This document shows positions 1 to 64,000 of a stretch of 64,000 bases of DNA, piece by piece (positions within the stretch are counted from its first letter, which is position 1; each line of letters starts with the position of its first letter). The position numbers were made by a program, and so were the translations under genes. This stretch comes from Massilia violaceinigra. GTDB taxonomy: Bacteria; Pseudomonadota; Gammaproteobacteria; Burkholderiales; Burkholderiaceae_D. Where the stretch lies: contig NZ_CP024608.1 in assembly GCF_002752675.1 (NCBI RefSeq), positions 2,170,001 through 2,234,000 of the forward strand. The letters run 5' to 3'. Under the pieces are notes generated by a model that ran no database searches, was not told the DNA's origin, and saw only the letters and a program-made list of their open reading frames with translations.

Positions 1-696
1 GTGAAATCCGACGGCAGCGGCGTCGATATCGCCAATGTCAAAATGTCGATGAATCCTTTCGACGAGATCGCGCTGGAAGAAGCGATGCGTCTGAAGGAAG
101 CCGGCAAGGTCACCGAAGTGGTGGCTGTGTCCTGCGGCGTGACCCAGTGCCAGGAAACCCTGCGCACCGGCATGGCCATTGGCGCCGACCGCGGCATCCT
201 GGTTGAAACGAGCGCCGATCTCGAACCGCTGGCTGTGGCCAAGCTGCTCAAGGCGCTGGCCGACAAGGAGCAGCCGCAGCTGATCATCCTGGGCAAGCAA
301 GCCATCGATGACGACTCGAACCAGACCGGCCAGATGCTCGCCGCCCTGCTGGGCTGGCCGCAAGCCACGTTTGCCTCGAAAGTCGTGCTGGAAGACGGCA
401 AAGTCACCGTCACCCGTGAAGTCGACGGCGGCCTGGAAACCCTGGCGCTCACGCTGCCGGCCATCGTCACGACCGACCTGCGCCTGAACGAGCCGCGCTA
501 CGTGACCCTGCCGAACATCATGAAGGCCAAGAAAAAGCCGCTGGACGTGGTCAAGCCGGAAGAACTGGGCGTCGATGTCGCGCCGCGCCTGAAGACCTTG
601 AAGGTCGTCGAGCCAGCCAAGCGTTCGGCCGGCATCAAGGTGCCGGATGCGGCGACCCTGGTCGCCAAGCTGCGCACCGAAGCCAAAGTTATCTGA
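1..696 (+). CDS. etfB: Electron transfer flavoprotein subunit beta, 5' end cut by window
   Basis: Beta subunit of the heterodimeric FAD/AMP-binding electron transfer flavoprotein, which takes electrons from acyl-CoA dehydrogenases and passes them to ETF-ubiquinone oxidoreductase. The visible 231 residues match the family from the conserved [20 protein letters not shown] region to the C-terminus. EtfB is usually about 249 residues, and the strand preceding this region is missing. The GTG at base 1 is therefore an internal valine codon and the gene starts upstream of the window. etfA follows after 40 bases, and an acyl-CoA dehydrogenase follows that, the usual functional grouping. Confidence 0.95.
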
Positions 697-736
697 TCGC
701 GGCCTGGCCGTCTCACCTAAAAATACAGGAAAAATC

Positions 737-1669
737 ATGGTCGCATTAGTTATTGCTGAACACGACAACGCCTCCCTCAAGGGAAGCACCCACCACACCG
801 TCACCGCTGCGATTCAGTGCGGCGGCGACGTGCACATCCTCGTTGCTGGCAGCAACTGCGGCGCCGCCGCGGCGCAAGCAGCCGCCACCGCCGGCGTGAC
901 CAAGGTCCTCGTGGCCGACGCGCCTCACCACGCCGACGGCCTGGCCGAAAACGTGGCCGAGCAGATCCTGGGCCTGGCTGCCTCGTACTCGCACATCCTC
1001 GCTCCCGCAACCGCCTACGGCAAGAACATCCTGCCGCGCGTGGCCGCCAAGCTGGACGTGGCGCAGATCTCCGAGATCACCAAGGTCGATTCGCCGGATA
1101 CCTTCGAGCGTCCTATCTACGCCGGCAACGCCATCGCCACCGTGCAGTCGTCCGACAAGATCAAGGTCATCACCGTGCGCACCACCGGTTTCGATTCGGC
1201 CGCGGCCGAAGGCGGCTCGGCTGCCACCGAAGCCATTGGCGCGGTTGCCGATTCGGGCAAGTCGACTTTCGTCGGCCGCGAGCTGGCCAAGTCGGATCGT
1301 CCTGAACTGACCGCTGCAAAAATCATCGTTTCCGGTGGCCGCGGCATGGGCTCGGGCGACAACTTCAAGATCCTGGAACCGCTGGCCGACAAGCTCAATG
1401 CCGCCATGGGCGCTTCGCGCGCCGCGGTCGACGCGGGCTACGTGCCGAACGACTGGCAGGTTGGCCAGACCGGCAAGATCGTCGCACCGTCGCTGTACAT
1501 CGCGGTCGGCATTTCGGGCGCCATCCAGCATTTGGCCGGCATGAAGGACTCGAAGACCATCGTCGCGATCAACAAGGATCCGGAAGCGCCGATCTTCTCG
1601 GTGGCCGACTACGGCATCGTTGGCGATCTGTTCGAGGTGGTGCCTGAGCTGGTCAAGCAACTCGGCTAA
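737..1669 (+). CDS. etfA: Electron transfer flavoprotein subunit alpha
   Basis: Alpha subunit of ETF, carrying the FAD. The 310-residue product has the N-terminal ETF domain followed by the FAD-binding C-terminal domain. The latter shows the conserved [35 protein letters not shown] and [27 protein letters not shown] stretches. The ATG at 737 is chosen because AGGA lies just upstream and the protein then begins in the usual way ([11 protein letters not shown]). An upstream in-frame start would add unrelated residues that overlap etfB. Its stop codon lies inside a short tandem repeat. Confidence 0.97.
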
Positions 1670-1704
1670 GCCGCCCCGGCTAAGCCGCCCCGGCTAAGCC
1701 GCGT
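1663..1704 (+). repeat. Three tandem copies of a 14-bp unit spanning the etfA stop codon
   Basis: The unit CGGCTAAGCCGCCC occurs at 1663-1676 and 1677-1690, with a third copy differing at its last two bases at 1691-1704. Each copy carries the TAA that ends etfA, so the duplication repeats the tail of the gene. It looks like slippage or local duplication. Confidence 0.9.
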
Positions 1705-1740
1705 CGGCTACCGCGCGAAGTAACACTGCAGTAAACACCT

Positions 1741-1775
1741 GTAGGGTGGGCACGGGAACCCTGTGCCCACCCTAC
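1741..1775. repeat. Palindromic GTGGGCAC-type intergenic element
   Basis: GTAGGGTGGGCACGGG (1741-1756) pairs with CTGTGCCCACCCTAC (1761-1775) around a short loop. Related GTGGGCAC palindromes occur at 12413-12442 and 32930-32950, so this is a dispersed repeat rather than a gene-specific terminator. There is no T-run after it. Confidence 0.7.
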
Positions 1776-1809
1776 ACGTCCATTGGAAGCGCAATTTTAG
1801 GAGATCAAG

Positions 1810-3600
1810 GTGACTTACAAAGCCCCGCTGAAAGACATGCTGTTCGTGATGAACGAACTGGCCGGACTGTCCACCGTCAACACGCTGCCCGGTTGCGAAG
1901 ACGCCACCGCCGACACGGTCGAAGCAGTCCTCGAAGAAAACGCGAAATTCTGCGCCAACGTCGTCGCGCCATTGAACCACTCCAGCGACAAGGAGCCGAG
2001 CTTCTGGCACGACGGCCAGGTGACCACCTCCAAGGGCTTCAAGGATGCCTTCAAGGGCTTCGCGGAAGCCGGCTGGCAGGGCGTTCAGCACCCGACCGAT
2101 TTCGGCGGCCAGGGCTTGCCCAAGCTGGTTGCCACGCCGTGCATCGAAATGCTCAACGCGTCGAGCATCTCGTTCGCGCTGGTGGCCTTGCTGTCGGACG
2201 GCGCGATCGAAGCGCTGCTGACGGCCGGCTCCGAAGAGCAGAAGGCCACGTACCTCGAGCCGCTGGTGTCGGGCAAATGGACCGGCACCATGAACCTGAC
2301 CGAGCCCCAGGCCGGATCGGACCTGGCCGCCGTGCGCACGCGCGCCGTGCCGCAGGGCGACGGCACCTACAAGGTATTCGGCACCAAGATCTTCATCACC
2401 TACGGTGAGCACGACCTGACCGAGAACATCGTCCACCTGGTGCTGGCGCGCACGCCGGACGCGCCGGCGGGCGTGAAGGGCATTTCGCTGTTCATCGTGC
2501 CCAAGTTCCTGGTCAACGCCGACGGCTCGCTGGGCGAGCGCAATGACGCGCACTGCGTCTCGATCGAGCACAAGCTGGGCATCAAGGCCAGCCCCACCGC
2601 GGTGCTGCAGTTCGGCGACCATGGCGGCGCGATCGGCACGCTGGTCGGCGAAGAGAACCGCGGCCTCGAATACATGTTCATCATGATGAACGCGGCGCGC
2701 TTCGGCGTGGGCCTGCAGGGCATCGGCCTGGCCGACCGCGCCTACCAGCAGGCGGTGGCTTTCGCCAAGGACCGCGTGCAGTCGCGCGACCTGGCCGGTT
2801 CCGCCGGCCCGGTATCGATCATCCATCACCCCGATGTGCGCCGCATGCTCATGTCGATGCGTTCGCAGGTCGAGGCGGCGCGCGCGCTGGCGTATGTGGG
2901 CGCGGGCATCAGCGATGTCGCTCATCACCACGAGGACGCCGCCGTGCGCGCGTCCAACCTGGCGGTGTACGAGTACCTGGTGCCGATCATCAAAGGCTGG
3001 TCGACCGAGATGTCGCAGGACGTCACGCGCGACGGCGTGCAGGTTCACGGCGGCATGGGCTTTATCGAGGAAACCGGCGCGGCGCAGCACTACCGCGACG
3101 CCAAGATCCTGACCATCTACGAAGGCACGACCGCGATCCAGGCCAACGACCTGGTGGGCCGCAAGACGGTACGCGACGGCGGCGCCGTGGCCAAGTCGAT
3201 CATCGGCCAGGTGCGCGAGACCGAGGCGCTGCTGGCGGCCATGGACGGTGCGGACTTCAAGGCGATCCATCGCGCGCTGGTCGAAGGCAGCGTGGCGCTG
3301 GAAGCGGTGGTGGAGTATGTGGCCGCGAACATGAAGACCGACATCAAGGGCGTGTTCTCGGGCAGTGTGCTGTACCTGAAACTGGCCGGTATCGTGCTCG
3401 GCGGCTGGGTGATGGCACGCGCGGCGCTGGTGGCGCAGGCGAAGATCGATGGCGGTGAAGGCGATGCGGGCTTCTACAAAGCCAAGATCGCCACGGCGCG
3501 CTTCTTCGCGGACCATATCCTGACGCAGGCGTCGGGACTGCGCACGGCGATTGTGGAAGGTAGTGCCGGGGTGCTGGCGTTAACGGAAGATCAGTTCTAA
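1810..3600 (+). CDS. Acyl-CoA dehydrogenase (large, about 600 residues)
   Basis: FAD-dependent alpha,beta-dehydrogenation of an acyl-CoA, with electrons delivered to ETF. The 596-residue protein has the opening MTYKAPLKDMLFVMNELAGL typical of the large FadE/DmdC-like group. It then shows the N-terminal, middle (GTMNLTEPQAGSDLAAVRTR) and C-terminal dehydrogenase domains (VHGGMGFIEETGAAQHYRDA, ILTIYEGTTAIQANDL) and the extra C-terminal extension of this group. The GTG start at 1810 is preceded by AGGAG at 1799-1803. It lies directly downstream of etfBA, which fits delivery of electrons to that ETF. Chain-length specificity, or a role in methylmercaptopropionyl-CoA oxidation, cannot be read from sequence. 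Confidence 0.93.
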   Translation: MTYKAPLKDMLFVMNELAGLSTVNTLPGCEDATADTVEAVLEENAKFCANVVAPLNHSSDKEPSFWHDGQVTTSKGFKDAFKGFAEAGWQGVQHPTDFGGQGLPKLVATPCIEMLNASSISFALVALLSDGAIEALLTAGSEEQKATYLEPLVSGKWTGTMNLTEPQAGSDLAAVRTRAVPQGDGTYKVFGTKIFITYGEHDLTENIVHLVLARTPDAPAGVKGISLFIVPKFLVNADGSLGERNDAHCVSIEHKLGIKASPTAVLQFGDHGGAIGTLVGEENRGLEYMFIMMNAARFGVGLQGIGLADRAYQQAVAFAKDRVQSRDLAGSAGPVSIIHHPDVRRMLMSMRSQVEAARALAYVGAGISDVAHHHEDAAVRASNLAVYEYLVPIIKGWSTEMSQDVTRDGVQVHGGMGFIEETGAAQHYRDAKILTIYEGTTAIQANDLVGRKTVRDGGAVAKSIIGQVRETEALLAAMDGADFKAIHRALVEGSVALEAVVEYVAANMKTDIKGVFSGSVLYLKLAGIVLGGWVMARAALVAQAKIDGGEGDAGFYKAKIATARFFADHILTQASGLRTAIVEGSAGVLALTEDQF

Positions 3601-3636
3601 CCGCGCCCACCACCCCGCCGTTCCCGCCACTACCCT

Positions 3637-3725
3637 CGTCGTTCCCGCGCAGGCGGGAACCCAAGTTCGTACCGCAGCATAGGCGGCCCGACAAAATTGG
3701 GTTCCCGCCTGCGCGGGAACGACGG
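3637..3725. repeat. Compound palindromic repeat (two inverted GTCGTTCCCGCG units)
   Basis: An 89-bp element made of CGTCGTTCCCGCGCAGGCGG and its inverted copy, separated by about 38 bp. Each unit is itself a hairpin. A near-identical full copy lies at 11153-11240, and a single unit lies at 48177-48205. It sits between convergent genes. Confidence 0.85.
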
Positions 3726-3755
3726 TTTTGAGAGCTATGACTTCGGTGTCAGTTC

Positions 3756-4343
3756 TTACGACCTGCGAATCGAATTACCCGAATTCCGCACGCGATCCCC
3801 GCGCTGCATGCCCGGCTGATTGTTAAATTTGAACGAGCGGCGCTGGCCGTTGTCGTACTGGACATCCACCGTCCACACGGTATGCGCATTCGCGCGTTCC
3901 TGGATCTTCTTGCCCGCATACGCACCACCAACCGCACCGGCCACCGTGGCCAGCGCGCGGCCCGAACCGCCGCCCACCTGATTGCCCAGCAAGCCGCCCA
4001 CGGCGCCGCCACCGATCACGCCCAGGGCATTCGCACTGCCGTTCTGGCGCGCGCTGCGTACCGCCGTCACCTTGCCGCAGTCGCGGCATGCCGCCGCGCG
4101 CGGCTCGTTGCGACTGTCATGACGGTCGCCCCCACGCGCCGCCGCCAGGGCGCGGTTATTCTCGGACTTGGCCGCGCGCAGGCATTTCATGCGCTGGCCA
4201 TCGTTACGCTCGTCGTTGCAGATCTCGCGGTCCTGCGCATACTGCGCATCGGCGGCGCGCAGCTGCGCGGACGAGGCGTGAACCGCGCCCATCGCGCTGC
4301 TCAGCGCCAGTACCAGCGCCAGTGTCAAATTGCGTTTCATCAT
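3756..4343 (-). CDS. Exported glycine-zipper (2TM, SlyB-like) protein
   Basis: Probable periplasmic or outer-membrane-associated protein of 195 residues. A signal peptide (MMKRNLTLALVLALSSAMGAVHA) is followed by a charged region with a CRDCG cysteine pair. A glycine-zipper segment follows (GVIGGGAVGGLLGNQVGGGS and then a second glycine-rich stretch ending GGAYAGKK), and then a C-terminal domain with a WTVDVQYDNGQRRSF stretch typical of the Rick_17kDa/SlyB group. The start at 4343 is chosen because AGGAGA lies five bases upstream; the longer frame would put 25 non-signal residues in front. Role unknown; envelope integrity is a family-based guess. Confidence 0.8.
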   Translation of the reverse strand: MMKRNLTLALVLALSSAMGAVHASSAQLRAADAQYAQDREICNDERNDGQRMKCLRAAKSENNRALAAARGGDRHDSRNEPRAAACRDCGKVTAVRSARQNGSANALGVIGGGAVGGLLGNQVGGGSGRALATVAGAVGGAYAGKKIQERANAHTVWTVDVQYDNGQRRSFKFNNQPGMQRGDRVRNSGNSIRRS

Positions 4344-4514
4344 AGTGTTCTCCTGATCGATTAATCGTGCCCGGCAACAGGCCGCATACCGTATTGTAGA
4401 GCACTTGCGAGACAGCAATTATTCGCGGCAAGGTGCGCTTCGCCTGCCCTCAACTGTTTATAATCCATGCACGGTCTTTACATCCCACGTTTGCCCTCTT
4501 TCACAGGATTTATC

Positions 4515-6530
4515 TTGAACATTCAACAATACGCAGTGCGCCTTCCGGCCGCGCTGGCCATCGCCACCCTGTTTACCGCCTGCGGCGGCGGGGGCGGCGA
4601 TCCGACCCGGGTGCCGGGCAGGGTCGATACCCCGTCCACGCCCACACCGACGCCCACGCCGACGCCAACCGATACCAGGCCGGATGGCTGCAAGGCGTAC
4701 ATCGCCGCCGACAAAACCGTCGCTGCCGACAAGGCCGGCGGCGCGAGCGTGCTCTCGTGCGGCGCACCGCTGGCCGATGTCAGCTGGACCCAGGTCAGCG
4801 GCCCCGCGGTCACCCTGCAGGCGGCGCGCACGCCGACCATCACGTTCGAGCCGCGCGAAAAAGGCGTGATCGTGCTGCGCGCCGACGTCACCCTGGCTGA
4901 CGGTTCGCGCCAGTCCCTGAGCACCGACGTCACCGTGACCGAGGCGCCGGTGGGCAGCTTCCTCACCCTGCGCGCCGACCACTCCGTGCGTCCCGGCACC
5001 GAAACCTCGGTACGCGCCTGGCCTAACCTGTTCGGCGGCGACAAGGTCGTCGGCATCGTCTGGACCCAGGTCAGCGGCCCGACCGTGACGATGAATACCG
5101 AAGACCCGCAACTGCTGATGTTCAAGGCGCCGGACGTCACCGCCGACGTGGCGCTGCGTTTCCGCGCCACCATGACCTTGAATAGCGGCGTGAAGGACAG
5201 CGACGACGTGCTGATCAGCCTCGACCGCCAGGCCGCTCCCGGCCAGGGCGCGCTGTTCGACATCACCGCGCGCGTGCATCCGTACCGCCAGGCCGGCGCC
5301 TATGCGGCCGTGCTGGCGCGCTGCGCCTACGATGTGGGGGTGCGCTACTCCGGTTCCTCGAACACGCTGTGCAGCGCCGAGGTGCTGCCGCCGCTGCAGA
5401 CCGAAGCGGGCATCGGCGCGGTGCCGAGCGTGGCCCAGGTGATGGGCCGGGTACTGGTCTCGCACGACTTCCTGGGCGCCAATTTCGAGCAGTTCCTGCT
5501 GACCCAGGATGCCAACAGCGATTTCCGCCGCCTGCTGGCGAGCGTGTCGACCATCGTCATCGGTTCGCACGTGCGCCCGAGTTTCTACAGTGCCGGCACC
5601 GGTGCGATTTATCTCGATGCCAACAACCTGTGGCTGACCGCCGAACAGCGCGATGTCGTCACCGAGGTGCCCGACTACCGCGCCGCGTTCGATGACAACC
5701 TGAACTTCATTCCGCTGGGCCGCTCGGTGAAAAACAACGCGTACGCGCGCCGCAGCTACCCGTCCACGGCGCGCGTGACGCGCACCACCGACGAACTGCT
5801 GTTCGACCTGGGCCGCCTGATGTACCACGAGCTGGCGCACGCCAACGACTTCCTGCCGTCGGTCGAGCGGGCCATGAATCCGCAGCGCTCGATCTGGGAA
5901 AATATCGTCGACCGCGTCAGCAGCCGCACGCTGCCGTCGGATGCGCTGGCCGGGCAGTTCCCGTTGCAGTCGAGCGAAATGCTGGGCATGGGGCAGGTGC
6001 TGTACCAGGGCAAAAACGCCACCTCCGTGCAGAAGGGTTACACGGCGGCCGACATCGGGCGCTTCTTCGGCTCCGACCGCGCATCGGATGATTATGCCTA
6101 CTCGATTTTCGAGGATGACAGCTCGCGCGAAGACCTGGCGATGCTGTTCGAGGAATTCATGATGAGCTACCGCCACGACGTGCGCTACGACGTGGGTTAT
6201 ATCAACCAGACCACCGGCAGCGACCTGATCGTCGGCTGGGGCCAGCGCGGCCGCATTGCCGAGCCGGCCATCAAGCCGCGCATCAAACTGGTGCTGCAGC
6301 GCATCGCGCCGTGGATCGACGTCAGCGCGGTGGACCGCCTGCCGGCGCCGCTGATGATGAGGGCCGGCGAGAGCTGGGATGCCAACCTGGTGCTCAACCC
6401 GCCGGGCGGCTTCTCCAAGCAGTCCGCATTGCGCAAGGAATCGGCTGACGACCGTGCCGCGCGCCTGCGTGGCGACATCAAGCAGCGCGAGCGGCACGGC
6501 AAGATGACCCCGGATCCGCGTCAGCCGTAA
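4515..6530 (+). CDS. Large lipoprotein with HExxH metallopeptidase-like motif
   Basis: Family not recognised. A TTG start at 4515 is preceded by CAGGA at 4504-4508 and gives a signal peptide ending at a lipobox-like FTAC (Cys23), then a Gly run and a Pro-Thr repeat (TPTPTPTPT) linker. Residues roughly 60-240 contain two Ig/PKD-like repeats, each with WTQVSGP. The C-terminal half has YHELAHANDF, so His438, Glu439 and His442 form an HExxH zinc motif, with acidic residues downstream (FEDDSSREDLAMLFEEF) that could supply a third ligand. The product is 671 residues. An ATG at 4467 would add 16 residues that break the signal peptide. Protease activity is inferred only from the motif. Confidence 0.75.
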   Translation: MNIQQYAVRLPAALAIATLFTACGGGGGDPTRVPGRVDTPSTPTPTPTPTPTDTRPDGCKAYIAADKTVAADKAGGASVLSCGAPLADVSWTQVSGPAVTLQAARTPTITFEPREKGVIVLRADVTLADGSRQSLSTDVTVTEAPVGSFLTLRADHSVRPGTETSVRAWPNLFGGDKVVGIVWTQVSGPTVTMNTEDPQLLMFKAPDVTADVALRFRATMTLNSGVKDSDDVLISLDRQAAPGQGALFDITARVHPYRQAGAYAAVLARCAYDVGVRYSGSSNTLCSAEVLPPLQTEAGIGAVPSVAQVMGRVLVSHDFLGANFEQFLLTQDANSDFRRLLASVSTIVIGSHVRPSFYSAGTGAIYLDANNLWLTAEQRDVVTEVPDYRAAFDDNLNFIPLGRSVKNNAYARRSYPSTARVTRTTDELLFDLGRLMYHELAHANDFLPSVERAMNPQRSIWENIVDRVSSRTLPSDALAGQFPLQSSEMLGMGQVLYQGKNATSVQKGYTAADIGRFFGSDRASDDYAYSIFEDDSSREDLAMLFEEFMMSYRHDVRYDVGYINQTTGSDLIVGWGQRGRIAEPAIKPRIKLVLQRIAPWIDVSAVDRLPAPLMMRAGESWDANLVLNPPGGFSKQSALRKESADDRAARLRGDIKQRERHGKMTPDPRQP

Positions 6531-6937
6531 GCGCCGCCGGTGTAAAGCAGGTCGTTCAGGCGGGCGAGGGTGGCAATGGTCATCGTCGCCGCCGTCAGCA
6601 TTGTGCAAACCAACAACACTGCCAGCACCCAGTTCGACGCCGACTTGCGGCCTGATTTGGCATTGAAGGCGGCGTCGAATTTTTCATCGGGGGTCAGGCC
6701 GATCATCAGCGCTTCGACGAAGCCGATAATGCCCGACAGCACCAGCGGCAAGATCTTGAAAAACCAGTTGGCCTCGGGCGCCAGACCATACACCAGCCCG
6801 GCAACGGGCAGGCTGGCCAGGTGCATCAAGCCCAGCTTGTCGAGGCTGCCGCGCAGGTAAAAGCGGTGCGCGCCGACGGCCCCGAGGATCAGGGCGAGGA
6901 AGCTGGCGAAGGTCTTGTTTTTGTGCGATGTGGACAT
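6521..6937 (-). CDS. TM2 domain-containing membrane protein
   Basis: Integral membrane protein of 138 residues. The N-terminal part has KNKTFASFLALILGAVGAHR and FYLRG, the TM2-domain signature (glycine-rich helix, then HRFYLG-like turn). Two or three further hydrophobic segments follow, the last near the C-terminus. The start at 6937 is chosen because it begins directly before the conserved TM2 motif; the longer frame adds 40 non-conserved residues. Its 3' end overlaps the convergent lipoprotein gene by ten bases. Molecular function is not known for the family. Confidence 0.8.
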   Translation of the reverse strand: MSTSHKNKTFASFLALILGAVGAHRFYLRGSLDKLGLMHLASLPVAGLVYGLAPEANWFFKILPLVLSGIIGFVEALMIGLTPDEKFDAAFNAKSGRKSASNWVLAVLLVCTMLTAATMTIATLARLNDLLYTGGAYG

Positions 6938-7112
6938 GAATGTGAGCCTGAAGCGGGCCAGGGAAGCGGGAAAGCAGGCAGTATCGGTCAATTTTGACCG
7001 GAAAGCACGGCGTTTCCTGCGACAGACATCGACGATGCAGTTGGCGGTCCGGGTCAAAATCGGCGATAATCTTTGCTTCGCCCCGAAGTGCGCGCCCTGT
7101 TGTCATTAACGC

Positions 7113-7142
7113 TTGCTGCTGCGCGGCATTGCGCGCTATAAT
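7113..7142 (+). promoter_or_regulatory. Probable sigma-70 promoter of the rpsP operon
   Basis: A perfect TATAAT at 7137-7142 with TTGCTG at 7113-7118, 18 bases apart, about 40 bases before the rpsP start. A TTGTCA at 7100-7105 lies too far away to pair with it. Confidence 0.65.
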
Positions 7143-7182
7143 TGTCGGCTTTTTCCGCCCAGCACAACTTTTTGGAATTATT

Positions 7183-7440
7183 ATGGTCGTTATTCGTTTA
7201 GCTCGTGGAGGCGCCAAGAAGCGCCCGTTCTTCAACATCGTTGCAACGGACTCGCGCAATCGCCGCGACGGCCGCTTCATCGAGCGCATCGGTTTTTACA
7301 ACCCGATGGCAGCTGGTGGCGAAGTCGGCCTGCGTATCACCGCAGACCGTCTGGCTTACTGGCAAGGCGTTGGCGCACAATTGTCGCCAACCGTTGCACG
7401 TCTGGTGAACAGCCAGCCTGCAGCTCCAGCAGCAGCCTAA
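7183..7440 (+). CDS. rpsP: 30S ribosomal protein S16
   Basis: Structural component of the 30S subunit. The 85-residue product starts [20 protein letters not shown], the standard S16 opening, and has the [17 protein letters not shown] core. The ATG at 7183 follows a GGA at 7174-7176 and removes unrelated upstream residues of the open frame. It leads the canonical rpsP-rimM-trmD-rplS order, which couples ribosome assembly with tRNA m1G37 methylation. Confidence 0.98.
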
Positions 7441-7452
7441 GCAGGTCCGGGT

Positions 7453-8007
7453 TTGAGCGGTTCAGCAGCATCCGGGGTGCAAATCCCTGACGATCTGACG
7501 CAAGTCGGGTACGTGTCCGGCGCCTTCGGCGTCACCGGTTCGATACGGGTCACCCCGTTTTCCACCGACGCGGATGGGTTGCTGAGCGTGAAAACCTGGT
7601 GGCTGGATAAACCCAGCCTGCAATCCGTCTCCGTACGGACTGCGAAAATGCACGGCGGCGACGTCGTGGCCCAGTTGGCAGGTACGCTCGGGCGGGATGC
7701 CGCGGAGGCGCTCAAGGGCGCCGCTGTTTCCATCCCGCGCAGCCAATTCCCGCAACTGCCGGCCGATGAATTTTATTGGTCCGATCTGATCGGACTGAAT
7801 GTAGTGAACCTGCAAGGCGAAGCCTTGGGGCTGGTGTCCGACATGATGCACAACGGCGCGCAATCGATTTTGCGCATCACGCCGGTGCCGGATGCTGCGA
7901 ACGATGACAAGGCGCCCGAGCGCCTGATTCCGTTTGTGGACCAGTTCGTCAAAACAGTTGACCAGACAAGCAAGACCATCACGGTGGACTGGGGTCTGGA
8001 TTATTAA
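7453..8007 (+). CDS. rimM: Ribosome maturation factor RimM
   Basis: Binds S19 and assists maturation of the 30S head. The 184-residue product carries the N-terminal [16 protein letters not shown] motif of RimM and the C-terminal PRC-barrel domain ([20 protein letters not shown], then [14 protein letters not shown]). It starts at a TTG (7453) after GCAGGTCCGG, 12 bases past rpsP. No in-frame ATG lies before the conserved motif. Confidence 0.96.
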
Positions 8008-8030
8008 GGCTCAAGCAAGGCGAGAACGCG

Positions 8031-8777
8031 ATGCAATTTGATGTCGTGACCTTGTTTCCCGAGATGTTTGCCGCACTGACGCAGTCGGGTGTCACCCGCC
8101 GCGCCTTCGAGCAGAAACGCTGGGGCTTGTCGACCTGGAATCCACGCGATTTCACCACCGACAACCACCGTACCGTCGACGACCGCCCGTATGGCGGCGG
8201 ACCGGGCATGGTGATGCTGGCCAAGCCGCTCGAAGCTGCCATCGGCGCCGCCAAGCAGCGCCAGGTCATGCTCGACTTGCCGATTCCGCGCGTGGTCTTC
8301 ATGTCGCCGCAGGGCAGGGCGCTGACCCACGAACGGGTGATGGATCTGAAGGATGAAGCGGGCTTGATCGTGCTGTGCGGACGCTACGAAGCGGTCGACC
8401 AGCGCCTGCTCGACCGCTGCGTCGACGAGGAAATCAGCCTCGGTGACTTCGTGCTGTCGGGCGGCGAACTGCCGGCGATGGCGCTGATGGATGCGGTGGT
8501 ACGGCAATTGCCGGGCGTACTGAACGACGACGCTTCGGCGGTCGAAGACAGTTTCGTCAACGGCTTGCTCGATTCGCCCCATTACACCCGTCCCGATACG
8601 TATGAAGGCGTGGTGGTGCCGCCGGTCCTGATGGGCGGCAACCATGCCGAGATTGTCAAGTGGCGGCGCGAGCGCATGCTCGAAGCCACCGCCAGGAAAC
8701 GGCCCGATCTGCTGGTCAAGGCGCGCAGCGCCGGACTGCTGAGCAAGGCCGATGAAAAGTTTCTTGCAGGTTTGTAA
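8031..8777 (+). CDS. trmD: tRNA (guanine-N1)-methyltransferase TrmD
   Basis: SPOUT-class knotted methyltransferase that makes m1G37 in tRNAs to prevent +1 frameshifting. The 248-residue product has [13 protein letters not shown] at the start, [13 protein letters not shown], and the knot region [11 protein letters not shown] with [13 protein letters not shown], all hallmark TrmD stretches. AAGGCGAG at 8017-8024 precedes the ATG. Third gene of the rpsP operon. Confidence 0.98.
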
Positions 8778-8883
8778 ATCTGCTATTGCAGTACCACTGT
8801 GCAGGCAATGTCGCCCGTATCAGTAACCCCATCCTCTACTGGGCGAATGCAGCGCCAGCAAGATGGTTATCGGAGTCCTAAAA

Positions 8884-9270
8884 ATGAATTTGATTCAGCA
8901 ACTTGAGCAAGAAGAAATTGCCCGTCTGGGCAAGACTATTCCTGATTTCGCACCTGGCGATACCGTTATCGTCAACGTCAACGTCGTCGAAGGCACCCGC
9001 AAGCGCGCCCAGGCATACGAAGGCGTCGTGATCTCCCGTCGTAACCGTGGCCTGAACTCGAACTTCATCGTTCGTAAGATCTCGTCCGGCGAAGGCGTCG
9101 AGCGTACGTTCCAGCTGTATTCCCCGCTGATCGCATCGATCGAAGTCAAGCGTCGTGGTGATGTTCGCCGCGCCAAGCTGTACTACCTGCGTGAGCGTTC
9201 GGGTAAATCGGCGCGTATCAAAGAAAAACTGCCAAACCGTCGCGCTGCAACTCCAGCCGCTGCCAAGTAA
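8884..9270 (+). CDS. rplS: 50S ribosomal protein L19
   Basis: Structural component at the 30S-50S interface. The 128-residue product begins [20 protein letters not shown] and has [20 protein letters not shown] and the [20 protein letters not shown] tail of L19. The ATG at 8884 has GGAG at 8871-8874; an upstream in-frame GTG would add seven residues and is less likely. Last gene of the operon, followed by a strong terminator. Confidence 0.98.
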
Positions 9271-9286
9271 TCGGCATCTGCGTTGC

Positions 9287-9319
9287 AAAAAAGGCATCCC
9301 TACCCGGATGCCTTTTTTT
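9287..9319 (+). terminator. Rho-independent terminator of the rpsP-rplS operon
   Basis: AAAAAAGGCATCC (9287-9299) pairs with GGATGCCTTTTTT (9306-9318) around a six-base loop and runs into seven T residues. Confidence 0.93.
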
Positions 9320-9338
9320 GTTTTGAAGGACAATACCT

Positions 9339-10004
9339 TTGCCCAAGATTATTTTCGATCCAGAAAAATTGCCTGTCGAAGCCCTCGGTGGCGAAGCGGC
9401 GCTCGATGCCGAGCGCCTCACGCCCGATTGGCTGCGCCAGCGTTTTGCCAGTCCCGCCGACTGGCAGCCGGAGCCGCCGGGCGAATCCTGGGCCGAACGC
9501 ACGGTGATGACGCCGGCCTCGGTGCTGCTGCCGCTGGTGCAGCGCGAGGGTGGCCTGACCATGCTGCTGACGGTGCGCACCGCGCATCTGTCGGCGCACG
9601 CGGGGCAGATCAGTTTTCCGGGCGGGCGCGCCGAAAGCTACGACGCTTCGGCCATCGACACGGCGCTGCGCGAGAGCGAGGAAGAAATCGGCCTGCAGCG
9701 CCGCCACGTGGACGTGATCGGCACGCTGCCTGATTACATTACCGGCACCGGCTTTCGGGTCACGCCGGTGGTGGGCCTGATCGCGCCGCCGTTCGAGCTG
9801 GCCGCCGACGCCAATGAAGTGGCCGAAATCTTTGAAGTGCCGCTGCAGTTCCTGATGGACGGCATGAACCACCAGCGCCTCTCGCTGGAACTGCCCGAGG
9901 GAGCGGGGCAGCGCAGCTTCTACGCCATGCCGTATGATCGCTTCTTTATCTGGGGCGCCACCGCCGGCATGCTGCGCAATCTGTTTCACTTCCTGCGTGC
10001 CTGA
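9339..10004 (+). CDS. Nudix hydrolase, CoA pyrophosphatase family
   Basis: Probably hydrolyses CoA or its derivatives to 3',5'-ADP and phosphopantetheine. The 221-residue product has the family-specific stretch LLTVRTAHLSAHAGQISFPG followed by the Nudix box with REXXEEXG (RESEEEIG) preceded by GGRAE. This combination marks the NudL/CoAse branch. TTG start at 9339 immediately after the rplS terminator, with GAAGGA at 9325-9330. No strong genetic context; it likely has its own promoter or relies on read-through. Confidence 0.88.
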   Translation: MPKIIFDPEKLPVEALGGEAALDAERLTPDWLRQRFASPADWQPEPPGESWAERTVMTPASVLLPLVQREGGLTMLLTVRTAHLSAHAGQISFPGGRAESYDASAIDTALRESEEEIGLQRRHVDVIGTLPDYITGTGFRVTPVVGLIAPPFELAADANEVAEIFEVPLQFLMDGMNHQRLSLELPEGAGQRSFYAMPYDRFFIWGATAGMLRNLFHFLRA

Positions 10005-10144
10005 ACAGGGCGTGCGCGGCCGGGCCGGGCTGTCCGGCCGACCGCGTCGCCAATAAGTTTGATTGAATCGGTGCTCTGCGCTATCGTAGCGGGCATTGAT
10101 GAATTGCTCTGCTGCTTCATTTCAAAAAGTACAAAGGACGTTCG

Positions 10145-11122
10145 ATGACATTTCTCTCCATTCTCTGTGCGTTGCTGATCGAACAGCTCAAGCCGCTGCG
10201 GGCAGACAATCTGATTTATGCGGAGATCAAGAGTTTTGCGATGCGCATGGAGGGGTGGTTCAACGCAGGCGACGCCAGCAACGGGCGCATGGGCTGGGTG
10301 CTGGTCATGCTGCTGCTGGTGGGCCCGACGGCCCTGATTTCCTGGCTGCTGTACCACTACCAGCTGGTGTTCATCGCGTTTGCGTGGAATGTGCTGATTG
10401 TCTACCTGACCCTCGGCTTCCGCCATTACAGCCACTATTTCAGTTCGATCCAGGCGGCGCTGAGCGCGGGCGACGAAGCCGGCGCGCGCGCCTTGCTGTC
10501 GGAGTGGACGCGCATCGACACGGTCGGCATGGAAGCGTCGGAAGTGGCCCGCATCGCCGTGGAAAAGTCGCTGGTGACCACGCACCGCAATGTATTCGGG
10601 GTGTTTTTCTGGTTTTTGATCGTGGGGCCGGCCGGCGCGGTGATGTACCGCGTGTCGGAATACCTGGCGCGGGCGTGGAACGAGCCGGATCATATGCGTA
10701 ACGAAGCCTTCGGCCAGTTCGCCGCGCGCGCGTTTTACTGGATCGATTGGCTGCCGGTGCGCCTGACGGCGGTGGCGTTCGCGGTGGTGGGCAATTTTGA
10801 AGATGCCATTTATGCATGGCGCAACTTCGCCCATCGCTGGAACGACGAGGCGCGCGGGATTATTCTGTCGGCCGGCGGCGGGGCGATGGGGGTGCGTTTG
10901 GGCACGCCGAACGAAAACGCATCGAAGGTGTTGCCACCGGACGCGGCCACCGTGGACAGCACCTACAGCGAAGTGGAAGTGATGCCGGGGGAAGAACCGA
11001 ACGCCCGGGCGCTGCAAAGCACGGTCGGATTGGTGTGGCGGGCGTTGCTTTTATGGATGCTGCTGCTGTTGCTGTTGTCGGGGGCGGTTGGTTTGGCTAA
11101 TATTGGGCAGGTGGCGGCGTAA
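10145..11122 (+). CDS. CobD/CbiB-like integral membrane protein
   Basis: Multi-pass protein of 325 residues resembling the CobD/CbiB/AmpE group annotated widely in Burkholderiales. The N-terminal helix (LSILCALLIEQLKPLR), membrane segments near residues 50-90 and 150-170, and a C-terminal helix (LLLWMLLLLLLSGAVGL) are visible. The conserved GDEAGARALLSEW and RNVFGVFFWF stretches fit this family. No other cobalamin gene is present nearby, so adenosylcobinamide-phosphate synthesis is doubtful; a regulatory or cell-envelope role like AmpE is possible. SD-like AAAGGACG precedes the ATG. Confidence 0.75.
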   Translation: MTFLSILCALLIEQLKPLRADNLIYAEIKSFAMRMEGWFNAGDASNGRMGWVLVMLLLVGPTALISWLLYHYQLVFIAFAWNVLIVYLTLGFRHYSHYFSSIQAALSAGDEAGARALLSEWTRIDTVGMEASEVARIAVEKSLVTTHRNVFGVFFWFLIVGPAGAVMYRVSEYLARAWNEPDHMRNEAFGQFAARAFYWIDWLPVRLTAVAFAVVGNFEDAIYAWRNFAHRWNDEARGIILSAGGGAMGVRLGTPNENASKVLPPDAATVDSTYSEVEVMPGEEPNARALQSTVGLVWRALLLWMLLLLLLSGAVGLANIGQVAA

Positions 11123-11152
11123 GCCTTGGCGTTGTGGGTCCGCATCTCCACT

Positions 11153-11240
11153 GTCGTTCCCGCGCAGGCGGGAACCCAAGTTCGTAGCGCAGTCCCTGGC
11201 GGCTCAACAAACTTGGGTTCCCGCCTGCGCGGGAACGACG
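11153..11240. repeat. Second copy of the compound palindromic repeat
   Basis: Same 88-bp architecture as 3637-3725: GTCGTTCCCGCGCAGGCGGG, a 38-bp centre with AAGTTCGTA and GGCGGC in matching positions, then the inverted unit ending in GGGAACGACG. High identity including the centre means the whole element was copied, not only the hairpins. Confidence 0.88.
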
Positions 11241-11440
11241 AATTTAGTGGCCGGAACGACGCTGGCGGTCGCGCAACAACGGTCGTGGCGGAGGTCTCCG
11301 CCGCTAACCACATCGCATCATTCTGCAAGCTCAACTCTTCTATAAGATATAATACTCACGTTCCACAGCAACACCTGATTCACCGGCCCGGCGCTTGCGC
11401 CATCGTCTCCACGCATCTTCTTGTTCCTACGACCCGCCCT
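11241..11440 (+). other. Intergenic region with a probable promoter
   Basis: No gene seen. A TATAAT at 11348-11353, about 90 bases before the DUF3579 gene, is a plausible -10 element, but a good -35 at normal spacing was not found. Confidence 0.4.
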
Positions 11441-11785
11441 ATGGCCGAGTTATCCGAAAGCAAGAAAAAACTCGCCGACGAGTTTTTCATTCTTGGCATC
11501 ACCAGCGATGGCAGGCAGTTCCGTCCCAGCGACTGGGCTGAGCGGCTGTGCGGCGTCATGTCCTGCTTCCGCCCCGAAGGCTCGGGCGGGCGCAACGCGC
11601 ACCTGCAGTTTTCGCCTTACGTGCGCCCGACCATGCTCGACGGCGTCAAGGCCGTGGTGGTCAACAACGACCTGCAGAAACTCGAACCGCTGGCCTACCA
11701 CTTCGTCCTTAATTTCGCCAAGGACAACGACTTGCAGGTCCTCAACGCCTGCTTCCTGCCTCTGCCCGGCGACCCTAAAATATAA
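11441..11785 (+). CDS. DUF3579 domain-containing protein
   Basis: Conserved small protein of betaproteobacteria with no known function. The 114-residue product has the family signature EFFILGITSDGRQFRPSDWA followed by ERLCGVMSCF and later VVVNNDLQKLEPLAYHFVLN. The ATG at 11441 begins just before the domain; the longer frame runs back through the repeat at 11153 and is an artefact. No clear Shine-Dalgarno is visible. Confidence 0.85.
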   Translation: MAELSESKKKLADEFFILGITSDGRQFRPSDWAERLCGVMSCFRPEGSGGRNAHLQFSPYVRPTMLDGVKAVVVNNDLQKLEPLAYHFVLNFAKDNDLQVLNACFLPLPGDPKI

Positions 11786-11910
11786 ATACGCGTCACCACT
11801 GCTTTGAGCAGGATCAAACCGACATCAGAAAGCCCGCGTAAGTTTAAGCCTGTCGCGCGCAACCCTGCGCGCGCGCACATCATAAGCGCTGGGCCGCTCG
11901 GGAGGAAACA

Positions 11911-12360
11911 ATGCGCATAGGCGAAATCTGTACTGTCCCATCCATCTACTGCAAGGGCGACGAAACCGTTCAGGCCGCCGCCTTGCTGATGCGTAAGCAT
12001 CACGTCGGCGACCTGGTCGTCATCGAACAACCGGAAAACGAACGCATTCCGGTCGGCATCATCACCGACCGCGATATCGTGGTCTCCGTCATCGCGCTCG
12101 GGCTCGACCCGGCCAGCCTGCTGGTCGGCGACATCATGAGCGCCGACCTGTTGACCGCGGCGGAAGACGACGACGTCTACGAAACGATCGACCGCATGCG
12201 TTTCCGCGGTATCCGGCGTGTGCCCGTGGTCAATAACGCGGGCGGCCTGGCCGGCATTGTCAGCGTCGACGACCTGCTCGAATTCCTGGCCGAGGAAATG
12301 GGCGAACTTTCACGCATCAGCTCGCACCAGCAATCGCACGAGAAACGCGCGCGCCAGTAG
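11911..12360 (+). CDS. CBS domain-pair protein
   Basis: Cytosolic protein of 149 residues made almost entirely of two CBS domains. The first is around residues 1-65 (ETVQAAALLMRKHHVGDLVV, PVGIITDRDIV), the second around 72-135 (TAAEDDDVYETIDRMRFRGI, RRVPVVNNAGGLAGIVSVDD). Such pairs bind adenine nucleotides and usually act as energy or redox sensors; the partner here is unknown. GGGAGG upstream of the ATG is a strong ribosome-binding site. Confidence 0.88.
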   Translation: MRIGEICTVPSIYCKGDETVQAAALLMRKHHVGDLVVIEQPENERIPVGIITDRDIVVSVIALGLDPASLLVGDIMSADLLTAAEDDDVYETIDRMRFRGIRRVPVVNNAGGLAGIVSVDDLLEFLAEEMGELSRISSHQQSHEKRARQ

Positions 12361-12412
12361 CCAGCCAGCGCGACGGCTGCCCTCTGGTATGATGGCTCGC
12401 GCCGGGGTCCGC

Positions 12413-12442
12413 GTGGGCACGGCAAACCGTGTCCACCCTACC
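12413..12442. repeat. GTGGGCAC-type palindrome just before the M16 peptidase gene
   Basis: GTGGGCACGG (12413-12422) pairs with CCGTGTCCACCC (12427-12438), a diverged copy of the 1741-1775 element, here ending only ten bases before the start codon at 12453. Confidence 0.65.
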
Positions 12443-12452
12443 AGAAGACCTC

Positions 12453-15158
<2,706 letters not shown>

Positions 15159-15257
15159 AAGCAGCAATACTTGCTGGCGGGATAGCAACGTTTACGGTAT
15201 TCTGTTGCTTCGAGGAAGTATTTGCTTCCTCTGTAGAACATACGGAGATGTTGGAAC

Positions 15258-16037
15258 ATGGCCAGGGAGAAGCAAAAGGAGTCCTCGTTCGAGGGTAAGG
15301 TTGTCCTCGTGACCGGTGCGGCGGGCGGCATCGGCCGCGCGGCCGCGGTGGCGTTCGGACGCGCGGGTGCTTGCGTGGTGGTGGCCGATACCTCGGTCGA
15401 TGGCGGCCATGCGACGGCGGCGATGATCGTCGAAAACGGCGGCAAGGCGTTGTTCGTGCAGTGTAACGTCACGCGCGCGGCGGAAGTCGAAGCGCTGATC
15501 GACAAGACGGTGGCGTATTACGGGCGGCTCGATTGCGCGTTCAATAACGCGGGCATCGACGAAGAGCATCTGCCGCTGGCCGACGCCGACGAAGCGCTGT
15601 TCGACCGCATCATGAACGTCAACGTCAAAGGCACGTGGCTGTGCATGAAGTACGAGATTCGCCAGATGCTCAAGCAGGGCAGCGGGTCGATCGTCAACAC
15701 GGCGTCGGTGGCCGGCCTGGTCGGCGCGCCGACGCAGCCGATTTACGCCGCCAGCAAGCACGCGGTGGTGGGCATGACCAAGACCGCGGCGGCCGAGTAT
15801 GCGCGCGAGGGGATTCGTATTAATAGTGTGTGTCCGGGCGTGGTCAATACGCCGATGATGGGCCGCGCGCTGGAACGCGAACCGCTGCGCGAGAAAAAGC
15901 TGCGCAATGTGCATCCGATGGGCCGGTTCGCCGAGCCGTCGGAGATTGCCAGTGCCGCGATGTGGCTGTGTTCGGACCAGAGCTCGTTCGTGACCGGGCA
16001 TCAGCTGGCCGTGGATGGCGGGTTGACGGCGATTTAA
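15258..16037 (+). CDS. Short-chain dehydrogenase/reductase
   Basis: Classical SDR of 259 residues. The Rossmann motif TGAAGGIG is at 19-26, NNAG follows, and the catalytic pair is Tyr163 and Lys167 (YAASK) with an upstream Ser. The C-terminal ending HQLAVDGGLTAI is typical of the glucose/3-oxoacyl reductase group. VVVADTS after the second strand has Asp at the position that favours NAD(H). Substrate cannot be predicted. GGAG at about 15244 precedes the ATG. Confidence 0.9.
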   Translation: MAREKQKESSFEGKVVLVTGAAGGIGRAAAVAFGRAGACVVVADTSVDGGHATAAMIVENGGKALFVQCNVTRAAEVEALIDKTVAYYGRLDCAFNNAGIDEEHLPLADADEALFDRIMNVNVKGTWLCMKYEIRQMLKQGSGSIVNTASVAGLVGAPTQPIYAASKHAVVGMTKTAAAEYAREGIRINSVCPGVVNTPMMGRALEREPLREKKLRNVHPMGRFAEPSEIASAAMWLCSDQSSFVTGHQLAVDGGLTAI

Positions 16038-16042
16038 TAAGC

Positions 16043-16077
16043 CACCGTCGTTTCCGCCATCGGCGGAAGCGACGGTG
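16043..16077. terminator. Hairpin between convergent SDR and GntR genes
   Basis: CACCGTCGTTTCCGCC pairs with GGCGGAAGCGACGGTG around a three-base loop. It resembles the GTCGTTCCCGC repeats but is diverged, and lacks a clear T-run. It may act as a bidirectional terminator or be a repeat relic. Confidence 0.5.
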
Positions 16078-16096
16078 ATATGCGCGGAAACGACGA

Positions 16097-16837
16097 CTAC
16101 GCCGTACTCAACTCCGCCACGAAATCATACATATCCCCCCTGAAGTACGAGCGGCAAAACTCCACCGCGCGTCCATCCCTCAGGAACGCCAGCCGTTCCA
16201 CGCACAAGCCCGCATCGCCTTCCTTCGACTGCAGCAGCTTGGCCTGCTCCGCATTGAGCAGCAGCGCCGATAATCGCTGCAGCGCGCGCGTTGGCCGGTT
16301 GCCGGCCGCTTCCAGGGCCTCGTACATCGACACCCCCACCACATCGAGCGATGGCAGGCAGGATGCCACGATGGTCGCGTATTCCAGACACATCGGCAAC
16401 TCGTCCGCATAGCGGATCCGGTTGAAGCGGTACACCGGCGCACCGGGCGACAAGCGCAGGCGCAGGGCTTCCTCCGGCGTCACCGTCCCCTCCGACCGTT
16501 TGAGCCACACGCTGCGCGGCGTGCGCCCGCGTGCCCGCATGTCCTCCGAAAATGAGGTCAGCTTGGCGAAGTTTTTCTCGATCCGCGTGTTGATGAAGTT
16601 GCCCGAACCGGGCCGCTTGACCAGCAAGCCTTCGCTCACCAGCCCGTCGATCGCCTTGCGCACGGTGATGCGCGAGATCGACAGGTCGAGCGCCAGTTGC
16701 CGTTCCGCCGGCAGGGCTTCGTCCGGGCCGAAGATGCGCTGGTCGATCGCTTCGCGCAGGGCGCGCTGCAATTGCTGGTACAGCGGCTGCGAGCTGGTCT
16801 GGGCCAGCGTCTGCATGATGTGGACAAGGGAAGTCAT
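16097..16837 (-). CDS. GntR/HutC-family regulator (NagR/NagQ-like)
   Basis: Transcriptional regulator of 246 residues. The winged helix-turn-helix is near residues 15-80 (PLYQQLQRALREAIDQRIFG, then LPAERQLALDLSISRITVRK and GLLVKRPGSGNFI). It is followed by a UTRA effector domain (LTSFSEDMRARGR to the C-terminus). The start at 16837 is chosen because it lies just before the domain. The gene is divergent from a TonB-dependent receptor, and the shared intergenic region has TGGTATTA half-sites also found at the GlcNAc operon. A GlcNAc-phosphate ligand, as in NagR/DasR relatives, is inferred. Confidence 0.88.
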   Translation of the reverse strand: MTSLVHIMQTLAQTSSQPLYQQLQRALREAIDQRIFGPDEALPAERQLALDLSISRITVRKAIDGLVSEGLLVKRPGSGNFINTRIEKNFAKLTSFSEDMRARGRTPRSVWLKRSEGTVTPEEALRLRLSPGAPVYRFNRIRYADELPMCLEYATIVASCLPSLDVVGVSMYEALEAAGNRPTRALQRLSALLLNAEQAKLLQSKEGDAGLCVERLAFLRDGRAVEFCRSYFRGDMYDFVAELSTA

Positions 16838-16932
16838 ACCAATCTGCTTTCTATCGTGAGGGTGGGACCACTTTTCCCGTCGCCTGGCGCAAATTCGCCA
16901 CATCATGCAGTTGTCGCATTTGCATATAACGA

Positions 16933-16940
16933 TAATACCA
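16933..16940 (-). promoter_or_regulatory. Candidate GntR half-site upstream of the GntR gene
   Basis: TAATACCA on the plus strand is TGGTATTA on the minus strand, about 100 bases upstream of the GntR start. The same octamer is at 17082-17089 and 32768-32775. Confidence 0.4.
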
Positions 16941-17070
16941 AAAAAAGACCGCAGGAATAGCCCTCCCTCTTGCAACAACGTCAAATTCGCCCCGAATGAC
17001 CAGACCACTTGGCCAAAATCCCAGTCCACCCGTGTGTTATCGAAACAACATATGAAAAAATTCACTTAAC

Positions 17071-17089
17071 TGGTAGTGTTCTGGTATTA
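17071..17089 (+). promoter_or_regulatory. Candidate GntR operator before the TonB receptor gene
   Basis: TGGTAGTG (17071-17078) and TGGTATTA (17082-17089) form a direct repeat with an 11-base register, one helical turn. A TATATT at 17098-17103 follows and could be a -10, which would place the operator over the -35 region. The same spacing occurs at the nag operon promoter. Confidence 0.5.
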
Positions 17090-17205
17090 AAGAGGAGTAT
17101 ATTGGCGTTAGATTGGTTTTAGACGTGGTTGTACCCGTAGCACATAAAAAGTCGTTGTTAAAAATGAACTGGCTTACTCACGGAGCCAACATCAAGGGGG
17201 AAGTA

Positions 17206-20001
17206 ATGAAGCGCAATCAGTCAGTAGTGAATAAGAACGCAGAGCGTCCTGTATCGACCAGCCTGACGCCGGTAGCGTCGGCCGCAGCTATTCTGGTGTT
17301 GAGCATCGCGATGTCGGCCCAGGCCCAGGCCCAGGCGCCCGCCACGGCACCAAGCGTGGACCCGGAGGTCAAGGGTGAAGTGGTGATCGTCACCGGTATC
17401 CGTGCGGCGATGCAGCAGTCGCTGAACCAGAAGCGCAATTCGGACACGATGGTCGAAGTCATTACTGCTGAAGACGTGGGCAAGATGCCCGACAAGAATG
17501 TCGCCGACTCCCTGCAACGCCTGCCGGGCGTGAGCGTGGCCGCCGCCGGCGGCTCGGAAGGCAGCTTCGGCGAGAACGACCGCGTGGCCCTGCGCGGCAC
17601 CCCGTTCGGCCTGACCCTCACTACCCTGAACAGCCACACCGTATCGAGCGGCGACTGGTTTGCCGATAACATCATCGGTGGCGGCCGCAGCGTCAGCTTC
17701 TCCCTGTTCCCGTCCGAACTGATCGGCCGCGTGACGGTGCATAAAGGTTCGCAGGCCAACCTGCTCGAAGGCGGCGCCGTCGGCGTGGTCGACATCGAAA
17801 CGCGCAAGCCGCTGGACTTCAAGAAGGGCCTGAGCGCGCAGATGAGTCTGGGCGCCGTGAATTCGCAGAACTCGGGCAAGAACGATGGCCAGTTCAACGG
17901 CCTGGTTAACTGGAAGAACGAGGCCGGCAACCTGGCCGTGATGGTCCAGGGCTTCCATGAAAAACGCACCCTGAGCCGCGTCGGCCAGGAAAACGGCATC
18001 TGGTACGATCCGGTCGATGCCGGCTCGTCCGTGGACAAGGGCGTGCCCGGTGCGTCGACCGCCATCAAGACCGATCCGGTCAAGGGCGCCAAGGCCAACT
18101 ACCTGGGCGGTACCGCCTGGTTCGAACAGGAACGCACGCGCAAGGGTGGCCTGATCGACGTGCAGTTCAAGCCGACCAGCGACATCACGCTCGACCTGAC
18201 CGCATTCCGTTCGCACCTCGACGCCCCGAACATCAACCACAACTTCATGCAGTCGCTGGGCCGCTTCCTGGCGCCGAACTGGACGGCCAAGGATTTCCCT
18301 GCTGGTCACACCAGCGGCACCGTCAGTAACGGCGTGCTGACCCAGCTGACCGGTACCGTGCCGGCCAACTGCGGCGCGGTCTGCGGCACGATGTCGAGCG
18401 CGGTGCAGGAAGAATTCAGCCGCCCGATCGCCGAGAGCCAATCCAAGTTCGTCAACCTGGACGGAAAATGGCGCGTCAACGACAAGCTGACCCTGGCCGG
18501 CAAGGTCGGCTCGACCAAAGGCCTGGGCAATACCCAAAGCGGCGCGCTGGGCGTCTGGATGCCGTACACCGGCGGCAGCTACACCATGAACGGGCTCGAC
18601 AAGGCGGTCACCTACGTGATCCCGGGCGCAGACAAGTTCTCGATCGGCGGCGGTCCTGACGGTACCGGCAACGTGCCTTATACCTACGGTTCGCACGTGA
18701 CCGCGATCGACAAGGAAGTCTACGGCCAGATCGACGGCACCTACAAACTGGACCTGGCCAGCGTGCAGTCGGTCCAGTTCGGCGTGCGCGCTGCGGAGCA
18801 CAAGCGCGACCTGACCGCCATCGGCATCAACGCCTTGCCAAGCCTGTCCCTGGTCAGCAACCTGCCGACAGGCGGCCTGACCTCGTTCCCGACCGAGTTC
18901 AACGACCTGGACGCCAACGGCGCCGGCTGGTGGACGTTCTCGCGCGAAGCGGTCAACAGCTGGCTGAGCACCCATGCCAAGTACGAAGGCCACTTGAAGC
19001 AAAACGAATTCAAGATCAAGGAGCCGACCCGTTCGGGCTACGTGATGGCGAACTTCGGCGCCGACGGCTTCTCGGGCAATATCGGCGTGCGCGTGGTGCA
19101 CACCAAGGAAGAAGTCGAGCGCAACGAGATCGCGCCGTCCGGCACGTTCGAGCCGCGCCTGTACACCAACACCTACCTCGACTTCCTGCCAAGCGCGAAC
19201 TTCCGCATGGACCTGTCGAAAAACCTGGTGGCGCGTTTTTCGACCAGCCGCACCATGGCGCGTCCGGAGCTGGGCCAGATGGCCGGCACCGACCTGCGCG
19301 ACGTGCAGGGCACCGGCAGCGCCGGCAATCCGAACCTGCGTCCGATCCGCTCGAACAATTTCGACCTGGGCGTGGAATGGTATTTCGCCGAGAAGTCGCT
19401 GCTGGCGGCCGGCGCGTTCTACTCGGCACTGGACGGTTACGTGACCTACGGTTCGGGCACCGCGACCTTCTACAACCAGTTGCAGAAGAAGAACACCGTG
19501 TACCAGATCGACACCCCGCTCAACACCACGGCGGAAGTGAAGGGCATGGAGTTCTCGTATCAGCAGGCGCTGCCGGCGGGTTTCGGCGTGAATGCCAACT
19601 ACACCTATACGCTGGGTAAGGAAACCGGCAAGGCGCCGGGTTCGATGTGCGGCGCGCTGACCTATGCCGACTGCACCCTGATCGGTACCTCGAAGAACGC
19701 CTACAACGTCGGTGCTTTCTATGAGCAGAACAAGGTCTCAGCGCGCCTGACCTACAGCTGGCGCTCGGGCTTCCTGAATGGCACCAGCCGCAATTCGGCC
19801 TCGTACCAGGCGTCGGTCGGTTCGCTGTCGGCATCGCTGGCGTACCAGATCAACGAGAACTTCAGCGTCACCCTCGATGGCAAGGACCTGAACAATCCGA
19901 TGGTGCGTTCGGTGATCCACACCGCCGGTGCGATGGATGTGCCAGGTTCGCTGTACAAGAACGGCCGCCAGATCTATCTGGCGCTGCACGGCAAATACTA
20001 A
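17206..20001 (+). CDS. TonB-dependent receptor, probable GlcNAc/chitooligosaccharide uptake
   Basis: Outer-membrane 22-strand barrel, 931 residues. The signal peptide ends in an Ala/Gln repeat (AQAQAQA). The plug domain follows (VVIVTGIRAAMQQSLNQKRN, KMPDKNVADSLQRLPGVSV), a form typical of the large sugar-related receptors first described in Caulobacter and Xanthomonas. The barrel runs to the C-terminal LYKNGRQIYLALHGKY, ending in an aromatic residue. The ATG at 17206 follows AAGGGGGA (17194-17201). The divergent GntR gene and operator shared with the nag operon suggest the substrate; it is otherwise unproven. Confidence 0.88.
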   Translation: MKRNQSVVNKNAERPVSTSLTPVASAAAILVLSIAMSAQAQAQAPATAPSVDPEVKGEVVIVTGIRAAMQQSLNQKRNSDTMVEVITAEDVGKMPDKNVADSLQRLPGVSVAAAGGSEGSFGENDRVALRGTPFGLTLTTLNSHTVSSGDWFADNIIGGGRSVSFSLFPSELIGRVTVHKGSQANLLEGGAVGVVDIETRKPLDFKKGLSAQMSLGAVNSQNSGKNDGQFNGLVNWKNEAGNLAVMVQGFHEKRTLSRVGQENGIWYDPVDAGSSVDKGVPGASTAIKTDPVKGAKANYLGGTAWFEQERTRKGGLIDVQFKPTSDITLDLTAFRSHLDAPNINHNFMQSLGRFLAPNWTAKDFPAGHTSGTVSNGVLTQLTGTVPANCGAVCGTMSSAVQEEFSRPIAESQSKFVNLDGKWRVNDKLTLAGKVGSTKGLGNTQSGALGVWMPYTGGSYTMNGLDKAVTYVIPGADKFSIGGGPDGTGNVPYTYGSHVTAIDKEVYGQIDGTYKLDLASVQSVQFGVRAAEHKRDLTAIGINALPSLSLVSNLPTGGLTSFPTEFNDLDANGAGWWTFSREAVNSWLSTHAKYEGHLKQNEFKIKEPTRSGYVMANFGADGFSGNIGVRVVHTKEEVERNEIAPSGTFEPRLYTNTYLDFLPSANFRMDLSKNLVARFSTSRTMARPELGQMAGTDLRDVQGTGSAGNPNLRPIRSNNFDLGVEWYFAEKSLLAAGAFYSALDGYVTYGSGTATFYNQLQKKNTVYQIDTPLNTTAEVKGMEFSYQQALPAGFGVNANYTYTLGKETGKAPGSMCGALTYADCTLIGTSKNAYNVGAFYEQNKVSARLTYSWRSGFLNGTSRNSASYQASVGSLSASLAYQINENFSVTLDGKDLNNPMVRSVIHTAGAMDVPGSLYKNGRQIYLALHGKY

Positions 20002-20030
20002 GACGACGATGGAGGGACTTCGGTCCCGCC

Positions 20031-20067
20031 AAAAAAAACGGGACGCTCAAACGTCCCGTTTTTTTTT
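20031..20067 (+). terminator. Rho-independent terminator after the TonB receptor
   Basis: CGGGACG (20039-20045) pairs with CGTCCCG (20052-20058), flanked by eight A residues and nine T residues, so it could work in both directions. Confidence 0.93.
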
Positions 20068-20355
20068 GTATGACGGGCCCGTGATGTGGCCGTGATGATG
20101 GTCTGGAGCGTAGCGAAGATGGATCTCCTTGATTTAACTTTCCCGTTGAACTGGGCCCAACCCTGTGTCGCTATCCTGACTGCCGCAGCCGGTCGTTCTC
20201 GCCCGGCGCCAATGCAATGCCCCGCATCAAAGGGATCGAGCGTCTGCTGCGCCGAAATATTTGGGCACATATCGTATGAAGCCGGGAAGAGTATAAAATA
20301 AACAATCATTTCGAGCCACGATGCTTCTTCCACCGTCTTGACAAAGGAATTGTTG
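20068..20355 (+). other. Intergenic region before the DUF4157 gene
   Basis: No gene supported. The last 100 bases turn AT-rich and contain TATAAA at 20292-20297, a possible -10; no convincing -35 was found. Confidence 0.35.
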
Positions 20356-21867
20356 ATGAAGAGCTTGATAAGGCACACAGTGCAGCGTCACCAGGCTAGT
20401 ACGTCGACCGCCGCCACCAATGACCGTGGAGGCGGCGGTCGGGTCAACATCGTGGACAATCGTGCCATTGCGGTGGCGCAACGCCGCCTTCAAGCAAGCA
20501 TCGCCGACAGCCCCCGCATGCGGGAACAGCATGCGCAACTGGCGCGCATGCGCGGGCCAGCCGTGCAACGCAAGAGTGACGGCGGCTTGCCCGAGCAATT
20601 GCAGTCCGGAATAGAACGCCTGTCAGGCCAGCCGATGGATGATGTGCGCGTGCACTACAACTCGAATCGCCCCGCACAGTTGCATGCCTTGGCCTACGCG
20701 CAGGGCAACGACATCCATCTCGCTGCTGGCCAGGAACGGCATTTACCGCACGAGGCCTGGCATGTGGTGCAACAAAAACAGGGGCGGGTCAGGCCCAGTT
20801 TTCAACTGATGGGAGAGTCGGTCAATGACGACGTTAGCCTGGAACGGGAAGCGGATGTCATGGGAGCCATGGCCGCCTCCGCCCGACTGCCAACGGTGCA
20901 GCGCCAACCGGATGCTTTGATGGGGCAGCAGGTCCGCATGGACGGTCAACTCGGGCGGCTCGCGCCGATGCGCGGTAGCGCCCCGCACTCGGCGCCGCTG
21001 CAAATGGTTACCCTTTGGGGCGTGCTCGGCGGCATGGGAGCGGCGGTAGCCGGCCTGGGCTTGGGCGCCGGCGCGCTCACAGCCTCGGCACTGGGCGTGG
21101 GTGCGGGTGCAGGCTTGGCGGTGGCGGCGGGCGGCCTGGGTCTGCTTGGCGCGGCCGTTGGCGGTGGTTTACACCGCGCGATGGCGAGTACCGCGAGCGA
21201 GGCCCCGCTAACGACACCGAAGCTATCGTCAAGTCAGAGCAATGAACTGGCCGCGCGACGTACCGGAAACAATATTCAGCCGCTTGATGTGCATTGGGAT
21301 GCAGCCCTCACGGACGAGGTTGCGGGACGCCGGCGCGAGCCCGACAGCTATCGACAATGGCAACCCGGCGCACCTGGTGCCGACGGACAGATCAACGATG
21401 CCGGCGGCCATCCTCTGGCACCGGGTCGCTATATTTATGTCGTTACCGTGCAAAATGAATTCCGCTATCTGCCCATGAAGGAGATGAGCAAGGAGCACTT
21501 CGACCAATACCGTACTCATTCCCAACTGTCAGGCAAACAAAAGGTCTTTGCCGCAGGCGCTTTCACTGTCAATGAAGACAACCTGGTCGCTTCGATCGAC
21601 AATGAGTCTGGCCACTACCAACCACCTGATATCGGTCATGCTGAATATGCGGCCGAACTGCTCAGGGCCATGGGTTTCAAGGGCGAAATGAGGGCGAGTA
21701 GTCATAACAGCAGCGGCGACCCGAAAGGACTTGCCTATGTCGGAAGCCAGGTCAAAGCCAATCTGCGGGCGTTGAAAACCTGGGTACCCGGCACCAAGAA
21801 AGCTGGTTGGGAATTCGGTTTTCCTGATATCGACGATCCAGCCATGAAGGCCAAAATGCCATTCTAA
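20356..21867 (+). CDS. DUF4157 (eCIS-core-like) protein with hydrophobic centre and unknown C-terminal domain
   Basis: 503 residues. The DUF4157 domain spans roughly residues 77-170: PEQLQSGIERLSGQPMDDVR, then HEAWHVVQQ with His132, Glu133 and His136 as an HExxH pair, then EREAD (163-167). This is the metallopeptidase-like core found in cargo of extracellular contractile injection systems and in polymorphic toxins. Residues 218-271 are a long Gly/Ala-rich hydrophobic stretch. The C-terminal 230 residues contain VFAAGAFTV and SIDNESGHYQPPDIGHAEYA and match nothing I can name. The ATG at 20356 follows AAAGGAA. Third-position bases look less GC-rich than neighbours, which may indicate transfer. 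No immunity or injection-system gene adjoins it. Confidence 0.75.
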   Translation: MKSLIRHTVQRHQASTSTAATNDRGGGGRVNIVDNRAIAVAQRRLQASIADSPRMREQHAQLARMRGPAVQRKSDGGLPEQLQSGIERLSGQPMDDVRVHYNSNRPAQLHALAYAQGNDIHLAAGQERHLPHEAWHVVQQKQGRVRPSFQLMGESVNDDVSLEREADVMGAMAASARLPTVQRQPDALMGQQVRMDGQLGRLAPMRGSAPHSAPLQMVTLWGVLGGMGAAVAGLGLGAGALTASALGVGAGAGLAVAAGGLGLLGAAVGGGLHRAMASTASEAPLTTPKLSSSQSNELAARRTGNNIQPLDVHWDAALTDEVAGRRREPDSYRQWQPGAPGADGQINDAGGHPLAPGRYIYVVTVQNEFRYLPMKEMSKEHFDQYRTHSQLSGKQKVFAAGAFTVNEDNLVASIDNESGHYQPPDIGHAEYAAELLRAMGFKGEMRASSHNSSGDPKGLAYVGSQVKANLRALKTWVPGTKKAGWEFGFPDIDDPAMKAKMPF

Positions 21868-22002
21868 GTGTGTGCGCGGACGGGCGCAGCCCGCCCCGCA
21901 TCAGCAGGACTTGCTCAAGTCCCGGTTTCGCTTCTCAAGAACGACGGCGAAGGATTCCTTCGCTTGCGGTGAGGACAGTGTCGCGTTGAACATGCCTCAA
22001 TG

Positions 22003-22039
22003 AAAACGGGCGGGCCCGGCTTGCGCCGGAACCCGCCCG
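22003..22039 (-). terminator. Terminator of the periplasmic repeat-protein gene
   Basis: CGGGCGGG (22007-22014) pairs with CCCGCCCG (22032-22039), with an inner CCGGC/GCCGG stem. On the minus strand the hairpin is followed by TTTT (22006-22003), just past the stop of the gene at 22061. Confidence 0.7.
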
Positions 22040-22060
22040 ATCAGACGGCAATGCCGTGAA

Positions 22061-23377
22061 TTACTTCGCTGCCACTGGCGCTGCCGTATCGGCCGGGCGC
22101 TTGAGCCACATGGTCCAGTAACGCGCCAAGTCGCCGATGCCATCGTTACCCTTGATGGTCTCGAACGTCTTGATCGCATCGTCCTTGCGGCCGGCCTTGA
22201 CGTACGCCATGCCCAGCTTGAGCTTGGCTTCTTCCGGACGCTTCAGGCCGCCCTTGGCGATACCTTTTTCGATGCGCTCGATGCCCTTGTCGAATTCGTC
22301 CATGGTCACGTAGGCGTAACCCAGATTCACGAGGCCCGTGCCGTCTTTCATCTTGGCAGCGCTGGCTTCGCCAGTGGCGATGTTCTTCGCGTCGTCGGCC
22401 GCGGCCTTGCTGACGCGGTCGCGCAGCGACTTGTGCTTGGCAGCATCCGCGCCAGTGCCCAGGACGTTGGCGGCGAAGCCGGCATCAACCGCCTTCTTTG
22501 CTTCGACCGGGAAGCCGGAGCGCACTGCCTCTTCAGCCATGTTGACATAGGTCTCGGCTTCCAGCTGTTTCAGCACGGTCGATTCCAGACGATACGCGTC
22601 GAGCAGCAGGCGCGAGTTGAAGCTGGTCTTGCCGTACATGCGGTGCAGCAGGTCCGCCCACAGGTCCTGGCTCGGGTAGGCCGCAATCAGCTTTTCCAGC
22701 GCGACCGTGTAGGCCGGCCAGTCTTTTTGCTTGCCGGCGATAGCGACCAGCAGGCGCAGATCGCCCTCTGCCGGTGGGGTGCCAGCCTTTTCCAGTTCGG
22801 CCAGGTGGGTCTGCGCTTCGGTCTTGGCCGTGGCCAGATCGTTATTCAGGTAGTAGGCACGCGACATCGAGGCACGCACGCGCGACGGCGAACCGCCCTC
22901 GGCGATGTAGCGCTTCATCCATTCGATCGCCTTCGTATAGTTCTTGGCGTTGTTTTGCAGATTGCCCATCGCCAGGATGAATTCCGGCTTGTCGACCGCC
23001 GGCGTGCTTGGCGAGTTGATGACCGCTTCGAGCGAGCTCATTGTCATCGCTTCGTTGCCGCTGGCAGAACCGAGCGAGAATTTCATGCGCTCGATGACGT
23101 AGTTTTCATACGGGGTGCGGTTGGCGTAGGCTTCCGCGGCAGTCAGTCTTTCCTGGACTTCAGCGAATTTCTTTCCGTCGATCAAGACCTTAACGGCGGC
23201 CGGGTCCAGCAGCTTGTACAGCTCCGGACGGACGGTTTCAGGTTTGGTTGGAGCGGCACTGGTCGCAGGCGTGGCTGGAGCGGATTGCGCGGTGGCGCTG
23301 GTCATCAGGGCGGGTGCGGCGTTCAGGCCGATGGCGGCCAAGATCAGACTGATACGAGCAAGACGAAACTGGGACAT
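22061..23377 (-). CDS. Exported tetratricopeptide-like repeat protein
   Basis: 438 residues. A signal peptide (MSQFRLARISLILAAIGLNA) is followed by an Ala/Pro/Thr linker and then helical repeats of TPR character throughout (YTKAIEWMKRYIAEGG, VNLGYAYVTMDEFDKGIERI, AKLKLGMAYVKAGRKDDAIK). Probably a periplasmic scaffold; function unknown. The start at 23377 has AAGGA seven bases upstream. A start eight codons earlier is possible but spoils the signal peptide. Confidence 0.75.
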   Translation of the reverse strand: MSQFRLARISLILAAIGLNAAPALMTSATAQSAPATPATSAAPTKPETVRPELYKLLDPAAVKVLIDGKKFAEVQERLTAAEAYANRTPYENYVIERMKFSLGSASGNEAMTMSSLEAVINSPSTPAVDKPEFILAMGNLQNNAKNYTKAIEWMKRYIAEGGSPSRVRASMSRAYYLNNDLATAKTEAQTHLAELEKAGTPPAEGDLRLLVAIAGKQKDWPAYTVALEKLIAAYPSQDLWADLLHRMYGKTSFNSRLLLDAYRLESTVLKQLEAETYVNMAEEAVRSGFPVEAKKAVDAGFAANVLGTGADAAKHKSLRDRVSKAAADDAKNIATGEASAAKMKDGTGLVNLGYAYVTMDEFDKGIERIEKGIAKGGLKRPEEAKLKLGMAYVKAGRKDDAIKTFETIKGNDGIGDLARYWTMWLKRPADTAAPVAAK

Positions 23378-23549
23378 GGAAAATCCTTCAATCAAAGACA
23401 TAAAGACAGCCTGACGCTATAACGCATCAGCCCGCCGAACCGTGGACACGTAGCCTACATGGGCGTCGTCCGGTTGGTGCGAATTTCGGACGAAGCGCAT
23501 ATTGTTACATAAACTTCATTTTTGCACGCTGATTTCCGTGCGGACCGGT

Positions 23550-24656
<1,107 letters not shown>

Positions 24657-24658
24657 GC

Positions 24659-25975
24659 TTAGAGCGCCGTCGACGGCTTGGCGGCCGCCAGTTCGGCCTG
24701 CTGGCGTTCGCTGGCGCTCATCGGAATGATTTGCGACAGGATCGCCACCGGCACCGCGGCCGCCAGCACCCACAGGAAGAAGTTCTGGTATCCGAGCGCG
24801 ATCTGGATGTCGCCGCTGACCCATTTGAACAGCGAGAAGCCCAGCTGCATGATCCCGGTCGCGAACGCGTAGTGCGCGGTCTGGTATTTGCCCGGCGCGA
24901 CCACCTGCATCATGTACAGAATCAGGCCGACGAAGCCGAAGCCGTAGCCGAACATCTCCACGCTGAGCGCCGCGCCGATCAGGGTCAGGTCGGTCGGCCG
25001 GGCGGTCGCCAGGAAGTAGAACACCAGGTTGGGCAGGTTCACCGCCAGGATCAGCGCCAGGATGGCGCGCTTGAGGCCCAGCCACGAGGTGAAATAGCCG
25101 CCCGCGATACTGCCGATGACGAAGGCGACGGTGCCGGCGGTGCCGTACACGGCGCCCACTTCGGTGGTGCTCAGTCCCAGCCCGCCCAGCTCGCGCGCCT
25201 CGCGCAGGAACAGCGGGCCGATGGTCTGCACCTGCGCTTCGCCCGCGCGGAACAGGATGATGAACAGGACCGATACCCAGATCCCCGGCTTTTTGAAAAA
25301 GTCGATGATCACTTCCTTGAGCGTGCGTGCGATCGCCTGCGCCGTGATGTCGGCGCTGGCCGGGTTCTTCGCCAGCGGCAGCGCCCAGCCGTTGTACAGG
25401 CCGAGCATGATCATCATCGCCGCCAGGATGCAGAACACGATGGTCCAGGCCGAGGCCACGCCCATGGTTTTCTCGAAGTACCCGGCCAGCAGCAGCAGGC
25501 CGCCGGCCGAAATGAAGCGGCCGGCATTGAAGAAGGTGCCGGTCCAGCCGGCGTAGGCCGCCTGTTCCTTCTGCGTCAGGCTGGAGATGTACAAGCCGTC
25601 GCAGGCCACGTCGTGGGTGGCCGAGGAGATGGCGACCAGCGTGAGCATGACGACGCAGGCCGCAAACCAGAACGGCATGTGCAGCGCCACCGCCACCAGG
25701 CCGAGGCAGGCGCCCCCGATCAGCTGGAAGCTGACCACGATGATCTTCTTGCTGCTCGCCAGTTCGAGGAAGGGACTCCACAGCGGCTTGAAGATCCATG
25801 CCGACATGATGGCCGCGGTCCAGTGGGCGATGTCGTCGTTGGCCACGCCCATGCTCTTGAACATCTGGCCGGCCACCAGTGCGACCGCGAAAAAGGGCAG
25901 GCCCTGCGCGAAGTACAGGCTGGGCACCCAGGTCAGCGGGCTGCGGTCTTTTTTAGTTGTTTTCGTGAGATCCAT
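24659..25975 (-). CDS. MFS transporter, AmpG-like
   Basis: Twelve-helix major facilitator protein, 438 residues. The opening (LTWVPSLYFAQGLPFFAVAL) and the ATHDVACDGLYI stretch resemble the AmpG/PAT branch, whose best-known member imports GlcNAc-anhydromuropeptides. The ATG at 25975 is preferred because AAGGA (25985-25981) lies five bases upstream, whereas that sequence overlaps the ATG at 25981. Its position inside a GlcNAc ABC operon suggests a GlcNAc-containing substrate such as free GlcNAc or an anhydro-disaccharide; this is inference. Confidence 0.85.
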   Translation of the reverse strand: MDLTKTTKKDRSPLTWVPSLYFAQGLPFFAVALVAGQMFKSMGVANDDIAHWTAAIMSAWIFKPLWSPFLELASSKKIIVVSFQLIGGACLGLVAVALHMPFWFAACVVMLTLVAISSATHDVACDGLYISSLTQKEQAAYAGWTGTFFNAGRFISAGGLLLLAGYFEKTMGVASAWTIVFCILAAMMIMLGLYNGWALPLAKNPASADITAQAIARTLKEVIIDFFKKPGIWVSVLFIILFRAGEAQVQTIGPLFLREARELGGLGLSTTEVGAVYGTAGTVAFVIGSIAGGYFTSWLGLKRAILALILAVNLPNLVFYFLATARPTDLTLIGAALSVEMFGYGFGFVGLILYMMQVVAPGKYQTAHYAFATGIMQLGFSLFKWVSGDIQIALGYQNFFLWVLAAAVPVAILSQIIPMSASERQQAELAAAKPSTAL

Positions 25976-26006
25976 CGACATCCTTGGGTGGGGTTTCTTA
26001 ACAGCG

Positions 26007-26825
26007 TTACTTGACTGCGCCGTCCATGCCGCGCATGAAGAAGCGCTGCGTGAACAGGAAGGCGGCCAGCGTGGGCAGGATCGTCAGCACGGTGCCGGCG
26101 GCGATCACGCGGGTACTGCTGCCGAAGGTGCCGCGCAAATACAGCACGCCCACCGACAGCGGAAATTCATCGGGCTTGCTCATCACGATCGAGGGCCAGA
26201 TGTACTCGTTCCAGGCTTCGACCGCGGTCAGGATGCCGACCGTGGCCAGCCACGGCGCGATCAGCGGCAGCATGATCTTGCTGAAGATGATCCACTCCGA
26301 GGCGCCGTCGACGCGGGCGGCATCGATCAGGTCTTGCGGCACTTCTTCAAAAGCCTGCTTGAGCAGCAAAATGGCCACTGCCGTGACCACGTTGGGCAGA
26401 ATCACGCCGGTGTAGGTGTCCACCAGCGACAGCTTGGTGACGGTGATGAAGTTCACCAGGAAGTTCACCTCCGACGGCAGCACCAGCGTTGCGAGGATCA
26501 CGCCGAACACCAGTTTGCGGCCGCGGAAGTGCATGCGCGCCAGCGGATAGGCCGCCATCGAACACAGTGCCAGCTTCCAGAACACGGTGCACACGGCGAT
26601 CAGCACCGAGTTCTTGAAAAAGGCGAGAATCGGAATCGCGCGAAACACCTCCGCGAAGTTTTCCAGCGACGGCGCGCGTGGCCAGAACGTCGGCGGAAAG
26701 GCGAACACATTGCCTTCGGTCGATATCGCCGTGACCAGCGTCCACCAGAACGGGAACACGCACACCACGGCCAGCACGCACAGGATCAGGTAATGGCCGA
26801 ACGTGGCCAGCGAACGCGCGCGCAT
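26007..26825 (-). CDS. Carbohydrate ABC transporter permease (MalG type)
   Basis: Inner-membrane permease, 272 residues with about six helices. The EAA loop is visible as DLIDAARVDGASEWIIFSKI followed by MLPLI, and the C-terminus RFFMRGMDGAVK is typical of MalG/LacG-like subunits. Its start codon shares a base with the stop of the upstream permease gene (TGATG), showing translational coupling. Pairs with the MalF-type permease and the binding protein. Confidence 0.93.
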   Translation of the reverse strand: MRARSLATFGHYLILCVLAVVCVFPFWWTLVTAISTEGNVFAFPPTFWPRAPSLENFAEVFRAIPILAFFKNSVLIAVCTVFWKLALCSMAAYPLARMHFRGRKLVFGVILATLVLPSEVNFLVNFITVTKLSLVDTYTGVILPNVVTAVAILLLKQAFEEVPQDLIDAARVDGASEWIIFSKIMLPLIAPWLATVGILTAVEAWNEYIWPSIVMSKPDEFPLSVGVLYLRGTFGSSTRVIAAGTVLTILPTLAAFLFTQRFFMRGMDGAVK

Positions 26826-27691
26826 CAGCGGTGCTTCGGTTTGAGGTAGCGCAGGCACACCAGCGCGATACCGATACAGATGCTCGACACCACCAGGCTG
26901 GCGGCGAGCGCGCGCGGCAGCTTGAGGTGCTTGAGGCCCTGGTCGTAGGCGTAGTACAGGGCGGTAAAGGTCGAATTCATCGGCCCGCCCTGGGTCAGTA
27001 CGTCCACTTCCTGATAGGCCTTCAGCGCGGCCAGCACCGACAGGATCGTGCACACGGCAATGGTGGGGCGCAGCATCGGCACGGTGATCTTCCAGAACTG
27101 CTGCCAGCGGTTGGCGCCATCGAGCATGGCCGCTTCCTGCATGTCGGCGGGGATGGCCTGCAGCGCCGCCAGGTACATCACCATGTACCAGCCAAGGCCG
27201 CGCCACAGGGTGACGAACATGACGGCGAACAGCGCCAGGGTGTCGTCGGTCAGCCAGCCGATGGGCGCGTTCGCCAGGTGCAGCTGCATGAAGACGTAAT
27301 TGAGCGTGCCCTGTTCGTGGAACATGAAGCCCCACATGATGCCGACCACCGACACCGTGGTCACTACCGGCACGTAGAAGGCGGCGCGGAACCAGCGGAT
27401 GCCGGGCAGCTGGTTATTGACCAGCACCGCCAGCGCGATCGCGCCGATCTGCACGAACGGCACCATCACCATAAACAGCAGCGAGTTTTTCAGGCCCGTG
27501 ACGAACATCTCGTTATCGAAGATGTAGCGGAAGTTGTCAAACCCGACGAACGACGTTGGCCGTATCAGGCTGTAATCGGTGAACGCGAGGAAGGAGCCGT
27601 AAGCCACCGGCCAGAACGAAAACACGGCCAGCAGCACCAGTGCCGGTGCCAGGAACATCCATGCCTGCAGGGTGTGGCGCCGTGTACTCAT
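26825..27691 (-). CDS. Carbohydrate ABC transporter permease (MalF type)
   Basis: Inner-membrane permease, 288 residues. Starts with the characteristic QAWMFLAPALVLLAVFSFWP and contains the EAA loop (DMQEAAMLDGANRWQQFWKI) and LTQGGPMNSTFTALYYAYDQ, conserved in MalF/LacF-type sugar permeases. Start overlaps the stop of the binding-protein gene (TAATG). Likely GlcNAc or chitobiose import, by context. Confidence 0.93.
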   Translation of the reverse strand: MSTRRHTLQAWMFLAPALVLLAVFSFWPVAYGSFLAFTDYSLIRPTSFVGFDNFRYIFDNEMFVTGLKNSLLFMVMVPFVQIGAIALAVLVNNQLPGIRWFRAAFYVPVVTTVSVVGIMWGFMFHEQGTLNYVFMQLHLANAPIGWLTDDTLALFAVMFVTLWRGLGWYMVMYLAALQAIPADMQEAAMLDGANRWQQFWKITVPMLRPTIAVCTILSVLAALKAYQEVDVLTQGGPMNSTFTALYYAYDQGLKHLKLPRALAASLVVSSICIGIALVCLRYLKPKHR

Positions 27692-28947
27692 TAATGCAAC
27701 CTCTGTTTGGACAGCTTCTTGTTCCAGATCGCCACGGCCTGGTCGAGCGCCTGCTGCACGTCCTGCTTGCCGGTGACGCCCGCTTCGACCGCCTTGACCA
27801 GCGAGCGGCGAAGTTCGTCGTAATCGTCGATACCGGCCACGTACAGGGTGTGCGAATGGGCCATCGAGCGCGCGCCAGCTTCCACGGCCTTTTCGGCCGC
27901 GCCGGCGTTGGCCGGCAGCGCCAGGAAGTAAGGATCGGCAGCCGCCCTGACGGTGGTGGGGAACACGCTGGCCTGCTTGGCAAAGGCCAGCTGGTTGGCG
28001 TCGCCCGTCAGGTACAGCGCGAACTTGCCGACCGCTGGAAGCAGCTTCGCGTCCACGCTTTTGGGTATCGCGAAATGAATCAGCCAGCCGCCATCGGCAA
28101 TGCCGGTCGGGCCGAGCGGCGCCGGCGCCACGCTGGTGATGGCGTAGATCTCTTTCGCGTCGTTCTGGATGCGTTTGAGTGCCGTCGGTGGTGCCAGCAG
28201 CATGCCCAGGCGCCCGCCCTTGTAGGCGTCGACCACGGCGGGAAAGTTATCTTCGGCGAACAGGCTTTCCTTGAGCAGGCCGCCGGCCTTGTAGGTCGCG
28301 GCGAGTTTTTGCACCAGCGCCACGTGCTGCTCCGAATTGAACACCGCCTTGCCATCCTTGATGACGGCCAGGCCCTGCCACATGAACAGGCCATCGATTT
28401 TCGACAGCGCCGGGGCGATGCCGGCCTTGCCGGTGCGCGCGGCGATCTGGCGCGCGAAGGCAAGCTGCTCGTCGAAGCTTTGCGGGCCGCGCGTCAGACC
28501 CGCGTCCTTGAAGATCGTCTGGTTGTAGGCGATCACGGCGACGTTGCTGTACATCGGGAAGCCGTAGGTCTTGCCCTTGAAGCGCAGGTCTTCCAGGGTG
28601 CTGGGAATGTAGCTGGCTTTGGATGCGCCGAGCAGGGCGTCGACGGGCGTGAGCAGTTCGTCGCGCGCGTATTCGTCGGCCCAGGGCACGTTCAGGTTGA
28701 CCAGCGCCGGCGGCGTGCCGGCCACGATGCGCGTGACCAGCTTGGTCTGGATGACATCCCACGGAAAATCGATCCATTCGATCTTCACGCCCGGATTGGC
28801 AGCCTCGTAATTGCGCGCCACCGATTCGAAAAACGGCGTGAACTTGGGCTTCATGCTGAAGGTCCAGAACTCGATTTTCGTCTCGGCGGCGGCCGCCGAA
28901 GCCGCCAGCCCCAGTGCCATCAATGCCGTCAGTAGTATCGTTTTCAT
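27691..28947 (-). CDS. Extracellular sugar-binding protein of ABC importer
   Basis: Periplasmic solute-binding protein, 418 residues. It has a clear signal peptide (MKTILLTALMALGLAASAAA), the family-1 opening KIEFWTFSMKPKF, and sugar-contact type regions (GFPMYSNVAVIAYNQTIFKD). It belongs to the NgcE/MsmE-like group by appearance. Immediately upstream lie nagB-II and nagA, so the ligand is probably GlcNAc or a chitin oligomer. The gene follows nagB-II by 16 bases. Confidence 0.92.
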   Translation of the reverse strand: MKTILLTALMALGLAASAAAAETKIEFWTFSMKPKFTPFFESVARNYEAANPGVKIEWIDFPWDVIQTKLVTRIVAGTPPALVNLNVPWADEYARDELLTPVDALLGASKASYIPSTLEDLRFKGKTYGFPMYSNVAVIAYNQTIFKDAGLTRGPQSFDEQLAFARQIAARTGKAGIAPALSKIDGLFMWQGLAVIKDGKAVFNSEQHVALVQKLAATYKAGGLLKESLFAEDNFPAVVDAYKGGRLGMLLAPPTALKRIQNDAKEIYAITSVAPAPLGPTGIADGGWLIHFAIPKSVDAKLLPAVGKFALYLTGDANQLAFAKQASVFPTTVRAAADPYFLALPANAGAAEKAVEAGARSMAHSHTLYVAGIDDYDELRRSLVKAVEAGVTGKQDVQQALDQAVAIWNKKLSKQRLH

Positions 28948-28963
28948 TGATGGCGCAGTCGCG

Positions 28964-29986
28964 TCAGTTGGTCTTGGTGACTTTGCTGAGGTGGCGCGGA
29001 CGGTCCGGGTCCATGCCGCGCGCTTTCGACAGTTGCGCCGCCATCACATAGAACGCCTGCACGGCGACGATCGGGTCGAGGTCCGGGGTGGCGGCGGTCG
29101 GCAAGGTCAGGTCGCGCTCGGGCACGTCGGCGGGCGCGGCCAGCAGCACGCGCGCGCCGCGGGTGCGCATTTCGGCTGCCAGCGCAATCAGGCCGACCTG
29201 GGTCGGTCCGCGCGTTGCGAAAATCAGCAGCGGGTAGCCGTCTTCGATCAAGGCCATCGGGCCGTGCTTGATTTCGGCGCCGCTGAAGGCTTCCGCCTGC
29301 AGGGCCGAGGTTTCCTTGAACTTGAGCGCCGATTCGAGCGCGATCGGAAAACTGATGCCGCGTCCGACCACCATGATGTTGCGGGCCGGCGTGAGCACTT
29401 CCAGCGCCGGCGACCAGTCCACCTCGGTGGCGCGGCGCAATGCCTCGGGCAGGGCGGCCAGTCCTTCGGTCAGTTCCGGGTCGTTCTGCCACTGCGCGAC
29501 AAGGCGCGCGCCGGCTACCAGGCTGGTGATGAAGCTCTTGGTGGCAGCCACGCTCTGTTCTTTACCTGCGCGCAGCGGCATTGCCCATTCGGCGGCGGCG
29601 GCCAGGGGCGAATCGATATCGTTGACCAGCGCGATGGTGGTAGCGCCACCGTCGCGGAAGTAGCGGATCGGTTCAACCACGTCCGGGCTCTGGCCCGATT
29701 GCGAAATGGCGATGGTGAGCGTGTCGCGCGTGACCAGCGGTGACTTGTACAAGGTCACCAGCGACATCGGCAGGGACGCGACGATGCGGCCCATGCGCGC
29801 CATGATCAGGTAGGCGCAGTAATTGGCGGCGTGGTCGGAACTGCCACGCGCCACCGTCAGCGCGGTGTTGAAGGTGGTGGTCCTCAGCTTGCGGCCCAGT
29901 TCCGCGTAGCGTTCGACGTCGTTTTCCAGTTGCAGGGCGACGCAGTCGGCGGCGGACATGGCTTCTTTAAGCATCAGTGAGGTCAC
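28964..29986 (-). CDS. nagB-II: Glucosamine-6-phosphate deaminase, SIS-domain type (NagB-II)
   Basis: Converts glucosamine-6-phosphate to fructose-6-phosphate and ammonia. The 340-residue protein has two SIS domains, like the isomerase half of GlmS but without the glutaminase domain: RGSSDHAANYCAYLI, SQSGQSPDVVEPI, GRGISFPIALESALKFKETS, AEIKHGPMALI and the C-terminal DPDRPRHLSKVTKT. This is the non-homologous NagB-II replacement for NagB. GTG start at 29986 with AGGAG six bases upstream, overlapping nagA by 20 bases; an ATG at 29974 is the alternative. Confidence 0.9.
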   Translation of the reverse strand: MTSLMLKEAMSAADCVALQLENDVERYAELGRKLRTTTFNTALTVARGSSDHAANYCAYLIMARMGRIVASLPMSLVTLYKSPLVTRDTLTIAISQSGQSPDVVEPIRYFRDGGATTIALVNDIDSPLAAAAEWAMPLRAGKEQSVAATKSFITSLVAGARLVAQWQNDPELTEGLAALPEALRRATEVDWSPALEVLTPARNIMVVGRGISFPIALESALKFKETSALQAEAFSGAEIKHGPMALIEDGYPLLIFATRGPTQVGLIALAAEMRTRGARVLLAAPADVPERDLTLPTAATPDLDPIVAVQAFYVMAAQLSKARGMDPDRPRHLSKVTKTN

Positions 29987-31079
29987 ACTTTTCTCCTTCG
30001 ATATAGACAGCTTTGATTTTCAGGTCGCGGTCCAGGACCACCATGTCGGCAAAGGTGCCCGGCGCCAGGCGTCCGCGTTCGGTTTCGCCGAGGTAGTCGG
30101 CGGCGTAGGTCGACACCCGGTGCGAGGCGTCTTCCAGCGACAGGCCCAGGCTCACCAGGTTGCGCAGCGCCTGGTCCATCGTCAGCGTGCTGCCGGCCAG
30201 GGTGCCGTCGGGCAGGCGCACGCCGCCCATGCATTTCTGCACGCTGTGGCGGCCAAGCTTGTAGTCGCCGTCGGGCATGCCGGTGGCGGCGGTGGAATCG
30301 GTGACGCAGTACAGGTGCGGGATCGAACGCAGCGCCACCTTGATGGCCCCCGGGTGCACGTGCAGCAGGTCGGGAATCAGTTCGGCGTACTGCGCATGCG
30401 CCAGCGCCGCGCCAACCATGCCCGGCTCGCGGTGATGCAGGCCGCTCATGGCGTTGAACAGGTGCGTGAAACCGGCCGCGCCGTGCTCCAGCGCGGCCAC
30501 GCCATCTTCGTACGAACCGAGCGTGTGCCCGATCTGCACGCGGATGCCGGCGTTACTGAGTTCGCGCACCAGGTTCAGGTGGCCGGCGATTTCCGGCGCC
30601 ACGGTAATGAGGCGCATCGGCGCATAGCTGCCCAGCTGCTGCACTTCGGCCAGGGTGGCGGCGCGCGCGTAGTTCGGCTGCGCTCCCAGCTTGCCGGAGT
30701 TGATGTACGGGCCTTCCAGATGCACGCCGAGAATGCGCGCCGCGCCTTGGCGGCGCGCGGCGCAGGCGGCGCCGATGGCTTTGAGCGCGGCGGTGATTTC
30801 GTGCGGCGGCGCGGTCATGGTGGTGGCCAGCAGGCAGGTGGTGCCATGCTTTGCATGCATGGCGGCGATCACGTGGGGCGCGTCGCCGGCCTCCATGATG
30901 TCCTTGCCGCCACCGCCATGCACGTGCAGGTCGATGAAGCCGGGGATGATGTAGTCGTCGCCGTTGACGGATGGATCGACCGCGCCGCCGCTGATGCTGG
31001 TCACGCGTTCGCCGAAGCTGATCGCGCCGTTGATCCAGCCGCTGGTGGTCAGGATATTGCCCTTGATTGCATCGCTCAT
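29967..31079 (-). CDS. nagA: N-acetylglucosamine-6-phosphate deacetylase
   Basis: Removes acetate from GlcNAc-6-phosphate. The 370-residue amidohydrolase has the metal motif DLHVHGGGG (His52, His54), HLEGPYIN, the GHTLG and HLFNAMSGLHHREPG stretches, and VTDSTAATGMPDG with the catalytic Asp. Start overlaps the GntR stop (ATGA), and its 3' end overlaps nagB-II, so kinase, regulator, deacetylase and deaminase are translationally linked. Confidence 0.95.
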   Translation of the reverse strand: MSDAIKGNILTTSGWINGAISFGERVTSISGGAVDPSVNGDDYIIPGFIDLHVHGGGGKDIMEAGDAPHVIAAMHAKHGTTCLLATTMTAPPHEITAALKAIGAACAARRQGAARILGVHLEGPYINSGKLGAQPNYARAATLAEVQQLGSYAPMRLITVAPEIAGHLNLVRELSNAGIRVQIGHTLGSYEDGVAALEHGAAGFTHLFNAMSGLHHREPGMVGAALAHAQYAELIPDLLHVHPGAIKVALRSIPHLYCVTDSTAATGMPDGDYKLGRHSVQKCMGGVRLPDGTLAGSTLTMDQALRNLVSLGLSLEDASHRVSTYAADYLGETERGRLAPGTFADMVVLDRDLKIKAVYIEGEKCDLTDA

Positions 31080-31810
31080 CGGCGCGACTCCGCTACGAAT
31101 TCATAATAATCACTGCGGCAGAACGAGTGGGTCAGTTCCACCGCCGCGCCGCTGTCCAGGTAACTCACACGGGTAATGTGCAGCATTGCCGCACCCGGGG
31201 CCAGACCGGCCAGGCGCGCCTGCTCCGCATTGGCGTTGACGGCGCGGATATGCTGCAGGGCGCGCATCGGAATGGCGCCGCGCGCCTCGAGGTAGCCGTA
31301 CAGCGAATCGGTCACGCCGTGCGGGTCGGGCATGTGGATGGCCGGGATGGTGGTCGTTTCGATCGCCATCACCACGTCGTCGGCGGTGCGCAGGCGGCGC
31401 AGGCGCGCCACCGGCATGTTCGGCGACAGGCCAAGCGAGAGTAGTTCCAGCGGGGCGGCCACGCCGATCTCGCGTTCGAGCCAGCGCGAGCCGGCGGTGA
31501 AACCGCGCTGGCTCAGTTCTTCCGAAAAGCTGGTCAGGCGCGAGAGCGGCTGCTCCAGTTTCGGCGTGATGTAGGTACCGGAGCCGCGCCGGCGCGTGAG
31601 CATGCCGCGGTCGCACAGCATGTCGATGGCCTTGCGCGCGGTGACGCGCGAGATGTCGAGCATGTCCGAGAGCATGCGCTCGGACGGCAGCGCTTCGTTG
31701 GCGCGCCAGTCGCCGCTGGTGATGCCGGCCGATAGTTTGTTCGCCAGCTGCATGTACAGCGGGGTGACGCTGTCGGCGTCGGGCTTGAAATCGCTAAGCT
31801 GCGCAAGCAT
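31076..31810 (-). CDS. GntR/HutC-family regulator inside the nag operon
   Basis: 244 residues: winged helix near residues 15-80 (TPLYMQLANKLSAGITSGDW, LPSERMLSDMLDISRVTARK, MLTRRRGSGTYI) and a UTRA domain (LTSFSEELSQRGF onward, ending SFCRSDYYEFVAESRR). It is clearly related to the GntR protein at 16097-16837, whose end reads SYFRGDMYDFVAEL. Lies between the kinase gene (two-base gap) and nagA (four-base overlap), so it is probably autoregulated with the operon. Likely a GlcNAc-6-P or GlcN-6-P responsive repressor. Confidence 0.9.
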   Translation of the reverse strand: MLAQLSDFKPDADSVTPLYMQLANKLSAGITSGDWRANEALPSERMLSDMLDISRVTARKAIDMLCDRGMLTRRRGSGTYITPKLEQPLSRLTSFSEELSQRGFTAGSRWLEREIGVAAPLELLSLGLSPNMPVARLRRLRTADDVVMAIETTTIPAIHMPDPHGVTDSLYGYLEARGAIPMRALQHIRAVNANAEQARLAGLAPGAAMLHITRVSYLDSGAAVELTHSFCRSDYYEFVAESRR

Positions 31811-31812
31811 GG

Positions 31813-32685
31813 TTAGTGTCCTCTCACGTGGAGTTCGATCATGCGCAGCGCGCCGCTGGCGGAGTCGCCCAGGGGAGCGACGCTGCGTGCCAGCAGGTCT
31901 GGCGGCAGGTAAGCGCGCAGCGGTTCGCCAAGGCCGCCGCACAGGGCCAGCGGCAGTTGGCCGGATGGGTCGAGCGCGTGCGCCATCAATGCCACTTCGC
32001 GCCCGGCGTCGGCCAGGATGGCGCGCGCGGTGTCGTTGTTGTCGGCATGGGCCACCACCAGCGGGGCGAGCGAGGCAAAGACGGTCTGGGTGGCGCCGCC
32101 GATCCAGACCTGGATCGCATTGCGTTCGCCGCCGCAGGCGTCGATCACCGCTTGCGCAAAGGTGCTGTGCGACGCGCGGCCGTCGATGACTTTTTCGATG
32201 TGGGCGATGGCGCGCAAGCCCATCCAGCCGCCGCCGGCTTCGTCGCCGGTCGGGAAGCCCCAGCCGCCAACTTCGCGCAGGCTGCCGTCGGCCAGCAAAG
32301 CCTGGCCCACGCTGCCGGTGCCGATGGCGACGATGGTGCCCGGTTTGCCGCCGTGCGCGCCCATCAGCGTGGTGAAACCGTCGTTCTCGAGGCGCAAGGC
32401 GCCGAAACCGGGATCGGCGGCGATGAATTGTTCGGCCCACTGCGGATTGTGCACGCCGGCCAGGCCCAGACCGATGGCGATGCCGGCATTGGCGGGTTGC
32501 GCGATGCCGGCCGCGCCGAAGGCCGAGGTGATCGCCTCGGCGACCGAGTTCCACGCCTGCGCGATGCCGAGCGAGAGGCCGGACGGCCCGCCCTGGCCTT
32601 GTGCCAACTGGCTGCCGTCGGCGCGCGCCAGGCGCACCCTGGTACCGGTTCCACCGCCATCGACGCCGATGAGATATTCGATCAT
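31813..32685 (-). CDS. N-acetylglucosamine/glucosamine kinase, BadF/BcrA ATPase family
   Basis: ATP-dependent sugar kinase of the ASKHA fold, 290 residues. The phosphate-1 motif IGVDGGGTGTR is at residues 6-16; GLGLAGVHNP, IVAIGTGSVG and GWGFPTGDEAGGGW (the adenosine/sugar region) follow. This family includes human GlcNAc kinase and bacterial GspK. Being first in an operon with nagA and nagB-II and an importer without PTS, it supplies the phosphorylation step. ATG at 32685, about 35 bases from the predicted transcription start. Confidence 0.9.
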   Translation of the reverse strand: MIEYLIGVDGGGTGTRVRLARADGSQLAQGQGGPSGLSLGIAQAWNSVAEAITSAFGAAGIAQPANAGIAIGLGLAGVHNPQWAEQFIAADPGFGALRLENDGFTTLMGAHGGKPGTIVAIGTGSVGQALLADGSLREVGGWGFPTGDEAGGGWMGLRAIAHIEKVIDGRASHSTFAQAVIDACGGERNAIQVWIGGATQTVFASLAPLVVAHADNNDTARAILADAGREVALMAHALDPSGQLPLALCGGLGEPLRAYLPPDLLARSVAPLGDSASGALRMIELHVRGH

Positions 32686-32726
32686 GTGTGTTGTTGTCCG
32701 GGTTCTGAAGTGGGGAAGGTGTGGGC

Positions 32727-32755
32727 ACTATATGATCGCCTAACCACCTTGTCAA
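32727..32755 (-). promoter_or_regulatory. Consensus sigma-70 promoter of the nag operon
   Basis: On the minus strand TTGACA (32755-32750) and TATAGT (32732-32727) are exactly 17 bases apart. Transcription would begin near 32720. Confidence 0.85.
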
Positions 32756-32756
32756 C

Positions 32757-32784
32757 AGGTATTTAAGTGGTATTATAAAATACC
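32757..32784 (-). promoter_or_regulatory. Candidate GntR operator array upstream of the nag promoter
   Basis: GGTATT at 32758-32763 and 32769-32774 form an 11-base-register direct repeat, and the second copy makes a perfect inverted repeat with AATACC (32779-32784). Further half-sites TGGTATTA (32860-32867) and TGGTATGG (32893-32900) lie upstream. The array sits just upstream of the -35, not over it. Confidence 0.55.
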
Positions 32785-32929
32785 GAATTGGCATTGGGTG
32801 GCGAAGGTCGAAAAATGCGCCAAGCCGCTGTTTTATAAGGATTTTTAAAATGAATCGAATGGTATTAATGCGGTTGTGGATTAGTGCCAATTTGGTATGG
32901 CCGCGCAGGCTCGTGGATGTAAACGCAAC

Positions 32930-32950
32930 GTGGGCACCATTGGTGCCCAC
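32930..32950. repeat. Perfect GTGGGCAC-type palindrome
   Basis: GTGGGCACCA and TGGTGCCCAC flank a single T. Third member of the family at 1741 and 12413. It lies just past the stop of the DUF2807 gene and could help end that transcript. Confidence 0.7.
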
Positions 32951-32977
32951 TGCGCTGCAAAACCGTGCCGGCGGCGC

Positions 32978-33880
32978 CTAGTTGTGCGATGTGCTCGCGC
33001 CCTTGCGGTCATAGTGCATCAGTTGCGCCGCGGCGCTGGCGTTCGGTTTGACCCGCACTTCGGCGCTGCCCGATCCGCGCACGCTCACGCTGGCCTGTTG
33101 CGCCACCAGGTTGTCGCCGTCGACGCTGCCCGAGCCGCTCAGGTCCGCGGTGAGTGCGCCGACGGTGCCTTCGATGTCGATTTCGCCCGAACCGGCCACC
33201 ACCAGGCGTGCCTTGTCGGCGCGCAGCTGCTTGACCGTCAGCTCGCCCGAGCCGTGGACTTCACCCAGGAATTGCCCGGTGCCGCCCGGAACGCAGGCTT
33301 CGCCCGAGCCGCGCAGCACGGCGCTGCTGCGTTCGACGGCCAGGCCGCACGCTTCGATGTCGCCCGAGCCGTGCGCGTCGAGCTGCAAGGTGCGCGCCGC
33401 GCCAGCCAGTTTGACGTCGCCCGAGCCTTTCATGGACAGGTTCAGCTTGCCGGTCTTGAGCTGGTACACATCCACATCGCCCGAGCCGCTCAGGTTCATT
33501 GCGAACTGCTCGCCTTCGACCTGGCTGAGCGACACGTCGGCGCTGCCCGAATTGGCCAGGCTGCGCAGGCCGGGCACCACGATGGTGATGGTGGCGCGCT
33601 CGTCGTCGTTGAAGCTGATGTTGATGCCGCTGCGCGAACGCGGGCGCACGATCAGGGTGTCGCCCTTGACGATGGTTTCGATACGCTCCAGTTCCTTGCG
33701 TTGGCCCGACAGTTCGAGCGCTTGCGTGCCCTGGCCCGTGATCACCACTTTATAAGGGCCGGACAGTTCGATTGCGTGGAAGGGGGCGACCTTGCGCACG
33801 TCGGAGATGTTCTCGGCATGGCTGGCCGCGGCGGCGCAGAGCAGGGTGGCGAAGGTGGCTTGCTTGAGTAAGGTTGTCAT
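32978..33880 (-). CDS. Exported DUF2807 (GIN domain) protein
   Basis: 300 residues. Signal peptide (MTTLLKQATFATLLCAAAASHA), then the DUF2807/GIN beta-helix region beginning APFHAIELSGPYKVVITGQG, with a long ladder of SGS or GSG turns (SGSADV, SGSGDVDV, KGSGDVKL, HGSGDIEA, RGSGEACV, HGSGELTV, AGSGEIDI, SGSGSVDG, RGSGSAEV). Domains of this type form right-handed beta-helices in surface or periplasmic proteins; function unknown. ATG at 33880. Confidence 0.85.
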   Translation of the reverse strand: MTTLLKQATFATLLCAAAASHAENISDVRKVAPFHAIELSGPYKVVITGQGTQALELSGQRKELERIETIVKGDTLIVRPRSRSGINISFNDDERATITIVVPGLRSLANSGSADVSLSQVEGEQFAMNLSGSGDVDVYQLKTGKLNLSMKGSGDVKLAGAARTLQLDAHGSGDIEACGLAVERSSAVLRGSGEACVPGGTGQFLGEVHGSGELTVKQLRADKARLVVAGSGEIDIEGTVGALTADLSGSGSVDGDNLVAQQASVSVRGSGSAEVRVKPNASAAAQLMHYDRKGASTSHN

Positions 33881-34133
33881 GGCGTGTCTGCCGCTGGGCG
33901 GCGTTGAGTTCGGAACATGAACAATACGGCCAGGGGCGCGGGCGCGCGAGCGAAAATCGACAGATGGTCGAATCGGCGGCTTGAACGGTCAGGATGAAGG
34001 AATGGCAGGAAACGGGGAGGCGGGGGAGGTCGGAAAACCCGAGGGGGCGTCAGGTTTTCCGGTTTGACAGGTACTGCGCAGGTACTACGGCGAACGGTCG
34101 GGGGCGGACCGCGCGCTTAATGCTCGTACTGTA

Positions 34134-34373
34134 TTAGTTCTTGTACTGTTCCAGCTGGACGGCGAAGGCGGTCTTGTAGTTCTTGACGAACTGGACGGCT
34201 TCGGCGCTGACATCGCTGCTGCTGCGCGACTGGTTGATGGTCACCGCTGGCACGCTCAGGCTCGATGCGGCGGCGGCGGAAACCGCGGTGCTGGCGGCAG
34301 GTGCGTCGGCGGCAAAGGCGGAACCGGTCAGGACCAGGGCTGCTACGGCGGTAAACAATTTCGATGCGTTCAT
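34134..34373 (-). CDS. Small exported protein, paralogue of 34521-34769
   Basis: 79 residues with a signal peptide (MNASKLFTAVAALVLTGSAF then AADAPA). The mature part is Ala/Ser-rich and ends in a short charged helix (SAEAVQFVKNYKTAFAVQLE). The ribosome-binding region, GGAGAAA in TACTGGAGAAAT, and about 30 bases of leader closely match those of the neighbouring gene, so the two arose by tandem duplication. Function unknown. Confidence 0.75.
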   Translation of the reverse strand: MNASKLFTAVAALVLTGSAFAADAPAASTAVSAAAASSLSVPAVTINQSRSSSDVSAEAVQFVKNYKTAFAVQLEQYKN

Positions 34374-34496
34374 AATATTTCTCCAGTATTAGGTCAACGT
34401 CGCGATTGTCTGCGGCGGTAAGAGCGGTGCTCTTTGAATAAGGTCAGTGTATTGCGTCTGATTGATCCGAAAAAGCTCGATTGACGCAATGCACAA

Positions 34497-34511
34497 TTGC
34501 GGAATTCGCAA
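34497..34511 (-). promoter_or_regulatory. LysR-box-like palindrome TTGCG-N5-CGCAA
   Basis: TTGCGGAATTCGCAA, with the LysR T-N11-A pattern, lies about 125 bases upstream of the small exported gene at 34134-34373. The same palindrome with another centre is at 34864-34878. Confidence 0.5.
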
Positions 34512-34520
34512 TAATCAAGC

Positions 34521-34769
34521 TCAGTTTTTGGACATGTCCAACTGATTGGACAGCGTCGGGCGCGCATTCTTGGCCGCTTCCACGGCTTCGGCGCGCACTT
34601 CGGCGCGGGTGCGGCTCGACGGGGCCGACAGTTCAGGCACGTTCAGGCGGGTGGCGGTAATGCTGCTTGCAGCCGCGCTCACACTCGCATTGGCCAGCGG
34701 TGCGTCGGCAGCAACAGCGGAACCAGCAACAAACACGGCAACAGCAGCAACGAAAGACAATGATTTCAT
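34521..34769 (-). CDS. Small exported protein, paralogue of 34134-34373
   Basis: 82 residues. Signal peptide MKSLSFVAAVAVFVAGSAVA, then Ala/Ser-rich mature part and a charged segment (SRTRAEVRAEAVEAAKNARP) that recalls DUF4148-like exported proteins, though too short for a firm match. It ends with LSNQLDMSKN, compared with AVQLEQYKN in the paralogue. Divergent from a LysR gene with a 172-base shared region. Confidence 0.75.
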   Translation of the reverse strand: MKSLSFVAAVAVFVAGSAVAADAPLANASVSAAASSITATRLNVPELSAPSSRTRAEVRAEAVEAAKNARPTLSNQLDMSKN

Positions 34770-34860
34770 GGTGTTTCTCCAGTAATTGGGTGAACGTCGC
34801 TCGGTTGCGGCGTTGACGAGTTGCCTGTTTGCGTTTGCTCGTCCATGTGAAGCAGTCTAT

Positions 34861-34914
34861 ACGTTGCGCTATCCGCAAAAAAGGCGAATAATCGCAATGC
34901 AACGTTGCGCTATC
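34861..34914. promoter_or_regulatory. LysR-type operator region between LysR and small exported gene
   Basis: ACGTTGCGCTATC occurs at 34861-34873 and 34902-34914, 41 bases apart, about four helical turns. The first copy continues into CGCAA to make the palindrome TTGCG-CTATC-CGCAA (34864-34878); the second is a half-site. This is the arrangement expected for recruitment and activation sites of a LysR regulator. Confidence 0.6.
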
Positions 34915-34941
34915 GGGGATAATCCACAATCGGGAGGCGGG

Positions 34942-35859
34942 ATGGACAGGCTTCAATCAATGCGCGTGTTTTCCAAAGTGGTCGAACAGGGCAGCTTTGC
35001 CCGCGCGGCGCAGGCGCTGGATATGTCGAATACCGTTGTTACGCGCAATGTCGCCGACCTCGAAGCCCATCTCGGCACGCGCTTGCTCAACCGCACCACA
35101 CGCAAACTCTCGCTCACCGAAACCGGCAAGCAATACCTGGAGCGCGTGCGCCAGATCCTGGCCGATATCGACGACGCCGACGCGGTCGCATCCTCCTCGG
35201 CGCGCAAGGCCAGCGGCACGCTGCGCATCTACTGCCATCCCGGCTTCGGCCAGTACCAGCTGGCCAGGCTGCTGCCCCTGTACGCGGCCACCGTGCCGGA
35301 CGTGGTGCTCGACGTCAGCCTGGCCGATCATTCGGTCGATATCGTCGAGGAGGGATTCGACGTCGGCATTTACATGGGCTTGCAAAAATTCGACTCGAGC
35401 CTGATCGCGCGCCGCCTGGCCACCTCGAACGTGGTGCTGTGCGCCTCGCCCGAATACATCGCCCGGCGCGGCGAGCCGCTCACGCCGGTCGACGTGTCCT
35501 CGCACGATTGCCTCAACTTCGCCTTTGAGCAGCTGCGCCACAGCTGGCCCGTGAAATGGGAAAACAAGCAGGTCGACGTACCGATCACGGCGCGCGTGGT
35601 GTCGAACAATATTTCGGTGCTGCGCCAGGCGGCCATTGCCGGCATGGGCATCATGGTGCGCTCCTCGCTCACGCTCGAGGATGACCTGAGCAGCGGGCGC
35701 CTGGTGCAACTGCTCAAGGGCCACCACCTGGGCCAGATGTCGCTCTCGCTGGTCTATCCGAGCCGGCGCCTGCTGTCGTACAAGGTGCGCAGCTTCGTCG
35801 ATTTCATGACGGCCCAGTTTCCGCGTCCGGAAAGCGATCCCTGGCTCGCGCATGTGTAA
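34942..35859 (+). CDS. LysR-family transcriptional regulator
   Basis: 305 residues. N-terminal helix-turn-helix (MDRLQSMRVFSKVVEQGSFA, RAAQALDMSNTVVTRNVADL, GTRLLNRTTRKLSLTETG) and a C-terminal substrate-binding domain typical of the AaeR/DsdC-like CrgA group (DVSLADHSVDIVEEGFDVGI). The ATG at 34942 follows GGGAGGCGG. Divergent from the small exported gene and likely autoregulated through the repeats at 34861-34914. Ligand unknown. Confidence 0.92.
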   Translation: MDRLQSMRVFSKVVEQGSFARAAQALDMSNTVVTRNVADLEAHLGTRLLNRTTRKLSLTETGKQYLERVRQILADIDDADAVASSSARKASGTLRIYCHPGFGQYQLARLLPLYAATVPDVVLDVSLADHSVDIVEEGFDVGIYMGLQKFDSSLIARRLATSNVVLCASPEYIARRGEPLTPVDVSSHDCLNFAFEQLRHSWPVKWENKQVDVPITARVVSNNISVLRQAAIAGMGIMVRSSLTLEDDLSSGRLVQLLKGHHLGQMSLSLVYPSRRLLSYKVRSFVDFMTAQFPRPESDPWLAHV

Positions 35860-35907
35860 GCACCTTGAGCCGTTTCTTTCTTGCCACACCCGCTGACATT
35901 TTGTTCA

Positions 35908-36060
35908 TTGACGTCAATTCCCTGTGCTATATTTCTAGTCGGAATTTAGTGATTCCAGAGTGGCATGTGTAATGTGCTTTCTGGCAAATTTTACAAAAAC
36001 AAGATGTATTACGGGCACTCGTTGTCCATCTCGAAAGCCCGCTCCGTGCGGGCTTTTTTT
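35908..36060 (+). ncRNA. Candidate small RNA with terminator
   Basis: No coding frame is convincing here. A perfect palindrome TTGACGTCAA (35908-35917) precedes an extended -10 (TGCTATATT, 35925-35933). About 120 bases follow that can fold as GGAAT/ATTCC (35941-35956), CCAGA/TCTGG (35955-35984, sharing CC with the first and so competing), GGGCA/TGTCC (36013-36027) and a strong terminator AAAGCCCGC/GCGGGCTTT (36034-36056) with T-run. The LysR gene ends about 50 bases before the palindrome, so the terminator could also serve it. Confidence 0.5.
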
Positions 36061-36172
36061 CGTCGGCTAACTTTGCTCCGGGTAGCGAAATCGCGCCGGG
36101 CAGTGTCATAATGCGACGATGTGAGAACAACCGAGGTTTATTCGCTCCGCTCACGGAACAAAGGGAGGAATA

Positions 36173-36358
36173 ATGATCCGCTATATGGGCACGCGACAGA
36201 ACGACGACGGTGCCATCGTATATGTGTTTATTATCAACGGTTTGCAGAAGGAAATTCGCGAGCACGCGCTCAAGCAGTATCCCGGTTGTTACGAGGTGCT
36301 GCCCGCTTCTGCCAAGCAAAAAATCGCTGCGAACCGCAATTGGCTGTCCAAGCTATAG
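36173..36358 (+). CDS. Small conserved-looking hypothetical protein
   Basis: 61 residues with an excellent ribosome-binding site (AAGGGAGGAATA before ATG). Contains GAIVYVFIINGLQKEIREHA, which suggests a small alpha/beta fold, and a basic C-terminus. No family recognised. Followed after 21 bases by a 36-residue gene and then a secreted protein gene, so it may head a small operon. Confidence 0.6.
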   Translation: MIRYMGTRQNDDGAIVYVFIINGLQKEIREHALKQYPGCYEVLPASAKQKIAANRNWLSKL

Positions 36359-36379
36359 AATCGTTATCAGGAGATTGCA

Positions 36380-36490
36380 ATGAGTAAAGCGCAAGACAGT
36401 AAAAAAGAATCGAAAAAAGAGCCGGCCAAGTCGGTAAAAGAGAAAAAGGAACAAAAGAAGGTCAAGAAGGAAGAGCGCGCGCGTCAGTAA
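36380..36490 (+). CDS. 36-residue Lys/Glu-rich micro-protein
   Basis: ATG at 36380 with AGGAG at 36368-36372, seven bases upstream. The product, starting MSKAQDSKKESKKEPAKS and ending KKEERARQ, is almost all Lys, Glu, Ser and Gln, with no hydrophobic core, so it should be disordered or helical only when bound. Good translation signals and position between two other genes argue it is real. Function unknown; nucleic-acid or ribosome binding is only a thought. Confidence 0.55.
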   Translation: MSKAQDSKKESKKEPAKSVKEKKEQKKVKKEERARQ

Positions 36491-36512
36491 GCACGCGGGC
36501 TTGGGAGGTCGG

Positions 36513-37034
36513 ATGCGCCTGGCGATCGGTTCGGAACAGGTTTCCCCGGCAGCGGAGCGCTTGCGGGCACTGCTGGCGCGAAGCTGCGCCCTGGCGTTGC
36601 TGGCCGCTCCCGCCGCCCAGGCCGCGCCGTCGACCTTCGGCCCCGTCATCGGCAGCGCCATCCTGTGCCGCAGCCAGCTCGACAATGCCTACTTCCACGA
36701 TTATCTGGTGAGCGCTTTCGGCCCGTCGTACAAGCACGAGGGCGGCGCCTACTGGTTCAAGGCCGACGGCACCTTGTGGGGCGCGCAGGTGACCGACATC
36801 ATGATCAGCGACGATACCAGCGAAGTGGTGTTCGTTGCCGCCGTGGCCGACACCACGCCCGACAAGCTCGAAGAGTCGATCCGCAACGCCGTGGGCGTGC
36901 GCCATGTGTCGATGGACAACTCGCAGTATCCCGTGCGCGCGTCCAATCCCGGCAGCAAGATCGTCTACTTCAAGACCAAGTCCAAGATTTACTGCGCCAA
37001 ATACAAGCCGCTACCCGTCGGCAGCCAGCGGTGA
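36513..37034 (+). CDS. Exported hypothetical protein
   Basis: 173 residues from an ATG at 36513 preceded by GGGAGG. The N-terminus is a somewhat long signal-like segment (RLRALLARSCALALLAAPAAQA) and the mature part starts near residue 40 (APSTFGPVIGSAILCRSQLD). Two Cys (CRSQ and IYCAKYKP) could form a disulphide. It ends 18 bases before gspA, so it may belong to the same transcript. No family recognised. Confidence 0.65.
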   Translation: MRLAIGSEQVSPAAERLRALLARSCALALLAAPAAQAAPSTFGPVIGSAILCRSQLDNAYFHDYLVSAFGPSYKHEGGAYWFKADGTLWGAQVTDIMISDDTSEVVFVAAVADTTPDKLEESIRNAVGVRHVSMDNSQYPVRASNPGSKIVYFKTKSKIYCAKYKPLPVGSQR

Positions 37035-37052
37035 TGCACTTCCAGGGAATCC

Positions 37053-38702
37053 ATGTATAAGCAATTCTTCAGCCTGAAGCAATCACCGTTTTCGATCGCC
37101 CCCGACCCGCGCTACCTGTACATGAGCGAACGCCACCGCGAAGCGCTGGCGCACCTGCTCTATGGGGTCGGCAGCGGCGGCGGCTTCGTGCTGCTGACCG
37201 GCGAGATCGGCGCCGGCAAGACCACCGTGTGCCGCTGCTTCATCGAGCAGATTCCGGCCGATTGCCGCCTGGCTTACATCTTCAATCCCAAGCTGACGGT
37301 GGAGGAATTGCTGCTGTCGATCTGCGACGAGTTCCGCATCGACCTGCCGCCGGCACCGGCCGGGGCGGTGAGCGTGAAGAGCTATGTCGACGCCATCAAC
37401 CGCTACCTGCTGGCCAGCCATGCGCAGGGCAAGAACAATGTGCTGATCATCGACGAGGCCCAGAACCTGTCGGCCGACGTGCTCGAACAGCTGCGCCTGC
37501 TGACCAATCTGGAAACGAGTGAGCGCAAGCTGCTGCAGATCATCCTGATCGGCCAGCCCGAGCTGCGCGCGATGCTGGCCCGGCCGGAACTCGAACAGCT
37601 GGCCCAGCGCGTGATCGCGCGCTATCACCTCGGTTCCCTCACCGAAGCGGAAACCGCCAGCTACATCGCGCACCGCCTGGCGGTGGCCGGCGGGGGCTCG
37701 TCGCGGCCATTTCCGCGTTCGGTGATGCCGCAGGTATTCCAGCTATCCCAGGGCGTGCCGCGACGCATCAACCTGCTGTGCGACCGCGCGCTGCTGGGCG
37801 CGTACGTCGAAAACAGCCGTGAAGTGACGCGCCCTATCCTGCGCCGCGCCGGCAGCGAAGTGTTTTCCGGTGGTGCCAAGGCGCCCGCGCCGAAAAACCG
37901 CTGGCCGGCCGTCGCGGCCGGGGTAGCGGCTGCAGCCGTGATCAGCGCTGCCGCCGCGTGGCAGATGCGACCATCCGCACCGGCGCTGCAGGCTGCCGCC
38001 CCCGCGGCGGTGGCGGCCACCGTGCTCGCGGCGGCGCCGCAGTCGAGGGCGGTGCCGGCGGCGAGTGCGCCACCGGTGGCGAGCACGCCACGGGTCGCCG
38101 TCACGCCGCTGGCGCATGCGAGCGAGCAGGAGGCGCTGCGCCCCCTGGCGGCCCTGTGGGGCGTGGCCCTGCCGGCCGGCGCCACCTGCGACGATGTGCT
38201 CAAGCTGAACCTGCGCTGCCATCAGAGCAAGGGTGGGCTGTATGAATTGCGCCTGCTGGACCGTCCGGCCATCCTCACCCTGCGCGACGGTGCGCAGGTG
38301 AGCTATGCGCTGCTGACCGGCATGGACGACACCCACGCGCGCCTGAGCGTCGATGGCAAGGAGCAGAAGATCGACATCGGTGCGCTCGCCACGCGCTCGG
38401 ACGGCAGCTTCGTGACCCTGTGGACGATGCCACGCTACTACCGCGACCAGGTCAGCGCCGGGGAGCAGGGCGCCGATGTCGACTGGATCGCTTCGCGCCT
38501 GGCCAAGATCAACGGCCTGGTGCCGCCCGCGGCGGACCGGCCGCTGAGCGGCCAGACGGTCGAATTGCTGCGCACCTTCCAGACCCGGCAGAATCTCAAG
38601 GCGGACGGCGTGGCCGGTCCGCGCACCTACATGCGTCTGAACCAGCTGACCGGCGTGGCCGAGCCGCGCCTCCTGGCCGCCAGCGCAACGGGGAAACCAT
38701 AA
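37053..38702 (+). CDS. gspA: GspA/ExeA-type AAA ATPase with peptidoglycan-binding C-terminus
   Basis: Helps the type II secretin cross or insert through peptidoglycan. 549 residues: AAA domain at the N-terminus (FFSLKQSPFSIAPDPRYLYM, Walker A GEIGAGKTT at 50-58, Walker B VLIIDEAQ with Asp134 and Glu135), a single membrane helix near 287-307, an Ala/Pro linker and a periplasmic C-terminal part ending in a PG_binding_1 domain (VELLRTFQTRQNLKADGVAG). gspB follows after one base. The rest of a type II system is not in this window. Confidence 0.9.
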   Translation: MYKQFFSLKQSPFSIAPDPRYLYMSERHREALAHLLYGVGSGGGFVLLTGEIGAGKTTVCRCFIEQIPADCRLAYIFNPKLTVEELLLSICDEFRIDLPPAPAGAVSVKSYVDAINRYLLASHAQGKNNVLIIDEAQNLSADVLEQLRLLTNLETSERKLLQIILIGQPELRAMLARPELEQLAQRVIARYHLGSLTEAETASYIAHRLAVAGGGSSRPFPRSVMPQVFQLSQGVPRRINLLCDRALLGAYVENSREVTRPILRRAGSEVFSGGAKAPAPKNRWPAVAAGVAAAAVISAAAAWQMRPSAPALQAAAPAAVAATVLAAAPQSRAVPAASAPPVASTPRVAVTPLAHASEQEALRPLAALWGVALPAGATCDDVLKLNLRCHQSKGGLYELRLLDRPAILTLRDGAQVSYALLTGMDDTHARLSVDGKEQKIDIGALATRSDGSFVTLWTMPRYYRDQVSAGEQGADVDWIASRLAKINGLVPPAADRPLSGQTVELLRTFQTRQNLKADGVAGPRTYMRLNQLTGVAEPRLLAASATGKP

Positions 38703-38703
38703 G

Positions 38704-39402
38704 ATGTCGTATATTCTCGAAGCCCTCAAGAAAGCCCAGGCCGAACGCCAGATCGGCAGCGCGCCGACCATTCACGCCGTGCCGCTCCATGGCGGCGAGC
38801 CGGAACGTGACGGCGCCGGCGCCAAGCCGCTCGTGATCGGGCTGGCGCTGCTCGCGCTCGGGGCCGCCGGGGCCGCCGTGTACGCCTGGCGGCAACCGGC
38901 TGCGCCGGCGCCTGTGGTGCAGGCTGCCGCCCCGGTGGCTGCCATTCCGGCTCCCGCACCCGCACCCGCACCCGCTCCTGTGCCCGCGCCAGCTCCCGAA
39001 GCGGTTGCCATGCCTGTGGCGGAAGCGCCGCCGCGCAAGAGCGAGCCGGTCAAGGTCGCCGTGGCCGAACCTGTCCTCAAACCCGAGCGGGTCAAGAAGG
39101 CTGAACCAGTCAAGCCTGCGCCGGCGAAAGAGGACGTGGCCAAGGCCGACACAGCACCTCCCGCGCCGGAAGAGAAACTGCGCACCCTGCGCGAGTTGCC
39201 AGAAGCGCTGCAGCACGAGATTCCGCCGATCGCGGTTGGCGGCTACATTTACTCCAAGAATCCGGCCGACCGTCTGTTGCTCATCGATAAGGTGCTGCGC
39301 CGCGAAGGCGATGAAGTGGCGCCCGGCCTGGTGCTTGAAAAATTGCTGCCCAAGGCGGCCGTCATGAAATACAAGGGCGAGCGCTACCGCCATCCGTATT
39401 GA
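38704..39402 (+). CDS. gspB: General secretion pathway protein B (GspB/ExeB-like)
   Basis: Partner of GspA. 232 residues: N-terminal MSYILEALKKAQAERQIG, universal in this family, a membrane helix near 45-62, a Pro/Ala/Val-rich periplasmic linker (runs of PAP and then KPERVKKAEPVKPAPA), and the C-terminal T2SSB domain (GGYIYSKNPADRLLLIDKVL, then EVAPGLVLEKL). Begins one base after gspA. Confidence 0.9.
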   Translation: MSYILEALKKAQAERQIGSAPTIHAVPLHGGEPERDGAGAKPLVIGLALLALGAAGAAVYAWRQPAAPAPVVQAAAPVAAIPAPAPAPAPAPVPAPAPEAVAMPVAEAPPRKSEPVKVAVAEPVLKPERVKKAEPVKPAPAKEDVAKADTAPPAPEEKLRTLRELPEALQHEIPPIAVGGYIYSKNPADRLLLIDKVLRREGDEVAPGLVLEKLLPKAAVMKYKGERYRHPY

Positions 39403-39464
39403 TGCCTTTGTAGTTTGTATAATGGCGGACTTACTTGTCTCACTCTACGGCGGAAAGGCCGCGC

Positions 39465-39980
39465 ATGCACAATCTACTGGGTGTGATCGGCTGGTCCGGC
39501 AGCGGCAAGACGACCTTGCTTGAAGTACTGGTCAGCCAGCTGGCGGCCGATGGCCTGCGCATCAATGTCGTCAAGCACAGCCATCACGACGTGATGCTCG
39601 AACCGCCCCATAAAGATAGCGCGCGCCTGCGCCTGGCCGGTGCGGCGCAGGTGATGATCGCCTCGCCGTTTCGCGTGGCGGTCATCCGCGAACTGCGCGG
39701 CGAGCCCGAACCGACGCTGGCCGACCAGCTGGCGCTGCTGGGCCCGGCCGACCTGACCTTGGTCGAAGGCTACAAATGGGAAGCCATTCCCAAGCTCGAA
39801 GTGCAGCGGCCGTCGCTGGGCCATCCGGCGCTGTATCCGAACGATCCGCATATTGTCGCCGTGGCATCGGATGAGCCCCGGCCGGATGATCTGCCCGACA
39901 AGCTCGCCTGGCTCGACCTGAACGCGCCGGCGACAGTCCTGGCCTGGCTCAAGCAAAGAATTAATTCGCCGCAAGCCTAA
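39465..39980 (+). CDS. mobB: Molybdopterin-guanine dinucleotide biosynthesis protein B
   Basis: GTP-binding accessory protein for molybdenum cofactor maturation, 171 residues. P-loop GWSGSGKTT near the N-terminus, [20 protein letters not shown], and [20 protein letters not shown] match MobB. ATG at 39465 with GGAAAGG upstream; a TTG ten codons earlier is the alternative. No other Mo-cofactor gene is visible here. Confidence 0.9.
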
Positions 39981-40038
39981 AGTATGGACGCAGGCTGCCG
40001 TTACCATCCGTGATAGCCATCAAAACGGGAGAACTCTC

Positions 40039-40230
40039 ATGGATGTTTCAGGAATCGCCTCACTGGCAACCAGCATGGCCCAGACAGGTATCAAGCAGGA
40101 AGTCGGCTACGCCGTCTTGAAAAAAGCGCAACAGATGGAAGGCCAGGTCGCTGCCCAGCTGATCGACGCGCTGCCGAAAAGCCCGCGCTTGCCGTCGAAC
40201 CTCGGCAACACGATCAACACGACTGCCTGA
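40039..40230 (+). CDS. YjfB-family putative motility protein
   Basis: 63 residues, MDVSGIASLATSMAQTGIKQ followed by EVGYAVLKKAQQMEG, matching the YjfB_motility family of small proteins found in flagellated bacteria. GGGAG precedes the ATG. Biochemical role unknown. Confidence 0.75.
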   Translation: MDVSGIASLATSMAQTGIKQEVGYAVLKKAQQMEGQVAAQLIDALPKSPRLPSNLGNTINTTA

Positions 40231-40316
40231 GCCGCGCCCGTCAGGGCGCAGCCTGCTGAACAGACATTCGCTGTCCGTGCGGCAGGAGCCTGGCTCCGCC
40301 GTGCTGCGGCACGCCG

Positions 40317-40354
40317 CCCGGCGACCTCCTGTCGAAGGAGGGGCCGGGTTTTTT
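40317..40354 (+). terminator. Rho-independent terminator before the bufferin locus
   Basis: Nested stems CCCGGC (40317-40322)/GCCGGG (40343-40348) and CCTCC/GGAGG are followed by six T residues. It insulates bufA from the YjfB gene. Confidence 0.85.
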
Positions 40355-40489
40355 ACGTTAGAATCGCCTGCGGCATGGGGAAAGTTGTAAGGAACTGAAA
40401 AGCGCGCGCGGTAATCGCACGGCCGGCTTTACAATCGCCCCCGAGCTGGCAATTCCGGTTTCACTTCCATATTCTCAAGGAGATTCACG

Positions 40490-40768
40490 ATGAACAAACG
40501 TCAAGCCCTGATCGCAGCCGCCCTCGCCGGCATGTACGCGGTATCCTCCGGCGCGGCCGCGCACGAACCCGGATCGATGGCCAAGGTCGACAAGGCCGAG
40601 AAAGAGAAGTGCTACGGCATCGCCAAGGCCGGCCAGAACGATTGCGCCAGCGCCAACGGCTCGCATTCGTGCTCGGGCCAGTCGACCGTCGACAAGGCGC
40701 CGGAAGAGTGGAAATACGTGGCCAAGGGCACTTGCGAAAAAGCCGGCGGCAAGCTGACCGGCAAGTAA
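40490..40768 (+). CDS. bufA1: Bufferin-type RiPP precursor (DUF2282)
   Basis: 92-residue precursor with an N-terminal Sec signal peptide ([24 protein letters not shown] as two parts) and a core with four Cys at 41, 52, 61 and 82 in the DUF2282 pattern ([37 protein letters not shown]). In characterised bufferins the partner MNIO enzyme converts core Cys to thiooxazole groups, and the exported peptide binds copper. AAGGAG lies at 40477-40482. GGAACT at 40391-40396 might be an ECF-sigma -35 but no convincing -10 was found. A three-copy 10-bp repeat spans the stop codon and leads into the enzyme gene. Confidence 0.88.
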
Positions 40769-40789
40769 GGGCAAGCAAGGGCAAGTAAG
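40760..40789 (+). repeat. Three 10-bp tandem repeats between bufA1 and the MNIO gene
   Basis: GGCAAGTAAG (40760-40769), GGCAAGCAAG (40770-40779) and GGCAAGTAAG (40780-40789). The first contains the bufA1 stop codon and the last provides the only Shine-Dalgarno-like purine stretch before the GTG at 40792. Confidence 0.85.
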
Positions 40790-40791
40790 CT

Positions 40792-42456
40792 GTGACGGGC
40801 GGGGCTTTACCGGTCGATCTTCCAGCCGGTCCCGCCTCGCCGGGCGCCGGTGTCGGCTTGCGCGCCCCGCATTACCGCCAGTTTCTCGAGCAGCGGCCCG
40901 CGGTCGGCTGGCTTGAGGTTCATACCGAAAATTTTCTCGACCGCGCGGGCTGGGACTGGCATGTGCTGCAGGAACTGCGCCGCGATTATCCCATCAGCCT
41001 GCATGGCGTCGGTCTCGGACTGGGCTCGGCGCGCGGCTTTTCATCTTCCCATCTGGAACGCGTGTGCGCCCTGGTCGAGCGGGTCGAGCCCATGCTCGTG
41101 TCCGAACACCTGTGCTGGGGCGCCATCGCCGACCGCCAGCTCAACGACCTCTTGCCCATGCCGCTCAGCCGGGCTGCGCTCGACCTGCTGTGCCAGCGGG
41201 TGGAGCAAGTGCAGGACCGGCTGCAACGCCGCATTTTGCTGGAAAATGTCTCCACTTACGTGCGGTTTCGCGACGATGCGATGAGCGAGGCCGAATTCAT
41301 GGCCGAGCTGGCCAGCCGCACCGGCTGCGCGCTGCTGCTCGATGTGAACAATCTCTACGTCAATCAGTGCAACCACGGCGAGGACGCACTGGCGGCGATC
41401 GCGGCCATCGCGCCCGGCAGCGTGGGCGAAATCCACCTGGCCGGCCATCTGGTGACGCCGCAAGCCGTGATCGACCATCATGGCGACGTGGTGGCCGAGC
41501 CGGTGTGGGCGCTGTACCAGGCGGCGCTGGCGCGCTTCGGACGCTTGCCGACCCTGATCGAATGGGATACCGACGTGCCCGCGCTCGACGTGCTTCTGGG
41601 CGAGGCGCGCCGTGCCCAGCAAATTGCCAGCGTGTATCCGCTGCCGGACGCCGCCAACCCCTGGCGCGGCCGGCACGCCCAGCCGCTGGCATCGGACTAT
41701 CTGGCCGCAACCCAGCAGCAGTTCGCGGCGGCCCTGTTCGACCATGCCGGGGAGGGCGCCGCGCTGGCGCAATTGAAGGGCGACGCCAACACGCACCGCT
41801 TCGGCCTGTACCGCGGCAACCTGACCGTTACCTGGAACAAGACCTTGTCGGCGGCCTGTCCCGTGCTGCGCCAGCTGGTCGGCGAGGAATTTTTCGGCGG
41901 CCTGACGCGAGCTTACGGCATGGCCCACCCCTCGCTTGATGCCGACCTGAACCGCTTCGGCGCCGGCTTCGCGCGTTTCCTCGACGGTTTTCCCCACATT
42001 GCCGATTATCCTTACCTGCCCGACATGGCGCGCCTGGAATGGGCCTTGCACCGTGCCCATTACGCGCCTGATGCCGACCCCATCGGCGCCGACGCGCTCG
42101 CCGTCCTCACGTCCGAGGCCTTCGAGAACGCGCGCTACGCGCTCCATCCCGCCTGCAGTCTGATCGCGTCGCGCTGGGCGGTAGTGCCGCTGTGGCAGGC
42201 GCATCAGCCGGACAGCGGCGTCGACTTTCCTTCAGCCATGGATTGCCCGAGTGCAGCTCTGGTGGCGCGCCCGCGCTGGAAGACGGAACTGGTGGCGCTG
42301 AGCCCAGCGCATGCCGGCGCCCTGGCCGCCCTGGCCGGCGGATATACGATGGGGGAGGCGCTCGATGCCGCGTTCGCCCTCGACGAGCAATTCGATATCG
42401 GGGCGCATCTGGCGCAGTGGCTGGCGCTGGGCATCCTGCTGGCGCCGCCCGGCTGA
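40792..42456 (+). CDS. bufB: Fused MNIO (DUF692) enzyme and DUF2063 partner (BufB-BufC fusion)
   Basis: 554 residues in one uninterrupted frame. Residues about 20-290 are an MNIO/DUF692 TIM-barrel iron oxidase with ligand-type motifs: VHTENF (His44, Glu46), SLHGVG (His71), SEHLCWG (His106), LENVS (Glu151), [11 protein letters not shown] (Asp184, Asn187), NQCNHG (His195), EIHLAGH (Glu213, His215), DHHGD (228-232) and IEWDTDVP (Glu257, Asp259). From about 304 onward is DUF2063 ([40 protein letters not shown]), normally a separate BufC subunit that presents the precursor, then about 150 residues more. GTG start 23 bases past bufA1. Confidence 0.9.
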
Positions 42457-42585
42457 GCGAACCGCCACCGGGCGCAGCCCGTTCGCCACTGTGCGGAACA
42501 ATGCGAATTTTTCCCGCGTCCGCGCGCACGCCAGAAGCGTTGCGTTTTACTCAAGCTATAATCATCCTTTATATCGATTTTATTC

Positions 42586-43107
42586 ATGTCCATGAGCGCT
42601 GATCAAGCAATCGACGAATACCTGAGCAATGGCAATACCATTACCACCGCGGTAGGAACCGTGCTGCTATCCCCGGAAGCGCGGCGGGCGATCTACAAGC
42701 GCCTGGTCAATGAGCCGGCGGCACCCTACCACGTCCTGCTGACCCAGATGCTGGCGGAAGAAGTGAAGTTCCGCACCTGGATATCGGAAGAGATCGTGCA
42801 GGACGACATGAATTACTACGAAGGCATCTACCAGTGCGCCTTCCTGCTCTACCGTGTCGGCGATGTGCGCGATACCCTGCCGCTATGGGAGGCCAAGTAC
42901 ATCAATATGGATGTGGGAAGTTCGATGGGCGCCGAGTATTTTGTCGGTGCCGGGCTGGAGCAGACCCTGGCATTCCTGGCAAGCTCGCCGGCTCCGCAAG
43001 CGGCTGAGATTGCGGAATATCTGCACGGCTGGTTCGACCAGCCGGGCGCCATTACCTGGCAAGAAGCATGGGAGCGGGAACGCGCGTCGAATATAGCCTG
43101 CGCCTGA
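42586..43107 (+). CDS. Hypothetical protein downstream of the bufferin locus
   Basis: 173 residues, helical and acidic (QMLAEEVKFRTWISEEIVQD, YQCAFLLYRVGDVRDTLPLW, FLASSPAPQAAEIAEYLHGW), reminiscent of HEAT-like or immunity-type proteins but no family assigned. Two ATGs (42586 and 42592) are possible. No Shine-Dalgarno is visible, while TATAAT (42557-42562) lies just upstream, so the mRNA leader must be very short. It therefore seems to be transcribed separately from bufA1-bufBC, 129 bases away. Confidence 0.65.
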   Translation: MSMSADQAIDEYLSNGNTITTAVGTVLLSPEARRAIYKRLVNEPAAPYHVLLTQMLAEEVKFRTWISEEIVQDDMNYYEGIYQCAFLLYRVGDVRDTLPLWEAKYINMDVGSSMGAEYFVGAGLEQTLAFLASSPAPQAAEIAEYLHGWFDQPGAITWQEAWERERASNIACA

Positions 43108-43205
43108 TTGTTCGACGGGTGGGCGACGGCGTATTTGTAGCCGCGCGCAGGACGCGCATCGGCGGGCGGTACCAGCGGCGTCCGCGAATGACGCCGCTGG
43201 GTTGG

Positions 43206-43490
43206 TTAATGAAACGCGCGCATGATGCGCGCTTCGCCGGACAGATCGGCGTTTTCCACGTTGGCGGCGCGGGTCGCTTCGATCATGCGCCCGAGCTGCT
43301 CATCCTCGAACCTGGCTAGTTCTTCGGTGGCCGCGTTCAGTGCCAGCGCCAGCTTGGCCCTGGCACTGCGGTATAACACGCTGGTGTACTGATCCGTGTT
43401 CTTCAGCAATTCCTCCGCATTTTCGATCACGAGACGCAGGTCGCCGATCAGTCGTTCTTGGGTTTGCTGGTTTTCTTCAGGGTTATCCAT
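43206..43490 (-). CDS. DUF883/ElaB-like protein without membrane anchor
   Basis: 94 residues (from ATG at 43490) with the DUF883-like helical core DLRLVIENAEELLKNTDQYT followed by RSARAKLALALNAATEELAR. ElaB/YgaM/YqjD relatives normally end in a membrane helix that tethers them and binds ribosomes; this one ends in a polar tail (NADLSGEARIMRAFH), so it should be soluble. A GTG nine codons upstream is an alternative start. Confidence 0.6.
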   Translation of the reverse strand: MDNPEENQQTQERLIGDLRLVIENAEELLKNTDQYTSVLYRSARAKLALALNAATEELARFEDEQLGRMIEATRAANVENADLSGEARIMRAFH

Positions 43491-43649
43491 GGTGGCCACC
43501 TTGAATCGGTTAATCACGTCTTAGAATATAAACAAAGCAAGAGTTTTCGTGTTTGTCGCGCCGCAAGAAGGGCCGCGGCGCGGCTTGTCTCTGCTCAGCA
43601 TATTTCTAATATTGCCCGATTACAAGGGGATTGTTCTGCGCTGGCGCAA

Positions 43650-43883
43650 TCAGGCGCCGTCCGTGCCACCGCTGCGCACGCTGATGCGCACATCGCCGAT
43701 GCCGACCACCTGGCCATCGCGGATCTTGGCCGTCTTGCGCAATTCCTTCTTGCCGTCGACCGATACCACGCCCGTGGCGACCAGGTTCTTGCCCGCGCCG
43801 CCGCTGTCGCACAGGCCCGTCAGTTTCAGTAACTGGTTCAGTTCGACGAACTCGCCTGTCAGGTCAAAAGAGACTTTCTGCAT
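43650..43883 (-). CDS. S4-domain RNA-binding protein (YbcJ-like)
   Basis: 77 residues, nearly all an S4 domain: FVELNQLLKLTGLCDSGGAG, KNLVATGVVSVDGKKELRKT, and a terminal V-R-I-S-V strand. Family members of this size (YbcJ) bind structured RNA; targets are unknown. It lies about 100 bases upstream of fumC on the same strand's downstream side and is probably independent. Confidence 0.85.
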   Translation of the reverse strand: MQKVSFDLTGEFVELNQLLKLTGLCDSGGAGKNLVATGVVSVDGKKELRKTAKIRDGQVVGIGDVRISVRSGGTDGA

Positions 43884-43981
43884 TTACCGCTCGTCCTAAA
43901 AAATAATGTAAGAACCGCAGTGTGGCGGCATCGGCGCGGCGCGTCAACGTCAAGGTCGGCGTCGGCCGCGCCGCGCCGCCA

Positions 43982-45373
43982 TCACAGTCCAGGCCGGGTC
44001 ATGTCGAGCGGGACGATCCAATCCTGGAACTGTTGTTCCGTAACAAAACCGAGCGCCAGCGCCGCCTGTTTCAAGGTGGTGCCTTCGTGCTGCGCCTTCT
44101 TGGCGATCTGGGCCGCGCGGTCGTAGCCGATGTGCGGCGCCAGCGCCGTCACCAGCATCAGCGAGCGCTCCATCAGTTCGCCGATACGTTCGCGGTTCGG
44201 CTCGATCCCGTGCGCGCAGTGCTCGTTGAAGGAGCGCATGCCGTCGGCCAGCAGGCGGGCACTTTGCAGGAAGTTATGGATGATCATCGGCTTGAACACG
44301 TTCAGCTCGAAGTTGCCCGAGGCACCGCCCATGGTAATGGCGACATCATTGCCGAATACCTGGCAGCACAGCATGGTCAGCGCCTCGCACTGGGTCGGAT
44401 TGACCTTGCCCGGCATGATCGAGCTGCCCGGCTCGTTTTCGGGAATGCTGATTTCGCCCAGGCCCGAGCGCGGGCCGGACGCCATCCAGCGCACGTCGTT
44501 GGCGATTTTCATCAACGCCGTGGCCAGGGTTTTCAGGGCGCCGTGGGTGCCCACCAGCGCGTCGTGACCGGCCAGGGCGGCAAACTTGTTGGGCGCGGTT
44601 TTAAAGCTGATGCTGGTGCGCGAGCCGATTTCGGCCGCGATGCGCCCCGCGAAATCCGGGTGGGTATTCAGGCCCGTGCCGACCGCGGTACCGCCGGCGG
44701 CCAGTTGCAGCAGGCCGGGCAGGGTGGACTTGATCGCATGTTCCGAGTATTCCAGCTGGGCCACGTAGCCGGAGAATTCCTGTCCCAGGGTCAGCGGCGT
44801 GGCATCCTGCAGGTGGGTGCGGCCGATCTTGACGATGTCGGCGAAGTCGCGCGCCTTGATTTCCAGCGTGCCGCGCAGGCGCGCCAGGGCCGGCAGCAGC
44901 GACTGCACCACAGCCTGGGCCGCCGCCACGTGCATTGCGGTCGGAAAGATATCGTTCGACGACTGGCCCATGTTCACATGGTCGTTCGGGTGCAGCAGGC
45001 GGCCTTCGCCGCGCGCGCCGCCCACCAGCTCGGACGCGCGGTTGGCCAGCACCTCGTTCATGTTCATATTGCTTTGCGTGCCGGAACCGGTCTGCCACAC
45101 CACCAGCGGAAATTCGTCCGGATGGCGCCCGTCGAGGACTTCGTCGGCCGCCTTGACGATGGCGTCGGCCTTATCCGCGGGCAGCAGGCCGAGCGAGCGG
45201 TTGACGGCGGCGGCGGCGCGCTTGACCTGGGCCAGCGCGGCCACCAGCTCGGGCGCCATGCGCTCGGTCGAGATCGCGAAGTGCTCCAGCGAGCGCTGCG
45301 TCTGCGCGCCCCACAAGCGCTCTGCCGGTACCGCGATCGGGCCAAAACTGTCTTTCTCGATTCTTGTTTCCAT
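43982..45373 (-). CDS. fumC: Fumarate hydratase class II
   Basis: Interconverts fumarate and malate in the TCA cycle. 463 residues with the fumarase/aspartase signature [15 protein letters not shown], the [14 protein letters not shown] and [14 protein letters not shown] stretches, and [17 protein letters not shown]. Length and N-terminus ([20 protein letters not shown]) are standard for the iron-independent class II enzyme. ATG at 45373. Confidence 0.97.
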
Positions 45374-45490
45374 TTAGCTACCTGTTTATTTGAGACTGGG
45401 GTTAAAGAGTTTATCGCGGCGTACGTTAATTACGGCAGGGCTACAGATTTCACTGGGTCCGCCGTCATTAGCTGAGCAACATTACCATAT

Positions 45491-46564
45491 ATGCACCATT
45501 CTGGAATCGTCCGGCTGGTCCGGTCCGGCATTACCGCTATCCTCGCCTTGCTCCTGGCCGGCGCGCTCTCCTGCGCTCACGCGGCCGAGCTGGGCGAGGT
45601 CCAGGTGCGCTCGTATATCGGGCAGCCGCTGGTGGCCGACATCGAACTGACCGCGCTGGCCGAGCCTGGCTCCAGCGTACAGGTACGGCTGGCCGATCCG
45701 AATGTGTGGCGCGGCGCCAATGTGCGCATGCATCCGGTGCTGTCGAACCTGACCCTGTCGGTGATGCGGCGCGACGGCCGCCAATTTCTGCACATCACCT
45801 CGGTCAATCCGGTCGAGGGCGACTACGTCCACCTGTTTCTCACGCTTGCCGAAGGCGGCAAGCGCGAAGTGCGCGCGGCCACCTTGTGGCTGAGCCAGGA
45901 TCCGCAGCCGGCCCCGCCACCGCCACCGCCGCCCGCTCCCGTTCCCATTCCAGTTCCAGTTCCAGTTCCAGTTCCAGCGCCGGCATCGGTATCCGCGCCC
46001 GCGCCAGCGCGAACGGCGCGTGCCGCTCCGGCTGTCATCGCCCCGGCAGCGCCGCGCCCGGTGCGCGTATTGCAGCTGCCATCGGCGCCGGCATCCTGTC
46101 CCCAGCAGTTCAGCGATGAGCAAATCAAGCTCTGCGCTGCGCTCGACCACAAGAATGGCATACTGACCGCCCAGATTGTTGAACTGGAGGAAAAGGTCAA
46201 GCTGCTGCAATTGGCCATCGAAAACAAGAGCGCGGCGGCAAGCAGTCACACCGAAGCGGCCAGCACGCCGCCGCCCGTCATCTCGCGTGCCGCCCTGGCC
46301 AAAAAGAATGCCGAAGCCGCCAAGAAAGGGGAGGGCTTGCCCTGGATGCTGATCGGCGCTGCCGCAGCCGGCGCGCTGCTCGTGATCGGGCTGGCCGTCT
46401 GGTTCCTGCTGCGTCGACGCAAGCGCAAGGCGGCCCTTCCCGCCGAGGTTGCCGAGGCCCCGGCCGTGCCCAAAACGGGCATGTTCGCTAGGCTGGCGGC
46501 ACGCTTCAAACGCAAGCCCAAGGCAGCTGCGCCGGTGGCACACGTGGAGCCCGACGCCGGCTGA
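45491..46564 (+). CDS. FimV-domain membrane protein
   Basis: 357 residues. Signal peptide, then a FimV N-terminal-type domain (AELGEVQVRSYIGQPLVADI, LADPNVWRGANVRMHPVLSN), a Pro-Val repeat linker encoded by GTTCCA repeats (45950-45980 area), a short coiled coil (KNGILTAQIVELEEKVKLLQ), and one membrane helix (WMLIGAAAAGALLVIGLAVW) followed by a basic tail. FimV proper is much longer with a LysM and TPR tail, so this is a short relative. No good ribosome-binding site is visible. Role in polar or pilus assembly is inferred from the family only. Confidence 0.75.
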   Translation: MHHSGIVRLVRSGITAILALLLAGALSCAHAAELGEVQVRSYIGQPLVADIELTALAEPGSSVQVRLADPNVWRGANVRMHPVLSNLTLSVMRRDGRQFLHITSVNPVEGDYVHLFLTLAEGGKREVRAATLWLSQDPQPAPPPPPPPAPVPIPVPVPVPVPAPASVSAPAPARTARAAPAVIAPAAPRPVRVLQLPSAPASCPQQFSDEQIKLCAALDHKNGILTAQIVELEEKVKLLQLAIENKSAAASSHTEAASTPPPVISRAALAKKNAEAAKKGEGLPWMLIGAAAAGALLVIGLAVWFLLRRRKRKAALPAEVAEAPAVPKTGMFARLAARFKRKPKAAAPVAHVEPDAG

Positions 46565-46880
46565 TTTCGTTGCATATAGCAAAATGTTGTAAAAAAGACC
46601 CGCACACGGACGAAGTCGTCTACACAAGTTGAAAAACTGCGCTATACTGATTTCCGTGGTCCTGCGGGACTGCACAAACGGGCCCAGGATCTGGCGCAGC
46701 CACCAACGATAGCGTGGCGCGGCAAGCAGATAATCGTTGAAGAAACGCCTGTCCCCGGAAGCGGTCCGCCAGCCAACGATGCGCTTGCGGACGCCGGATG
46801 CAACCGGCACGAGGCGACACCAGGAGATACCTGGTGATCGCTCTCCAGAATTCTTTCCTCCCCCTGTGATCGTTTTGCCT
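46565..46880 (+). other. Intergenic region with several perfect hairpins
   Basis: No gene assigned. TATACT at 46643-46648 could start a transcript. Stems include GTCC/GGAC (46659-46670), CAACGAT/ATCGTTG (46704-46739), GTCCGC/GCGGAC (46764-46792), CCGG/CCGG (46794-46807) and CACCAGG/CCTGGTG (46818-46836). An open minus-strand frame from 46810 (containing RYRWWLRQILGPFVQ) also passes through and could be a remnant peptide. Confidence 0.35.
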
Positions 46881-46886
46881 TCGGGC

Positions 46887-46923
46887 TATACTCTTCGGTG
46901 ATCCCATCACCGAAGGCAAGCTC
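46887..46923 (+). promoter_or_regulatory. Promoter element and hairpin that covers the ribosome-binding site
   Basis: TATACT (46887-46892) is followed directly by CTTCGGTGAT (46893-46902), CCC, and ATCACCGAAG (46906-46915), a perfect ten-base inverted repeat. The Shine-Dalgarno GAAGG (46912-46916) overlaps its 3' arm, and the ATG is at 46924. Confidence 0.6.
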
Positions 46924-48144
46924 ATGACGACGGCAACACATTCAGCACAAGCGCAATACGACCTGTTCCGCCAGCGCGGACTCAAACTCGACATGTCCCG
47001 CGGCAAACCGGCGCCCGAACAACTCGACCTCTCCAACGACCTGCTTGACGCCTTGCCGGGCTTTAGTGCGGCCGACGGCACCGACGCCCGCAATTACGGC
47101 CTCGGCGTCGGCCTGCCCGAAGCGCGCGCGCTGTTCGGCGGCTTGCTCGGCCTGCCGGCTGCCCAGGTGGTGGTCGACAGCAGTGCCAGCCTGTCGCTGA
47201 TGCACGACGTGATCGTCTACGCACTGTTGAACGGCGTGCCGGGCGGACAGCCCTGGGTTGGTCAGCAACCGGTGTTTCTGTGCCCGGTGCCCGGCTACGA
47301 CCGTCATTTCTCGATCTGCGAAGCGCGCGGCATCAAGATGATCAACGTGCCGCTCAACGACGACGGACCGGACATGGACATCGTCGAGCAGCTCGTGGCG
47401 ACCGACGCCAGCATCAAGGGCATGTGGTGCGTGCCCAAGTACAGCAACCCGTCCGGCACGGTGTATTCGGATGAGGTGGTGCGCCGCCTGGCCGCCATGA
47501 AGACGGCCGCGCCGGACTTCCGCCTGATGTGGGACGACGCCTATCGCTTTCATCATCTGACGGACGAGAACGTGCGGATTGCCGAGATCATCGCCGAATG
47601 CGCCAGCGCCGGCAATCCGGACCGGGCGATCGTGTTCGCATCGACCTCGAAGGTGAGCTGGGCTGGGTCGGGTATTGCCGCGCTTGCATCGTCGCCGGCC
47701 AATATCGCCTGGTGGACGCGCCACGCGGGCATCCGCAGCATCGGCCCGGACAAGATCAACCAGCTGCGCCATGTGCGCCTGCTCAAGGATGTGGCCACCG
47801 TTGAGGCGCTGATGACGCGCCACGCGGCGCTGCTCAAGCCCAAGTTCGACGCGGTGCTGGCGCAGTTCAGCGCGCAGCTGGGCGATGTGGCGGGGGTGTC
47901 GTGGACGGTGCCGAAGGGCGGGTATTTCATCGATCTGGTGACGCCGCCGGGTGCGGCGAAGAAGACGATCGCGCTGGCGAAGGAAGCAGGGATTACGCTC
48001 ACGCCGGCTGGCGCTGCGTATCCGTACGGGGTCGATCCCGAGGACAGCCATATCCGGATTGCGCCGAGTTTTCCGTCGTTGCTGGAGATTACCCAGGCGG
48101 CCGAGGGGATTGCGCTGGCGTTGAAGGTGGCTGTGGCTGGTTGA
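46924..48144 (+). CDS. PLP-dependent aminotransferase (class I/II, Asp_aminotransf group)
   Basis: 406 residues, a fold-type I aminotransferase of the group usually named aspartate aminotransferase or MocR-like aminotransferase domain protein. The PLP lysine is Lys243 in FASTSKVSWAGSG; NYGLGVGLPEARALFG, VPKYSNPSGTVYS and WDDAYRFHHL give the cofactor-binding Asn, Asp and Tyr. There is no DNA-binding domain. Substrate uncertain. Expression may be controlled by a hairpin over its ribosome-binding site. Confidence 0.88.
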   Translation: MTTATHSAQAQYDLFRQRGLKLDMSRGKPAPEQLDLSNDLLDALPGFSAADGTDARNYGLGVGLPEARALFGGLLGLPAAQVVVDSSASLSLMHDVIVYALLNGVPGGQPWVGQQPVFLCPVPGYDRHFSICEARGIKMINVPLNDDGPDMDIVEQLVATDASIKGMWCVPKYSNPSGTVYSDEVVRRLAAMKTAAPDFRLMWDDAYRFHHLTDENVRIAEIIAECASAGNPDRAIVFASTSKVSWAGSGIAALASSPANIAWWTRHAGIRSIGPDKINQLRHVRLLKDVATVEALMTRHAALLKPKFDAVLAQFSAQLGDVAGVSWTVPKGGYFIDLVTPPGAAKKTIALAKEAGITLTPAGAAYPYGVDPEDSHIRIAPSFPSLLEITQAAEGIALALKVAVAG

Positions 48145-48176
48145 GTAACCTCCCGCCGTTCCCGTGTCGCCGCCCT

Positions 48177-48205
48177 CGTCGTTCCCGCGCAGGCGGGAAC
48201 GACGG
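48177..48205. repeat. Single unit of the GTCGTTCCCGCG palindromic repeat
   Basis: CGTCGTTCCCGCGC joined to AGGCGGGAACGACGG, one hairpin unit matching the halves of the elements at 3637 and 11153. Lies between convergent genes. Confidence 0.85.
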
Positions 48206-48258
48206 AGGTAGTGGCGGGAATGACGGGAGGCAGGGCAGGGCGGCGTCAAACGACGAAT

Positions 48259-48282
48259 AAAAAAAGCGCCCTCAGGCGCTTT
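48259..48282 (-). terminator. Terminator of fliT, possibly bidirectional
   Basis: GCGCC (48266-48270) and GGCGC (48275-48279) around CTCA, flanked by seven A residues and TTT. On the minus strand this gives a hairpin followed by seven T, 20 bases after the fliT stop. Confidence 0.85.
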
Positions 48283-48301
48283 CATTCACATCTTTACCAG
48301 T

Positions 48302-48580
48302 TCAGTGCGTCGCGCACATCACATCCGACAACTGCCACGGCTCGGTAATCTCGCGCACGGCGCGGTCATTGGCCATGATCTGCTTGAGCAAATCGATCTT
48401 GCGCATGCGCGGAGCGCCATCGAGTGCCGGCACGCCGGTCTTGGTCGCCGACGCCTGCTGCGCGCACTGCGTTTCCAGGTGCGCCAGGCCGTTCCAGTCG
48501 CCTGCTTTTGCCGCAACCGCCATCTTGCCAGTCAGACCAGCAATATTTTCGTACATCGAGAGAACTTCGTTGGAGGTCAT
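48302..48580 (-). CDS. fliT: Flagellar protein FliT
   Basis: 92 residues. Export chaperone for the filament cap FliD, and in enterics also a FlhDC antagonist. EVLSMYENIAGLTGKMAVAA, GDWNGLAHLETQCA and RKIDLLKQIMANDRAVREIT match the FliT helical bundle of Burkholderiales. Unusually it is not next to fliD or fliS in this window. Confidence 0.82.
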   Translation of the reverse strand: MTSNEVLSMYENIAGLTGKMAVAAKAGDWNGLAHLETQCAQQASATKTGVPALDGAPRMRKIDLLKQIMANDRAVREITEPWQLSDVMCATH

Positions 48581-48693
48581 GCGCTCACCTGGCCAAAAAA
48601 TTTATAAAGATTACCGCGTGTCCTTCCATAACGTCGGGATTGCGCGGAACTTTAGCCCTTTTTCAAAAAAATCTGAAAATATTTTTAGCTTAC

Positions 48694-49521
48694 TTAATTG
48701 ATAAGCTCTTCCAGCCCGCCACTGAGCTCGCCCAGCGGCGGAATCCCGGCAAACAACGCATCCGGCGCCACGCCCAGGCCGGTGGCCAGCGCCGCCGTGA
48801 AACAGGCAGCCAGTTCCTCATCGTTCGGCTGGCGCTCCTCGTAGCGCGCGCGCAGCACGGCCAGGTGAATCACCGCCGCCATCCGGTAGGAAGGCGACTC
48901 CGGCGTCGGATCGCCAAAGTGGCGCAAGGTCTGGTGAAACAGGTCGGGGAACTTCCAGCGTACCGCCAGTTCCGCCCCCACTTCGCTGAAATCGTAGCCG
49001 AACAGCGCTTTTTCGGCCGCGATGCGGCCATTCTCATACGGCCCGACCGTCTGGTCGAGCTCCCGCGCCTGCTCCGCCACGCCCGCATGCATCACCAGTT
49101 GCCCGATCCCGTGCATCATCCCGATCGTGAACGCCAGGTCGGTATTGGCGCCGATCTGCTTGGCGATCCACTTGGCCGCCACCGCCGTGTGCAGGCTGTA
49201 GCGCCAGAAGCGCTTCAGGTCGAGGCCCGGCACGGTCTTGAAGCTGCCCACCAGGCCGGAACTGATCACCAGGGTCCGCACCGTCACAAAACCGAGCATG
49301 CGCACCGCGTCGCCCACATTGCCGATCCGGCGCGAGACGTGATAGTAGGCCGAGTTGGCCAGCCGCAGCAGCTTGGCGCTCAGCACCGGGTCGAGCGAGA
49401 GCTTGCGCGCGATCTCTTCGACCGCCACATCCGGGTCGTCGAAGCTGCTGATCAGTTCTGCCACCACTTTGGGCGCGGAGGGCAGGGCGTTCGGATTTTG
49501 CAGCAGGGTCTCGAGAGTCAT
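48694..49521 (-). CDS. HDOD-domain signalling protein
   Basis: 275 residues. HDOD (degenerate HD) domain across most of the protein: LPSAPKVVAELISSFDDPDV, EEIARKLSLDPVLSAKLLRL, ANSAYYHVSRRIGNVGDAVR, then the degenerate catalytic region AAKWIAKQIGANTDLAFTIG. Such proteins act in signalling, often linked to motility or c-di-GMP, without phosphohydrolase residues. It begins away from the diverging M1 peptidase gene. Confidence 0.88.
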   Translation of the reverse strand: MTLETLLQNPNALPSAPKVVAELISSFDDPDVAVEEIARKLSLDPVLSAKLLRLANSAYYHVSRRIGNVGDAVRMLGFVTVRTLVISSGLVGSFKTVPGLDLKRFWRYSLHTAVAAKWIAKQIGANTDLAFTIGMMHGIGQLVMHAGVAEQARELDQTVGPYENGRIAAEKALFGYDFSEVGAELAVRWKFPDLFHQTLRHFGDPTPESPSYRMAAVIHLAVLRARYEERQPNDEELAACFTAALATGLGVAPDALFAGIPPLGELSGGLEELIN

Positions 49522-49732
49522 GGTGTCTCCTGGTTGATGCGGGCTCGCGGCAGCCAGACTATATAGAGAAACATTGGGCAGCGCTACTGGAGCGCCACGG
49601 TTCCCGTTTTACGCACTCTGGCCGCCTATTGTGCAGTTTGTCGCATTTGGTGTACGTTTCGCACTGCGCTCGATTAGAGTGCAGGCTGGGAAGTCGCGCC
49701 GGTCCTGGCGCCGCCACGAAGAGAGAAAAGAC

Positions 49733-52360
49733 ATGACATTATTGAAAGCCCGACGTCTGGCCGCCGCCATCGCGCTCGCCTGTACCGCCTTTGCCGCCCA
49801 TGCCGAAGCCCCGTACGCGTTCGCCACCACGCCGGGCAAGCTGCCGAAGGATATCGTGCCGGTGCAGTATGCCGCCCACCTGATCCCCGACCTGGCCGCC
49901 AATACCTTCCTCGGTTCCGAGACGGTGGAAATCGAAGTGCTTAAAACCACCTCCCTCATCATGCTCAACGCCGTCGACCTCGAGATCGACGCGGCCAGCC
50001 TGTCGGGCAAGAACATCGGCTCCCTGAAACTGACGCCCAAGATCGACAAGGAACAGGAAACGCTCAGCTTCGCGCTGGCGCAGCCGCTCGAACCTGGCCG
50101 CTACAACCTGGCCCTCAAGTTCCACGGCGTGATCAACCGCGAAGCGCGCGGCATGTTCCACATGAAGTACAAGGCCGGCAGCGCGGCGCGCACCATGATC
50201 GCCACCAACATGGAGCCGACCGACACGCGCCGCATGCTGCCGACCTGGGACGAACCGGCTTTCCGCGCCGCCTTCAAGCTCACCGTCGACCTGCCGGCCA
50301 GCTTCAAGGCCTACTCCAACACCCCGCTCGAACGCCAGGAAAAGCTCGACGGCGGCCTGCAGCGCTTTCACTTCGGCGTCACGCCCAAGATGTCGAGCTA
50401 CCTGGTGGTGCTGGTGGCGGGCGAACTGGAACGGATCAGCGCCAGGCAGGATGGCGTGGAGATCGGCATCGTCACCACCGAAGGCAAGCAGGAGTCGGCC
50501 GCCTACGCGCTGGCCGCCACCAAGGACTTGCTGCGCTACTACAACAAGTACTTCGGCCAGCCCTACCCGCTGCCCAAGCTGGACCAGATCGCCATCCCCG
50601 GCGGCTTTAACGGCGCCATGGAAAACTGGGGCGCCATCGTCTACAACGAATCGGCCCTGCTGGTCGACCCCAAGAAAAGTCCCGACCATGTGCGCCAGAA
50701 CTCGTTCGGCATCAACGCCCACGAAGTGGCGCACCAGTGGTTCGGCAACCTGGTGACCATGGGCTGGTGGGACAACCTGTGGCTCAACGAAGGCTTCGCC
50801 TCCTGGATGGCGACCAAGGCCACCGACCATTTCCATCCCGAGTGGCGGGTGCAGCTGGGCGCCCTGGCCGACCGCGAAAGCGTCATGAACCTGGACGCGC
50901 GCAAGACCACGCACCCGATCCAGACCCCGGTGCTGACCGAAGCGCAGGCCGCCGACGCCTTCGATGCGATCACCTACGCCAAGGGCCAGGCCTTCCTGCG
51001 CATGCTGGAGGCCTACCTGGGCGAAGAGCCCTTCCGCAAAGGCATCCGCGCCTACATGGCCAAGCACCAGTATGGCAACACCACCACCGCCGACCTCTGG
51101 GCCGCGCTCGAAAAGGCCTCCGGCAAGCCGGTCGAAAAGCTGGCCTCCGACTGGACCACCCAGCCCGGCTTCCCGCTGCTGAAGGTCGAACAAAGCTGCG
51201 AAAACGGCAAGCGCCGCGTGACGCTGTCGCAGGAACAGTTCCGCCTCGACGAACCGGCCCTTGAAAAACGCCTGTGGAACGTACCGGTGCAAGTGGGCAC
51301 CGTCAACGGCAAGGCCAGTTACGCCTTGCTCTCGGGCGCCAGCAGCACGGTAATGCAAGCCTCGTGCGACGGCACGCTGGTGATCGACCCGGCCAGCGTC
51401 GGCTACTTCCGTGTCCAGTACGACAAGGCCGGATTCGACGCGCTGGCAGGGCAGGCCGCCAAGCTGCCCGACACCACCCGACTCAAACTGCTGGGCGACA
51501 CCTGGAGCCTGGTGCAGGCCGACCGCATGCAGCTTGATAGCTACGTCAAACTGGTCTCGGCCTACGCCGACGAACCGCGGCTGGCGGTATGGGACGCCAT
51601 TCTCGGCAATCTGAGCACGCTCGACACCCTGGCCCAAGGCGAACCGGAACGCGCGCTGGTGCGGCGCTATATAACCAGCCTGGCCGCTCCCAGGTTCGCG
51701 CGCCTCGGCTGGGACGACAAGCCCGGCGAATCGACCGAAGAGCGCCAGCTGCGCGCCCTGCTGGCCAGCACGCTGGCCAAGATCGGCGACCCGGCCGTGA
51801 TCGCCGAAGGGCGCGCCCGCTTCGCGCGCTTCCTGCTCGACCCAGCCAGCGTGTCGCCATCGATGATCGAGTTCGTCATGCGCGTGGCCGGCCGCTATGG
51901 CGACGCCGCCACCTACGAGGCCCTGGCCAGCCGCGCGGTGCAAGCCCAGAGCGACGAAGAACGCAACCGCTACGCGCGCTCCATGGCGCTGGCGCGCGAC
52001 CCGGCGCTGGCCCAGCGCACCTTGAAAATGGCGCTCTCGCCCGAACTGCCGGCGCAGCTGACCTCCACCCTGGTACCGGCGGTGGCGCGCGGCGAACACG
52101 TCGAGCTGGCGTGGGCGTTCGCCACCGCCAACCGCGACGCATTGATGAAGGACCAGGAATCGGTTGGCCAGAACCGCTTTTTCCCGAGCGTGGTATCGTC
52201 CTCCTCCAATCCGGCCCACGCGGACATGATGGAAGCCTACGTGAAGCAGAACTTCGGCCCCGATGCCCAGGTCGAAGCGCAACGCGTCGCCAATGGCATC
52301 CGCACCCGCGCCGCCCAGAAAACCCGTTTGCTGCCGCAAGTGCGCGCGGCGTTCAAATAA
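49733..52360 (+). CDS. Secreted M1-family zinc aminopeptidase
   Basis: 875 residues, with signal peptide (MTLLKARRLAAAIALACTAF, AAHA). The exopeptidase motif GAMEN is at 294-298 and the zinc motif HEVAHQW with His330, Glu331 and His334 has its third ligand Glu353 in WLNEGFA. An ERAP1-like C-terminal domain follows (from about 520). ATG at 49733 chosen for the signal peptide; the upstream frame adds 53 improbable residues. Paired with an M13 peptidase gene 20 bases downstream, suggesting co-expression for periplasmic peptide degradation. Confidence 0.93.
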   Translation: MTLLKARRLAAAIALACTAFAAHAEAPYAFATTPGKLPKDIVPVQYAAHLIPDLAANTFLGSETVEIEVLKTTSLIMLNAVDLEIDAASLSGKNIGSLKLTPKIDKEQETLSFALAQPLEPGRYNLALKFHGVINREARGMFHMKYKAGSAARTMIATNMEPTDTRRMLPTWDEPAFRAAFKLTVDLPASFKAYSNTPLERQEKLDGGLQRFHFGVTPKMSSYLVVLVAGELERISARQDGVEIGIVTTEGKQESAAYALAATKDLLRYYNKYFGQPYPLPKLDQIAIPGGFNGAMENWGAIVYNESALLVDPKKSPDHVRQNSFGINAHEVAHQWFGNLVTMGWWDNLWLNEGFASWMATKATDHFHPEWRVQLGALADRESVMNLDARKTTHPIQTPVLTEAQAADAFDAITYAKGQAFLRMLEAYLGEEPFRKGIRAYMAKHQYGNTTTADLWAALEKASGKPVEKLASDWTTQPGFPLLKVEQSCENGKRRVTLSQEQFRLDEPALEKRLWNVPVQVGTVNGKASYALLSGASSTVMQASCDGTLVIDPASVGYFRVQYDKAGFDALAGQAAKLPDTTRLKLLGDTWSLVQADRMQLDSYVKLVSAYADEPRLAVWDAILGNLSTLDTLAQGEPERALVRRYITSLAAPRFARLGWDDKPGESTEERQLRALLASTLAKIGDPAVIAEGRARFARFLLDPASVSPSMIEFVMRVAGRYGDAATYEALASRAVQAQSDEERNRYARSMALARDPALAQRTLKMALSPELPAQLTSTLVPAVARGEHVELAWAFATANRDALMKDQESVGQNRFFPSVVSSSSNPAHADMMEAYVKQNFGPDAQVEAQRVANGIRTRAAQKTRLLPQVRAAFK

Positions 52361-52380
52361 ACACAGCATCAAGGAACGAC

Positions 52381-54429
52381 ATGAAAACCAACTGGACCCC
52401 GATCAAGACCGCCCTCAGCCTCGCCCTGTGCGGCGCCTCGCTGGCCTTTGCCCCGGCCCATGGCGCCGGCCAGGACGCCGCCCCCGCCGCCAAGGCCATT
52501 ACCACCCCCGTGCTGCCCGGCGACGACTTTTTCGCCTACGCCAACGGCGACTGGCTCGCCAAAACCGAGATCCCGGCGGACCGCAGCAGCTGGGGCGCCT
52601 TTGCCGCCATGGCCGAAACCAGCAACGCGCGCATCGTCAAGCTGATCGACGAAGTCGCGGCCGACAAGAAGGCCAAGGGCGAAGCGCGCAAGGTCGCCGA
52701 TTTCTACAGCACCTTCATGGACGAAGCGGCCATCGAAGCGAAAGGCACGGCGCCGCTCAAGCCGCTGCTGGCGAAGATCGACGCCATCAAGGACAAGGCG
52801 CAGCTGGTGCGCGCGCTGGGCGCCTCGCTGCGGGCCGACGTCGATCCGCTCAACGCCACCAACTTCTTCACCGAGAACCTGTTCGGCCTGTGGGTCGCCC
52901 AGGGCCTGAACGACCCGACCCGCAACACGCCCTACCTGCTGCAGGGCGGCCTGGGCATGCCGGACCGCGCCTACTACCTGACCGACAGCCCGCGCATGGC
53001 CGACCTGCGCACCAAATACAAGCAGCACATCGGCGCCATGCTCAAGCTGGCCGGTTACCCTGATGCCGACGCGCGCGCGGCCAAGGTATTCGATCTCGAG
53101 ATGAAGATCGCCCAGTCGCACGCCAGCCGCGAGGACTCGGCCGACGTCCTGAAAGCGAACAACAGCTGGACCCTCAAGGACTTCGCCGCCAACGCGCCCG
53201 GCATGGACTGGGCTGCGTTCTTCAAGAGCGCCGGCCTGACGGGCGCGCACAACTTCATCGTCTGGCATCCGGGTGCGATGAAGGGCGCCGCCGCGCTGGT
53301 CGACAGTACCGATATCGCGACCTGGAAAGACTTCCTCGCCTTCCACCAGGTGAACCACTTCGCCCCGGCCTTGCCGAAGGCCTTTGCCGACCAGCGCTTC
53401 GAGTTTTCCGGAAAAGCCATGAGCGGCACCCCGCAGCAGTCGCCGCGCTGGAAGCGCGCGCTGGCCGCCACCAACGGCGCGCTCGACGAAGCGGTCGGCC
53501 GCATGTACGTGGAACGCCACTTCCCGGCCGAGAACAAGGCGCGCGTGCAGAAAATGGTCAGCAACATCATCGCCGCCTTCAGCAAGCGCATCGACCAGCT
53601 GGACTGGATGGCCCCGGCCACCCGCGCCCAGGCGCAGGAAAAGCTCAAGACCATGTACGTCGGCGTGGCCTATCCGGACCGCTGGCGCTCGTACGCGGGC
53701 CTGAAGGTCGTGCCGGGCGACGCTCTCGGTAACGCCGTGCGCGCCGAACAGTTCCACTACGCGCAGGAGATCGCGCGTCTGAAGCAAAAGGTCGACCGCA
53801 CCGCCTGGGCGATGCCGCCGCAATTGGTCAACGCGGTCAATCTGCCGCTGCAAAACGCCATGAACTTCCCGGCCGCGATTTTGCAGCCGCCGTTCTTCGA
53901 TCCCAAGGCGTCCGATGGCGAAAACTACGGCGCCATCGGCTCCATCATCGGCCACGAGATCAGCCACAGCTTCGACGACCAGGGCGCGCAGTTCGACGCC
54001 CAGGGACGCCTGCGCGACTGGTGGACCAAGGAAGACATGGCCCACTTCAAAGGCGCCGCCGGCAAGCTGGTGGCGCAGTTCAGCGCCTACAAGCCGTTCC
54101 CCGACCTGGCCGTCAACGGCCAGCTGACGCTGAGCGAAAACCTGGCCGACCTGGCCGGCGTCGCGGCATCCTACGATGCCTACAAAGCCTCGCTGGGCCA
54201 GGCCGCGCCGGCCGACGCCGACAAGCAGTTCTTCCTCGGCTACGCGCGTGCGTGGCAGACCAAGGTGCGCGAAGCGGCTGCGCGCCAGCGCATACTGACC
54301 GACGGCCACGCGCCGGCTGAATACCGCACCGCCATCGTGCGCAATCTCGAGCCGTGGTACAAGGCGTTCGACGTCAAGCCGGGCCAGGCCCTGTACCTGG
54401 CGCCGGCCGAACGCGTCAAGGTATGGTAA
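52381..54429 (+). CDS. Secreted M13-family (neprilysin/PepO-like) endopeptidase
   Basis: 682 residues with signal peptide (MKTNWTPIKTALSLALCGAS onward). PGDDFFAYANGDWL opens the M13 N-terminal domain. Zinc residues His525 and His529 with Glu526 are in HEISHSF, and the third ligand Glu586 is in ENLADLAG. The typical C-terminal Trp is present (ERVKVW). AAGGAACGAC precedes the ATG. Second gene of the peptidase pair. Confidence 0.94.
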   Translation: MKTNWTPIKTALSLALCGASLAFAPAHGAGQDAAPAAKAITTPVLPGDDFFAYANGDWLAKTEIPADRSSWGAFAAMAETSNARIVKLIDEVAADKKAKGEARKVADFYSTFMDEAAIEAKGTAPLKPLLAKIDAIKDKAQLVRALGASLRADVDPLNATNFFTENLFGLWVAQGLNDPTRNTPYLLQGGLGMPDRAYYLTDSPRMADLRTKYKQHIGAMLKLAGYPDADARAAKVFDLEMKIAQSHASREDSADVLKANNSWTLKDFAANAPGMDWAAFFKSAGLTGAHNFIVWHPGAMKGAAALVDSTDIATWKDFLAFHQVNHFAPALPKAFADQRFEFSGKAMSGTPQQSPRWKRALAATNGALDEAVGRMYVERHFPAENKARVQKMVSNIIAAFSKRIDQLDWMAPATRAQAQEKLKTMYVGVAYPDRWRSYAGLKVVPGDALGNAVRAEQFHYAQEIARLKQKVDRTAWAMPPQLVNAVNLPLQNAMNFPAAILQPPFFDPKASDGENYGAIGSIIGHEISHSFDDQGAQFDAQGRLRDWWTKEDMAHFKGAAGKLVAQFSAYKPFPDLAVNGQLTLSENLADLAGVAASYDAYKASLGQAAPADADKQFFLGYARAWQTKVREAAARQRILTDGHAPAEYRTAIVRNLEPWYKAFDVKPGQALYLAPAERVKVW

Positions 54430-54442
54430 GAAAGGACGTGCG

Positions 54443-55066
54443 ATGAGCCAGGATATCGACGACATCACGCGCCGCACCCTGGCTCACTACGACAGCACCG
54501 CCGAACAGTTCTTCCGCGGCACGGTGGACCATGATGTCAGCCAGAACATCGCGGCGCTGCTCGACGCCATCGACGGCGAGGCGCCGTACACCTTGCTCGA
54601 CCTGGGCTGCGGCCCGGGGCGCGACCTCAAGACCTTCAGCGCCCTTGGCCACCGCGCCATTGGCCTGGATGGTTCGGGCGAATTCGCGGCCATGGCGCGG
54701 GCCTACAGCGGCTGCGACGTGTGGCATCAGGACTTCGTGCACCTCGACCTGCCGGCTGGCCTGTTCGACGGCATCTATGCCAACGCCGTGCTGTTCCACG
54801 TGCCCAGCCGCGCGCTGCCCGAGGTGCTGGACAAGCTGTACGCGGCGCTGAAGCCGGGCGGCGTGCTGTTCAGTTCCAACCCGCGCGGCAACAACCAGGA
54901 AGGCTGGAACGGACCGCGCTACGGCAGCTACTACGACTTCGATACCTGGCAGGAATACATGATCGCCGCTAACTTTTCTCCGCTGCATCATTACTATCGT
55001 CCCGACGGCTTGCCGCGCGAACAGCAGCCCTGGCTGGCGAGTGTTTGGCGCAAGCCGTACGGTTAG
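54443..55066 (+). CDS. Class I SAM-dependent methyltransferase
   Basis: 207 residues. Motif I LLDLGCGPGRDLKTF binds S-adenosylmethionine; GLDGSGEFAAMARAY and the FDGIYANAVLFHVPSRALPE post-I/IV region follow a methyltransferase type 11/25 fold. Substrate unknown. AAAGGA before the ATG and only 13 bases after the M13 gene, so probably co-transcribed. Confidence 0.88.
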   Translation: MSQDIDDITRRTLAHYDSTAEQFFRGTVDHDVSQNIAALLDAIDGEAPYTLLDLGCGPGRDLKTFSALGHRAIGLDGSGEFAAMARAYSGCDVWHQDFVHLDLPAGLFDGIYANAVLFHVPSRALPEVLDKLYAALKPGGVLFSSNPRGNNQEGWNGPRYGSYYDFDTWQEYMIAANFSPLHHYYRPDGLPREQQPWLASVWRKPYG

Positions 55067-55161
55067 TTAGCGAACGGAACAATTCTTCGGATTGAACTAT
55101 TCTGAACCGGTCGCACATTCCGGTGCGCCCGCAGTTTCACTCACCATATGAGGTACCGAAA

Positions 55162-55344
55162 ATGAACGAGGACCAAGTAAAAGGCAAAGCGAAAGACATC
55201 GGCGGCAAGATCCAGGAAGAAGTCGGCAAAGTTGTCGGCAGCAGCGAGCAGCAAGCTAAAGGTTTATCAAAGCAGGTAGAAGGCAAAGTCCAGGAAAAAT
55301 TCGGCGACGCCAAGGAAGTGCTCAAGGATCAAGGAAACCGCTGA
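55162..55344 (+). CDS. CsbD-family stress protein, copy 1
   Basis: 60 residues, MNEDQVKGKAKDIGGKIQEE followed by VGKVVGSSEQQAKGLSKQ, the CsbD consensus. Small hydrophilic general-stress protein of unknown biochemistry. ATG at 55162; the longer frame adds 13 residues of leader. A second copy is 334 bases downstream. Confidence 0.92.
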   Translation: MNEDQVKGKAKDIGGKIQEEVGKVVGSSEQQAKGLSKQVEGKVQEKFGDAKEVLKDQGNR

Positions 55345-55365
55345 TCCAGCTCAGACGCGCCCCAC

Positions 55366-55421
55366 AACCGGGGTCAGAGCTCTAATTAGAAATCTTTCTA
55401 ATCAGAGCTCTGACCCCGGTT
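55366..55421. repeat. Long near-perfect palindrome with GGGGTCAGAGCTC ends
   Basis: AACCGGGGTCAGAGCTCT and AGAGCTCTGACCCCGGTT form the outer arms; the inner ATTAGAA/TTCTAAT extends them to about 26 bp. Similar GGGGTCAGA repeats are known in many proteobacteria and are often linked to REP-type transposases. None is encoded here. Confidence 0.85.
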
Positions 55422-55500
55422 CCGTTTACCGGCCCAGTTCGATTGTTCTGTGAAGACAAGAAATAAATTGCGCCCATGGCGACATCCGAGCCGAAAAAAC

Positions 55501-55574
55501 TTTCCTAACCGGGGTCAGACATCCGAATCGAACCTTTTTTGTTGCTAGTCAGAGCTCTGACCCCGGTTAGGAAA
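55501..55574. repeat. Second GGGGTCAGA palindrome with long loop
   Basis: TTTCCTAACCGGGGTCAGA (55501-55519) and its exact inverse (55556-55574) enclose a 36-base loop that retains an internal GTCAGAGCTC. It shares the CCGGGGTCAGA core with the palindrome at 55366-55421. Confidence 0.88.
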
Positions 55575-55678
55575 TAATTTGGCTTATGTGCGGGAGCGAA
55601 CTGATCAATTCTGAGCTCAGCAGTAAGATGGCTTCACTACATCGCCACCCTGGCTTTGTGCACTAAAGGAGCCTTACC

Positions 55679-55858
55679 ATGAACAAAGATCAAGTCAACG
55701 GCAAACTGCAAGACATCGGCGGCAAAATTCAGGAAGAAGCTGGCAAACTGGTCGGTAGCACCGAACAGCAAGCTAAGGGTCTGGAAAACCAGCTCGAAGG
55801 CAAAACCCAGGAAAAAATCGGCGACCTCAAAGAAGCTATCAAGGATGCGACCAACTAA
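55679..55858 (+). CDS. CsbD-family stress protein, copy 2
   Basis: 59 residues from the ATG at 55679, with AAGGAG at 55666-55671: MNKDQVNGKLQDIGGKIQEE, then AGKLVGSTEQQAKGLENQ. About two thirds identical to copy 1, so a tandem duplication. Followed by a strong terminator. It is easily missed because of its length. Confidence 0.92.
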   Translation: MNKDQVNGKLQDIGGKIQEEAGKLVGSTEQQAKGLENQLEGKTQEKIGDLKEAIKDATN

Positions 55859-55875
55859 TTGGTCCGCTCCATATG

Positions 55876-55908
55876 AAAACAGCCGCGAACTTCGCGGCTG
55901 TTTTTTTT
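55876..55908 (+). terminator. Rho-independent terminator after CsbD copy 2
   Basis: AAAACAGCCGCGAA pairs with TTCGCGGCTGTTTT and runs into eight T residues. The A-rich 5' side means it may also stop the convergent S9 peptidase transcript. Confidence 0.93.
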
Positions 55909-55928
55909 GGTCGGTCGCTTTGCGCCGA

Positions 55929-58145
55929 TTACTTCGGCGCGTCGGCCAGGTTCTTTTTGAAGAACGCTTCGATGGTGCCGTACACGTGGCGCTGCCCCGG
56001 CCGCGATGAGATCCCGTGCTTGGCGCCCGGGTAGGTCATCAGGTCGAAACGCACGTTGCGATTCACCAGGCCATCGATCAGGCGCGTGGTGTTGGTGAAC
56101 AGGACGTTATCGTCGGCCATGCCGTGCACCAGCAGCAGCGGCGACTTGAGCCCGTCCAGGTGCGCGAACACGCCGCTGGTCTTGTACGCGTCCGGCTGGC
56201 CCTTCGGCGTGCCGCCCACATAACGCTCGGTGTAGTGGGTGTCGTACAGCGCCCAGTCGGTCACCGGCGCGACCGAGACGCCCATCGCAATCTTGCTTGA
56301 TGCCGCCGCCAGCAGGCGCAAGGTCATGTAGCCACCATAGCTCCAGCCGAACACGCCGATGCGCTTGGCGTCCACGAAACTCTGCTTGCCCAGCCAGTCG
56401 ATGCCGGTCAGCTGGTCTTCGACTTCGTGCTTGCCCAGGCCATTGTGGATCGCGTCGGTGAACGCGCGCTCGCGCCGGTACGAGCCGCGGTTATCGAGGC
56501 GAAATACCACGAAGCCCTGCTGCGCCATGTACTGGTCGAAGTAGTTGCCCCATTTGCGCGAGACGTGCTGCGCGTGCGGCCCGCCATAGGTCGACAGGTA
56601 CACCGGATACTTTTTCGCGGCGCTGAAGTCCGACGGCTTGATCAGCGAGTAGTGCAAGGTCTGGCCATCGTTGGCCTTGATGGTGCCGTACTCGGTAGCC
56701 AGGTGGTCGGCCTTGTACTTGGCGTACGGGTGCTCCGCATTGAGCTCGTTCTTTTCCAGCCAGCCGACCATCGAACCGTCCGGACGTCGGATCGAAATCT
56801 GCGGCGGGGTCGATGGGTCGGAGAAGGTGTCGACGAACACTTCGCCGTTGCGCGAGAACGCCGCTTCGTGCCAGCCGTCGCCCTTGGTGATGCGCAGCGG
56901 CTTGTCGGCGCCGCTGCCGTCGAGCGCCAGCGCGTAGGTCTGCTTGTCGATCACCGCGTCGCGGTTCGACGATACGTACACGCGGCCCGCTTTTTCGTCG
57001 ACCGCCAGCACGTTGTCGATGCCCCATTCGCCGCTGGACACGGGATGCAGCAGTTTGCCATCGAGGTCGTACAGGTACAGGTGATTGCGTCCGCTGCGCT
57101 CGGACGCCCACAGGAAGGCATTGCGCTTGGACAGGAAGCGCAGGTCGTCATGGATGCTGACCCAGGTTGTCGAGGTTTCGGTGAGCAGGGTGCGCTGCGC
57201 CAGGGTGGCGGCATCGACCGAAATCAGGTCGAGGCGCTTCTGGTCGCGCGACTGCAGCTGGTACACCAGCTGTTTGCTGTTGGCGCTCCAGTCGGCGCGC
57301 ACCAGGTAGATGTCGCGGTTCGGACCCAGGTCGACCTTGCGCTGCGCGCCGGTGGTGGGCGAGACGATCATCAGGTCGACCAGCACGTTGGCGTCGCCCG
57401 CTGCCGGGTAGCGCTGCTCGACGACGTCGGTGCGGTCGGCGAAAATCTCGAAGCGGCGCACGACCGGCACCGGCGACTCGTCGTAGCGCTTGTAGGCGAT
57501 GGCCGAATCGTCGGGCGCCCAGTAGTAGCCGGTGCGCTGGCCCATTTCTTCCTGCGCCACGAATTCGGCTTCGCCGTTGAAGATGGTGCCCGCGCCGTCG
57601 GTGGTGAGCTGCTTCTCAAGCCCCGAGACCAGGTCGATCACGTACAGGTTCTGCTTGCGGACAAAAGAGACGTAGCGGCCCTTGGGTGAAATCTTCGGAT
57701 CGGCCACATTGCCCGAGGCGACCTTGCGCGCCGCCTGCGGCTTGGCCGCATCGATCAGATACAGGTCGCCGGCGATCGGTACCAGCAGTTGTTTGCCGTC
57801 CGGCGACCAGCTGTAATTGAGGATGCCGGTCAGGCTGGCGGTGCGCGCGCGCTCGCGGCGGGCCTGTTCTTCGGGCGAGAGGGTCTCGTTCGGAACCAGC
57901 AGTTTGGAGTCGACCAGGCGCTTCGAGGTCTTGTCCTTCATGTGGAATTCCCACAGATCGAGCTGGAACTGGTTGTCCTGGCGGCCGCGCAGGTAGGTGA
58001 CACGGGCGCCGTCGGGCGACATGCGCAGGTTGCGCACGCTAGGCCCCGCCAGCGCCGGGTCGGCGTGGATACGGTCCAGTGTCAGGCGTTCGGCGGATGC
58101 GGGAACGCTGGACAATGCGGCGAGAAAGCAGAGAAGAAATCGCAT
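55929..58145 (-). CDS. Exported S9-family peptidase (DPP IV-like prolyl oligopeptidase)
   Basis: 738 residues with signal peptide (MRFLLCFLAALSSVPASA). An N-terminal DPPIV-type beta-propeller (YSWSPDGKQLLVPIAGDLYL, then FVAQEEMGQRTGYYWAPDDS with the EE pair) leads into the alpha/beta hydrolase. Nucleophile Ser602 is in GWSYGGYM, Asp678/679 in HGMADDNV and His710 in AKHGIS. Probably releases Xaa-Pro dipeptides from peptides in the periplasm. The ATG at 58145 starts the signal peptide. Confidence 0.93.
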   Translation of the reverse strand: MRFLLCFLAALSSVPASAERLTLDRIHADPALAGPSVRNLRMSPDGARVTYLRGRQDNQFQLDLWEFHMKDKTSKRLVDSKLLVPNETLSPEEQARRERARTASLTGILNYSWSPDGKQLLVPIAGDLYLIDAAKPQAARKVASGNVADPKISPKGRYVSFVRKQNLYVIDLVSGLEKQLTTDGAGTIFNGEAEFVAQEEMGQRTGYYWAPDDSAIAYKRYDESPVPVVRRFEIFADRTDVVEQRYPAAGDANVLVDLMIVSPTTGAQRKVDLGPNRDIYLVRADWSANSKQLVYQLQSRDQKRLDLISVDAATLAQRTLLTETSTTWVSIHDDLRFLSKRNAFLWASERSGRNHLYLYDLDGKLLHPVSSGEWGIDNVLAVDEKAGRVYVSSNRDAVIDKQTYALALDGSGADKPLRITKGDGWHEAAFSRNGEVFVDTFSDPSTPPQISIRRPDGSMVGWLEKNELNAEHPYAKYKADHLATEYGTIKANDGQTLHYSLIKPSDFSAAKKYPVYLSTYGGPHAQHVSRKWGNYFDQYMAQQGFVVFRLDNRGSYRRERAFTDAIHNGLGKHEVEDQLTGIDWLGKQSFVDAKRIGVFGWSYGGYMTLRLLAAASSKIAMGVSVAPVTDWALYDTHYTERYVGGTPKGQPDAYKTSGVFAHLDGLKSPLLLVHGMADDNVLFTNTTRLIDGLVNRNVRFDLMTYPGAKHGISSRPGQRHVYGTIEAFFKKNLADAPK

Positions 58146-58230
58146 GGATGTCTCGGGTGAGGTGGATGTGGAGAACTCAGGACGATACCAGAGTTCCGCA
58201 CCCGTGGGCACCCCTCGCCGGCGACCCGCG

Positions 58231-59616
58231 TCACGCCTTTGCGCGCGTGCGCGACAGGTGGTGTAAAGACCACGTCAGCAGCACCGCGGCCACGGTCAGG
58301 CCCAGTACGAGCCCGATCCAGAAGCCGGCGGCGGCCATCGGCACCGCCGGCGACCAGGCGAACCACGACGGCGCCAGGCCCAGTACATACCCGACCGGCA
58401 TGGCAAAACCCCAGAACGCGAGCAGCTGGATCTGCATCGGCTGGCGCGTGACCTTGTAGCCGCGGATTGCGCTGGACGTTGCAACCTGGGTGGCGTCGGA
58501 CAGCTGGAACAGCGCCGCGAACAGCAGCAGGTGCGCGCACAGTTCCTGCACCGCCGGATCGGATGTGTAGGCGCGCGCGATCTCCCAGCGGAACACGGCG
58601 ATCAGCGCCGCCGAGATGAGCGCAAAGGCGAGCGACATCGCAACCCCGACCCAGGCCACGAAACGCGCGCGCACCGCGTCGCCTTCGCCCAGCGCATGGC
58701 CGACGCGGGTAATGAGGCCGATGCCGAAACTGAGCGGCACCATGAATACCAGCGACGAGAAATTGAGGGCGATCTGGCTGGCGGACACCTGCACCACGCC
58801 GAAGCGGGCGATCATCAGGCTGACCGCGCCGAAAGCGCTCACTTCGGCCAGGTAGGTCACGCCGATCGGCAGGCCAAGGCGCAGCATGGCGCCGATCTCG
58901 GGCCAGTTGGGCCCTTCCCAGTGCGTGAACGGGTAGGTCTGGCGGTAGGCCGGGGCGATGCGGATCCAGGCCAGCATGGCGCCCAGCATGAGCCACATGC
59001 ACACGCCGGTGGCGACCGCGCAGCCGACCCCGCCCAGCTTGGGCATGCCCCAGTTCCCGAATACCAGCAGCCAGTTGACGAAGACGTTGAACAGCAGCCC
59101 TAGGACGGCGATCACCATCACGGGCTTGGTCTGGTTGATGCTGGTGGTGTAGCCGTACAGCGCGCGGTAGCAGGCAAAGGCCGGCATGCCGATGCTGATC
59201 GCATGCACGAACATGGCGGCGTTGGCGGCAACGTCGGGCGTGAGGCCGATGTGGTCGAACACGAGGGTCGACAGATTGGCCACCAGGCAGGCCACCAGGC
59301 CCACGCCCACGCCTTTCCAGAGCGACTGGCGCACCACGTGCGGAATGCGGCCGTACTGCGCGGCGCCGATGTCGTGCGCGACCACGGTGTTAATCGCCAT
59401 CATGGTACCCATCACGGTCACCAGGATGATCGACCAGACCGACGCGCCGAGCGAGACGGCGGCCAGTTCGCTGGCGCTGACGTGGCCCGTCATCGCCACG
59501 TCGGCCACGCCCATGCCGACGGTGGCCAGCTGCCCGACCAGCATGGGCCAGGACAGGCGCCACAGGGCGGCGACTTCGGTGCGGACGGGCGTGGGCTTGG
59601 CGAGAATGGCGGACAT
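58231..59616 (-). CDS. MATE-family efflux transporter
   Basis: 461 residues, twelve helices, NorM-like: LSWPMLVGQLATVGMGVADV, MTGHVSASELAAVSLGASVW, and the repeated second half (LRLGLPIGVTYLAEVSAFGA). Exports cationic compounds with Na+ or H+ coupling. No adjacent regulator; substrate unknown. Confidence 0.92.
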   Translation of the reverse strand: MSAILAKPTPVRTEVAALWRLSWPMLVGQLATVGMGVADVAMTGHVSASELAAVSLGASVWSIILVTVMGTMMAINTVVAHDIGAAQYGRIPHVVRQSLWKGVGVGLVACLVANLSTLVFDHIGLTPDVAANAAMFVHAISIGMPAFACYRALYGYTTSINQTKPVMVIAVLGLLFNVFVNWLLVFGNWGMPKLGGVGCAVATGVCMWLMLGAMLAWIRIAPAYRQTYPFTHWEGPNWPEIGAMLRLGLPIGVTYLAEVSAFGAVSLMIARFGVVQVSASQIALNFSSLVFMVPLSFGIGLITRVGHALGEGDAVRARFVAWVGVAMSLAFALISAALIAVFRWEIARAYTSDPAVQELCAHLLLFAALFQLSDATQVATSSAIRGYKVTRQPMQIQLLAFWGFAMPVGYVLGLAPSWFAWSPAVPMAAAGFWIGLVLGLTVAAVLLTWSLHHLSRTRAKA

Positions 59617-59785
59617 GATGGATACGGTAGGAGCAAACAGGGATTTTACCGGCTAATGGCGGGCAGGGTGGGGCGCGGGTTTGTCGGGGTGCGTGTAAAG
59701 ACTTGTTACACATCTCACCGCTTGCCCACTGGCGCCGCGGCCGCGCGGTCGTCACAATCGGTCATTGCACATCAAGGATCGTCCC

Positions 59786-60676
59786 ATGCTGAAGTCTCCC
59801 TTTAAAATCGCGCTGCTGCTCGGCGCCACCATCTTTTCGCACGCCGTCGCCAATGCCGGTGAACTGACCCTGTTCTCGCGCGATGGTTTCGACGGCCGCG
59901 AGATGACCTTGCGCGCCACAACGCCCAACCTGGTCGAAAGCGGATTCAATGACCGCGCGTCGAGCATGATCGTGCGTTCCGGGCGCTGGGAGGTGTGCGA
60001 GCATGTCGGCTTCGAGGGCCGCTGCGTGGTTTTCGAGCAGGGCGAATATCCGACGCTGGAGCGCTTCAACGACCGCATTTCATCGGTGCGCGAAATCATG
60101 CCGGAGCGCGGGCATGGCGGCGGGCGCCATCATGGCGGCCGGCGCGGCATGATCTCGCTGTTCGCCGAGCGTGGCCTGGAAGGGGACGCCAAGCGCCTGC
60201 GGCGCGATGCCGACGATTTCGCCGAGATCGATTTCAACGACAGCGCGCGCAGCGCCCAGGTCATGGAAGGCACCTGGCAGTTGTGCAGCGACGCCGGCTA
60301 CCGCGGCACCTGCCGCATCTTCGCGCCGGGCCGTTACGAGGACCTGGGACGCGGATTGCGCGGGCACGTGTCGTCGGCGCGCATGGTCGATGCCGAGGGC
60401 GGGGGAGGGGCAGGGGGCGGGCAGCGCGATGGCGATGTGGAGCTGTTTTCGTCAAGCGGCTTTTCCGGCGAGCGCCTGGTGCTGCGCGAAGACACGCGCG
60501 ACCTCACCGACTTCGGATTCAACGACCGCGCCGACGCACTTATCGTGCATCAGGGCGAGTGGGAGTTCTGCAAGCACGCCGATTTCGGCGGCCGCTGCGT
60601 GACTTTCGGCCCGGGCCGTTACGAGCGTCTGGGACCGATGGGGAACCTGATTTCATCGGTGCGCCGGGTCCGTTAA
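59786..60676 (+). CDS. Exported three-domain beta/gamma-crystallin protein
   Basis: 296 residues with a signal peptide (MLKSPFKIALLLGATIFSHA). Three beta/gamma-crystallin domains lie at about 26-106, 122-204 and 217-296, joined by a Gly/His/Arg linker (GHGGGRHHGGRRG) and a Gly-rich linker. The calcium motif (N/D)(N/D)XX(S/T)S is intact twice in domain 1 (NDRASS 55-60, NDRISS 95-100) but altered in domain 2 (NDSARS, RGHVSS) and domain 3 (NDRADA, GNLISS). Each domain also has a WxxC and GxC pair (WEVCEHVGFEGRC). ATG at 59786 with AAGGA upstream. Confidence 0.85.
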   Translation: MLKSPFKIALLLGATIFSHAVANAGELTLFSRDGFDGREMTLRATTPNLVESGFNDRASSMIVRSGRWEVCEHVGFEGRCVVFEQGEYPTLERFNDRISSVREIMPERGHGGGRHHGGRRGMISLFAERGLEGDAKRLRRDADDFAEIDFNDSARSAQVMEGTWQLCSDAGYRGTCRIFAPGRYEDLGRGLRGHVSSARMVDAEGGGGAGGGQRDGDVELFSSSGFSGERLVLREDTRDLTDFGFNDRADALIVHQGEWEFCKHADFGGRCVTFGPGRYERLGPMGNLISSVRRVR

Positions 60677-60684
60677 GGACGCGC

Positions 60685-61587
60685 TCAGCGCTGTCCGCCG
60701 GCGCGCGGCGGCAGGCTTTGAAGGTAAGCATGCAGGGCGCGCATGTCGACTTCGTTCATTTCGCCCAGCGCCGCGAACGGCATTACAGGACTGATGGCGC
60801 TGCCGTCGGGCCGGCGCCCGCTGCGCAGCATCGTGATGAAACTGTCGGGCGTGCGGTAGCGCGTCATGGCGCTGTCATAGCCCGGCGTCAGGTTGGCCGG
60901 CGCCGGCCAGGTTGACGGCGTGCCGGGAATGCGCCCGCCCGTCAGATTCTCGCCATGGCAGCCGATGCAGCTGTACGCGACGTAGGCCCCGTGTTCGATG
61001 GTCACGGCCGGCACGGCCGCCGGCGCTGGCGGTGCCGCATGGTCGATGGTTTCGGCGGCGTCGCGCACCGCGCCGAAGGCGTACATGACCTTCACCACCA
61101 CCGGCAGGCGCACGTCGGCCGCCTGCCCGGACACGGGCGCCAGCTGGCGCGCGTAGGCGATGATGGCGCCCATGTCGGCGTCGCTGAGCAGGCTGTAGTC
61201 TTCGCTCGGCATGATCAGCAGCGGCCGGCCATCGGGCTTGACGCCATGGCGCAGGGTGCGTACCCAGTCGGGCGTGCGGTAGCGCGTGATGGCGCTGTTG
61301 GCGCCGGCCGTGATGTTGGGCGAGACGATGCGTGTCGTTCCGTAATCGATGACGGCGGCGCCGCTGCCATCGCGCCCGTGACAGGTGGCGCAGCCGCGCG
61401 TGTTGAACAGGTAGCGTCCGTGTGCGATGCTGGCCGCGTCCTCGGGCAGGGTAATGTCGGCCACGTGCACCGCGATCTTGCGCGCCATCTTGCGCTCGCC
61501 GAGCCAGAGGCCTGCGAGCACCGTCACAAGAGCCGCCAACCCCAGCGCCAGCATGGCCAGGCCGATCCCTTTCACCCACCCGTTCAT
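60685..61587 (-). CDS. Membrane-anchored di-haem cytochrome c
   Basis: 300 residues. An N-terminal membrane helix (GIGLAMLALGLAALVTVLAG) anchors two cytochrome c domains with haem motifs CATCH (Cys66, Cys69, His70) and CIGCH (Cys207, Cys210, His211). Possible axial Met residues are in LLIMPSED and SPVMPFAALGEMN. Such proteins often carry electrons to or from periplasmic dehydrogenases, but none is adjacent. AAGGAG precedes the ATG. Confidence 0.9.
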   Translation of the reverse strand: MNGWVKGIGLAMLALGLAALVTVLAGLWLGERKMARKIAVHVADITLPEDAASIAHGRYLFNTRGCATCHGRDGSGAAVIDYGTTRIVSPNITAGANSAITRYRTPDWVRTLRHGVKPDGRPLLIMPSEDYSLLSDADMGAIIAYARQLAPVSGQAADVRLPVVVKVMYAFGAVRDAAETIDHAAPPAPAAVPAVTIEHGAYVAYSCIGCHGENLTGGRIPGTPSTWPAPANLTPGYDSAMTRYRTPDSFITMLRSGRRPDGSAISPVMPFAALGEMNEVDMRALHAYLQSLPPRAGGQR

Positions 61588-61680
61588 GGCGTTTCTCCTT
61601 CAAAAATAGGGCTGGCAAGCGTGCGCTGCGTCCGCCGGGTGCGTTGTAGGATGATTAAAACCGATCCTGGAGCGCCGTTC

Positions 61681-62601
61681 GTGGAATACAAGGACTATTA
61701 CAAGACCCTCGGCATCGACAAAGGCGCTTCCGCGGAGGAAATCAAAAAGGCGTACCGCAAGCTGGTGCGTAAATACCATCCGGACGTGAGCAAGGCATCC
61801 GACGCCGAACACAAGACCAAGGAAGTGAACGAGGCGTACGGCGTGCTGGGCGACGCCGACAAGCGCGCCGCCTACGATGCGCTGGGCCGCACCCGGCGCG
61901 CAGGGGAGCAATTCAAGCCGCCGCCCGACTGGGGCTCGGGCGTCGATGGCGGCGCGGCCGGCTCGAGCGACTTCTTTTCCGATCTGTTTGCCCATGTCGG
62001 CCGCCGCGCCCGCCCCGGCGGACAAGGCTTCCAGATGCGCGGCGACGATATTCACGCGGCCATCACCATCGACCTGACCGATGCATACCACGGCTCCACC
62101 CGCGCCGTGACGCTGCGCGTGCCCGAGCACGACGCGCAAGGCCGGGTGGTGACGCGCGAGCGCATCGTCAATGTCAAGATTCCCAAGGGCGTCATGCCCG
62201 GCCAGCAATTGCGCCTGGCGGGCCAGGGCCATCCCGGCAGCGGCGGCGCCGGTGCGGGTGACCTGTTTCTTGAAATCCAGTTTCATCCCGACCCGCGCTA
62301 CCGGGTCGAAGGGCGCCATGTGTACGCCAGCGTGCCGGTCACCCCGTGGGAAGCCGCGCTCGGCGCCAGCATCGGCGTGCCCACGCCGTCCGGACAGGTC
62401 GAGGTGTCGGTTCCGCCCGGCTCGCAAACGGGGCGCAAGCTGCGCCTCAAGGGACGCGGCATTCCGGGCCATCCGGCGGGCGACCTGTATCTCATTCTCG
62501 AGGTGGTCCTGCCGCCGGCAAATACCGACAAGGCACGCGAGCTGTACCGCGCAATGGCACGCGAGATGGCCTTCAATCCGCGCGCGCAGGCGGGGGCGTA
62601 G
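61681..62601 (+). CDS. cbpA: DnaJ-like co-chaperone CbpA
   Basis: 306 residues from a GTG at 61681 (GGAG at 61669-61672). J-domain with HPD at 33-35 (LVRKYHPDVSKAS), a Gly/Phe-type linker (GSGVDGGAAGSSDFFSDLFA), no zinc-finger domain, and two C-terminal substrate-binding domains (VNVKIPKGVMPGQQLRLAGQ, VPPGSQTGRKLRLKGRGIPG). Class II DnaJ that stimulates DnaK and can bind curved DNA. Its modulator gene follows after three bases. Confidence 0.94.
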   Translation: MEYKDYYKTLGIDKGASAEEIKKAYRKLVRKYHPDVSKASDAEHKTKEVNEAYGVLGDADKRAAYDALGRTRRAGEQFKPPPDWGSGVDGGAAGSSDFFSDLFAHVGRRARPGGQGFQMRGDDIHAAITIDLTDAYHGSTRAVTLRVPEHDAQGRVVTRERIVNVKIPKGVMPGQQLRLAGQGHPGSGGAGAGDLFLEIQFHPDPRYRVEGRHVYASVPVTPWEAALGASIGVPTPSGQVEVSVPPGSQTGRKLRLKGRGIPGHPAGDLYLILEVVLPPANTDKARELYRAMAREMAFNPRAQAGA

Positions 62602-62604
62602 GCC

Positions 62605-62934
62605 ATGGCCGACATCGATATCGTGGGAGTGCTGCTCGACGACGTGGCGCTCGACCTGCACGAGCTGGCGCGCGCCTGCGGCGTCGAGCCCGACTGGGTG
62701 GTGCGGCACGTGGGCGACGGCTTGCTCGGCGCCGACGAGATCATGGCGCGCGGCCTGGACGAGGACGCGCGCGCGCAATGGCGTTTTCGCAGCGCCGACC
62801 TGCAGCGCGCGCGGCGCCTGCTGAGCCTGGAGCGCGATCTCGATGCCAACGAGGAAATCGCCGCGCTTGTGCTCGACCTGGCCGACGAGGTGAGCCGTCT
62901 GCGCACGCGCCTGCGGGTGCTCGGCGCGCTGTGA
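62605..62934 (+). CDS. cbpM: CbpA modulator CbpM
   Basis: 109 residues, MerR-like helical protein (LHELARACGVEPDWVVRHVG, RFRSADLQRARRLLSLERDL, C-terminal helix RLRTRLRVLGAL). CbpM binds the J-domain of CbpA and inhibits it. The three-base gap after cbpA fixes the identification. Confidence 0.9.
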   Translation: MADIDIVGVLLDDVALDLHELARACGVEPDWVVRHVGDGLLGADEIMARGLDEDARAQWRFRSADLQRARRLLSLERDLDANEEIAALVLDLADEVSRLRTRLRVLGAL

Positions 62935-63180
62935 GCGCAGGGCGGGCCGCCTGCTGCATCCGGTGAACATCAGCCGTCTCCTGGCGATTCGATGTAGTGA
63001 CTATGCTACCGGTCGGCCTGCTTCGTTTGATGCACAACAAGCCTGCTGGGTCATGACGGCACGCACCGTCTGCCGCGCCCGCTTTCACGGCAGCGCGCAA
63101 GGCGGGCGACACGTTGGCGCAATGGCTTCTACAATCCTCCTTCAATATTGACGAATACTTAATAGTGTAAGGGAGTTCAC

Positions 63181-63771
63181 ATGGAGCAAAACAATGGCCA
63201 GGCCCTCAAGGGCAAACGCGTGGCGGTCCTGATGACCGATGGCGTAGAGCAAATCGAGTACACCTCGCCGCGCAGTTTCCTGCAAGAGCACGGCGCCACG
63301 GTGACGCTGATCTCGCCCAAACCCAAGGGTGACAAGGTGCAGGGTTTCAATCATGCGGACAAGGGCGACAGTTTCGAGGTGGACCTGCACATCGGCGCAG
63401 CCTCACCACGCGATTTCGATGCGCTGCTGTTGCCGGGTGGCGTGTCCAATCCCGACGCCTTGCGCCTCGACACGGCCTCGATCGATTTCATTCGCGCGTT
63501 CGGCGCCGACGACAAGCCGATTGCCGCCATCTGCCACGGCCCCTGGCCCCTGATCGACGCCGGCATCGCCAAGGCAAAACACATGACCAGCTGGCCGAGC
63601 CTGCAGAACGACCTGCGCAACGCCGGTGCCGAGTGGAGCGATGAGGAAGTGGTGATCGACGGCCGCCTCATCACCAGCCGCAAGCCGGACGATTTGCCCG
63701 CGTTTAACCAAGCCCTGCTGAAGTTGCTGTCGATCGACCCCGCCACCGCGGACCGGGGTCCGTCTTCATAA
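63181..63771 (+). CDS. DJ-1/PfpI-family protein (type 1 glutamine amidotransferase-like)
   Basis: 196 residues. Nucleophile elbow AAICHGPW with Cys118 and His119, and the Glu near the N-terminus in DGVEQIEY, as in PfpI/YhbO stress proteases or deglycases. AGGGAG precedes the ATG. Likely stress-related; activity unresolved because the family's enzymatic roles are debated. Confidence 0.9.
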   Translation: MEQNNGQALKGKRVAVLMTDGVEQIEYTSPRSFLQEHGATVTLISPKPKGDKVQGFNHADKGDSFEVDLHIGAASPRDFDALLLPGGVSNPDALRLDTASIDFIRAFGADDKPIAAICHGPWPLIDAGIAKAKHMTSWPSLQNDLRNAGAEWSDEEVVIDGRLITSRKPDDLPAFNQALLKLLSIDPATADRGPSS

Positions 63772-63919
63772 GCCCATGCTGCAAAGCCGTTGACGGAAAC
63801 AGCGGCTTTGCGGCTTGCCGGCGGCGGTTGGCGGAGCCGGCCGCCAGCTGAAATGCGTCTCACGGTTCTGTCGCTTGCGCTCTGTTACGATGGGGTTTAT
63901 TCATGAATTGCACCCACGT

Positions 63920-64000
63920 ATGAAGACGTTGATCGCCCTTTCAGGCAGCTTGCGCCGGGACTCGGCCAATACCACGCTGCTGCGCGCCGCGATTGCGCTG
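63920..64000 (+). CDS. NADPH-dependent FMN reductase-like protein, cut by window end
   Basis: Only the first 27 codons are present: MKTLIALSGSLRRDSANTTL then LRAAIAL. The SGSLRRxSxNTxLLRA phosphate-binding loop is that of the NADPH-dependent FMN reductase/chromate reductase (flavodoxin-like) family. The rest lies outside the window. Confidence 0.75.
   Translation, partial: MKTLIALSGSLRRDSANTTLLRAAIAL

Follow-up and report, generated by a model that had tools for sequence, protein, structure and literature searches.

A bufferin-type locus with a probable single-chain MNIO and PME-type 1 maturase in Massilia violaceinigra

The window, a 64,000-nucleotide stretch of the M. violaceinigra genome, very probably contains a bufferin-type biosynthesis locus with a self-contained maturase, in which the MNIO enzyme and its partner are held at 1:1 in a single chain that arose from adjacent bufB and bufC genes, probably several times. 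The two open reading frames lay exactly where the original prediction had placed them (40490-40768 and 40792-42456), and its central claim, that the MNIO enzyme and the DUF2063 partner are one protein, was confirmed by two Pfam domains above cut-off in a single 554-aa frame. The features of the locus are as follows.

40386..40414, + strand: candidate ECF-sigma-like promoter (TGTAAGG, 16 bases, CGGTAA)
40490..40768, + strand: Buf1-type precursor gene with a DUF2282 domain (92 aa, PF10048)
40490..40561, + strand: putative Sec-type signal peptide at residues 1-24, presumably the leader (cleavage site placed by eye)
40610, 40643, 40670 and 40733, + strand: precursor Cys codons (Cys 41, 52, 61 and 82)
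40792..42456, + strand: fused maturase BufB-BufC, MNIO plus PME-type 1 (554 aa, GTG start)
40843..41628, + strand: MNIO domain, a TIM barrel, residues 18-279 (PF05114)
41629..41691, + strand: linker, residues 280-300 (from dN/dS and variable length)
41692..42129, + strand: DUF2063 helical part, residues 301-446, Pfam core 307-397 (PF09836 and helices of the model)
42157..42429, + strand: probable RRE-type domain, residues 456-546 (from the AlphaFold2 model and the dN/dS of residues 398-549)

The precursor and the fused maturase

The precursor matched PF10048 in the Pfam scan (86.3 bits; cut-off 22.4), and its four Cys were read directly from the sequence. Its N-terminus has a positive start followed by a hydrophobic stretch and was judged by eye to be a signal peptide, so that the predicted DUF2282 precursor with Cys 41, 52, 61 and 82 stood. 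The NCBIfam BufA2 model NF050166 reached 29.8 bits on the locus, below its equivalog cut-off of 60. In Buf1, it is the two central Cys that are modified, and the outer pair is linked as a disulphide (PMC12452194); by analogy, Cys52 and Cys61 of the window precursor would be the modified pair and Cys41 and Cys82 the disulphide pair. The stop codon of the precursor gene and the GTG start of the maturase gene, adjacent on the plus strand, are separated by a 23-base gap.

In the maturase, PF05114 matched residues 18-279 (334.1 bits; cut-off 25) and PF09836 matched residues 307-397 of the same frame (68.7 bits; cut-off 27.2). Models for all three domains named in advance, DUF692, DUF2282 and DUF2063, thus scored above cut-off at the locus. 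The NCBIfam model MNIO_BufB (NF050167) scored 359.9 bits, above its curated equivalog cut-off of 310, and the TIM barrel and the conserved metal-site His/Glu/Asp/Asn of the MNIO superfamily were present. The HvfC model NF050145 aligned to residues 308-476 with 31.7 bits, below its equivalog cut-off of 142; judged by sequence score, the partner half is related to the HvfC family but is not filed as HvfC. The closest homologue among the matches listed was 97% identical and carried the name Massilia pseudoviolaceinigra.

The AlphaFold2 model of the fusion had a mean pLDDT of 92.4 and a pTM of 0.88, and nearly all of the partner half was at a pLDDT close to or over 90. Some 150 residues beyond the DUF2063 core had been called unexplained, a description that probably does not hold. 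PME-type 1 proteins are mostly 250-260 residues long and consist of DUF2063 plus an RRE-type domain (PMC12452194), and the RRE fold runs in the order of three strands and then three helices (PMC12710340). The model shows strands at 456-460, 487-492 and 499-503 and helices at 505-515, 520-530 and 536-546, with one extra short helix (464-470) after the first strand. Because of this order of elements, the modelled segment most likely corresponds to the RRE domain found in BufC/PME-type 1 proteins in general. The MNIO half of the model fitted TglH and MbnB in a fold comparison that covered residues 14-284, the barrel having filled its list, so that the absence of 3dee from this list does not speak against a match; a sequence search of the partner half against the PDB gave no match even at E 10.

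Distribution and origins of the fusion

A homologue search with the fused protein gave 3033 sequences above threshold, and all of the 120 listed carried both Pfam domains at lengths of 538-578 aa. The named loci are the best 80 of 159 genome places, a choice that, with the fused protein as the query, favours fused ones; a frame open for 520 aa or more spanned the match in 80/80 of them, and all 78 with a distinct MNIO sequence were fused by HMMs built for this analysis. Among six close relatives (15 pairs), dN/dS was 0.087 for the MNIO domain, 0.22 for DUF2063, 0.14 for residues 398-549 and 0.88 for linker residues 280-301. By these sequence ratios, both halves are under purifying selection and the linker is nearly neutral, as for two working domains on a free tether. 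Across the 81 fusions compared, residue 279 and Gln308 are 15 to 78 residues apart, and Ala and Pro are the residues seen most often in between. No sign of a kept internal start for a separate BufC was found: an in-frame ATG/GTG lay 4-14 codons before Gln308 in 32/81 fusions and was absent from 49/81, inside the range of five control stretches (2/81 to 72/81).

The original prediction had contrasted the fusion with known bufferin loci, in which BufB and BufC are separate; the survey of fused and split forms showed that it is not peculiar to this locus. Of 245 genomes of the host's family, 131 matched at E 1e-60 or better, and at least 81 of these carried a fused frame by our own count from the matches listed. 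In 74 of the 81, a single match spans the MNIO and partner parts; in 3, a pair of matches shares an uninterrupted frame; and in the other 4, the fusion was recognised by HMM in the retrieved DNA, 2 of these being truncated where the contig ends. A stop codon is read through in four of the 74 single matches, of which G056 (locus L039) was checked and proved to be fused. Across the order, 196 of 399 genomes matched and at least 13 were fused, 7 of these outside the host's family, and across the phylum, 145 of 398 matched and at least 2 were fused, both from the host's family. The fusion is common in the host's family and rare across the phylum.

A record titled Bifidobacterium breve MAG (L119) carries an Oxalobacteraceae-like fusion and is probably a mislabelled or contaminated assembly. 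Genome G339, assigned to a different family, has a fusion of 71% identity on a contig of 11.9 kb (C75, L037) and a split pair on contig C14 (L155), and its fusion reflects either transfer or contamination.

A second MNIO protein of 476 aa is encoded in the M. violaceinigra genome outside the window (L163:5194-6624, minus strand; C1, about 5445693-5447123), adjoining an R2K ATP-grasp gene and a DUF2310 gene. It has a sub-threshold C-terminal DUF2063 match (22.9 bits), which the Pfam scan at E 0.001 did not show. Among its 1409 homologues, the 120 listed were 425-550 aa long with PF05114 only, some being labelled Cyanobacteria or Arthrobacter. To judge from sequence, it may represent a further large class in which a partner-like domain is fused on.

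Two trees were built, one of 62 rows from the concatenated MNIO and partner domains (among them 12 of the 78 distinct fused sequences from the named loci, the rest being selected) and one of 138 rows from the MNIO domain only (16 of the 78). In the 62-row tree, the main fused clade comprised 21 rows (support 100/99) and was joined next by the split loci L166 and L167 (100/96), whose pairing with each other was weak (90/57). Seven changes between the fused and split states were needed in this tree, as they were throughout the 5-95% range of the bootstrap trees, and eight in the 138-row tree, six of them forced by well supported branches; such counts cannot tell gain of the fusion from its loss. 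With the groups named after the tree had been seen, one origin of all fusions was rejected (AU p 8e-78), and constraining the main clade together with L174 and L175 gave p 0.013. If the split state is ancestral and L174 and L175 share the main-clade fusion, lost by L166 and L167, the trees suggest that about six separate fusions probably occurred. Under those assumptions, the candidates are probably the Oxalobacteraceae fusion, L173, L147, L159, L148/L150/L176 and L151. Both domains scored above the Pfam cut-off in L147, L148, L151, L159, L173 and L174. Cys-rich, mostly Buf2-like ORFs were seen by eye upstream of the fusion in L148, L150, L151 and L176, and the fusion probably arose beside Buf2-like precursors as well.

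The split gene pairs indicate how such fusions could form. The frame of bufC differed from that of bufB in 94/101 split pairs, and the bufC start overlapped the bufB stop in 84/100, often by 8 bases, the start taken being the one nearest the bufB stop, a choice that favours overlap. Since the two genes mostly lie in different, overlapping frames, a small frame change can fuse them. Locus L166, read by eye, has the order bufA-bufB-bufC-doxX with bufB and bufC overlapping. Separately, L186, L187 and L205 gave matches that extend over the MNIO and partner parts by reading through a single in-frame stop, and were classed as split; from their sequences, bufB and bufC seemingly share a frame there and are perhaps one step from fusion. 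Locus L168 (genome 48% complete) looked split, but its break falls inside the MNIO part; it was read as a damaged sequence, kept in the 138-row tree and among the 101 split pairs, and left out of the 62-row tree.

Precursor conservation, gene neighbourhood and regulation

A precursor was found 5' of the fusion in 77/80 named loci by a fixed search pattern, and the four core Cys were kept in 78/78 aligned precursors (those 77 and the window's), the pattern itself having demanded the first two. By HMM, a DUF2282-like precursor was present at 94/99 fused and 74/101 split places. A fifth Cys inside the signal peptide occurred in 75/78 aligned precursors and also in split L166 and L167; in the window precursor, it is replaced by Tyr16 (codon 40535-40537). 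In 610 fused pairs at 70-80% MNIO identity, the first 20 precursor residues were 70% identical, the enzyme 76% and the following stretch 51%. This conservation of the signal peptide, near the level of the enzyme and above that of the following stretch, is in line with a preliminary finding, reported by the authors of PMC12452194, that the signal peptide is part of the recognition sequence. No special leader was seen in the fused systems: signal-peptide identity did not clearly differ between fused and split loci, at 51% (92 pairs) versus 46% (108 pairs) for 60-70% MNIO identity and 70% versus 77% (only 10 split pairs) for 70-80%.

No DoxX gene adjoins the fusion, as predicted; the two DoxX matches of the genome lie millions of bases away. 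The suggestion that a missing DoxX accompanies the fusion fell, because DoxX was matched by 25/117 ORFs downstream of fusions in 73 of the 80 named loci, and a tie between fusion and DoxX loss was rejected. Additionally, a 173-aa ORF 3' of the fusion (42586-43107, plus strand) had no Pfam match and 10 homologues, and in L066-L068, L079 and L081 a relative of it takes the position that DoxX has in other loci. The predicted lack of a sigma/anti-sigma pair was likewise upheld, with no such domain in the seven ORFs scanned at 38.7-43.5 kb (genes further out were inspected by eye), and no NrsF was found in the genome.

Upstream of the precursor, the window carries a candidate promoter with TGTAAGG at -104 and, correctly spaced after it, CGGTAA, the corresponding -10 element of relatives being CGACTA; the window's version has one copy in the genome. 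Upstream regions of 220 bases were scanned at 124 of 168 precursor-hit places, where a start could be recognised and sequence of that length was available. TGTAAGG occurred in 36/89 fused and 7/34 split regions versus 0.74 and 0.5 in shuffles, and was absent from 53/89 fused ones, while TGTAAGG-N14-18-CGACTA occurred in 24/89 and 4/34. Several Duganella and Janthinobacterium relatives have, by eye, other upstream sequences. The relatives' TGTAAGG-N16-CGACTA resembles in layout the Caulobacter sigmaF element GTAACC-N16-CGAA (PMC3511200); the sigmaF form TGTAAC[CG] was not enriched (0/89 fused and 1/34 split regions). A sigma factor acting on the locus from elsewhere in the genome is possible. 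The fifth signal-peptide Cys of most relatives and the CGACTA of many are both missing at this locus, so that regulation or recognition may differ here.

Proposed mechanism, alternatives and known systems

In the proposed mechanism, the partner half would grip the signal peptide of the precursor, the iron centre of the MNIO half would use O2 to oxidise Cys52 and Cys61 to 5-thiooxazoles, and the Cys41-Cys82 disulphide would form after Sec export. By analogy with Caulobacter, from which the copper function is carried over, the product would then buffer periplasmic copper. With the partner joined to the enzyme in one chain, a 1:1 complex would need no assembly, and the partner-dependent active iron state would always be within reach. 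Adjacent and mostly overlapping bufB and bufC would have fused by a frame change, probably several times.

A further reading, possible but somewhat less likely than not, is that joining MNIO to PME1 is a repeatedly selected remedy for a weak, rate-limiting BufB-BufC complex, securing the active iron state and capturing the signal peptide in cis before Sec, beside both Buf1 and Buf2-like precursors. For oxazolin, weak binding between HvfB and HvfC led the authors to an artificial fusion, which, according to their 2026 preprint (PMC13419390), gave more product and more of the mixed-valent diiron centre than the co-expressed pair. This makes a functional gain of the natural fusion plausible, though unproven, and lends indirect support to its proposed self-sufficiency. 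It is also possible, though less likely than not, that the fusion is instead a neutral by-product, formed easily from overlapping genes and persisting without functional gain. The frequent overlap (in a count whose choice of start favours it) and differing frames of split pairs, the nearly neutral linker of variable length and the split L166 and L167 beside the fused clade are all compatible with such an origin, but the roughly six independent fusions that an ancestral split state would imply, together with the fusion being widely kept within one family, speak against it.

That the same chemistry yields a product for another metal or stress than copper is unlikely. Related operons are known as gold-induced (PMC12452194) and as part of the Caulobacter sigmaF heavy-metal (chromium) regulon (PMC3511200), and an ECF-like element precedes many relatives; Caulobacter Buf1, however, is reported to chelate copper and to improve growth under copper excess (PMC12452194). 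A decaying or re-purposed partner half beside an MNIO half working alone is very improbable: constraint on DUF2063 is weaker than on MNIO, but ratios of 0.22 and 0.14 still mean strong constraint, the partner half is predicted with high pLDDT, and the HvfB reaction gave no product once HvfC was omitted (PMC13419390). An error of sequencing or assembly joining two frames, which the original prediction had raised against itself, is practically excluded by the two-domain relatives with their long frames and HMM-fused status.

The nearest characterised system is Caulobacter bufferin 1, whose genes CC3254-CC3257 encode DUF2282, DUF692, DUF2063 and DoxX proteins (PMC3511200, PMC12452194). It shares with the window a DUF2282 precursor with four Cys, a BufB-type MNIO and a DUF2063 partner; its signal peptide and ECF-type promoter element resemble the putative signal peptide of the window precursor and, in layout, the candidate promoter element. 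In Caulobacter, BufB and BufC are described as separate and lie beside sigF and its negative regulator, whereas the window has one chain, no adjoining DoxX and no genomic NrsF. The engineered HvfB-HvfC protein likewise places MNIO before a PME1 partner in one chain (PMC13419390), but it is laboratory-made, has no linker and acts on the oxazolin precursor, whereas the window protein is natural, with a linker of about 20 residues and a Buf1 precursor. MovX of Vibrio has no separate partner and carries an RRE or winged-helix domain fused to the C-terminal end of its MNIO (PMC13419390, PMC12452194); unlike the window protein, it acts on a C-terminal Asn, and the available text of these sources mentions no DUF2063 in it. 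Natural MNIO-nitroreductase fusions join MNIO to another enzyme, not to its partner (PMC12452194).

The same domain order, with DUF692 N-terminal to DUF2063, was counted in 1 of 216 DUF2063 proteins in 2009, in the paper on the NGO1945 structure, the available text of which neither names nor interprets that protein (PMC2954202). BufB and BufC are treated as separate in the available text of the landscape paper (PMC12452194), and bufferins, oxazolin and their relatives have been proposed as one class, the captophorins (PMC13097082). A search of the open-access literature, with the original bufferin papers outside its scope, found no account that treats naturally occurring MNIO-PME1 fusions as a class.

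As a discovery at a single locus the fusion is modest, and as a class it is useful. Single-chain enzymes may ease structural work with bound precursor, which would reveal how a signal peptide acts as leader. Natural fusions can also help to clarify what the partner protein does in MNIO chemistry: with many of them, close split relatives (L166 and L167) and several origins, the effect of joining the two proteins becomes testable.
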